From a virus, in the IMG/VR virus record IMGVR_UViG_3300007708_000012, positions 1 through 33,817 of that record: a stretch of 33,817 nucleotides of DNA. One strand, 5' to 3'. The position numbers and the translations under genes are program-made. The notes below the pieces were generated by a model, which saw nothing but the letters and a program-made list of their open reading frames with translations, had not been told where the DNA came from and searched no databases. Below, one piece after another: positions 1-33,817 of the stretch. Each line of letters begins with the position of its first letter. The first letter of the stretch is position 1.

Positions 1-123
1 GCCCGCTGGGGCAGGTCTTACTTGTTTGATGATGAAGCTTCAGGACCTGCCCGCTGGGGCAGGTCTTACTTGTTTGATGATGAAGCTTCAGGACCTGCCC
101 GCTGGGGCAGGTCTTACTTGTTT
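1..123. repeat. 48-bp tandem repeat, about 2.6 copies, each with a strong hairpin
   Basis: Two identical 48-bp units (1-48, 49-96) are followed by a 27-bp partial unit (97-123). Each unit junction holds a perfect 9-bp inverted repeat, GACCTGCCC / GGGCAGGTC with a 4-nt loop (44-65 and 92-113), followed by TTACTTGTTT. The array is cut by the window start, so its full copy number is unknown. The unit is 16 codons long, so it stays open in some frames, but I see no start signal that would make it coding. The hairpin plus T-rich tail resembles an intrinsic terminator repeated in tandem, and it sits just upstream of the portal promoter region. Confidence 0.9.
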
Positions 124-246
124 CCAAGGTGTTTTCATGACATGGACACTTGGTTTACGAGACGTTTTTTCGCGATTTTTTCCGAGCCACCGCTCCAGGC
201 GTGTCGGCATCACCCTCACTACCAAAATATAAAAAAATAAAAAAAA

Positions 247-275
247 CTCTCATCCAAACTCGCTTATGTTATGAT
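247..275 (+). promoter_or_regulatory. Putative late promoter upstream of the portal gene
   Basis: A TATGAT -10-like hexamer (270-275) lies in a very A/T-rich leader just before the portal start. There is no convincing -35 (the 17-bp-spaced hexamer is CTCTCA). The surrounding sequence GTTATGATATGTAT resembles sites upstream of the genes at 7156 and 10776, which supports a shared phage-specific signal. If it is used, transcription would start close to 282, giving an almost leaderless portal mRNA. Confidence 0.4.
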
Positions 276-281
276 ATGTAT

Positions 282-1778
282 ATGGGATTATATGGATCGT
301 TCAAATCGCTGTTTCGCGGTAAAACGCCCTACTCCGGCTGGGGTGGGATGGGTGGTGGATATCGCCCATACAGCGTCTGGCTACCTGGAACGACATATGA
401 TTACACGCCGATGCTTGCCCAGGGGTTATGGAAGAATTCCACGGTCGCCTCAGGTATCGACTGGCTTGCCAGAAACTGGTCCGTACCGAATCTGCAAGTG
501 GTGCGGGTGGATGACGAAGGAATCGAAGATCCAATCCATAACCACCCTGCGTTAACATTGTTACGTCGTCCTCACCCTTATGTGGGCGAAGCAGCGTTTG
601 TCGGTGCATATGTCAGGGACGCGAGCTGTTACGGTAATGTCTGGATCGAGAAGATCAGGAACCGCCTGGGCGAACCAGTGGAGTTGAAGATCTGGAGGGC
701 TGATAAAGTCTCTCCGCTCTATCCCACCGACGGTTCGGAATACCTAACCTCTTGGCGATACAATATTAATGGGCAAATGCTCGACGTTCCTGCAGATCGA
801 GTGATCCACATCCGTCGGTATATCGACATGGATCAGGATCGGGTCGGCTGGAGTCCTCTGGTCGCCCATGTGCGTGAGATTGCCGTTCTTAATGAGGCAG
901 CAACCTATACAGCCTCTCTGCTTCGCAATTTTGCTGTCCCTGGGCTTATCGCTACCCCCAAGGGTGATTTCACCGTTTCCGAGGACGATGCAAGGGCGAT
1001 CAAGCTACGGCTCAAGGATGCCCTCTCGGGTGACCAGCGTGGAGACCCAACAGTTCTCACGGGTGCTTACGAACTCCATAAAATGGGGTTCACACCTGAG
1101 GAGATCGGTCTGGTCGATATCCCGAAAGCTGCCCAGGCAACAGTCCTCGCCGCCATGGGTTTGAACACGTCCGTTTTAGGCCTGAATACAGATAATGCCG
1201 GTGCTTACGGAACCTACGCAGATGCGATCAGGGCCGCTTATGTCCACGGGTTGATCCCGCTCCAGAAGGTCTTTGCCGATGAAATGACCCACCAGCTTTT
1301 GATCGACTTTGAAGATCCCGAGGAAGTCAGGAACGGTCGGATCAAATTTTCGTACGATTATTCGCCCGTCGAGGAGCTTGACGACCGTGAACAGATTGCT
1401 GCCAATCGTGCGATTCGTCTGCTTGGTGGTGGAGTTATCACTATTAATGAGTCTCGCGATATCGTTGGCTACGGCAAATCTGATTCACCAGACGCTGACT
1501 CGCTTGGGATCGCCAGGGATGAGATTCGCAACGAGATTCTACCCCAGGCTGATCCAGCCCAAGGTAAGGTCTCTGAAGGAGATAAGATCGGATCGGTAAA
1601 AGTTCCTGCCAGTACGGGCGAACGATCCAAGATCGAAGGTGAACGCAACAGCGATTCCCTTAGCCCCAGTCGGTCAGGCATGAACAAGGCATTGGCTCAG
1701 TCCTTCGTAGGACTTATGGCAGAACTGGACGAATACGAATCACGCGAGGGTTGGTCAGATATCGAGGAGGCCTCCTAA
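282..1778 (+). CDS. Phage portal protein (HK97 family)
   Basis: About 498 residues. It forms the dodecameric ring at one capsid vertex through which DNA enters and leaves. The sequence has the usual HK97-type run: an N-terminal arm, a DAS-x-YGN-x-W segment near residue 110, a stretch around 'VIHIRRY' and 'GWSPL', then a long helical region and a disordered charged tail. The reading frame is open back to a TTG at 150, but portal proteins typically begin 'MGLF/Y...', which matches the ATG at 282. The ATG at 276 is equally possible. Neither has a clear Shine-Dalgarno site, and the nearby -10-like element would leave almost no leader. No terminase gene precedes it, and the protease and capsid genes do not follow for 9 kb, which is unusual. 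Identity is confident; the start is not. Confidence 0.9.
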   Translation: MGLYGSFKSLFRGKTPYSGWGGMGGGYRPYSVWLPGTTYDYTPMLAQGLWKNSTVASGIDWLARNWSVPNLQVVRVDDEGIEDPIHNHPALTLLRRPHPYVGEAAFVGAYVRDASCYGNVWIEKIRNRLGEPVELKIWRADKVSPLYPTDGSEYLTSWRYNINGQMLDVPADRVIHIRRYIDMDQDRVGWSPLVAHVREIAVLNEAATYTASLLRNFAVPGLIATPKGDFTVSEDDARAIKLRLKDALSGDQRGDPTVLTGAYELHKMGFTPEEIGLVDIPKAAQATVLAAMGLNTSVLGLNTDNAGAYGTYADAIRAAYVHGLIPLQKVFADEMTHQLLIDFEDPEEVRNGRIKFSYDYSPVEELDDREQIAANRAIRLLGGGVITINESRDIVGYGKSDSPDADSLGIARDEIRNEILPQADPAQGKVSEGDKIGSVKVPASTGERSKIEGERNSDSLSPSRSGMNKALAQSFVGLMAELDEYESREGWSDIEEAS

Positions 1779-1779
1779 G

Positions 1780-2115
1780 GTGGCAGATTTCATCCAACTC
1801 CCCGCAACGCTCAATATTTCGGCAGTCGCCGGAGACGATGTACAGATGGTAGTCACGGTTACTCCCGCAACAGACTGCTCCAGCGTAATCAGTATAGCCA
1901 ACATGACTTTTGCGGCAGCTTTCAAGACTTCCAACCTGACCTACAACGCAACGACCTCGGCTAATTCTACCACAGGGAAGGTTACGGTCACATGGTCCGA
2001 TTCGCAGACAACTGCGGCTGGAGCAGGAAGCTATAAGTGGTGGATGACGTTTACGGATAGCGATATCACGAAAACCCGTCTCGCTGGCAATTTTCTGGTG
2101 ATCCCCCGTGGCTGA
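1780..2115 (+). CDS. Small beta-rich virion/tail-fibre-module protein
   Basis: 111 residues from a GTG start with a strong GAGGAGG site (1764-1770) nine bases upstream. The sequence is rich in Thr, Val, Ser and Ala with alternating beta pattern. Its C-terminal part ('G-A-G-S-Y-K-W-W-M-T-F-T' then 'LAGNFLVIPRG') resembles small phage proteins that sit at the head of tail fibre operons and fold as an Ig-like or BppU-N-like sandwich. It starts directly after the portal gene and its end overlaps the next gene by 8 bases. A structural, tail-fibre-associated role is inferred from context; no catalytic motif is visible. Confidence 0.65.
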   Translation: MADFIQLPATLNISAVAGDDVQMVVTVTPATDCSSVISIANMTFAAAFKTSNLTYNATTSANSTTGKVTVTWSDSQTTAAGAGSYKWWMTFTDSDITKTRLAGNFLVIPRG

Positions 2116-2929
2116 TCCAATCCAAGTCAGGGTTCGACTTGAACCCCCCATAAATGTTGTTGTTTCTCCTGCAAACCACACGGGATTGCAAGTTCCTGTC
2201 CAGGACGCAGGTCGAGTTACGGTTGGAATTGCCGAGAAAGGTCCCAAGGGCGATACAGGGCCACAAGGCCCCGGCTCAATCCTCGCCCCAGCGACCACCA
2301 CCACCCTTGGCGGGGTCATTATTGGTGACAATCTGTCGATCAACGCCAACGGGCTGCTGTCGGCTCAGGCAGTGGGGAATTACTTCCCACTCGCCAATGG
2401 CATTACTTCCGGTGTTGCAAACGTGCCAACGGTAGTATCACAAGGCGTGTATTCCAGCCCAAATACAACTCGCTCGATTTACGGAATATCAAAGTCGTAC
2501 GCTATTGGCTCGGCACAGTATCAGCAATATTCCGGCGTATCGAACATTACTGGCACAACTGGGACAGCATTGGTAGTCGGATCCCGTTACTACGATCCGA
2601 ACAGCACCGCAAGTTCAGCCTGGCGGCAGAACGATCTCGATGTTTCAGGTGCTATAAACCTGCGATCAACGATCCGTTACGCCAACGGCACACCCTACAG
2701 GGACATGGGTTTCGGCACGACTTTCGGCGGCATGCTGCTTTATTACACAGACCAGTTCTCGCAGTGCTCGATTGGTGCGTCGACAGCCGGCGTTTTTATT
2801 CAGGGGAAATCAACAGTCGAGCTTCCGCCTGGTGTCACCGCCAACACTCCAGCGGGGATTAATCCGCTCCAGATCATGAACAAAGACACCTGCGATAAAC
2901 TCTACGCCCCTTTTCAGAAGTTGAACTAA
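2108..2929 (+). CDS. Tail fibre protein with collagen-like triplets
   Basis: 273 residues from a GTG that overlaps the preceding stop by 8 bases, so it is probably translationally coupled. An N-terminal beta segment (1-43) is followed by a short collagen-like Gly-X-Y stretch (residues 45-56, G-P-K-G-D-T-G-P-Q-G-P-G). Then comes a long Ser/Thr/Gly/Asn-rich beta region, including a 'TTLGGVIIGDNLSINANGLLS' type segment known from trimeric fibre shafts. The C-terminus 'DKLYAPFQKLN' is typical of fibre ends that trimerise. Likely role: shaft or receptor-contacting part of the tail fibre. It is followed after one base by another fibre-module gene. Confidence 0.75.
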   Translation: MADPIQVRVRLEPPINVVVSPANHTGLQVPVQDAGRVTVGIAEKGPKGDTGPQGPGSILAPATTTTLGGVIIGDNLSINANGLLSAQAVGNYFPLANGITSGVANVPTVVSQGVYSSPNTTRSIYGISKSYAIGSAQYQQYSGVSNITGTTGTALVVGSRYYDPNSTASSAWRQNDLDVSGAINLRSTIRYANGTPYRDMGFGTTFGGMLLYYTDQFSQCSIGASTAGVFIQGKSTVELPPGVTANTPAGINPLQIMNKDTCDKLYAPFQKLN

Positions 2930-2930
2930 C

Positions 2931-3341
2931 ATGAGCGTCTACACCTCAAAACACAAAGGCGTGATCCAATCGTTCGCAGGAGCGGGCAACGGCACATTCT
3001 GTGTCGGTGGATGGCAATATTACGAAGCCAATCTCCCAACGGGTGAAGTGGATGCCAACGGGACGCCGCTTTACGCGATCTACGATATTCCGCAATCCAC
3101 AGTGATGTATGCGGTTGACGACACGGGCGACGGTTGCGAGATCAGGATGACACCCGCAAGCTATAACCTTTCATCAGCCAACGCCACGCTGAATAACGTC
3201 ACAGTCTGGTCAGCCAATTCAATCCTGACTCGCGACTATGCCGACGGGCGTTACGCCCCAATCTCAGCCACCATTGACGGCGGCACAGCCTTGACCACCA
3301 ACACAGGCTCTTACGACGGCGGGAGTGCAACCTCAAACTAA
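2931..3341 (+). CDS. Tail fibre module protein of unknown fold
   Basis: 136 residues, ATG start one base after the preceding stop; its TAA overlaps the next ATG (TAATG). It is Gly/Ser/Thr/Asn-rich, lacks charge clusters and has a C-terminal 'RDYADGRYAPIS' followed by a glycine-rich tail. The 'DGRYAP' element matches the 'DKLYAP' end of the previous gene and is common in phage fibre junctions. Probably a structural component of the fibre or a linker to it. No enzymatic motif is seen. Confidence 0.6.
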   Translation: MSVYTSKHKGVIQSFAGAGNGTFCVGGWQYYEANLPTGEVDANGTPLYAIYDIPQSTVMYAVDDTGDGCEIRMTPASYNLSSANATLNNVTVWSANSILTRDYADGRYAPISATIDGGTALTTNTGSYDGGSATSN

Positions 3342-3895
3342 TGGCACTAATTCAAGTCAGACGCGACACCGCCGCAGCATGGACATCCGCCAACACCACA
3401 CTGGCATCCGGTGAAATCGGCTTTGAAATTGACACCGGCAAATACAAAATTGGCACTGGCCCGGCATGGTCGGCACTCGGCTACGCAGCCGCGAAAGCCT
3501 ACAGCGACCTGACGGGGCCGCAGAATCTGCTCGACACGGAACTGATTCGGGCTAAACTTCGGGACTATTCAGAGACCATCTCCAGCCCCGCGATCACATC
3601 CGGCACGCTCACGCTCAATCTCGAAACATCCAATATCTTCACGGTCAGCCTCAACGCAGCGATCACTACCATAAACATCACAAACGTCCCTGCAAGCGGT
3701 TCCGGTGCTTCATTCACTTTGATCTTTACCGCAGACGGAACGCCACGTTCAGTGACTTGGCCAGCGGCTATCAAGTGGGCGGGTGGCACGGCTCCAACGC
3801 TGACATCGACTTCTGGCAAGATCGACACGTTTGCATTCTTTTCGAGCGATGGTGGGACAAGCTGGACGGGTTACGTGGGAGGGCAGAATTTTTAA
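3341..3895 (+). CDS. Tail fibre protein with Mtd-N/hyaluronidase-type N-terminal module
   Basis: 184 residues, coupled to its neighbours by TAATG overlaps at both ends. Residues 1-48 (R-R-D-T-A-A-A-W near position 7, 'LASGEIGFE-D-TGKYKIGTG' at 21-40) form the short repeat-like module found at the N-terminus of many phage fibres and of the major tropism determinant. There it attaches the fibre to the tail. The rest is Thr/Ser-rich beta sequence ending in aromatic 'SWTGYVGGQNF'. Likely part of the adsorption apparatus with the LamG protein downstream. Confidence 0.75.
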   Translation: MALIQVRRDTAAAWTSANTTLASGEIGFEIDTGKYKIGTGPAWSALGYAAAKAYSDLTGPQNLLDTELIRAKLRDYSETISSPAITSGTLTLNLETSNIFTVSLNAAITTINITNVPASGSGASFTLIFTADGTPRSVTWPAAIKWAGGTAPTLTSTSGKIDTFAFFSSDGGTSWTGYVGGQNF

Positions 3896-5247
3896 TGCTC
3901 TCAAATATCATCAGGAATACCACAAAGACGGCAACGGGCGACCCATACTATTCTAACGTCTCTCTGCTCCTGCACATGGATGGGGCTAATGGATCGACCA
4001 CGTTCACGGATAGCAGTTTAAATGCACTGGCGGTGACTCCAGTCGGTAACGCCCAAATATCCACAACGCAGAGCAAGTATGGTGGAGCGAGCGGGTATTT
4101 TGATGGGTCGGGTGACTATCTTGATACTTCAGGTACAGGCATTGCAACAGCGTTCGGGACAGGCGATTTTACGATTGAGTTCTGGTATTACCCGTTAACG
4201 GTAAGCGTACAGCAAAATCTTGTCGATAAAATCGGTTCGGCTTCAAATGCAATTTACATGTCATCAGCAGGTGTTTTAAAGTATTATGTTGGTGCAGACA
4301 GGATCACTGGTTCAACCTTATCGGCAAACACTTGGTATCACATCGCTTTAGTCCGATATTCAGGCACAACCAAGCTGTATGTGAACGGCGTCCAGAGCGG
4401 GGCAAGTTACGATGACACAAACAATTACGCTCTGAATACTGGTAGTCCAAGAATTGGTGCAGCATTTAACAACACTGTCTCTGTAAATGGCTACATCGAC
4501 GATTTCCGCATCTCCCGATTCGCTCGCTACGTCTCCAATTTCACGCCTCCCACAGCAGCATTGCCAACAACCGCATCCTCTACGGTGGCCGACCCTTACT
4601 ACGATTACACTTCGCTCCTGCTGCACATGGATGGCACGAATGGATCGACCAACTTTGTGGATTCTGGGCCGAATGCGATGGCGATAAGCAGGTCTGGAAC
4701 CCCAACTATTTCAACAACCCAGAGTAAGTTTGGCGAGGCTAGCGGATTTTTTGATGGTACGGCAGGCTATATTTTCCCACCTACAACTGCTGCGTTTAGC
4801 TTTGGCACAGCCGATTTTACAATCGAATCATGGGTATACCCAACGCGATCAGCCAGCGGAAATTTAGGTATCTATGCAATTAGTGCTGGGGGAGGCGCGG
4901 TTGCAAAGTTTGTAGTGTTTTTGGATACGCTCACTCCTAACTGCCACTTCTTTGGACTCACCAACGGCAACAACATCTACACCAAGGCCACTTCGGCTGT
5001 TGCTGTGAATCAGTGGTCACACATCGCTTTTGTGCGTAGCGGAACGACTTGGACTTGGTACATCAATGGAGTTGCATCTGGTTCTGGTACGAATAGCACA
5101 AACATCGGTTTCACGACGCAACCAATCTACATTGGCTATGGCGGCCAAGAATTCTTCAATTATTTCCAAGGCTACATCGACGACCTCCGCATCACCAAAT
5201 ACGCTCGCACAATCACCGTACCAACAGCCCCGTACCCCAACTATTGA
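3895..5247 (+). CDS. Receptor-binding protein with two tandem LamG-like domains
   Basis: 450 residues; the ATG at 3895 overlaps the upstream TAA, and I prefer it to the longer in-frame start at 3757. Two concanavalin/LamG-type jelly-roll domains follow one another. The first begins near residue 16 (D-P-Y-Y...S-L-L-L-H-M-D-G) and the second near residue 231 with almost the same motif. Each contains 'FGTGDFTIE-W-Y/V-P' or equivalent, a 'W-x-H-I-A-x-V-R' strand, 'Y-x-N-G-V-x-S-G' and an ending 'GYIDD-R-I-x-R/K-A-R'. LamG domains of this type bind glycans or proteins and are common in phage receptor-binding proteins. The two copies are also similar at DNA level, indicating internal duplication. 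Likely recognises a surface carbohydrate of the host. Confidence 0.85.
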   Translation: MLSNIIRNTTKTATGDPYYSNVSLLLHMDGANGSTTFTDSSLNALAVTPVGNAQISTTQSKYGGASGYFDGSGDYLDTSGTGIATAFGTGDFTIEFWYYPLTVSVQQNLVDKIGSASNAIYMSSAGVLKYYVGADRITGSTLSANTWYHIALVRYSGTTKLYVNGVQSGASYDDTNNYALNTGSPRIGAAFNNTVSVNGYIDDFRISRFARYVSNFTPPTAALPTTASSTVADPYYDYTSLLLHMDGTNGSTNFVDSGPNAMAISRSGTPTISTTQSKFGEASGFFDGTAGYIFPPTTAAFSFGTADFTIESWVYPTRSASGNLGIYAISAGGGAVAKFVVFLDTLTPNCHFFGLTNGNNIYTKATSAVAVNQWSHIAFVRSGTTWTWYINGVASGSGTNSTNIGFTTQPIYIGYGGQEFFNYFQGYIDDLRITKYARTITVPTAPYPNY

Positions 5248-5255
5248 GGCTCTAG

Positions 5256-5810
5256 ATGCAATTCTGCCAAGTCAAAAACGGTCAAATCAGCCCACCTCAA
5301 GTGTTGCCAACGACCTTCGCCAACGTCAGCAATTTCCACACGCTGGATACTGACATCCTCACGCAATACGGGTTCTACCCTTACACGCCTTCGGTCAAGC
5401 CGACAATCAATCCAGCCACAACTCGACTGGATCAGAAATTGCAACTGGTAGGCGTGAAGGTCACCGAAACATGGACTGTGGTCACGCTCACGCCCGATGA
5501 GCAAATGGGCTATCTAATCTCGCAAAAGGTGATGCTGAAGCAACTCTTAGATCAGCACATGGACGCCCAGGTTGCACCCCGTGACTTCGACTCTATCCTG
5601 ACGGCGATCACATGGTCAGACAGCACCGTTCCACAGTGGGCAGCAGACGGGACCGCAGCCAAGACCTTCCGTGAACAGTGCTACGCCGTTGCCTATAAGA
5701 TCGAAACGGACGTTCTGGCAGGACTTCGCACTGTTCCAACACCCGCCCAATTCACATCTGAAATGCCCGTATTGTGGGCGATACCATCAAGCGCGAACGG
5801 AACATCATGA
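5256..5810 (+). CDS. Probable tail fibre assembly/chaperone-like protein
   Basis: 184 residues following the LamG gene; GAGG upstream of the ATG is a plausible ribosome site. The C-terminal half is helical with a 'FREQCYAVAYKIETDVLAG' segment near residue 143-161, in the style of the small proteins with a helical C-terminus that follow fibre genes (tail fibre assembly or DUF4376-like). Its TGA overlaps the ATG of the next gene (ATGA). I assign the role mostly from position directly after receptor-binding genes and from the helical pattern. Confidence 0.55.
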   Translation: MQFCQVKNGQISPPQVLPTTFANVSNFHTLDTDILTQYGFYPYTPSVKPTINPATTRLDQKLQLVGVKVTETWTVVTLTPDEQMGYLISQKVMLKQLLDQHMDAQVAPRDFDSILTAITWSDSTVPQWAADGTAAKTFREQCYAVAYKIETDVLAGLRTVPTPAQFTSEMPVLWAIPSSANGTS

Positions 5811-6325
5811 AAAAGTTGCTGCTCCTGCTATTTCTGGCACTGCCGATACAAGGTTCGGAGATACTATTTGACAACCTCGCCGATCCGATCACGGGGCTTG
5901 TCTATACAGGCAAGGACCAGTGGATATATCAGGCATTCAATTCTGGCGACTCCACCGAGCTTTGGGATTACAGATTAAATATTTACAAGCCAGCCGGATT
6001 CACGGGGAACCTGTACCTGACCTTTTACGATGTCGTGGCTCAAAAGCCTGTCGATTGGTGGATGACCGAGATGCGACTTGAATACACTCCATCCGACCAA
6101 GTGACCCTAATTGGGTTCTCTAACATACCATCTTTCCACCTCGACATCCCGATGGTTCCGCACACGACCTATTACCTTGGTATATCAGCAGATAACCCAA
6201 TTGCTTGGGCGCAGAACACGACAGGCTTGTCGCTCCAGATCACTGGAAATACTGTACCAGAACCTCAAACGTGGATATTGGGAATTCTGTCAGCAATGGC
6301 AATCCTGATAGGTCGATTCATCTGA
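5807..6325 (+). CDS. Secreted protein with PEP-CTERM sorting signal
   Basis: 172 residues from the ATG that overlaps the upstream stop (ATGA). Residues 1-16 form a clear signal peptide (MKK then a Leu/Phe run, cleavage plausible near PIQG-S). The mature part is beta-rich with many aromatic residues. The C-terminus has all three parts of a PEP-CTERM signal: V150-P-E-P153, a hydrophobic span 155-168, and a basic residue R170 just before the end. In bacteria such signals direct proteins to an exosortase for cleavage and surface or matrix attachment. The phage has no visible exosortase, so a host enzyme would be needed. Function unknown; it could be a lysogenic-conversion or exclusion factor at the cell surface, or a domesticated host gene. 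Recognition of the signal is confident; the role is open. Confidence 0.85.
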   Translation: MKKLLLLLFLALPIQGSEILFDNLADPITGLVYTGKDQWIYQAFNSGDSTELWDYRLNIYKPAGFTGNLYLTFYDVVAQKPVDWWMTEMRLEYTPSDQVTLIGFSNIPSFHLDIPMVPHTTYYLGISADNPIAWAQNTTGLSLQITGNTVPEPQTWILGILSAMAILIGRFI

Positions 6326-6387
6326 TTTTTGCATACCACTGGCTACTATTGAACAACTTGATAAACGGCTGGACGTACTGGACAAAC

Positions 6388-6516
6388 ATGGATCGAGTGT
6401 CCGCAAAAGATGCTCTCGTATGGGCTGAGGAACAGGGCTTTGTGGTCAACGGTCGCATCACAGATGAAGGCCGAGGCTATTTTCTGGCTAATCAGCACAA
6501 AAAGGTCACAGAATGA
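6388..6516 (+). CDS. Small hypothetical protein
   Basis: 42 residues (MDRVSAKDAL..., ending HKKVTE). The ATG lies downstream of a short gap after the PEP-CTERM gene, and its TGA overlaps the ATG of the nuclease gene (ATGA), which argues that the frame is real. A longer frame exists upstream but runs inside the preceding gene. The sequence looks like a single small helical unit with a 'GRITDEGRGYF' turn, reminiscent of a winged-helix fragment, but I cannot assign a family. Confidence 0.5.
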   Translation: MDRVSAKDALVWAEEQGFVVNGRITDEGRGYFLANQHKKVTE

Positions 6517-6866
6517 ACCCAGTCGTCAACTACACCTACGCAGCCAGGCTCGAACGCATCATCGACGGCGACACCGCTGTCCTGCTGATTGACTTGGGTT
6601 TTGACGTGCGAACACGGCAGCATGTGCGGTTCAAAGGCTATAACGCCCCAGAGTTACGCAAAGCTCACGCAGCAGACGGCATACGAGCAAAAGCTGAACT
6701 GGAAACACTGCTCTCAGGCAAACAGCTGGTAATTACAACCACGCAGGTCTTCCAGCAGACATTTGCTCGCTATCTCGCAGAAGTATACGTAACAAATGCT
6801 TCAGGAATCGTATCCGTATCAGAACATATGACCAAGTCTGGATTCAACGTACCACAAGGAGATTGA
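6513..6866 (+). CDS. Staphylococcal-type (thermonuclease, SNase) nuclease
   Basis: 117 residues. It hydrolyses DNA or RNA phosphodiesters in a Ca-dependent manner if active. The SNase fold signature is present: 'IIDGDTA' (D18, D20), R39 followed eight residues later by E47 in 'R-F-K-G-Y-N-A-P-E', and R86 in 'FARYLAEVYV'. These correspond to the catalytic R35, E43 and R87 of the staphylococcal enzyme. The residue matching D40 is Asn. There is no signal peptide, so export would depend on lysis or on another route. Start is coupled (ATGA) to the gene before, and the next gene begins two bases after its stop. Possible roles are host DNA degradation or DNA clearance at lysis. Confidence 0.85.
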   Translation: MNPVVNYTYAARLERIIDGDTAVLLIDLGFDVRTRQHVRFKGYNAPELRKAHAADGIRAKAELETLLSGKQLVITTTQVFQQTFARYLAEVYVTNASGIVSVSEHMTKSGFNVPQGD

Positions 6867-6867
6867 C

Positions 6868-7128
6868 ATGGGGAACGACAAGCTCAGGGCAATGCCAAGT
6901 CTTGAAGGCTACATCAACGTGGAAGAGCTTAAGCTCACGCTGCTGAAAGCCTTTGGCACTGGCTCAATGTCTGCTCTGCTGCTGACTGTTCTGGCATTCC
7001 TGCTCGAAAATATCAGTAAAATCTATGTTGGCCCAGCGTCAGCAATCATCATTTCAATTGCCTCAGCGATAGCTGCCATGCTGAAGGCACGCCAGGTGGG
7101 AATGAAGTATTTACAGGAAGGCCGCTAA
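6868..7128 (+). CDS. Small membrane protein, holin candidate
   Basis: 86 residues, with AAGGAG just upstream of the ATG. A soluble N-terminus (1-30) is followed by two hydrophobic segments, about 34-50 ('MSALLLTVLAFLLEN') and 55-72 ('VGPASAIIISIASAIAAML'), and a short basic tail. Size and topology fit a class II-type holin. The location, next to other small membrane proteins and a protease, fits a lysis cassette. Several neighbours could equally be the holin, so this is a candidate only. Confidence 0.6.
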   Translation: MGNDKLRAMPSLEGYINVEELKLTLLKAFGTGSMSALLLTVLAFLLENISKIYVGPASAIIISIASAIAAMLKARQVGMKYLQEGR

Positions 7129-7139
7129 CAGGTTATAAT
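7110..7139 (+). promoter_or_regulatory. Sigma70-like promoter inside the accessory/lysis cassette
   Basis: TTTACA (7110-7115) and a perfect TATAAT (7134-7139) are separated by 18 bp. The -35 element lies in the end of the upstream gene. The start of transcription would fall near 7146, ten bases before the GTG at 7156. The local sequence GTTATAATATG is shared with sites before the portal and the protease genes. Confidence 0.7.
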
Positions 7140-7155
7140 ATGCTTATATGTATTC

Positions 7156-7482
7156 GTGTCCGACCGCACCGCACACCTAAACCGCAAGATGTTGCCGATG
7201 CAATTGCCCGACCCCACATCGTTCGTACTCCTGAATCCCAGTGTGGGATGGGTGATCGGCCCACTTGCTGTCGCGACAAACTGGGTGGGGGCAAACCTGG
7301 TGAACATCGATCTAAGCTGGGCCGAATTGCTGTACAGCGTTGCGGCTGTCATCTATGCGTCTGCGGCATTAGTGACGAGCTTAAGGGTGAAAAAGCACCC
7401 TTCCCCAAAATCCAAGTCCTCATCGGCTGAAAAAGACAAGACAATCGACCTCAAGGAACCTCCTCTGTCCCAAGAAGGGTAA
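7156..7482 (+). CDS. Small membrane protein (second holin/antiholin candidate)
   Basis: 108 residues from GTG at 7156. A weakly hydrophobic segment (about 29-46) and a stronger membrane helix (about 54-75, 'WAELLYSVAAVIYASAALVTSL') are followed by a highly charged C-terminal tail rich in Lys, Ser, Glu and Pro. Alternative starts are the ATGs at 7189 and 7198. Promoter at 7110-7139 lies directly upstream, so the 5' leader would be very short. Topology resembles phage holins, or a membrane partner of one. No family recognised. Confidence 0.6.
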   Translation: MSDRTAHLNRKMLPMQLPDPTSFVLLNPSVGWVIGPLAVATNWVGANLVNIDLSWAELLYSVAAVIYASAALVTSLRVKKHPSPKSKSSSAEKDKTIDLKEPPLSQEG

Positions 7483-7550
7483 GGTGATCTAAGTGTCGGC
7501 CAGTCAAGCGAGTCCCTCTATCTAAGTCATCACTCGAAAGGTGAATCCTC

Positions 7551-7760
7551 ATGTTTGCTGAAGCCCTTGTCTTCGTCGCTGCTTCCTGCCCAGGCAACCA
7601 GTGCAATACCATCGCATCTACTGTACAGGTTCAGGTTCAACAGGCTTTCGAGCCTAAAATCATCTACGTTGAATCGATCTCAAAGCCCCTGTTTCGCCCA
7701 ATATTCAAAAAGCGTTCTCCACAATTCATTTATATGTGTCCCAACGGGAAGTGCAAATAA
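7551..7760 (+). CDS. Small secreted protein with paired C-x4-C motifs
   Basis: 69 residues. The start has AAAGGTG upstream and its TAA overlaps the next ATG (TAATG), which supports this frame over an overlapping one at 7555-7863. The N-terminus is hydrophobic (MFAEALVFVAAS) and looks like a short export signal or anchor. Two matching motifs bracket the protein: C13-P-G-N-Q-C18 near the N-terminus and C63-P-N-G-K-C68 at the very C-terminus, suggesting two small disulfide or metal-binding loops. No family known to me. Confidence 0.6.
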   Translation: MFAEALVFVAASCPGNQCNTIASTVQVQVQQAFEPKIIYVESISKPLFRPIFKKRSPQFIYMCPNGKCK

Positions 7761-7942
7761 TGTTTACCACACTGATCATACGCCTGATGACTCCACTGAT
7801 CGTGGAAGTGATCAAAGAATTGCTCCAACAGCTTGCCAGCGGAGAAGTTGTGAGCCTCAATGAAGAGACCGTCAAAGCTGCAATGATGCAGCGTGAAGAC
7901 TCAATCTCCAGAGCCGTTGCCATAGCCACTGCGGGCGTATGA
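7760..7942 (+). CDS. Small hypothetical protein, possibly membrane-associated
   Basis: 60 residues from the ATG overlapping the upstream stop. The N-terminal 15 residues are hydrophobic with helical amphipathic character (MFTTLIIRLMTPLIVEVIKELL); the remainder is a charged helix. Its TGA overlaps the next ATG (ATGA). It belongs to the same translationally coupled chain of small genes. Function unknown. Confidence 0.55.
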   Translation: MFTTLIIRLMTPLIVEVIKELLQQLASGEVVSLNEETVKAAMMQREDSISRAVAIATAGV

Positions 7943-8061
7943 TCCTCCTCTACATCACGTTCGGAATTTTTATCGGCTTGTCCTTGTGTCTCTACTGGTC
8001 CATGGATGACGACTGGTACGAGAAGTGGGAACACCAGGATAAGCCGGAAGGGTGGGATTGA
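7939..8061 (+). CDS. Very small single-span membrane protein
   Basis: 40 residues (MILLYITFGIFIGLSLCLYW then an acidic/aromatic tail DDDWYEKWEHQDKPEGWD). One N-terminal membrane helix and a short polar tail. The ATG overlaps the previous stop (ATGA), and the next gene starts one base after its stop. This tight coupling is the main support for a gene this short. It could be a lysis accessory, but nothing more can be said from sequence. Confidence 0.55.
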   Translation: MILLYITFGIFIGLSLCLYWSMDDDWYEKWEHQDKPEGWD

Positions 8062-8062
8062 G

Positions 8063-8566
8063 ATGCTTCTAGCTGCACTGATACTACTTGGGCAAACCTC
8101 GATCCCCTCTTTCAATGTGCCTCCGGTTCAGGAGGTTTCCATTGTTTTTGTGGATCGCGGTAGAACTTACGTTATCGGCAAGGATTCTGGGACAGTCAAG
8201 GTTTACGACGGTCAGGAATCTCCCGACTCCGAGAGGAAACCTGTTCCACCGCACCTGACTGGCCTTGCAAACGAGTTCTGGTCCATCGTGATCATTACTG
8301 TGGCCGACAAGGCAAAACGCAAGCAAGGGGCATTAGCCCTCGACAAATCGATACAGATCACTGAAGCACAGGCTGGAGCGTTGGGCCTGGACATGGCCCA
8401 GATCATCGGAATATTGGCGAAGAGTGCTGAAGATAATGGGATTCGGACTTATTGGTCTGGCGTGGCTCTTGGCGATCTGCTTGCAAGCAAGGGATACAAG
8501 ACACGCGAAGAACTGCTGGCAGCGTTAGCTGAAATCAAAAAGGCCTGTGAGGAGTTGAGCAAATAA
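8063..8566 (+). CDS. Secreted or anchored hypothetical protein
   Basis: 167 residues. The first 12 residues (MLLAALILLGQT) form a short signal-like segment. The middle contains a beta region ('VSIVFVDRGRTYVIGKDSGTVKVYDG') followed by an acidic/proline linker and a helical C-terminal half ending in 'LLAALAEIKKACEELSK'. Stop overlaps the next start (TAATG). A periplasmic role in the lysis/accessory cassette is inferred from the signal and context. No family assigned. Confidence 0.6.
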   Translation: MLLAALILLGQTSIPSFNVPPVQEVSIVFVDRGRTYVIGKDSGTVKVYDGQESPDSERKPVPPHLTGLANEFWSIVIITVADKAKRKQGALALDKSIQITEAQAGALGLDMAQIIGILAKSAEDNGIRTYWSGVALGDLLASKGYKTREELLAALAEIKKACEELSK

Positions 8567-9405
8567 TGCGAATACTCAATCTAGGTGCTGGAGTTCAGTC
8601 AACCACGCTCGCTTTGATGGCAGAAACTGGCGAGATTCCTAAGTACGATTACGCTGTTTTTGCTGATGTTCAATCCGAGCCTAAATCCGTGTATTCGCAC
8701 TTGGAATGGCTAAAAAGCCAACTGAGCTATCCAGTGATAGTCAGGAGCCGAGGCAGTTTAATTGATAACATCAAAAACGGCATAAACGGGGATGGTCACA
8801 GGTATATCTCAATTCCAGCATTCACGGGCGACGAAGGTAAGCTGGGTGGTGTCGTTAGAAGGCAATGCACGAATGAGTACAAAATCGTTGTCGTTGAGGA
8901 AGCAATTCGCCGTGACATTTTGAATTTACCAAAGTGGGGCAGAATTCCCAAAGACGTAGAGATAATCCAAAGTTTCGGCCTGTCTTATGATGAACAAAAG
9001 CGAGTCCTCAGCGTTCAAAGAAACCATGCCCATAAGCCATGGAAAGTCGAATTCCCGCTCTACGAACTCGAAATGAGCCGATCCGACTGCGTCAAGTGGC
9101 TTGAAGATTACGGGGTTCCGCACGTTACTCCACGTTCAGCATGCACGTTCTGCCCTTATCACAGCAATGTGGAGTGGCAGCGGATGAAGACCGAAGATCC
9201 CGAGTCATGGAATCAGGCTGTAGAAGTTGACCGCTTGCTGCGAGATAAAACAATGAGATGCAATCAAGGTATGCGTGACCAGCTTTGGATACATAGGTAC
9301 TGCAAGCCTTTAGACCAGATCGATTTCGAGAAAGACACAAGATTTGCGGCAGGACAATCAGCTTTCTCGTTTGCATCTGAATGTGAAGGGATGTGTGGCG
9401 TATGA
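8566..9405 (+). CDS. PAPS-reductase-like / adenine nucleotide alpha-hydrolase family enzyme
   Basis: 279 residues. The N-terminus carries the PP-loop-type motif L6-G-A-G-V-Q-S-T-T-L-A, typical of ATP-pyrophosphatase or PAPS reductase-like enzymes that activate a substrate by adenylation. Conserved cysteines follow: C101 in 'RRQCTNEYK', the C193-T-F-C196 pair in 'SACTFCPYH', and C273/C277 in the C-terminal 'ECEGMCGV'. This spacing suggests an Fe-S cluster or sulfur relay, as in DndC-like or thiolation enzymes. Many phages carry homologues of unknown role. It sits between a secreted protein and the papain-like protease, coupled at both ends, so it is expressed with late genes. Possible roles are nucleic acid modification or sulfur metabolism; no dnd partner genes are visible. 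Confidence 0.8.
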   Translation: MRILNLGAGVQSTTLALMAETGEIPKYDYAVFADVQSEPKSVYSHLEWLKSQLSYPVIVRSRGSLIDNIKNGINGDGHRYISIPAFTGDEGKLGGVVRRQCTNEYKIVVVEEAIRRDILNLPKWGRIPKDVEIIQSFGLSYDEQKRVLSVQRNHAHKPWKVEFPLYELEMSRSDCVKWLEDYGVPHVTPRSACTFCPYHSNVEWQRMKTEDPESWNQAVEVDRLLRDKTMRCNQGMRDQLWIHRYCKPLDQIDFEKDTRFAAGQSAFSFASECEGMCGV

Positions 9406-10310
9406 CACCTTACGATGCCCTCAACTTCGGCTTCGGCTGGTACAAAGATCCTCAGGAAGTCGCCCGAATCGTCTCTGAAAACGGAATTCAAGGCTTTTCC
9501 GCGACTGCTCCCCACCTCATGGACTCCACTCCCACTGGGCCTGTCATACTGACAAAGTACATGGACATGGTCTGGGGCAAAGACAAATGGATCTACAATC
9601 AAGGCTCATGCGGCTCATGCGTTGCCAACGGCGCTGGAATGGCAGCAGAAATCCTTGTAGCCGAAGACATAACAGATAACGGTGCTGAGAACCCAGGTCG
9701 CCTCGACTGCATGTCCATCTACTGGGGTAGCCGTGTCGAAATCGGTGGTGGAAGACTTTCAGGGGAAGGCTCTGTCGGAGCCTGGGCAGCTCAGTATTTG
9801 CAGAAATATGGGGTTCTCCCTCGTAAGAAATATGCATCCGTAGATCTTACAAAATACAGTGCCGCCCTCTGCTGCTCAAGTTATGCCCGTAAAGGTGTTC
9901 CAGACGACCTCGAACCAACGGCAAAGCTCCACCCAATCAAGTCTTACGCCAAGGTTGACTCTTGGGACGAACTCGTCAGTGCAATCACCTCCGGCTATCC
10001 CGTCACAGTCGCTTCCGACCAGGGGTTCAGCTACAAGCGTGATGCAAACGGGTTCTCCGCTCCTAAAGGCTCATGGTCGCATCAGCAGATCATTATCGGC
10101 ATTGACCTCTCAGACGAGTCCGCAGTGGTCCTCAACTCTTGGGGTAACGACTGGATCTCAGGCCCAAAACCCGACTGGATGCCCGCTGGAAGCTATAAGA
10201 TCCGCAAGAAAACTGCGGAAAGCATGCTTAAAGAGGGCGATTCCTGGGCCTTCAGCAATCTGGCTGGCTGGACACGCAAAGAAATCCCCTGGGCGAAACT
10301 CAATTGGTAG
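9402..10310 (+). CDS. Papain-like (C1A-fold) cysteine protease
   Basis: 302 residues from the ATG that overlaps the upstream stop (ATGA). The complete papain active site is visible: Q67 (oxyanion hole) and C73 in 'N-Q-G-S-C-G-S-C', H227 in 'SWSHQQIIIGI', and N245 in 'VVLNSWGNDW'. There is no signal peptide and no obvious autoinhibitory prodomain; about 60 residues precede the active-site loop. The residue after C73 is Val rather than the usual Trp. Papain-type proteases are unusual in phage genomes. Its position among membrane/secreted small genes makes it a candidate lysis enzyme or envelope-protein protease; a virion maturation role is less likely because a separate prohead protease is present. 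Confidence 0.9.
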   Translation: MTPYDALNFGFGWYKDPQEVARIVSENGIQGFSATAPHLMDSTPTGPVILTKYMDMVWGKDKWIYNQGSCGSCVANGAGMAAEILVAEDITDNGAENPGRLDCMSIYWGSRVEIGGGRLSGEGSVGAWAAQYLQKYGVLPRKKYASVDLTKYSAALCCSSYARKGVPDDLEPTAKLHPIKSYAKVDSWDELVSAITSGYPVTVASDQGFSYKRDANGFSAPKGSWSHQQIIIGIDLSDESAVVLNSWGNDWISGPKPDWMPAGSYKIRKKTAESMLKEGDSWAFSNLAGWTRKEIPWAKLNW

Positions 10311-10420
10311 AGATCCTCTGGGTTCTGGTACTCATGGGATTCGGGTTGTATCTGGTTTTGAACATCATCGCTCTGGTTGTCGGGACCATAAAATATGTTG
10401 CACGATCCAGACGACGATAA
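10304..10420 (+). CDS. Possible very small membrane protein
   Basis: 38 residues from TTG, overlapping the end of the protease gene by 7 bases and the start of the next gene by 26. The protein is nearly all hydrophobic (VEILWVLVLMGFGLYLVLNIIALVVG) with a basic end (ARSRRR), that is, one membrane helix with a positive cytosolic tail. It fills the 84-bp gap between its neighbours, but the weak start and small size make it uncertain. Confidence 0.4.
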   Translation: MVEILWVLVLMGFGLYLVLNIIALVVGTIKYVARSRRR

Positions 10421-10703
10421 CGAAACCCTTAAAAAGCCAGAAATCGACGATATCCTGCTTGATTTCAACTCCCAGGAAAACGAAGGCTTCCAATCCTGCA
10501 TCCTCCATCATTCCCGATTGCAATCGCTTCTGGGTGTCTGGTTGCACGCATCTCAACTATCCCTCAGCCCAGATGACGACCTGGTCATGGACGAACTTCG
10601 CCAGGCATTGAAACTCCTTCTATCCGACCAGACTCACGATAGGTATCTCAAGACTGTCAGCGTATTTCGGGCAGCAGATTACGCACCGGAGGAGAAAAAA
10701 TAA
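10395..10703 (+). CDS. Small acidic hypothetical protein
   Basis: 102 residues. Strongly acidic N-terminus (D/E-rich residues 4-30), then predicted helices. No membrane segment, signal or metal motif. It is the last gene of the accessory cassette; 72 bp with a putative promoter separate it from the prohead protease. Function unknown. Confidence 0.55.
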   Translation: MLHDPDDDNETLKKPEIDDILLDFNSQENEGFQSCILHHSRLQSLLGVWLHASQLSLSPDDDLVMDELRQALKLLLSDQTHDRYLKTVSVFRAADYAPEEKK

Positions 10704-10707
10704 TTAG

Positions 10708-10738
10708 TTTGCATCAATGTTTGTTTATCTGTTAATAT
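10708..10738 (+). promoter_or_regulatory. Putative promoter of the capsid/tail operon
   Basis: TTTGCA (10708-10713) and TAATAT (10733-10738), spacer 19 bp, lie in an A/T-rich gap before the prohead protease. The -10 region GTTAATATGTATG closely resembles the portal and 7140 sites. The hexamers are imperfect, so the shared motif is the stronger argument. Confidence 0.5.
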
Positions 10739-10775
10739 GTATGAGTGAGTACACGTCTATTTCGAGGAAAACACG

Positions 10776-11537
10776 TTGTCTGAACCGGAATTAAGCCTGG
10801 TTTACAAGCTGGCCCCAGCTCCGAGAGTCGATAATTCCGATTCCGGCGGGTTTGCTGGCTACGCATCGACATTTCATTTCCTTGATTATCATGGCGACAT
10901 TATCGCCCCAGGTGCTTATAAGGCAGACATTCAAAGGTTCCTCACCAAAGGGTTTATCGGTGGAGTGAATCACGACCATGCGAACCCTATCGGTAAGCCT
11001 GTCGAACTCTTTGAAGATGCCAAAGGCTTATTCCTCGAAGCCATTTTAGTAGACACAGTCAAAGCACAGGAAGACCGCAAGCTCATCGCTTCAGGGGTCG
11101 TTAAAGAGTTGTCCGTAGGGATTATCCCCTTGCAAGTCAAGCGGATGACTAAGAAAGAGACTCTTGACTATTGGAAAAAGGCTGGATACAGCCCATCCGA
11201 AGAAGAGTTGATGCGATCCGAACCAGGCTCACGACTGATCAAACGGGCTAAACTTCTGGAAATTTCCCCAGTCGCGCTCGGAGCAAACGAACAAACCTCC
11301 ATTTCGTCTTATAAATCAGGGCGAAAGATCTCGCAAACAACCGCAGATTTACTGGCCCAGATCTGCACTCAGGTCAAAGCCTCGTACGAAATGCTGGAAA
11401 CACTTCTGGTCGATGCCGGAATCAAATCTGACTCGGAAGAAGATGTCGCCGAAGCTCCGGCAGAGGCACAAACTGCGGCTGAAGATCCACTACTTAACGA
11501 CCTACTCGAAGCGTTTCGCGCCTTTATCAAGGAGTAA
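10776..11537 (+). CDS. Prohead (capsid maturation) serine protease, HK97 gp4-like
   Basis: 253 residues from a TTG start with GAGG 6-9 bases upstream. It cleaves the capsid protein delta domain and/or scaffold during head maturation. Family motifs: 'GYASTF...D-x-H-G-D-I-I-x-P-G-A' (27-47), H66/H68 in 'NHDHANPIGK', S113 in 'KELSVGI', and 'EISPVALGANEQTSI' (162-176). These are the expected His-Ser-Glu/acid catalytic region of U35/S78-type proteases. The C-terminal 60 residues are acidic and Ala-rich, probably a scaffold-like tail. Directly followed by the capsid gene. Confidence 0.92.
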   Translation: MSEPELSLVYKLAPAPRVDNSDSGGFAGYASTFHFLDYHGDIIAPGAYKADIQRFLTKGFIGGVNHDHANPIGKPVELFEDAKGLFLEAILVDTVKAQEDRKLIASGVVKELSVGIIPLQVKRMTKKETLDYWKKAGYSPSEEELMRSEPGSRLIKRAKLLEISPVALGANEQTSISSYKSGRKISQTTADLLAQICTQVKASYEMLETLLVDAGIKSDSEEDVAEAPAEAQTAAEDPLLNDLLEAFRAFIKE

Positions 11538-11541
11538 TCCC

Positions 11542-12888
11542 ATGGCAGCATCGCCAAAACTGCGAGCTGAGTTCAAGTCTGCCTTTGCTGAAGCAGAAGC
11601 ACTTCGACTCAACGATGATCGTAACGAAGACCAGACAGCCAGGTACAAGGCAATCTTGCAAGAGACCCTGCCTACGCTCAAAGCTAAAATCGACGAAGCC
11701 GACGCTCTCGACTCTGTCAATCTGGACGCTTACCGCGACCTGACAAACAAGTCCGTAGGCACGCCTTACAGCAGTTCAACACGCTCTGCCGGGTTCACAA
11801 CGATCTCGGACTCAGGCGAAGTCCAAGACGATGGTCTGGGCATCCTGACCGATAAGCAAAACAAGTCGATCTCGACTCCAGAATACGCCCGTGCTTTCAA
11901 GGCTTTCCTCCATTTTGGTGAAGATAAGCTCAAGAACAGCTACTCTCGCACCTACAAAACGCTGGTCGAAGGCATCGACGAAGGTGCTGGCTATTTCGTA
12001 CCACCTGATATCCTCAACGAAATCATCCAGCGTAAGCCAGCCCCAACAACCCTGCGAGGTCGTGTTCGCCAGATCACCACCAACAGCAACCGTGTTGTCA
12101 TGCTGCGTACCACCTTCCGCGACGATATCTACACAAGCCCGATTCAGGGTATGTGGACAGGTGAAGCCGGAACACCAAGTGCTTCCCTTGAGCCAACCTT
12201 CGGTGAAGTTTCGATCCCGGTGCATGAATACATGGGCCGGATCTCGATGTCCAACACGATGCTGGAAGACTCAGGGTTCAACCTCGAACAATACTTCAAC
12301 CAGGAACTGCAAACCTGGATGGATCTGCACTACGAGAAGCACCTCGCTTACGGAACAGGTGTAGGCCAGCCTCGGGGTATCTGGAACTCGATCTCCTCCA
12401 GTGCGGGTGGCGAAGCGGGTAAGTTTGGCTTCGTGGCAACCACTGGTGCATCAATCGACGCTGACACGGTCAAGAGCATGGGGTTCAGTATTCTACCTCA
12501 GTATGCTCAACCAGGGTTCAATTTCGTGATGAACCAGCAAACAGCTAAAGCGATCAGCTTGCTGAAGGCTTCGACAGGGACGCTGAATAACGGGGCTTAC
12601 TTGTTCCAGCGTGGTCAAGTCTATCCTGGCATTGTCGAGCGTACGCCTGACCAGATTGATGGCTTCCCGATCACCTACAGCATGTTCGCTCCAGCAGTTG
12701 CAACAGGCGCGTTCCCAGTCTTCTTCGGATCGCTGCAAGGCGTGTTCATGCCGATTCGCATGGGCTTATCAGTCCGGGTCTTAAACGAGATCGAAGCCGT
12801 GAATAATCGCCGTGTCTATCTGTTCCGTCTGCGTTGGGGTGCTGACACAATTCAGGAACAATACGGCAAATTCATCAAAGTATCTTGA
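11542..12888 (+). CDS. Major capsid protein (HK97 fold)
   Basis: 448 residues from the ATG preceded by AAGGAG at seven bases; I reject the longer frame at 11413. Residues 1-100 are helical and charged, matching the HK97 delta (scaffolding) domain. Then the typical 'EGAGYFVPPDILNEII' entry, the 'FGEVSIPVHEYMGRISMSNTMLEDSGFNLEQYFNQEL' segment, 'GTGVGQPRGIWN' and the C-terminal 'NNRRVYLFRLRWGAD' complete the fold. The protease upstream would remove the N-terminal domain. Identity is very confident. Confidence 0.95.
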   Translation: MAASPKLRAEFKSAFAEAEALRLNDDRNEDQTARYKAILQETLPTLKAKIDEADALDSVNLDAYRDLTNKSVGTPYSSSTRSAGFTTISDSGEVQDDGLGILTDKQNKSISTPEYARAFKAFLHFGEDKLKNSYSRTYKTLVEGIDEGAGYFVPPDILNEIIQRKPAPTTLRGRVRQITTNSNRVVMLRTTFRDDIYTSPIQGMWTGEAGTPSASLEPTFGEVSIPVHEYMGRISMSNTMLEDSGFNLEQYFNQELQTWMDLHYEKHLAYGTGVGQPRGIWNSISSSAGGEAGKFGFVATTGASIDADTVKSMGFSILPQYAQPGFNFVMNQQTAKAISLLKASTGTLNNGAYLFQRGQVYPGIVERTPDQIDGFPITYSMFAPAVATGAFPVFFGSLQGVFMPIRMGLSVRVLNEIEAVNNRRVYLFRLRWGADTIQEQYGKFIKVS

Positions 12889-12911
12889 TATAAGCACAAG
12901 AGGAGAATCAC

Positions 12912-13436
12912 ATGTCACGCAATAACCAGTTGCTCAGCGGTGTTCAGGTCAAGAATCTGGTGTTTTCTGGAAGTCTACCTAACGTCAGTAGCACCGCTAT
13001 TCAGATCAACACTGCCAGTGGACCTTTCGGTGGAGTGACCTTTCTGGTCAACTTCGCCGCTACAACCACGTTATCGACGATCAGAATCCAGGAATCGCCT
13101 GACGGTTCAACCAACTGGACTGACGTTACGGTCGGTTACCAGGTATCCACTATTCAGGGCTTGCCAATTACAGCTGCCCCTGCTTCCACTGGTGCTGCGA
13201 TTTCTGCATCCACTACGACAACGGCAGCCAATCAGTTTTTGGCGATCAGCATAAACCACCCTGGCAAGGATACTGGCGTTCAAACGTCAAACATAACTGC
13301 CTTCGTCAGCAAACCTTGGCTGAAAGTCTTAGTGTCAGCTGGAACACCAGCCTTCGGTGTTGCCTTGCTGCACAACTCAGTACTCACTCCGGTTCCACAG
13401 CCTGATGTCATCATCGAGACCAAGGGAACCAACTGA
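12912..13436 (+). CDS. Head-associated structural protein, decoration candidate
   Basis: 174 residues with a strong AGAGGAG site upstream. Beta-rich, Thr/Ser/Ala-rich, with 'IRIQESPDGSTNWTDVTVGYQVS' resembling beta-sandwich discoidin-like virion proteins. It lies between the capsid and connector genes, the usual place of decoration proteins or a small head protein. Function is inferred from position. Confidence 0.55.
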   Translation: MSRNNQLLSGVQVKNLVFSGSLPNVSSTAIQINTASGPFGGVTFLVNFAATTTLSTIRIQESPDGSTNWTDVTVGYQVSTIQGLPITAAPASTGAAISASTTTTAANQFLAISINHPGKDTGVQTSNITAFVSKPWLKVLVSAGTPAFGVALLHNSVLTPVPQPDVIIETKGTN

Positions 13437-13456
13437 TTCCCACCTTTCGGCCCCTT

Positions 13457-13478
13457 GGGGCGACTTTCGGGTCGCTCC
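13457..13478 (+). other. Intercistronic RNA hairpin between head genes
   Basis: GGGGCGAC / GTCGCTCC (one G-U pair) around a six-base loop form a stable 8-bp stem 21 bases after the preceding stop, and a second C4/G4 inverted repeat overlaps its base. There is no U-tract, so it looks more like an mRNA stability or processing element, or a partial terminator that lowers expression downstream of the capsid gene. Confidence 0.5.
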
Positions 13479-13511
13479 TTTGGGTTCGAGAGTCTTTCTG
13501 GAGGAGGACTT

Positions 13512-14156
13512 GTGGATATTCTGCTGACCCTGAACGAATGCCTGACATATATTCCTGCTTTAGCGGATGCTCCACCAGCAACCGTTCAGGTTTATATCGA
13601 TGCTGCGTCACGGTCCGTAGAAAAATACTGCAATCGCGTCTTCCTGTCCGACACAGTCTCAGAACGATACATCATCAATCAAAGTCAGCGGATCTACCTT
13701 CGCAGAACACCAGTCACAAGTGTTTCCCGTGTCGAAATTTACCAGCAGTCTGATCCCGTCAAATCCGATTCCTGTGGATACGTCACAAGTTACGATTCCA
13801 GCGATACAAATCTCACGGAAATTAGAGTCGATGTCAAGCTGGAATATGTTCTCGATCCGTCCAACGGTGTCATGACATTCATTAATCCTTATGTAAACAC
13901 ATGCAATACCCTGCAATACTTCTATAAAATCGAATACACAGGTGGGTTTGATTATTGCCCAGAACCCGTAAAACTTGCAATCGCTCAGATCACCAGCGGA
14001 ATGTATTCAGCAGCAAGGTACGACGAATCGCTTCAAAGTGAGAAGATTGGCGACTATTCCTATTCACGGTCGAGTTTCAATTCGTCGCTCTCGCTCAAGC
14101 ACTCGTCGTCGCCTTTACTCTCGCCTTACATGAGGTTTTCGGTCAATGGCATTTGA
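13512..14156 (+). CDS. Head-tail connector (gp6-like adaptor)
   Basis: 214 residues from a GTG with GGAGGAGG five to twelve bases upstream, preferred over the frame's TTG/ATG at 13455. The N-terminus is helical ('LTLNECLTYIPALADAPPATVQVYIDAASRSVEKYCNRVF'), the family hallmark, followed by 'RRTPVTSVSRVEI' and 'YKIEYTGGFD-CPEPVKLAIAQITSGMY'. These match phage_connect_1/gp6-type adaptors that join the portal to the tail. It overlaps the next start by 11 bases. Confidence 0.8.
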   Translation: MDILLTLNECLTYIPALADAPPATVQVYIDAASRSVEKYCNRVFLSDTVSERYIINQSQRIYLRRTPVTSVSRVEIYQQSDPVKSDSCGYVTSYDSSDTNLTEIRVDVKLEYVLDPSNGVMTFINPYVNTCNTLQYFYKIEYTGGFDYCPEPVKLAIAQITSGMYSAARYDESLQSEKIGDYSYSRSSFNSSLSLKHSSSPLLSPYMRFSVNGI

Positions 14157-14469
14157 TGACTTCCTCAAGCAAACAGCCCTGATCAGCGAACTGCAACCCC
14201 AAAAGGATGTCCAGGGAGGTGTTTACCAATTATGGATACCCACTCTGACAGTCAAATGCCTGGTTCAGCCGAGATCTGGTGGAGTAGACCGTGAAGACGC
14301 CAAAGACGGTTCTGCTGCAACGCATAACATCCTGCTCAAAGGCACGCATAACCTTACGGCACGTAATCAGATAAAGGTTGGAACATATGTTTATAACGTG
14401 GTACGATGTAATGACTGGAATTCTTTAAGTCACCATACAACCGCTGAATGCGTCGTGGAGACATCCTGA
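14146..14469 (+). CDS. Head-tail stopper/joining protein
   Basis: 107 residues, ATG overlapping the connector gene by 11 bases. Small beta-barrel pattern with 'VKCLVQPRSGGVDREDAKDGSAATHNILLKGTHNLTARNQIKVGTYVYNV', which fits the SPP1 gp16/HK97 gp7-type stopper family (a sequence that describes a unit-conversion-like beta barrel). It keeps packaged DNA in place. Function relies on size, pattern and position between connector and tail-completion genes. Confidence 0.7.
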   Translation: MAFDDFLKQTALISELQPQKDVQGGVYQLWIPTLTVKCLVQPRSGGVDREDAKDGSAATHNILLKGTHNLTARNQIKVGTYVYNVVRCNDWNSLSHHTTAECVVETS

Positions 14470-15320
14470 TGGATATCAACTCCGCTTTAAAACTGATCGA
14501 TCAGATCGCAAAAAGCGGCTTAACGTCCGGTTCCAGTCAGAGCATGCCCCAGAAGGCCTCGAAGCAATGGATCTCAGCGAACAACGATGTTCACAAGATC
14601 AATTCATCAGCACTGGATGCCGTAGCTAGAAAAGCAGTAGAGATCACAAAGGGCTACCTCTCTACCCCTTATGAGACGCACGGGTCATCTAAACCCAAGG
14701 AATCACCGCACTCAAGAACCGGAACCCTCCGTGATTCGATCCACTGGCGTAAAGGCGTAGAGTCCCGTCAGTTCCCAGGGCCAGCCACCAATTCAGCCAG
14801 CGATGAAAAGCGATTCGCCTCAAAAAAACCAGCGGATTACGCCTGGCGGGAAAAGATTCAGAAGCAAGCCTACACCGACAATTCGCTCATCACGCCTTAT
14901 CCTGCTAAAAAGAATCCGTCCATCGGAACTCGAATCATCCAGGTAAACCCTCGGGCTGTAGATAGTTCAGAGCGAAGTCGCCTTGAGTATTACAGCTTTT
15001 ACCTCGAGTCAGGCTGGTGGTCCAAAGGGAACGACGGGTTCAACGACAAACGCCCCAAGTCCGAGGCTCAAGGCAAGAAGATCAAACGCAAGTCTGCCCT
15101 TAAAGGTGATAAACGGGATGGCCCAAAGTGGAACCCTCCCAGACCTTACCTCTCACGGTTAGCCTGGCCTGGTGTCGCAAGGGAACTGGAGGGAGTCTAC
15201 AAGGATTACCTCAGGAAGAACCTTCCAGACGCATTCAAATCGCTCGCAGACAAGGCGACCCTCAAGGTCACTTACAATCGCGGTCTTCGTGTTCCATACA
15301 TCTCAGATAACATGTCTTAA
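14469..15320 (+). CDS. Tail completion / neck protein (HK97 gp10-like)
   Basis: 283 residues from the ATG overlapping the previous stop (TGATG). Contains 'R-T-G-T-L-R-D-S-I' (about residues 84-92) and a 'NPPRPYLSRLAW' segment near the end, both features of gp10-type neck proteins. It is longer than the usual 130-170 residues: the middle carries a Lys/Ser/Gly/Pro-rich insertion. It is basic overall. It most likely completes the tail and attaches it to the head. Confidence 0.65.
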   Translation: MDINSALKLIDQIAKSGLTSGSSQSMPQKASKQWISANNDVHKINSSALDAVARKAVEITKGYLSTPYETHGSSKPKESPHSRTGTLRDSIHWRKGVESRQFPGPATNSASDEKRFASKKPADYAWREKIQKQAYTDNSLITPYPAKKNPSIGTRIIQVNPRAVDSSERSRLEYYSFYLESGWWSKGNDGFNDKRPKSEAQGKKIKRKSALKGDKRDGPKWNPPRPYLSRLAWPGVARELEGVYKDYLRKNLPDAFKSLADKATLKVTYNRGLRVPYISDNMS

Positions 15321-15341
15321 ATCTCACAAAGGGGTCGGTTC

Positions 15342-15899
15342 GTGCCAACCTCAATCGGCGATACAGGTAACGGTACAACAGGGGGAACCTCCATGCCTAT
15401 CACAGCTTCCGGCGTCATCAGCGCATCTACCAGCATGACCCTAACCGATTCGGACGTGAACAGCACATCCACGGTCACCCAGAGCAATTCGCTGTCATCC
15501 GTGACTAAGCCATCCACGCTTCCCACAGCACCAACGGCGACCGAACAGACGTACATGTATGCAGATCGGATCTTCAAAAAGACATATCTGGCTGTTTCAA
15601 ATGTGACAGCGACCACAGTACTGCTGGGTTCGACCTTCCCTGACCTGTTTTGCAACACGGGTAATATCACTTATATCAACTCCGTGTCGGTAAAAAACAG
15701 CTCCAACGCGCCGATCAACTTCGTCTTTAACGACCTGACTGGGGCAACAGGTGACATCATCAAGGTTCCGGCTTACGGATATGTGCAAATTGGCGCACCC
15801 CTGAACGGAATCACTGTCGCAGCCGCAAATTTCACGCTCCAGTGCGCCAGTGCTGGCTTGACTGCTGATGCCACCGTGACAATCGCCTACCAACGATGA
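15342..15899 (+). CDS. Hypothetical virion protein
   Basis: 185 residues from a GTG 21 bases after the neck gene. Thr/Ser/Asn-rich beta sequence with few charges, typical of exposed virion proteins. The first 60 residues are low-complexity (Thr/Ser/Gly). Position between the neck and tail terminator genes suggests a head-tail or tail decoration component. No family recognised. Its TGA overlaps the next ATG (ATGAT). Confidence 0.55.
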   Translation: MPTSIGDTGNGTTGGTSMPITASGVISASTSMTLTDSDVNSTSTVTQSNSLSSVTKPSTLPTAPTATEQTYMYADRIFKKTYLAVSNVTATTVLLGSTFPDLFCNTGNITYINSVSVKNSSNAPINFVFNDLTGATGDIIKVPAYGYVQIGAPLNGITVAAANFTLQCASAGLTADATVTIAYQR

Positions 15900-16264
15900 T
15901 CCCATTCGCCCAGATCGTTAACCGCTGGACAGCCAATTCAGTAGCTCCGATGTATGTCGGGGCTATTCCTGAGGGCTTGTTCCCACCTTATGCCGCACTG
16001 AATGTGGTGCAAAGCAATCAGGTGACACTCAGTGGGAACACGATGCTCTGGACCGAAAGTCTCCTGCAATTGAGCGTGGCTCACACGACACTTGCGAACT
16101 GCGAATCTCTGGCTGATCAAGCGATCCAGACTTTTGACCGCAAGCAGTTTGAAGGTGTTGCCGACATGACCTTGCTTAATAGAGCCACATCGTACAGCGA
16201 ACAGCCCAACTTGACAGCTAACCGCATATGGACTGCGACATTGGAATTCCGAGTCAGACACTAA
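15896..16264 (+). CDS. Tail terminator protein
   Basis: 122 residues, start overlapping the preceding stop. A 'YAALNVVQSNQVTLSGNTMLWTESLLQLSVAHTTLANCESLADQAIQTFD' block (strand, strand, helix) followed by 'RIWTATLEFRVRH' fits the tail terminator fold (gpU/DUF3168-type), whose members cap the tail tube and connect it to the neck. It directly precedes the tail tube gene, as expected. Confidence 0.7.
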   Translation: MIPFAQIVNRWTANSVAPMYVGAIPEGLFPPYAALNVVQSNQVTLSGNTMLWTESLLQLSVAHTTLANCESLADQAIQTFDRKQFEGVADMTLLNRATSYSEQPNLTANRIWTATLEFRVRH

Positions 16265-16285
16265 TATCCCACCAAGGAGACTCCG

Positions 16286-16894
16286 ATGGCAGTAACGCCA
16301 AGACCAACGCCAGTTGACAAATACGCTCTAGGACGGAACAGCTTTGTAGAACTCTACTTTCGAGGCCTAGCCTCAGCAGCAAGTACTTATGACGTAGGGT
16401 TTTCTATCTGTATTTCCGAAGGGACGCTTTCCCTGGACACAGATACTATTGAAATTAACTCTAATTGTCAGAATGGATGGAAGGTTAAACTTCCTGGACT
16501 AAAGTCGGGGACTCTCAGTTTTACAGGCTACATCGCCTCGTCTGTGAATCAGACTCCCGGTCCCGGTATGACCTTTGATCCAACCACAGCCCGAAACAAG
16601 CATGACATCATGCAATATCTGGGTGAACCGTGCGTTGCTATGGTCTATTCTCTTCAAAATCCAGACGAAAACTTTTTTGGCGTCGAAACGACTTTAGACC
16701 CAGAAGTTCCGTTCGCTCTTATCGCGGATATCGCAAATCTCAAGGAACTTCCAAACGGGTTCTTCAAGACAGGATCTGTAACGATCAGCCCCGATGATGC
16801 AGTTAAAGTCTCTATGAGCGTCGAACTGTCTGGCAAGCAAATAGTCCAAGGCTATGTTGCTGTTGGGGCATTGACTCCCGCTCCTTCCGCTTAA
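16286..16894 (+). CDS. Major tail tube protein
   Basis: 202 residues with AAGGAG upstream. Beta-rich with 'SGTLSFTGYIASS' and 'GFFKTGSVTISPDDAVKVSMSVELSGKQIVQGYV', the typical tail tube C-terminal strands. Placed between the tail terminator and the G/T assembly chaperones. Polymerises around the tape measure protein to form the tail tube. Family membership rests on pattern and gene order. Confidence 0.8.
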   Translation: MAVTPRPTPVDKYALGRNSFVELYFRGLASAASTYDVGFSICISEGTLSLDTDTIEINSNCQNGWKVKLPGLKSGTLSFTGYIASSVNQTPGPGMTFDPTTARNKHDIMQYLGEPCVAMVYSLQNPDENFFGVETTLDPEVPFALIADIANLKELPNGFFKTGSVTISPDDAVKVSMSVELSGKQIVQGYVAVGALTPAPSA

Positions 16895-16924
16895 TCACTA
16901 TCCACTTGAAAGGTGGGATCTACT

Positions 16925-17374
16925 ATGTCAGAAGCATTTTACATCGACAAATTGGCGAACTCTGGAATCGAAGTCAAGATGGCAGGGGCGACATTCAAGG
17001 TTCGCCAGCTTACACTTCGCGATCAGGGCGTACTCCAGGCAATCATCCGCAAACTGCAACCATTCCCATCAGAAAAGGCCAAGAAACTGGTCATCGGAAT
17101 GGATAAGCAAGTTGCGGGAGATGTGATGAAGGAGGCTCTAAAGGCCGATCTTTTCTATCCGACCCCAGTGGCATCCCCAGAAGGTTTGCAGTTGCTGATC
17201 AACTCAGACGAAGGCCAGAAGGCTCTTCTGAAAGCCGCAATTGGTCGCAACGAAGGTGTCACGGATGCCACAATTGATGAACTCTATGGGGAACTCTCCT
17301 ACTCGGAATTCATGCGGATTGCAGCGATTGCAGTCTCTGGGGAAGATCCAGATAACGACCCAAAAGCGGATTGA
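16925..17374 (+). CDS. Tail assembly chaperone, G-like
   Basis: 149 residues from the ATG at 16925 (AAAGGTGGG upstream). Helical, with 'ATFKVRQLTLRDQGVLQAIIRKLQ' and a C-terminal 'ELSYSEFMRIAAIAVSGEDPD', the common form of gpG-type chaperones that bind the tape measure protein. A -1 slippery heptamer lies nine bases before the stop codon. The product of the shifted frame would be a G-T fusion of about 214 residues (see the slippery-site entry). Confidence 0.85.
   Translation: MSEAFYIDKLANSGIEVKMAGATFKVRQLTLRDQGVLQAIIRKLQPFPSEKAKKLVIGMDKQVAGDVMKEALKADLFYPTPVASPEGLQLLINSDEGQKALLKAAIGRNEGVTDATIDELYGELSYSEFMRIAAIAVSGEDPDNDPKAD
17359..17365 (+). other. -1 programmed ribosomal frameshift site (C CCA AAA)
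   Basis: The heptamer CCCAAAA lies in exact X-XXY-YYZ register with the G reading frame (GA-C CCA AAA GCG GAT TGA), immediately before the stop at 17372-17374. A -1 shift here enters the open frame that runs to 17568. This is the expected architecture of the tail chaperone G/G-T pair in siphophages. Confidence 0.85.
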
Positions 17375-17568
17375 GCAGTGATTCGCATAAAGGTGATTCA
17401 GGAATGAATTATCAGAAGTTGATCAAGAATCTCGTCGTCGATGGGCATATGTCTTTCAGCGAGGTTCTTGATTTAACTCCTTTACAGATCGCTGCTCTGA
17501 TGGCTGAAAACACGATCCCGCCAGGCGAAGTTGATCCAGATCTATACCGGAGAATTGTAAATGGCTGA
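17365..17568 (+). CDS. T domain of the tail assembly chaperone (expressed as -1 frameshift fusion)
   Basis: About 67 residues read in the -1 frame after the slippery site; an independent start (ATG 17404) is possible but the overlap with G argues for fusion. The segment 'MSFSEVLDLTPLQIAALMAENTIPPGEVDP' is helical and resembles short gpT-like ends that contact the tail tube subunits. Ends overlapping the next start (17561) by 8 bases. Confidence 0.75.
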   Translation, partial: SGLSSDSHKGDSGMNYQKLIKNLVVDGHMSFSEVLDLTPLQIAALMAENTIPPGEVDPDLYRRIVNG

Positions 17569-19207
17569 CCCAACCCCTTTTTGGAAAATCAATCCTCCGA
17601 CCCCGACTTATGTAGCTGGAATCCCATACAATCAAATTGATAAAATTCCAGACGAACCAAGCGATGTAGATATTTCGTGGCTCGACCCAGGGATCATTCA
17701 GTCGCACACTCGATACTGGTTCCCCGATATGACTGGCTGGCGTGTAGGTTACGGTAAAAACGGATTGACAAGTTGCCAGCAGTCATGGGTTGCTCCTTGG
17801 AAATGCAAGGTTGAAGCAGAAAGCACAGATGATCGTCCTACCGAGAAGGCTGTCGAAGCGTACCTACCTGTTGTCCTCAGGCAAATGCTGAGTTGGAATC
17901 GCGAGCGATACTCTTACTACAACAAGTTCTGGGACATGGACCTAGCCGAAGCGATGGCACTCCGCAGTCATGGGAAGAACCAGTACAGAAACTTGGTCAT
18001 TACGGATATCGAGCTTATACCGAGAACAGACCTGCTTGACACACAGTCGGAATCCAAGATTGTATCGGACACTGGGACTCGGACTTCGCTTGGAGTGATG
18101 TCTAACTCTGGGGATAAGACTCGATGGGACAAGGACAATGCCGATGTTCTTGAGTTTACCCGAATGGTTCAGCAGCAACTCCGCATGACGACCACAGGTG
18201 GAATAGAAACAGACTTCTTAAAGCTCTATCAGCAACCGTTTCCACGTATCCGATCTCAGTTTTGGCAAATCAATATCACTTGGCAACCTGATCCGTATCA
18301 GAACAGATATGGAATTCGTTACGCAAAAATCGACATAGAGCCTTCATTGCGAATGGAGTCGCTCAAGAACGTACCGCTGGGAGTTGTTCCCACCAGGTTT
18401 GATGGGCAACCGGAGTTCACTTTTATAGATCCCAACGTAATTGTAATTCCCAAAGGGACTCCAGGTGGAGATCAGTCTGACCCAGGGAACATGAATCTGC
18501 TCGCACCTATAGATTACATGGGCAAGCCGGAATGGATTCAACCAATATCAACAGGTTTCCCTGTTAGAGAACCCCAGATCACTTTCAAAGTGTCATACCC
18601 GTGGGTTAGCTTGAAAGACTTGTTGGACGCTGGGGCTATTGGCAACCCTGGTCAGCTGGACTCAAGCAACACGGCAGGATTTCCTGGGGAAGTCGGTCCG
18701 CTATCCATACCCGAAGGCCTATACATCGGATGCGTCAACAGGAAGTCTTTCCTGGGATACTCCAGAGGCAGAGTGCTATACAGTTCCGCAGAGATCACTG
18801 AATCTACAAGCCCGATCACAGGAAAAATTGGTTACGAGGTGACACACGAATTCATCGTTAATCCGAACATGGAGTGGAACCAGACGAGATATACGGGCGA
18901 TTATCTGCCGTCACCAAACGATGTGATTAAGTGGTACAGCAGACAAGCCACGCCAACCTCAATAGGATTGCAACCAGGTGAAGTTCCAGCAGACACAAAG
19001 AACCCGTCGTTCAAGACTGGCTACGTAGTGCAGATGCTTCCAGCCGCCGGAGGCAGACGTGTTCACCGAGTCGCTATGATCCCAGTAGAACCATATGATT
19101 TTCAAGCCGTATACCCTTACCCGTACAAGGATTTCAAGAACCTTCTTTACTACGGGATGGTTGGCGACAAAGTCCAATTCGACCCAGAAATAACCATAGA
19201 GGGCTGA
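17561..19207 (+). CDS. Large tail-module protein of unknown function
   Basis: 548 residues, ATG overlapping the preceding gene by 8 bases. Rich in Pro, Trp, Tyr and Asp; no signal, membrane helix or catalytic motif. Sequence is soluble and beta-rich with segments such as 'EFTFIDPNVIVIPKGTPGG' and 'GYEVTHEFIVNPNMEWNQTRYTGDY'. In most siphophages the tape measure follows the chaperones directly; here this gene is inserted between them. It could be a tail tip/baseplate subunit that precedes the tape measure gene in this lineage. I do not recognise its family. Confidence 0.6.
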   Translation: MADPTPFWKINPPTPTYVAGIPYNQIDKIPDEPSDVDISWLDPGIIQSHTRYWFPDMTGWRVGYGKNGLTSCQQSWVAPWKCKVEAESTDDRPTEKAVEAYLPVVLRQMLSWNRERYSYYNKFWDMDLAEAMALRSHGKNQYRNLVITDIELIPRTDLLDTQSESKIVSDTGTRTSLGVMSNSGDKTRWDKDNADVLEFTRMVQQQLRMTTTGGIETDFLKLYQQPFPRIRSQFWQINITWQPDPYQNRYGIRYAKIDIEPSLRMESLKNVPLGVVPTRFDGQPEFTFIDPNVIVIPKGTPGGDQSDPGNMNLLAPIDYMGKPEWIQPISTGFPVREPQITFKVSYPWVSLKDLLDAGAIGNPGQLDSSNTAGFPGEVGPLSIPEGLYIGCVNRKSFLGYSRGRVLYSSAEITESTSPITGKIGYEVTHEFIVNPNMEWNQTRYTGDYLPSPNDVIKWYSRQATPTSIGLQPGEVPADTKNPSFKTGYVVQMLPAAGGRRVHRVAMIPVEPYDFQAVYPYPYKDFKNLLYYGMVGDKVQFDPEITIEG

Positions 19208-19210
19208 TCC

Positions 19211-21997
19211 ATGTCCAACTCAGTCAATATCACGGGATCAGACTTCGGCGAACTGACTAAAGCTCTCTCCACGATCAACAGGGTAGCGGCGAAAGCCAAC
19301 GCCAAGATTGACTCGATGTTCCAGCTTAACTTCAGTGGATCAAAACTATTTTCCTCTTTGGATGCTCTGAACGGTAAACTTGCAGTCGCCAGAATCCGCG
19401 CCGATGGTCTCTCGTCTGCACTTAAAGGCTTGAAAGACATTGGAGTTGTCAAAGTTCTCACTGGTGGTGCTGGAGGAGGAGGTAAGTCAGGTGGTGCTGC
19501 CGGAGGCAATGAGGATAGCGACCTGAATGCAATGACCAAGTACCGTCGCTCATTTGTCAAGTTCCAGAAAAGAGAAGCCGATTTCATTGCCAAGCAGCGT
19601 GAGAACTCAGCAAACGAGACGTACAAAAGGATGGTAGCAAAGGGCAAGGAAGACGCTAGATTGAAAGGCAAGGAAGGGTCGGCATTGTTTGTTGGTCCAA
19701 TCGACCAGGGCATAGCCCAGAAACGGTACGACGCAACGATTGCAAGAGCCAAGGAACGTGACGCTAAGGCAGCAGAGAAGGCAGCAAAAGCCAGCGAAAG
19801 AGCCGCAGCACGCCAAGAGGAACTCGAGAGACGCTCCCGCAGTAAATCGACCACTGGTCCCTCAGGTCTACTCTACAATCTGACCAACGGATCATGGCAT
19901 CGTAAGCTGATTGCCCAAAATCTCTTCGACCTGAAATCAGGCAAAGGTTTTGGCTCAAGCGGGTCTAACCCGTTCATGGTCTCCCGCTTCGGGAACCCTG
20001 GTCAGATGCCCCTAATGAGTCGTTTCCGAGTTTTTCAGCGCCCATTCCCAGGCTCGGAACGCAATCCGTTTGCCCTCGGCGACGCTGCCAACATCATGAA
20101 CAATGGTGTTTACTCTGCTGGTCGTGGTATCGAAGGCCTATTTAAGGGTATCACCTCCGCTGGTACAGATTCTGTTCGCGCCTTGACAGGCTTCACCCAG
20201 ATCGGTCTTTCGTTTGCCACATCCTTAGGCAGTGCAATCCCTGTAATCGGTCCATTTGTTTCCATGCTCGGTCAGGGCTTGATGACAGGTTTAGATATCG
20301 CCTCTAAGGCGTTAACCTTCTTCGTGGACTCGCTTTCCAAAGCCGTAGGCGGGATTATCAACTTTGTTACGAACCTGACCCTTGGTGTCAGCGGAATTCT
20401 TTCTCGAGCCGTACAAGCCGCATCAGCACTGACTGAACTGGAAAATGCCGCAAAGGTCTATGTTGGAAAAGGTTCCAGCAAGCTGATCGACACTTCGATG
20501 GACTACCAGGCAAGATACGGGATCTCGGCAACAGATTCGCTCAGGCTCATGACAAGGATCGCAGGACAAGTTCGCCAAACAACATCACTTTCCAGCGATC
20601 AGTCAGCCCAGGCTGCCGTGGACATTTTCAAACAAGTCGCAGAAGCAGGATCAGTTCTTAACCTTGCAAGCGATGATCTAGGCAAGATGGTCCAGTCGGC
20701 CATTGCAGGAAGATTCACTCCTTTGAGACGGATGGGCGTAACAGTCTCTGCCCCTATGCTCGACCAGATCACGAAGAACGATACTTCTCGCGGCAAGCCT
20801 GGCACGATGTTTGAAGGTCGAACGATGTCGCTCCTGTCAGAATTCAAACGCCAAACGCTGCCATTCACGGGCGACTTGGAAAAAACGCAGTACGAATTTG
20901 CTAACCAGCAGCGTAAGATTCTCGGCTTGTTTGAGGGCATGTTTGTCCAATTAGGACGGGTTGTCGAACCATTTGCCAAGGGTTTACTGATTGTCAGTAA
21001 TACTCTGTTGACTACCGTATACGACAAGCTCAAAGGGTTTGCGGATGGTGCTAAAGCATCAATTGAAGATATGCGTGCTGGAGGTACTGGAGGTGGATTT
21101 GGAACTGCCTTGACATCTTTTGTCTACGCTATTTCGCGTGCTGGTGACTATATTCTCGCTTTCGGGCAAGCCGCATATAACGCCAGAAGCACGATCATGG
21201 AGTATGGCAAAGCGTTTGGAATTCAAATCCTTACCATTGCAAGGGATCTCGTTGTCTTCAGCCTAAAGATGACAGGTGTCTTCATTAAGATTATTGAGTC
21301 ATTTGGCGGGTTTGAAGTAGCCTTAAAGGATATGGGCAACACGATTATCTCCATCTCGGAGTTCATTGCTCGGCAAACAGGATACCAGTCTCCCGCCCAG
21401 AAGGAAGCAGACAGGAAATTCTATGCGGATCAACAACTTGTCGAAGGGTCGATAAGGCTCAATCGTGAAAACCGAGGGTTGATCGCAAGACCTGGTACGA
21501 AACTTCCTGGTATGTCAAAAGCCGTTATTGAGGCTCAGGCTAGAATCAATGCTGTTTCAGCAGGAAGCCCTCGGTCATTCGTCTACGGCACACAGGATAC
21601 GGCTGGCAGTGGAGCTGGCGACAGGCTTATGAAGTTGGCCGAATCATTTCAAAACATTAGAAGTATCGACGATCTTAAAGAGTTCTTCAGCAAGGGATTG
21701 CCCGATGTCCCTGACTCCGAAATGTACAAGGAAGTCATGAAATTCATCACCATGTCCACAGAACGCGAAGCCAAGTTCCAACCGCTCCCGCCGATGGCTG
21801 AAAAAGGCCGACTCTCAAGCTACTTCTCTCCTGCCGCATTCCGAGACGAGATCGCTGGCTCTGATAGAGGGCTGAACGCTGCCGAAGAGACCGCCGCAAA
21901 CACTGCTGAAATGGCAACTTACCTTCAAAAACTTACCGAAACCGCAAGCGTAAACTCGCTGCTCAGTGGCGGCAAGGTTGCTTATCTAGGGGCATAA
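19211..21997 (+). CDS. Tape measure protein
   Basis: 928 residues, the longest gene of the window, in the expected place after the tail chaperones. It sets tail length and is ejected ahead of the DNA. The N-terminal 230 residues are helical and highly charged (Lys/Ala/Glu/Arg coiled-coil around 140-215). A hydrophobic Gly/Ala/Leu region at roughly 325-400 is typical of the membrane-inserting part of siphophage tape measures. The C-terminal third is mixed helix/turn. No lytic transglycosylase or peptidase domain is evident. Length would predict a tail of roughly 140 nm by the usual 1.5 Angstrom per residue rule. Confidence 0.9.
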   Translation: MSNSVNITGSDFGELTKALSTINRVAAKANAKIDSMFQLNFSGSKLFSSLDALNGKLAVARIRADGLSSALKGLKDIGVVKVLTGGAGGGGKSGGAAGGNEDSDLNAMTKYRRSFVKFQKREADFIAKQRENSANETYKRMVAKGKEDARLKGKEGSALFVGPIDQGIAQKRYDATIARAKERDAKAAEKAAKASERAAARQEELERRSRSKSTTGPSGLLYNLTNGSWHRKLIAQNLFDLKSGKGFGSSGSNPFMVSRFGNPGQMPLMSRFRVFQRPFPGSERNPFALGDAANIMNNGVYSAGRGIEGLFKGITSAGTDSVRALTGFTQIGLSFATSLGSAIPVIGPFVSMLGQGLMTGLDIASKALTFFVDSLSKAVGGIINFVTNLTLGVSGILSRAVQAASALTELENAAKVYVGKGSSKLIDTSMDYQARYGISATDSLRLMTRIAGQVRQTTSLSSDQSAQAAVDIFKQVAEAGSVLNLASDDLGKMVQSAIAGRFTPLRRMGVTVSAPMLDQITKNDTSRGKPGTMFEGRTMSLLSEFKRQTLPFTGDLEKTQYEFANQQRKILGLFEGMFVQLGRVVEPFAKGLLIVSNTLLTTVYDKLKGFADGAKASIEDMRAGGTGGGFGTALTSFVYAISRAGDYILAFGQAAYNARSTIMEYGKAFGIQILTIARDLVVFSLKMTGVFIKIIESFGGFEVALKDMGNTIISISEFIARQTGYQSPAQKEADRKFYADQQLVEGSIRLNRENRGLIARPGTKLPGMSKAVIEAQARINAVSAGSPRSFVYGTQDTAGSGAGDRLMKLAESFQNIRSIDDLKEFFSKGLPDVPDSEMYKEVMKFITMSTEREAKFQPLPPMAEKGRLSSYFSPAAFRDEIAGSDRGLNAAEETAANTAEMATYLQKLTETASVNSLLSGGKVAYLGA

Positions 21998-21999
21998 AC

Positions 22000-22458
22000 A
22001 TGACTGATCGATTTAGGGCTGGCGAACCACTTTCGGCCTCCAAGCTGAACCGGAACTCGGCAAGCACAAACACTACAGGCTATTACGGTCCTGGCTCATA
22101 CGTCAAAAGCGGATCGACATACGGATCGGTACAGCCAGATGTATCTGGTGTTGAATCATTCTGGGTCTCGATTGACGAAGAAAACGCCGAACAGGTTGAC
22201 CAGAGTTTTGCATCCGGCAGGGTGATTTACAGGTACTCATGGACAGAAGTGCAGTTTGACCAAGGGGCTGGCAGTTGGAGGAAGTCGTCCTCTCGAAGCG
22301 GGCATTTCTCTTTTGATCCGGTTTACAATTTTGATCCCACGCAGAGGATACCGATAACCGCAGAGGGGACTTTAGGAAATTCCTCCGTAAAATACGTCAG
22401 TACGGTTTACCCAGTAACCCGAGATCCTCACACCGGGGTTTTATTTTTTTTTTCCTAG
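22000..22458 (+). CDS. Tail-tip protein, N-terminal part (frame broken at T10)
   Basis: 152 residues, two bases after the tape measure stop. The frame ends in TTT TTT TTT TCC TAG at a run of ten T (22444-22453). From the T run, the +1 frame continues openly (Pro-Arg-Gly-Cys-Lys-Ala-Pro-Gln-Asp...) into the 22520-24271 gene. I therefore read 22000-24271 as one gene of about 750 residues that is split by a homopolymer length change or by programmed slippage. Content (Ser/Gly/Tyr-rich, beta) fits a tail tip or baseplate component. Confidence 0.7.
   Translation: MTDRFRAGEPLSASKLNRNSASTNTTGYYGPGSYVKSGSTYGSVQPDVSGVESFWVSIDEENAEQVDQSFASGRVIYRYSWTEVQFDQGAGSWRKSSSRSGHFSFDPVYNFDPTQRIPITAEGTLGNSSVKYVSTVYPVTRDPHTGVLFFFS
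22444..22453 (+). other. T10 homopolymer at a frame break
   Basis: Ten consecutive T. Removing one T, or adding two, joins the upstream frame (22000) to the downstream frame (22520). Runs of this length are known sites of polymerase slippage and of sequencing indels. Confidence 0.85.
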
Positions 22459-22519
22459 AGGGTGCAAAGCTCCGCAAGACCCAGGCTGGCCTGTCAGCTT
22501 ATTCGGGTTTGGCGGCATC

Positions 22520-24271
22520 ATGGAATTTGTTTATTTGGATCAACAGGACGATCAGGGAAATTACTTTGTTAACCCCTCAGTACCAGACAAAGTCGCTTTA
22601 GAGCATATCCAAGACTGGCGTGTCGCAATTATGGAAGGCGATGATGGCAATACGTATCAGGTCCGAGGCTATTCAGGCTGGTATTTTCAAGCAAGCTCCA
22701 GCACATCCGAGGTGGAAGTCAACGATACTGCGAATGATGAGATGGATGTGACACAAGGGCGAACGGACTGGCGGGATCTTATCATGTGGTGGGCCAATAA
22801 GCCGACAGGATATTCCGACCCAACCCTACCAGGCGTTTACTATCCCAAGTTTTACGGGATTGAACGACTTTTTATGGGGCTAACAGAGTTTGGTGGACAC
22901 TATTTTGTCTCAGGTGGCTACAACCCTCCACCACCAAGTCCACCAGGCAGGATTGTCTTTGATCGTTATGCGGGTCCAATCAGGACAAGCTATCTTTATG
23001 GTCCACACGCAATCTCGACAATCTATCACACTATGAAGTTTGAACTTCTCAGCAAATGTGCGGTAACACTGTCGGGCAAAGCTCCAACAATACTAAACTG
23101 GGGTGCTTTAGGCTCAATTATTCCAAGCGGAAACAAGGTCAAACTGCAACCTGGATCAGATACGCTCATCGTAATGGATGGACAGCGCGGGATCAGGATC
23201 AGGACAAATGGATGGCACGCCCATTTCGGGGACCACATCTTCAAGAACTCTGTCACACGCGAATACCGTTGGGGTGGCAACATTGAATGGGTGGTCGCAG
23301 CAGGGTTTGTACCAGTTCTGGATGAGCCGATTCAAGGCACTCCTTTATCTTCTTATGACCCAGACGCAGGAATAACCTCCTACGGATCTACCATTCAGTT
23401 TGCGGGATACCATCATTGGCACTTAGAGCAATGGTCCGACATGAACCCAGGCAAAATGGATCGGTACAATATTCAGGGAAAGGCCACCATTTGGTACAAG
23501 CGTCCAGACCCACCATACCCGAACACCTGGTCAAACCCTGACCCCTACAAGGTCGTTAAAGGTGCATACGATTTACCAGCGGCAGACGAAGTCTCTTACA
23601 GCCAAGCAACAGTCTTTGAGACCATGCATGAAGCTCCTGATCCGCTATTTAGCGTAGAAGCAAGCTATGCCAAGTCAATCGGGATCTCATTCGGATTTAC
23701 ACAGTCCTCTGATAAGTGGTGGTATATACATGTTGAATGGTACTCAAACGACACGCTGATTGGGTCAAAATTCCTGAGCTTTGAAAAGTTTGGCGATTAC
23801 AATTTAATACTCTGGAAAGAGAAGATCCCCTGGAAGCCGGGAGTAGCGGGAGGAGGGTCGTGGACTGGTGGATATCCCGGGCAAGGAGAATTTATCCCTG
23901 ACGATGCGGAAGCAGGCGACCCTGAATTTGCCAACGAAGCGAACATGCTGTGTTTGCCGTTCGGGACTCGAACACCTTCAATTCTTCCGACATGTGGAAT
24001 CACTATCACCAGCATAGGCAGCAGCGGCGTTCCATACACTTTTGTTCCGCATTCAGAGCTTCCCAAAGTCGGTCTTGGAGGAGGATCAATTGTAAGGACT
24101 GTCACTCTGAACTGGGGCGATGGAACTGCGGATGCATGCCTCCTCGACCAGCCTATACAGCACCAGTGGGACTCCGAAGGTTACTACACGATCAGCATGG
24201 AAGTCACTTACACAGAAGCGTCAGGGCGTGGGACAGACAGATCGAAAACCTACATCAGGGTCGCACTATAA
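22520..24271 (+). CDS. Tail-tip protein, C-terminal part with PKD-like domain
   Basis: 583 residues from the first ATG, but no ribosome site is visible there. The frame is open and protein-like back to the T10 tract, so it is probably the continuation of 22000-22458. Residues are rich in Trp, Tyr, Pro and Gly. The last 70 residues carry a PKD-like fold signature ('TLNWGDGT' then a 'QHQWDSEGYYTISMEVTY' strand set), common in surface adhesion proteins. Likely part of the tail tip or a second receptor-binding protein. Stop overlaps the next ATG (TAATG). Confidence 0.7.
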   Translation: MEFVYLDQQDDQGNYFVNPSVPDKVALEHIQDWRVAIMEGDDGNTYQVRGYSGWYFQASSSTSEVEVNDTANDEMDVTQGRTDWRDLIMWWANKPTGYSDPTLPGVYYPKFYGIERLFMGLTEFGGHYFVSGGYNPPPPSPPGRIVFDRYAGPIRTSYLYGPHAISTIYHTMKFELLSKCAVTLSGKAPTILNWGALGSIIPSGNKVKLQPGSDTLIVMDGQRGIRIRTNGWHAHFGDHIFKNSVTREYRWGGNIEWVVAAGFVPVLDEPIQGTPLSSYDPDAGITSYGSTIQFAGYHHWHLEQWSDMNPGKMDRYNIQGKATIWYKRPDPPYPNTWSNPDPYKVVKGAYDLPAADEVSYSQATVFETMHEAPDPLFSVEASYAKSIGISFGFTQSSDKWWYIHVEWYSNDTLIGSKFLSFEKFGDYNLILWKEKIPWKPGVAGGGSWTGGYPGQGEFIPDDAEAGDPEFANEANMLCLPFGTRTPSILPTCGITITSIGSSGVPYTFVPHSELPKVGLGGGSIVRTVTLNWGDGTADACLLDQPIQHQWDSEGYYTISMEVTYTEASGRGTDRSKTYIRVAL

Positions 24272-24615
24272 TGGCTCACACATGCGTATGCACAGAACCA
24301 GGCACTTGCAGTTTCTTCAAACGCGAGATGAGCGATACCGATTACGATATCTGCCGCAACTGCTTCAATAACCAATCTCGAGCCTCAATCGTATCCCAGT
24401 GGTACAAAGAAAGAGGCAGAAAGCTCGGCATACTCAACGGTTGTGCCTTGAAAGGCGATCCAGTTTTAAACGAATTTGGCAATCAAAAAATCCGCAAAAC
24501 ATGCGGTTGCGGTGGGATGAAGTCAGAAATTCCCCTCTTCCAGTGCCACCACCCACAGCCCAGAACAGCGGAAGAAGACTGCGAAAAACGATGCAGCGAT
24601 TACACCAGTCTCTGA
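24271..24615 (+). CDS. Cysteine-rich small protein (probable metal binding)
   Basis: 114 residues from the ATG overlapping the upstream stop. Eleven cysteines: C-V-C and C13 in the first 13 residues, C28-x2-C31, one near 58, C-G-C near 85, and three more near the end, with a His-His pair. This density suggests several small zinc or Fe-S binding sites. No family recognised. It is the last rightward gene before the convergent replication operon. Confidence 0.6.
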   Translation: MAHTCVCTEPGTCSFFKREMSDTDYDICRNCFNNQSRASIVSQWYKERGRKLGILNGCALKGDPVLNEFGNQKIRKTCGCGGMKSEIPLFQCHHPQPRTAEEDCEKRCSDYTSL

Positions 24616-24620
24616 AAATT

Positions 24621-24635
24621 GCCCATCCTTTGGGC
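24621..24635. terminator. Weak hairpin between convergent operons
   Basis: GCCCA / TGGGC inverted repeat with a 5-nt loop. On the minus strand it is followed by AATTTTC, so it could end leftward transcripts; on the plus strand no T-tract follows. Stem is short and function uncertain. The remaining 24636-24773 shows no gene that I can support. Confidence 0.35.
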
Positions 24636-24773
24636 CACAGAAACTGCTTGCTACTGCCTCTCGAGTGGATCAGTCTGACTGGATCACTGCATCTAAGAAA
24701 GCGAAATGCTCCCCAGCAAGACACAGCAATAGCACCGACCAATGAATAAATCGGCACACAGTTCCTGGTTGTA

Positions 24774-25262
24774 TCAATGGCGACCTTCGATAACCCCCGA
24801 TGTTTTCATCGCCCTGGCATAGATCGCCAGACATAAAGCGTCCGCTGGACCGTCCTTGAGCTTGCCTTGTTCAGGCCACCTTTGCTGGCAATAGATGATC
24901 GAGCGAGCCTTGCCCAACTTCTTGTCCATTCCCTTAAATACTGCCGATTGCCAGACTTGTGGCCGAACCAGAGTGAATGGACTATCCAGAGTCGCAAGAA
25001 CAGCCTGTAAGCCACCAAACCCCATCCCGAAGGTGAACATGCTCGTCACGCCTTGCTTGGGCATGGCAGAAACCTTCTCGATCACAGAGAAATCAGGGTT
25101 CCACTCCCGCACCAGGTTGGCAACCTCGTAGAAATTGATACTCGAGCCACCCTCACCTTTGGTCACAGGCATCACGTAAGTGGCTTGTACATCACCGTAT
25201 TCGTTGACAATCGATATCCCGCCCTTAAGGCCAGGATCAAACCCCATGTAAACAGCCATCAT
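24774..25262 (-). CDS. RuvC-like Holliday junction resolvase
   Basis: 162 residues. The RNase H-fold active site is visible: D9 in 'MGFDPGLKGG', E62 in 'VIEKVSAMP', and D137/D141 in 'KLKDGPADALCLAIYA'. These match RuvC-type resolvases that process branched DNA during replication, recombination or packaging. The start is either of two adjacent ATGs (25262 or 25259); 25262 just overlaps the upstream gene's stop. It is the last gene of the leftward replication operon. Confidence 0.85.
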   Translation of the reverse strand: MMAVYMGFDPGLKGGISIVNEYGDVQATYVMPVTKGEGGSSINFYEVANLVREWNPDFSVIEKVSAMPKQGVTSMFTFGMGFGGLQAVLATLDSPFTLVRPQVWQSAVFKGMDKKLGKARSIIYCQQRWPEQGKLKDGPADALCLAIYARAMKTSGVIEGRH

Positions 25263-25582
25263 CGACCTAACTTTCTACGCTCAAGGATCACCAGATCGTA
25301 TGCTTTTCGCCTCCCAAGGGTATCCGGCACGTCATGCCACCACCACTTGAAAGACTCGTTATCCGTGTCAGCCTCACCCTCTTTAACTCCCATCCGAAAC
25401 AGATGTTCCAGAGCAGAAATCGCACAGTGATAAGGCCAACCCACAATTCCATGGTTCCACAGGGTGGTGGTTAGATCAGTTGCCGAAAATAGCCAGAAAG
25501 GCCTTCCGTCAGCCAATCGGTAATACTCTGGGCAATTGCTGATCCTTTCGATTTTTTGTTCTGCGTCCAACGAGCTTGCCAT
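25259..25582 (-). CDS. Hypothetical protein of the replication operon
   Basis: 107 residues, overlapping the next gene's start and the preceding gene by 74 bases. Contains 'LADGRPFWLFSATDLTTTLWNHGIVGWPYHCAISALEHLFRMG', a helix-rich stretch with several Trp/His residues, and a basic C-terminus. No known family recognised. The large overlap with 25509-25766 leaves the start somewhat uncertain. Confidence 0.6.
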   Translation of the reverse strand: MASSLDAEQKIERISNCPEYYRLADGRPFWLFSATDLTTTLWNHGIVGWPYHCAISALEHLFRMGVKEGEADTDNESFKWWWHDVPDTLGRRKAYDLVILERRKLGR

Positions 25583-25766
25583 TCTCTTTTATCTCATATC
25601 GTTTCAGGGCAAAACCTTCCGCATCCCTCTGAGTCAGAACCCGATTCGTCAGATCGATTTCGACGGAGTGAAGCCTGTTGGCCTTGTCGGGACTCTTTTG
25701 TCTCAAATCTTTGTAGGCCTGAATTTCAAGCCCATCTTTGAACACTTCCAATTGAAAGTTGATCAT
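25509..25766 (-). CDS. Small hypothetical protein
   Basis: 85 residues, ATG preceded by AGGGAG; its start directly abuts the stop of the 52-residue gene upstream (TAA then ATG). Charged, helical with Lys/Arg-rich end. Overlaps the next gene by 74 bases. A TATAAT lies just upstream (about 25772-25777 on this strand), which could serve as an internal promoter, although it would give a leader too short for the ribosome site. No function assigned. Confidence 0.5.
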   Translation of the reverse strand: MINFQLEVFKDGLEIQAYKDLRQKSPDKANRLHSVEIDLTNRVLTQRDAEGFALKRYEIKENGKLVGRRTKNRKDQQLPRVLPIG

Positions 25767-25925
25767 TTATATTATACTCCCTGAGGATGCGTTTATCTCT
25801 AATCTGAGCCTGTTTTCTGCCAGAGGTAGCCACCAGTTGAAACTCAATTCGGGTCTCTCTTCAGAAACCTCGCCAATCAGCTGAATCAGCTTTAAAAGCC
25901 TGAGTAGCATGATGTAATGATCCAT
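25767..25925 (-). CDS. Small hypothetical protein
   Basis: 52 residues (MDHYIMLLRLLKLIQLIGEV...). The ATG lies three bases after the thyX stop, and the TAA abuts the next ATG. Helical, Leu/Ile/Glu-rich N-terminal half and 'FNWWLPLAENRLRLE' in the middle. Exact fit between neighbours in the operon makes it likely real although short. Confidence 0.5.
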   Translation of the reverse strand: MDHYIMLLRLLKLIQLIGEVSEERPELSFNWWLPLAENRLRLEINASSGSII

Positions 25926-25928
25926 GGT

Positions 25929-26726
25929 TCAAACCTTCCTGTGTTCAAATTTGAGAGACTCGTAACCATCAAGATCAAAGAATATGATCATATCCTGAAA
26001 TACGCTTGGAGCAAACACGCTCAATTCTCTGGCTATAACCACTGCCAATCTCCTGATCTCAAGGTCCGCATGAATCGACCCTCTCTGCTCAAGGATGTTT
26101 CGCCAGGCTCTCAGGTTTGCTGACATGAACATATGCGTTTCAATCGAGTTTGGCAGTACAGATCTCGCGGCTTCGCGAGCTTTCTTGCGGATATATGTCA
26201 ACGCTTCGCGGCCAGCGGTCACATCAGGGTTCTGCTTCTGCCACATTCGGCTGATAGTCGTGGTGCAAACATTGAGCATCCGGTCGTAAGAAGCGGACGC
26301 AAGAGTGACTTCCTCTTTAAACAGCTGCTCCGCAACAGGATCGCCAAGGATTAGAGGTGGAATAATGTACCCCAGCTTATCAGGCTCAACGTACCTTTGG
26401 GACAATTGTGAAAAGGCTGTACCTGCCCTGTGCCGGATCAACTCATGAGTCAGGCTCCGAGAGATCCCCGTCATCAATAGGCCAACGTGGGAGTGTTCCA
26501 GGACGCTTCCATGACCAACCTCGAGTATATGCCCAAGGTAAGCCTTGTTGCCCCCAGGACGGGGGTTTTTGAACGACTGGTAGCATAACCGTCCAGCGAA
26601 CTCTGGTATCTGGTCCAGGCTATGGATGCCGTTCGTTTTCATCCCTATGGCATAATCGTCAAGGTCGTAGTCACGGTAGACTGACACAGTCGCAACGTGT
26701 ACCTTCGGTTTGTAAATCAGCTGCAT
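25929..26726 (-). CDS. thyX: Flavin-dependent thymidylate synthase
   Basis: 265 residues from the ATG at 26726, preferred over the longer frame. It makes dTMP from dUMP with FAD and methylene-tetrahydrofolate, supplying thymidylate for phage DNA synthesis. The signature 'R-H-R-A-G-T-A-F-S-Q-L-S-Q-R-Y' is present with one residue more than the textbook RHRX7S spacing. An upstream 'GHGSVLEHSHVGLLMTGISRSLTHELIRHR' helix completes the substrate site, and 'RKKAREAARSVLPNSIET' matches the dUMP/FAD binding region. Overlaps the gene upstream by 10 bases. Confidence 0.93.
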   Translation of the reverse strand: MQLIYKPKVHVATVSVYRDYDLDDYAIGMKTNGIHSLDQIPEFAGRLCYQSFKNPRPGGNKAYLGHILEVGHGSVLEHSHVGLLMTGISRSLTHELIRHRAGTAFSQLSQRYVEPDKLGYIIPPLILGDPVAEQLFKEEVTLASASYDRMLNVCTTTISRMWQKQNPDVTAGREALTYIRKKAREAARSVLPNSIETHMFMSANLRAWRNILEQRGSIHADLEIRRLAVVIARELSVFAPSVFQDMIIFFDLDGYESLKFEHRKV

Positions 26727-27043
26727 GACTTTTCCCTTCGTGCTGCTACGTAAAAATGGAACGCCTGGATCGCTTCTTTTCTCGACGGATGACCTTCCCA
26801 CTCCAAGAATCCAAAGATATCGTCTTTCACAAACACTCCATCGGCAAGCACGTAAACCGTTAGGTAGTGCAAGTCCTGTTCCTGGTAGTAGAAGATCTGA
26901 GCCTTGTAAGGCTCAACCACCAGCGTGATTGTGACTCCGTCGGTCGTTGACCACCTGTTGTCTGGCTTCATTTCGTTCTTTGGCTCTCCAGCCTGGTCCT
27001 TTTCCTGCATTTTCTCTTCTCTTTCTTTCGCGAAGTCTTGCAC
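26717..27043 (-). CDS. Hypothetical early protein
   Basis: 108 residues from a GTG with AGGAG seven bases upstream. Very charged N-terminus (Glu/Lys coiled-coil-like, residues 1-30), then a beta-rich part ('VTITLVVEPYKAQIFYYQEQDLHYLTVYVL') and a basic helix. The end overlaps thyX by 10 bases. No family recognised. Confidence 0.6.
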   Translation of the reverse strand: MQDFAKEREEKMQEKDQAGEPKNEMKPDNRWSTTDGVTITLVVEPYKAQIFYYQEQDLHYLTVYVLADGVFVKDDIFGFLEWEGHPSRKEAIQAFHFYVAARREKSCS

Positions 27044-27057
27044 TGTAAGCTCCTGCC

Positions 27058-27209
27058 TTATGTCCTGATTCCTGCGATTCGCACAACGGTAAAGGTACTT
27101 TTTCGTCCATCAGTTCGGACGTTGGACAGCATCCTGTCAGCCTCATCTGGGCCGACACAAAAATAAGCCTCTTGTTCATGGCTTTCCGGTAGTCAGATGT
27201 GAATTCCAA
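27058..27209 (-). CDS. Possible small gene requiring a frameshift at A5/T5
   Basis: An ATG at 27209 opens a frame (MEFTSDYRKAMNKRLIF...). In the -1 frame, from the run of five T on the minus strand (plus-strand A5, 27159-27163), there is coding-like sequence '...CVGPDEADRMLSNVRTDG...RIAGIRT' that stops at 27058-27060, fifteen bases before the next gene's GTG and its ribosome site. A -1 slip at TTT TTG or one missing T would join them into about 50 residues. The same downstream frame is also in-frame with the gene upstream across its TGA. Uncertain: it may be a sequencing indel, a degenerate gene or a true recoding event. Confidence 0.35.
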
Positions 27210-27453
27210 GGCGATTCCTCATTCTTGAGATCCACTGATTGACATATGTTTTGTTGGTGCATTTCACTGACGATACGTCAGCCATATACACACGACCATC
27301 ATCAAATTCGCAACAAACCATGAACCTGTATGGACTTGCATCAGATTCGCTGTCAGGTTCGTGCGGGTGTACCGTAATCACATCGACATCAAATCGCCTG
27401 GCGATCTCTTCTTGCAGCCTGTTAATCGAGACTGGAATTCCATCAATTTGCAT
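27193..27453 (-). CDS. Small hypothetical protein
   Basis: 86 residues from the ATG at 27453, which has a strong AAGGAGG site; the longer frame to 27492 lies inside the helicase gene. Its start overlaps the helicase stop by 11 bases. Pattern: helix ('INRLQEEIARRFDVDVITV'), beta strands with 'FMVCCEFDDGRVYMADV', and a basic end. No family recognised. Confidence 0.65.
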   Translation of the reverse strand: MQIDGIPVSINRLQEEIARRFDVDVITVHPHEPDSESDASPYRFMVCCEFDDGRVYMADVSSVKCTNKTYVNQWISRMRNRLGIHI

Positions 27454-29041
27454 GTTGACCTCCTTTGTATTTCTGAATCGCTTCCGATGCATCGCTAAAC
27501 TGCAATCCCCGAGCCTTTTCAGGCTTCATCCCTAACGCAATCAGATAATTCAGTTGCTTGATCGAACAGAGACCTGAATTACGCCTGTCAATCACCTGTC
27601 CAATCAGCTGGGATGCCTGTCGTTTGGTCATATTACTGACTTCTGCCATGCCTGATTTCGTCAGAAAATCCTTTTGAGCCGGAGTCGCCAATTCACCAAA
27701 CCGATTCGCACTCGACAACATGGCTCGAGACATCCCCAAGGAATTCGCAATCTCAAACGGGTTGATTTCTACCCGTCGATAAGTCATATCCAGCTTGGCT
27801 ACCGGAACTTTGATCTCCTGTCTCTGCTTCCGTTCCGTCTTGGCACGATCAACGGCTTGCCATAGGTCAACACCTTCTTCCACCAGTTCCTCAGCTCGCT
27901 TCGAGTCAACATCCTCACAATCTGTCAACGAACTTGGCCCGATCAAATCCATGTCGGTTGTGTGTGAGAAGTCCAGAACCAAACAATCCTTCTTACCTTG
28001 ACAGAGCCTGGTCCCACGACCAACCATCTGGGCATACGCAATCCGGCTTCGAGTCGGCTTTAAAACGATACAGTCCGTAGGCTTGTCATCAAAACCTTCG
28101 GTGAGGATCTGGCAGTTGACAAGGATCTTCGTGAGACCGTTCTTATAACGCATTATCGTGTTGTCTCGGTCAGGCTTATCGCCAGAAACCCAGTCGCACG
28201 AATGCCCCAGTTGCTTCAAGGCATCAGCCATCGCGATACTCGATCCAACATCCGGCATGAAGACAATGATCTTCTTCCGACCCTCAATCTCATTACTGAT
28301 AGCGTTTGCCAATAACTCGATGGCTGGCTGAATCTTACGACCAAGGTCTCCCTGGGCAAAGTCGCCATTCCTGCCCGTTGTCTTACAACCCCTGAGGTCA
28401 ACCCCCAGAGTACACCGGACAAACTTGACAGGCGATAGAAATGGCCCAACAGGATCGTGAATCGCTTCATATAGCGAGTAGCTGTAAACGACATCCTCGA
28501 AACGCTTTAGGCTCTGACCGTCAGGTCGATCTATCGTTGCAGTCACTCCAACGAGTTTTGCGTCAGGGAAGTGGTCGTAAACAGATGAGTATGTCTTGTT
28601 GGATTCTCCCGCATGGTGGACTTCATCTGTGATGATCAACTGGAAATCGTCCGGCTGATAACGCTTGCATCGCTTGGTCATCGACTGGATCGTCGTGCAA
28701 ACCACATGCGGATCGCCCATGGCAAACCCATGAATAGAACCTTGCTCACGACCCACCATCAGCCCACACAATTCAAACGTATCAATCGCCTGTTTCACAA
28801 GCTCCGTTCTGTGGACTGCAAATAAAGCCCGAGAAATCAACCCTTCCTCAATCAATTGACGAATCAGGACACCCACCGTTACGGTTTTACCCGTCCCAGT
28901 CGCCATTTGCAGAATCCCTGCCTTGTGATCGTAGTCGTAGATCCACGCTTTAATTTTGGCAATCGCTTCATCCTGGTACGGATAAGTTGAAAACTCGCAA
29001 TCCATTAACGCAGAGTAGGTTAGCTTAGACATAATACCCAT
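27443..29041 (-). CDS. SF2 DNA helicase (DEAD/DEAH type)
   Basis: 532 residues from ATG 29041 (ATG 29032 is an alternative; the G-rich site upstream does not decide). Helicase motifs: Walker A 'MATGTGKT' (46-53), DEVH at 138-141 in 'LIITDEVHHAG', TAT at 166-168, and motif VI 'QMVGRGTRL' before 'KKDCLVLDF'. This is the type-I-restriction/UvrB-like SF2 architecture found in many phage replication operons, where it unwinds DNA for replication or recombination. The C-terminal 150 residues contain a helical segment ('MTKRQASQLIGQVIDRRNSGLCSIKQLNYLIALG') that may bind DNA. It is not a terminase: no nuclease domain is seen. Confidence 0.9.
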   Translation of the reverse strand: MGIMSKLTYSALMDCEFSTYPYQDEAIAKIKAWIYDYDHKAGILQMATGTGKTVTVGVLIRQLIEEGLISRALFAVHRTELVKQAIDTFELCGLMVGREQGSIHGFAMGDPHVVCTTIQSMTKRCKRYQPDDFQLIITDEVHHAGESNKTYSSVYDHFPDAKLVGVTATIDRPDGQSLKRFEDVVYSYSLYEAIHDPVGPFLSPVKFVRCTLGVDLRGCKTTGRNGDFAQGDLGRKIQPAIELLANAISNEIEGRKKIIVFMPDVGSSIAMADALKQLGHSCDWVSGDKPDRDNTIMRYKNGLTKILVNCQILTEGFDDKPTDCIVLKPTRSRIAYAQMVGRGTRLCQGKKDCLVLDFSHTTDMDLIGPSSLTDCEDVDSKRAEELVEEGVDLWQAVDRAKTERKQRQEIKVPVAKLDMTYRRVEINPFEIANSLGMSRAMLSSANRFGELATPAQKDFLTKSGMAEVSNMTKRQASQLIGQVIDRRNSGLCSIKQLNYLIALGMKPEKARGLQFSDASEAIQKYKGGQHAN

Positions 29042-29438
29042 GTCCCCCGCATCCGTTGCAGAAGGCGATATTCGGATCTTCACCAGTCCCGTTACAGATA
29101 CCGCAGATCCTCCAGTTCTTTGGTGATCTGATCACAGGTCGTTGCAATCGAGAGAGCAGGGGACCAGGCGTATCGCCTTCCGCATTGAGCAAACAGACCT
29201 GAGCCATGTTCAGAAGTTCATTGGCTACCTTATGTAGATATAACCATGCGTCCATATCACGGGCAAGAGCAGACCGTTTAGGCTTGGCTAATCGCTCGTA
29301 AATGTACTCGTATTGCCGCTCATCATCGTCCTTGTGAGACTCAGAAGCCTCTCGAATCACGCTAACTTTTAACTCTGTCTCAGGCACAGCCTTTTCGGCA
29401 TCCGAAAAAGCATCCCTTATTTTTTGATCTGCCGTCAT
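29025..29438 (-). CDS. Hypothetical protein with C-terminal zinc-ribbon-like motif
   Basis: 137 residues from the ATG at 29438, which has AGGAGG upstream; the longer frame to 29483 lacks this. The C-terminus shows C-G-I-C-N-G-T-G ... C-N-G-C-G-G-H-G, a DnaJ-type CxxCxGxG pair that would bind one zinc. The rest is helical and charged. Overlaps the helicase start. May assist DNA or protein binding in replication; function unknown. Confidence 0.65.
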   Translation of the reverse strand: MTADQKIRDAFSDAEKAVPETELKVSVIREASESHKDDDERQYEYIYERLAKPKRSALARDMDAWLYLHKVANELLNMAQVCLLNAEGDTPGPLLSRLQRPVIRSPKNWRICGICNGTGEDPNIAFCNGCGGHGYYV

Positions 29439-29488
29439 AGTCCTGCCTCCTGAATAAAGTTGCCCGTCCTTGGGCGTTTCCACATCCC

Positions 29489-30160
29489 TTAGAAACCAAA
29501 TGTCATGGCGACATTAGGGTCTTTAACAGCTACAGGAGCAGGTGTTACGGGTGGAGGAGTAAAGTCAATACTTGATCCAGCCACCTCCTGGCCCATTACA
29601 TATGTTGGGTGAGACATATGCCCACCTGTTTTTCGTTTGAACTCTTTGGACTGCATTGCAATCCGAGCCAACCATTCCGGCAGAGCGGCTGTTTCATTTT
29701 CGTCAACGCACCAGGAAAATTCAGGTGACTTAGCATCGAAGCTATTTTCGGTTGGGAAGATTCTCGCGATATTAGAGTAAGTCTCACCGTTCTTTTTGCT
29801 TACGGAATGCGTAAAGACGACTGAAACGAATCGCCCAACGATATCTTCAACCTTAAATTCGCCAGCCTCAGCGTTATTCAGAGGCCTTGAAATCACATTT
29901 TCCACCAGTTGACGCAGCTTGGATGTAGCATACATCGATGCCCCGTAATCATTCCATTTGGTGATAGGCCGACCACCTGTGGTCTCTGGGGGAAACTCAA
30001 AGCCGATCTTGATCGTCCGAGAATCCTTCGTAATCCCTTCAAACGTCTTGGGATGTGACCCGACATCCACCACGGCAAAGATCTTGCCCAGGTGCGTTCC
30101 TGCTGGCATAAGGTGTCGAGCCTTTTCATCACTCTTGGTATAGTCGCTAGCGTAATTCAT
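29489..30160 (-). CDS. Probable phage single-stranded DNA-binding protein
   Basis: 223 residues from the ATG at 30160, which overlaps the primase stop (TGATG). Predicted OB-type beta content: 'PAGTHLGKIFAVVDVGSH', 'IKIGFEFPPET', 'VEDIVGRFVSVVFTHS', followed by a Pro-rich tail ending 'VAMTFGF'. This order (PAGTH-x-G-x-xx-VVDVG) is common in phage proteins annotated as SSB-like or DUF669, usually encoded beside helicase and primase genes. The Phe-ending tail resembles the protein-interaction tip of SSBs. Assignment is by pattern and context. Confidence 0.6.
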   Translation of the reverse strand: MNYASDYTKSDEKARHLMPAGTHLGKIFAVVDVGSHPKTFEGITKDSRTIKIGFEFPPETTGGRPITKWNDYGASMYATSKLRQLVENVISRPLNNAEAGEFKVEDIVGRFVSVVFTHSVSKKNGETYSNIARIFPTENSFDAKSPEFSWCVDENETAALPEWLARIAMQSKEFKRKTGGHMSHPTYVMGQEVAGSSIDFTPPPVTPAPVAVKDPNVAMTFGF

Positions 30161-31047
30161 CAAAGTCCTCTTATTGCCGTCACTGCGGCTTCAACCGATT
30201 CAAAAGCACGGAGTACAACCAATGCACCCCAAAAGTCCATAGATCCACCACTTGTCCACACCACAGACCCATCAATTCGTACAGACGCGCTGGGCCGACT
30301 GTCATCAGGGTCACCTGGTCGATAACACGGTATCCATCCCGCCTGATTCGGCCTTCCAGCCAGCACCAGACCATAACTCTGAAGTATCGAAAGTCGTTCA
30401 GGGATCTCATCGGATGGAGCAAGAGATCGAGACGCAGAAAGTGTCAATGATCCTGCAAAGGGTTGTCGTTTCTGAGTCGTTTTGTCTTCGATCTCACTGA
30501 GTAGCCAGTGCGGCGCGATGCCACATTTACCCGTGAGCGGGTTGACCGATCCGGTCCATCTATACATTTTCCCGCTGCCGTACTGAGTAGGAGGACAGGT
30601 AGCAAGCCTTCGATCCCCAAGGACGAGGACTTCTTCATGCTTACCAGTTCCCTTCCACAGGCACACGTTAGGGATTGGGCGTTTGTACCAGTGAGGTAGC
30701 CTGAACCAGATGTGCAGACCACCCCCGCCAGTAGATACTTGCCAAGTTCGCGGTAAAGCTGGTCGAGTTTGAAAGAATTCACGGATCTTATCCTGCGGAC
30801 CATCCAGGTCCAGTACGAGTAAACGTGATGCCAGCCCTGGCAATGCAGCGATATTCTTGGGTGATAAATCTTTCATTGCTGACAGTGGAAAACCGCTCCA
30901 GTATTGCGAAGTTTGAATCAATGGCATTTTCTGTTCCGAGGACATCGGGACAGTGTTTATTCCATGATCGTTAAGAACTTTGACCCAACCGAGTGTGAGC
31001 AGGTTTTTTCCCACCGTTTGGCCTACCCATAATCTCGGATCGAGCAA
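30160..31047 (-). CDS. Prim-pol-type primase (bifunctional primase/polymerase N-terminal family)
   Basis: Up to 295 residues; the start is ambiguous (ATG 31047 or GTG 31014), and both overlap csrA. Motifs: 'G-I-N-T-V-P...K-M-P-L-I' at the N-terminus, 'LLVLDLDGP' (metal-binding D-x-D) near residue 87, and 'STGGGGLHIWFRLP' near 105-118 (GGxH). These match prim-pol domains that synthesise primers on ssDNA. A C-terminal 'CYRPGDPDDSRPSASVRI' region resembles the substrate-like half of helicase-primases, but no helicase follows in the same protein. With the separate SF2 helicase it would form the replication start module. Confidence 0.8.
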   Translation of the reverse strand: MLDPRLWVGQTVGKNLLTLGWVKVLNDHGINTVPMSSEQKMPLIQTSQYWSGFPLSAMKDLSPKNIAALPGLASRLLVLDLDGPQDKIREFFQTRPALPRTWQVSTGGGGLHIWFRLPHWYKRPIPNVCLWKGTGKHEEVLVLGDRRLATCPPTQYGSGKMYRWTGSVNPLTGKCGIAPHWLLSEIEDKTTQKRQPFAGSLTLSASRSLAPSDEIPERLSILQSYGLVLAGRPNQAGWIPCYRPGDPDDSRPSASVRIDGSVVWTSGGSMDFWGALVVLRAFESVEAAVTAIRGL

Positions 31048-31189
31048 TCTGGATATCTAGGCCAGCTTCGATTCCCACCCTCATTTTATTGACCCCGCAC
31101 TTTTCAACATAGGTGAACTTAGCCAGGAAAACACCATCGGAGTCAGTGAGTACAACGGATTCGCCTGGGTTACGTGTGACAACGAGCAT
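30971..31189 (-). CDS. csrA: CsrA/RsmA-type RNA-binding regulator
   Basis: 72 residues with a strong AGGAGG site upstream. Conserved CsrA features: 'MLVVTRNPGESVVL' (R6 and the beta-1 strand), 'MRVGIEAGLDIQIARSEI' with R50 equivalent to the RNA-binding R44 of E. coli CsrA. Family members bind GGA motifs in 5' leaders and change translation or stability; many regulate flagella, biofilm and carbon storage. A phage copy could retune host mRNAs after infection or control phage genes. The C-terminal end overlaps the primase gene, so the two are translated together. Confidence 0.9.
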   Translation of the reverse strand: MLVVTRNPGESVVLTDSDGVFLAKFTYVEKCGVNKMRVGIEAGLDIQIARSEIMGRPNGGKKPAHTRLGQSS

Positions 31190-31205
31190 ATCGTGATCCT
31201 CCTGA

Positions 31206-31736
31206 TCAAGTTAATGGATGAGTAAGTCTGTCATTCATAACCAACGGACCAATGCTCCCAGAATCCCACAGATCGGCCAGAACCTTGCCCTGCCGTACGA
31301 ATTCCGTCTCATTCCCATCCACAAAGCTCTTGTACCAATGCTTGACTAATCCCTGAGGACCAACAGCGAGTTCTGTAGCCTTCGCCAGCAGGAAATCACG
31401 GAATGGAGGTCGAGCCAGCACTGGCGTGTCAACGATAGCAGGGATAACCGTAACTGGCGTTGGAACAGAAGTTTGGACAACAGCCTTGTTTGCGACTTGA
31501 GGAGTCGCCTGGGGTTGATCTCGACCCACTTCTTCTGCGATCTGCTGATCAACAGCCTTCTGGATGCGATCATAGATGTCGCCCAGGAGCTGTGGGAACC
31601 CTGCATCTGTAACCATTCCAAGGTCCACGGACATTTCGATTTGGCAATTCGCTTCATAGGCAGAGAAATGAGGTCTGCCAATTTTCTTGGCGATCCCTGC
31701 ACGCACTAAAACAACAGCCTGATTTTTCAGATCCAT
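31206..31736 (-). CDS. Hypothetical early protein, first gene of the leftward operon
   Basis: 176 residues; GGAG eight bases before the ATG. A beta-type N-terminal domain ('RPHFSAYEANCQIEMSVDLG...LLGDIYDRIQKAVDQQIAEE') is followed by a Pro/Val/Thr-rich linker and a C-terminal helical part. Directly downstream of the strongest minus-strand promoter, so it is probably an early protein. No family recognised; a DNA-binding or recombination mediator role would fit the position only. Confidence 0.55.
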   Translation of the reverse strand: MDLKNQAVVLVRAGIAKKIGRPHFSAYEANCQIEMSVDLGMVTDAGFPQLLGDIYDRIQKAVDQQIAEEVGRDQPQATPQVANKAVVQTSVPTPVTVIPAIVDTPVLARPPFRDFLLAKATELAVGPQGLVKHWYKSFVDGNETEFVRQGKVLADLWDSGSIGPLVMNDRLTHPLT

Positions 31737-31787
31737 GATATGGACTCCGTTTGTTAAGACATCTAGTCATCCCGGTTGGGGTAATGG

Positions 31788-31816
31788 AATATATCGGTAA
31801 ACGCAAAACTTGTCAA
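31788..31816 (-). promoter_or_regulatory. Strong leftward early promoter
   Basis: On the minus strand, TTGACA (31816-31811) and TATATT (31793-31788) with a 17-bp spacer, an almost ideal sigma70 promoter for the replication operon starting at 31736. It lies in the 342-bp control region between divergent genes. Confidence 0.8.
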
Positions 31817-31989
31817 CGGCAAATCTGAAAAAGAATTTGGATTTCTCGGAAACACACGTAAACAAGCGTTTTCTTCCTAAAAGCAGTGGTCACAGCCATG
31901 TACATTCACGAAAAGATTTAGGTGCTGTACTTATTTTTATAGGGGTCAATGCTTTTTATCAACGCAGCGAGCAAAATAGACACTCTTCG

Positions 31990-32018
31990 TTGACAAACGG
32001 TGATTGATCGTATAAAGT
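31990..32018 (+). promoter_or_regulatory. Rightward promoter of the divergent control region
   Basis: TTGACA (31990-31995) with TATAAA at 15 bp or TAAAGT at 17 bp spacing. It drives the 32079 gene. The two divergent promoters share a CGTTGACAA core, seen as an approximate inverted arrangement, which could allow one regulator to act on both. Confidence 0.6.
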
Positions 32019-32078
32019 TAGGTTGAAGCAACAGACGGTATCCGCTCCGCAGTCATCCCAAATGGAAGGGTAAGACAG

Positions 32079-32336
32079 ATGGCAACATTAAGCTCTGGAC
32101 CTCGCATCAATGCACGGTCAACACCACGAATCCACGAATCGATTAAGCGAAACTGTATCGAGCTGTCAGATCGTGGTCTCACGTTTGAAGGTCGTCAGGT
32201 TTCAGCTGAGGCTCTCGTATCAGCGTTACTCAAATGTTATCTGGATCTGACGATTGAAGAGCAAGTCTCGATGATGACCCCCGCTCTAAAGGATCTCGAA
32301 AGCGAACTTGAGGAAATGAATCAAGATTGTTCTTGA
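32079..32336 (+). CDS. Small possible DNA-binding protein
   Basis: 85 residues; GGAAGGG about 12 bases upstream. A basic N-terminus ('PRINARSTPRIHESIKRN') leads to a helical core ('SAEALVSALLKCYLDLTIEEQVSMM') and an acidic tail. This layout is compatible with a ribbon-helix-helix or small regulator, but no family is confirmed. Being first in the rightward side of the control region, it is a candidate for the regulator or an excisionase-like factor. Confidence 0.5.
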   Translation: MATLSSGPRINARSTPRIHESIKRNCIELSDRGLTFEGRQVSAEALVSALLKCYLDLTIEEQVSMMTPALKDLESELEEMNQDCS

Positions 32337-32370
32337 CAAGCAGGCAGTCGAAACCGTAAATTCACTCTTG

Positions 32371-32393
32371 TCCCGCCGAGCTGTTCGGCGGGA
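32371..32393 (+). terminator. GC-rich hairpin terminator
   Basis: TCCCGCCGA / TCGGCGGGA form a perfect 9-bp stem with a 5-nt loop, 35 bases after the preceding stop. A clear T-tract is missing (TTCAAAAG follows), so termination may be partial or rho-dependent. Confidence 0.6.
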
Positions 32394-32415
32394 TTCAAAA
32401 GTCCTAAACTCATAC

Positions 32416-32537
32416 AGCAAATCGATTTGTAGCTGCTTTACACGCAGGATGTCGGGGGTTCGAATCCCTCACCGCCCATTTTCTTTGAGTGTAAGCAGTT
32501 AGGGAAAAGTTAAACTTCCTGAAATCCGAGCAAATCG
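32416..32537 (+). repeat. Direct repeat AGCAAATCG flanking the att core, with a palindrome
   Basis: AGCAAATCG occurs at 32416-32424 and 32529-32537, on both sides of the tRNA remnant. The first copy is part of a perfect 12-bp palindrome CAAATCGATTTG (32418-32429). These could be integrase arm-type sites. Confidence 0.45.
32433..32478 (+). other. 3' part of a tRNA-Val(UAC) gene, probable att core
   Basis: 46 nt identical in layout to the 3' half of a tRNA: the anticodon arm CTGC-TTTACAC-GCAG with UAC anticodon, variable loop, T-arm GGGGG-TTCGAAT-CCCTC, acceptor strand ACCGCCC and discriminator A. The 5' half (D arm and acceptor strand) is missing and is replaced by unrelated sequence. Phages that integrate in tRNA genes carry this 3' end to restore the gene. 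The integrase starts 90 bases downstream. Confidence 0.85.
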
Positions 32538-32567
32538 GCTTGTTGGCAGAAAAAGTGATCTAATCCA

Positions 32568-33584
32568 ATGGATGGAAGCAATGAGCCGTTCTACCGTAAA
32601 TCACGTAAAGCGTGGTACTTACAGGTTGGGAAACGGCAGATAAAGCTGGCAGAAACCAAGGCAGAATCTTGGATCAAATGGCACGCACTGATGGCTGGTG
32701 GGGTTCCTCAGGAATCTCACAAAGCAACCGTCAAAGAGATCTGCAATGCCTTCATTGAGGAGATGAAAACGTCTCGATCAGAGCGAACGTGGCAGTGGTA
32801 TGGTATGTATTTTGATAAGTTAGCCCAGTGCGTGAAAGGAGATACGGTGGCAGAAAATGTCAGTTTGAGCCAGATTTCAGTCATGATTTCGAGCCAGAGG
32901 ACATGGAAAGCAAACTCCCGTCACAACTTTGGACGCGCTGTCAAGCGACTGTTCAGCTGGGCCAAGAAGAACAGGTTGATCGAGATTGATCCTATTGAGC
33001 ATCTGGAGAAGTGTTCCCCTGAAGCCCGAGAAGATTACATAACTCCTGAACAGTGGGCCTACCTCGAATCCAACGTCCCTGACTCTCCGCTCAAAGACCT
33101 TCTGATACTTGCCTGGGATACTGGCATGAGACCCCAAGAGCTAATCAGGATCGAGGCCAGGCACTTCCGTAAGGACGAACGAATGGTTGTATTCCCTGCG
33201 GCAGAAGCGAAGGGCAAGAAGTACGCCAGAACGGTCTACATCGCTTCGGATAGAGCCATGGAGATACTCGCGACCTATGCAAGCCGAAACCCTGAGGGGC
33301 CAATTATGGCGAACACACAGGGAAACCCCTGGAACAAGCTCTCAACGAATTGTGCAATCAGGCGAATGAACGAGAAGTACGGAATCAAAATCCATCTCGG
33401 AGCATTCCGTAAAGGATACTGCACACAAGCACTGCAAAACGGAGTTGATCCTGTGACATTGGCAAAGCTGATGGGCCACAGGGATGTGACCATGATTATG
33501 AAGGTCTACTCTCAGGTTCACCAGAACAAAGAGTACATGGCCGAATCAGCGATGAAAGCTAGCGGACTGCGTAAACCAGATTAG
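32568..33584 (+). CDS. int: Tyrosine recombinase (phage integrase)
   Basis: 338 residues. It catalyses attP-attB recombination. The N-terminal segment ('PFYRKSRKAWYLQVGKRQIKLAETKAESWIKWHALMAGG') is the style of planctomycete integrases; a SAM-like core-binding domain follows (about 50-150). Catalytic domain: R188 in 'DTGMRPQEL', K215 region, R281 in 'HLGAFRKGY', H304 in 'LMGHRDV', and nucleophile Y314 in 'MKVYSQV'. The box II His is not at the usual position before R281 (H276 is offset), and the following residue is Lys, a variant seen in this style of integrase. No ribosome site is clear. It reads away from the tRNA remnant. Confidence 0.92.
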   Translation: MDGSNEPFYRKSRKAWYLQVGKRQIKLAETKAESWIKWHALMAGGVPQESHKATVKEICNAFIEEMKTSRSERTWQWYGMYFDKLAQCVKGDTVAENVSLSQISVMISSQRTWKANSRHNFGRAVKRLFSWAKKNRLIEIDPIEHLEKCSPEAREDYITPEQWAYLESNVPDSPLKDLLILAWDTGMRPQELIRIEARHFRKDERMVVFPAAEAKGKKYARTVYIASDRAMEILATYASRNPEGPIMANTQGNPWNKLSTNCAIRRMNEKYGIKIHLGAFRKGYCTQALQNGVDPVTLAKLMGHRDVTMIMKVYSQVHQNKEYMAESAMKASGLRKPD

Positions 33585-33595
33585 TCTAGTCGTGC

Positions 33596-33611
33596 AAAAG
33601 AAATTTCTTTT
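33596..33611. repeat. 16-bp perfect palindrome
   Basis: AAAAGAAATTTCTTTT immediately downstream of the integrase stop. It could be a transcription terminator element or a protein binding site; flanks are A/T-rich. Confidence 0.5.
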
Positions 33612-33817
33612 GACGTAACGGCTTCAATCGTAAAAACTTGCAGAGGAACTGCGGAATCCAAAGTGGGTTTTTTAACAAATAACCCGAAAACAGATTCGCA
33701 CTTCCTCAGCTTTTCTTCTCTAATAAAGATAGGAGTACTGGAGGGAAGATGGTGTACGAAACAAGCAATTTAAAACCGCTTTGAGTCTACCCCCCCCCCC
33801 CCCCCCCCCCCCTCCAC
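33612..33817. other. Non-coding right end with poly-C tract
   Basis: No gene of useful length is supported. A GGAGGG ribosome-like site precedes an 11-codon frame (33750-33785, MVYETSNLKPL) that ends before a run of 23 C (33790-33812). The poly-C may be genuine or an assembly artefact at the window end. Confidence 0.5.

Follow-up and report, generated by a model that had tools for sequence, protein, structure and literature searches.

A xylellain-type papain with a conserved putative secreted partner is a candidate lysis peptidase in a siphovirus-type phage family

We identified a papain-like cysteine protease gene in a conserved module of the window (the whole stretch of DNA analysed, a linear virus record of 33.8 kb, siphovirus type with an integrase), where it occupies the slot in which phages usually carry the enzyme that bursts the host. 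Computation gave its fold, its active site, the selection acting on it, the conservation of the module, its partnership with a small upstream gene (F0), and the absence of a recognised peptidoglycan (PG) hydrolase. On balance we lean towards reading the papain as an active lysis (egress) peptidase, which would be released by a holin, cut the host envelope, and act in the endolysin's place; it is possibly the sole lytic enzyme. The sequence-only reading had proposed that it could be an endolysin or envelope-protein protease acting on planctomycetes: the lysis or envelope part now has comparative support (two genomes with no recognised PG hydrolase, the module, and related papains in actinophages), but the planctomycete host does not.

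The papain gene, its active site and its fold

The papain ORF (9402-10310, plus strand; 302 aa) begins with an ATG at 9402; an in-frame GTG lies at 9393. It matches Pfam Peptidase_C1 at 26.1 bits (cut-off 20.7), and its best PHROG is 16701 ("peptidase", E 2e-9, residues 54-253). Its catalytic residues, read earlier from the letters as Q67, C73, H227 and N245, are indeed at these positions and are unchanged across 11 aligned sequences, down to ∼43% identity; C70, C157, C158, and W247 are also invariant in this alignment. The dN/dS of the papain among close relatives is 0.026-0.062, indicating strong purifying selection, so the ORF is a real gene; together with the invariant catalytic residues, a dN/dS of 0.03-0.06 predicts that the enzyme is kept active.

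The AlphaFold2 model (pLDDT 72, pTM 0.80) appears good enough for naming the fold. It matches 204 PDB chains at E <= 0.001, with many C1A chains at Z 15-17, and the top structural match is xylellain (PDB 3ois; Z 20.4 over 247 residues, Foldseek E 2e-10). Pfam, fold, and dN/dS therefore agree with the protease call and its coordinates, and the comparison with C1A peptidases that had been proposed as a check gave a papain fold with xylellain closest. By its sequence, the protein is a member of the C1A papains, on a distant branch of PHROG 16701. We saw no transmembrane (TM) segment in it, its N-terminus is unlike a signal peptide, and it shows no PG-binding domain of its own. Two of the Foldseek matches of the model among viral proteins bear the names "Peptidoglycan binding-like" and "N acetylmuramidase", which suggests that papain domains may occur in lysins.

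Distribution and host

Searches of 2.9 million IMG/VR contigs found the papain family in 28 contigs, most of them >92% identical to the window protein and the remainder down to 41%. The same protein has no relatives in INPHARED phages (tblastn, E 1e-3), and GTDB genomes contain only distant C1A genes (24-30% identity), so the papain search yielded neither a prophage nor a host. A second phage papain (L030, 928-2106, minus strand), used as a query, matched 27 of 50,697 INPHARED phage records; this papain is of the classical kind, starts with a signal-peptide-like stretch, has an extra C-terminal domain, and is located after fibre-type genes. With these counts, the earlier remark that papain-type enzymes are rare in phages is a fair one.

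Searches of INPHARED with the major capsid protein (MCP), portal, and ThyX returned only matches of <60% identity from mixed hosts, which neither support nor refute a planctomycete host; we found nothing else in its favour, whether a prophage, an isolate, or evidence of another kind, and the suggestion is not supported. One protein of the window (5807-6325) has a signal-like N-terminus and a C-terminal VPEP-TM-basic tail that looks like a PEP-CTERM sorting signal (weak Pfam match), and has no counterpart in the relatives compared; it would be a hint that the host is diderm and has an exosortase, a combination compatible with several phyla. The window also contains a small ORF resembling CsrA-type regulators (30971-31189), and Pfam detects CsrA in two relatives (G005 and G006).

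Gene layout of the window and the upstream cassette

According to Pfam and PHROGs, the window is ordered as portal, fibres, prohead protease, HK97-type capsid, connectors, and tail genes, followed by a leftward replication block (RuvC-like resolvase, ThyX, helicase, and prim-pol) and a tyrosine-type integrase. No terminase, tRNA, or Rfam family was found in the window, and the promoter and terminator scans gave signal not above that of shuffles.

The papain module (all on the plus strand) is headed by tail-fibre genes with profile matches to Mtd_N and LamG, together with F10 (3341-5810). The cassette also includes an SNase-like nuclease (6513-6866; phrog_452, E 5e-23), whose version in G005 (L059, 4121-4573) has a signal-peptide-like start, suggesting that it may be exported there. 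Several small proteins are then encoded upstream of F0. F11 (6868-7128), with two TM segments, is the best holin candidate, based on its hydrophobic segments and its conservation down to 28% identity; F29 (7156-7482), with one TM segment and a charged C-terminal tail, is holin-like only by size and topology; and F46 (7939-8061) has one TM segment. Between F29 and F46 are a small protein with a C-P-x-G-x-C motif, having a counterpart in near relatives (7551-7760), and the small amphipathic F25 (7736-7942), which is matched by profile in most of the papain contigs extending far enough upstream. The genes for small membrane and secreted proteins that had been read near the papain are real and conserved; they lie upstream of it, and none of the cassette's TM proteins matches a holin family in Pfam or PHROGs. 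A relative of F11 was also found in a 10 kb fragment (L095, 6760-9335), followed by a second TM protein and a 591-aa protein, with neither F0 nor papain nearby. Fibre, holin, endolysin is a common gene order in siphophages, and the order seen here (fibre, small TM proteins, F0, papain) resembles it.

Downstream of the papain, a small ORF (10395-10703) that is kept in near relatives is located ahead of a dedicated prohead (head maturation) protease, distinct from the papain (10776-11537; phrog_80, E 2e-30).

F0, a putative secreted partner

Immediate neighbourhood is where the module is most consistent: F0 (8063-8566), a putative secreted protein, is encoded ahead of the papain in each of the 27 contigs with upstream sequence, with a single gene in between in five of them and a 4-nt overlap of the F0 and papain genes in 22. 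Gene calling in six further long records and one short one (L025) found both F0 and papain in all seven, and a search with F0 matched papain contigs only. The F0 protein (167 aa in the window) consists of a hydrophobic N-terminus, a short beta part, and a helical bundle (model pLDDT 78); it has no recognised fold and no significant sequence or PDB structure match.

The gene in between varies. Four contigs (L010, L012, L021, and L022) have a gap of ∼830 nt between F0 and papain, which in L012 and the window is a PAPS-reductase-like gene (8566-9405 in the window; phrog_424, E 2e-39), and L022 is 100% identical to the window; in L025, the intervening gene is instead DNA methyltransferase-like. 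The PAPS-reductase-like gene is located exactly between F0 and papain in some near-identical phages and missing in others: it is present in the window and G003 and absent from G001 and G002.

The module moves relative to the capsid genes

We compared the position of the module among the relatives. It lies between the portal and the prohead protease in the window, between the prohead protease and the capsid in G007, in the portal/capsid region interval in G006 (whose capsid genes do not cluster with those of the window), and ahead of the tail genes in G009. The papain shares 68, 49, and 43% of positions with its counterparts in G005, G007, and G010, respectively, and the capsid proteins of the window and these three relatives have only 18-25% of positions in common. 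The papain is therefore better conserved than the capsid protein, indicating that it travels with the fibres and membrane genes rather than with the capsid. The varying position, the unrelated capsids, and the separate prohead protease in the window together make a head-maturation role unlikely. The papain, with its C1A family and variable position, does not itself resemble a prohead or head-maturation protease; virion maturation, which the sequence-only reading had named as the finding that would overturn its proposal, is thereby weakened. G006 (L061/L062), which has the papain module in common with the window and the capsid genes not, also encodes a histone-deacetylase-family protein (Pfam E 1e-35). 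MCP relatives without papain were considered for comparison as well, and were set aside as distant phages with no comparable cassette.

Searches for peptidoglycan hydrolases

Pfam, PHROGs, and six-frame family searches all failed to detect a PG hydrolase in the window, in agreement with the earlier observation that no lysozyme, amidase, or endopeptidase is seen there. Since the window is a linear fragment in which no terminase was found, this absence alone proves little; two relatives with overlapping ends close the gap. An exact overlap of the two ends is the usual sign of a complete circular assembly, and G005 and G006 have exact terminal overlaps of 127 and 99 nt, respectively, so by their sequences both are probably complete circular genomes. 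The families listed for their ORFs include capsid, portal, terminase, integrase, replication genes, and papain. Pfam scans of selected ORFs found no PG hydrolase in either genome among the best 25 of 27 families in G005 and 25 of 29 in G006 (one long ORF in each was covered by the six-frame searches only), which leaves the papain as the sole recognised envelope-hydrolase candidate within those families. A PG hydrolase in the missing part of the genome would have counted against the lysis proposal; none is recognised in these two probably complete relatives.

Eight hydrolase families (Amidase_2, SLT, Phage_lysozyme, M23, CHAP, M15_3, NlpC/P60, and Amidase_3) were searched for in all six frames of 15 records; none scored over the cut-off, while the controls were detected. 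A GH19 search also gave nothing, but it had no working positive control. An SLT match in G007 was dismissed (11 bits, below the cut-off, in a 56-aa frame). A hydrolase of unfamiliar fold, beyond the reach of Pfam, may be present among the unassigned ORFs.

Proposed role and alternatives

We infer late expression, release by a holin, an envelope substrate, and lysis as the further parts of the explanation we lean towards. The papain, having no signal peptide, would be synthesised late and in the cytoplasm; a small TM protein encoded just upstream would let it through or past the inner membrane; and it would then cleave one of the proteins or peptides that make up the host envelope. F0 may act together with the papain, either in the periplasm or in the envelope, for instance as its docking partner or activator or as a spanin-like part, and the papain would replace the endolysin in these phages. 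Thus, these uncultured phages may open their hosts by digesting protein or peptide parts of the envelope. Going further, a tailed phage lineage might lyse its hosts without any PG hydrolase; the papain, aided by F0, would then be a "proteolysin" taking apart an envelope layer made of protein or crosslinked by peptides. We consider this stronger version somewhat unlikely.

The papain could instead be an accessory lysis protease that strips surface or wall-bound proteins, in which case the actual killing would fall to a single-gene lysis protein or to a PG hydrolase that went unrecognised. Papains do co-exist with lysin A genes in Gordonia and Arthrobacter phages, and family assignments are lacking for many ORFs in the complete relatives. 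But no other lytic-type enzyme was recognised in those relatives (among the best 25 of 27 and 25 of 29 families), the genes directly around the papain are conserved, and the eight hydrolase families are absent although the controls worked, so an accessory role seems unlikely to us. The papain gene lies inside the morphogenesis cluster, which also fits a role linked to the virion: it might mature fibres encoded upstream or other virion proteins, or be carried by the virion and clear surface proteins at adsorption. Tail-fibre genes do head the module in most genomes, and in G007 and G010 the papain is directly ahead of the capsid gene. The window has its own prohead protease, however, the module shifts in position and accompanies unrelated capsid genes in G006, and the conserved genes nearest to the papain encode F0, putatively secreted, and small TM proteins, all of which make a virion-linked protease quite unlikely. 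The slot next to the papain evidently collects cargo, with accessory genes (PAPS-reductase-like, methyltransferase) adjoining it, as might be expected if the protease served host takeover, superinfection exclusion, or anti-defence, inside the cell or at its membrane and unrelated to lysis. But papain and F0 occur together in all family members found and are not variable cargo, and the relatives in PHROG 16701 adjoin lysins and holins; we regard such a role as very unlikely.

To our knowledge, nearly all lysis described so far for tailed double-stranded DNA phages requires a PG hydrolase. The papain as the only recognisable candidate would point to hosts whose envelope integrity is protein-based, or alternatively to a papain that cleaves PG peptides. 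If the lysis reading is true, it would also assign a function to the papain genes that recur in actinophage lysis cassettes.

Comparison with known systems

The closest phage parallels to the window papain are those of PHROG 16701, to which the two papains tested (from Cafasso and Mufasa8) belong with E 5e-60 and 2e-64. The papains of Cafasso (gp30), Mareelih (gp109), GMA2 (Orf38), and Mufasa8 (gp26) have the same active-site motifs; like the window protein, these actinophage papains are C1A enzymes with no signal peptide, and they adjoin lysis genes. The isolated Gordonia phages Cafasso and Mareelih have the order lysin A (C39), lysin A (amidase), small ORF, papain, and holin; in the Arthrobacter phage Mufasa8, likewise an isolate, the papain comes shortly after lysin A, with a small ORF and a membrane protein in between; and in GMA2 it is annotated as a putative lysin ahead of the holin, an annotation that rests on cd02619 (PMC4524720). 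The link to lysis genes is not universal, since the papain of Streptomyces phage Sycamore is outside the lysis region. The actinophage carriers also encode lysin A (and lysin B in Cafasso), so in Gordonia and Arthrobacter phages the papain is at most accessory; in contrast, no lysin gene was recognised beside the papain in the window or its relatives, and this lack of a recognisable classical lysin is the departure from the known phage papains. The window family is also longer (302 aa), with added N- and C-terminal parts ending in LNW and an extra segment around the invariant C157-C158. No lone C1A endolysin was described in the literature searched, which was largely open-access.

Outside phages, xylellain, the best structural match, is a short bacterial C1A peptidase, cellular and with no phage or lysis context, although a transfer of xylellain-type genes to Caudoviricetes is reported (PMC10380794). 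Cwp84 of Clostridioides difficile (PDB 4ci7) shares the C1A fold (Z 16.2) and acts on a cell-surface protein, but it is a cellular S-layer-associated protease outside phage lysis. CHAP and NlpC/P60 endolysins belong to the papain-like superfamily and cut PG peptides (PMC10318531), but they are other families than the window papain, and their profiles match nothing in these phages. Finally, mycobacteriophage lysins contain papain- or C39-type domains (PMC3314691): the N5 domain of lysin A is a papain-fold cysteine peptidase in an endolysin, as proposed here, but it is a C39-like domain of a multidomain lysin, whereas the window protein is a free-standing C1A enzyme.
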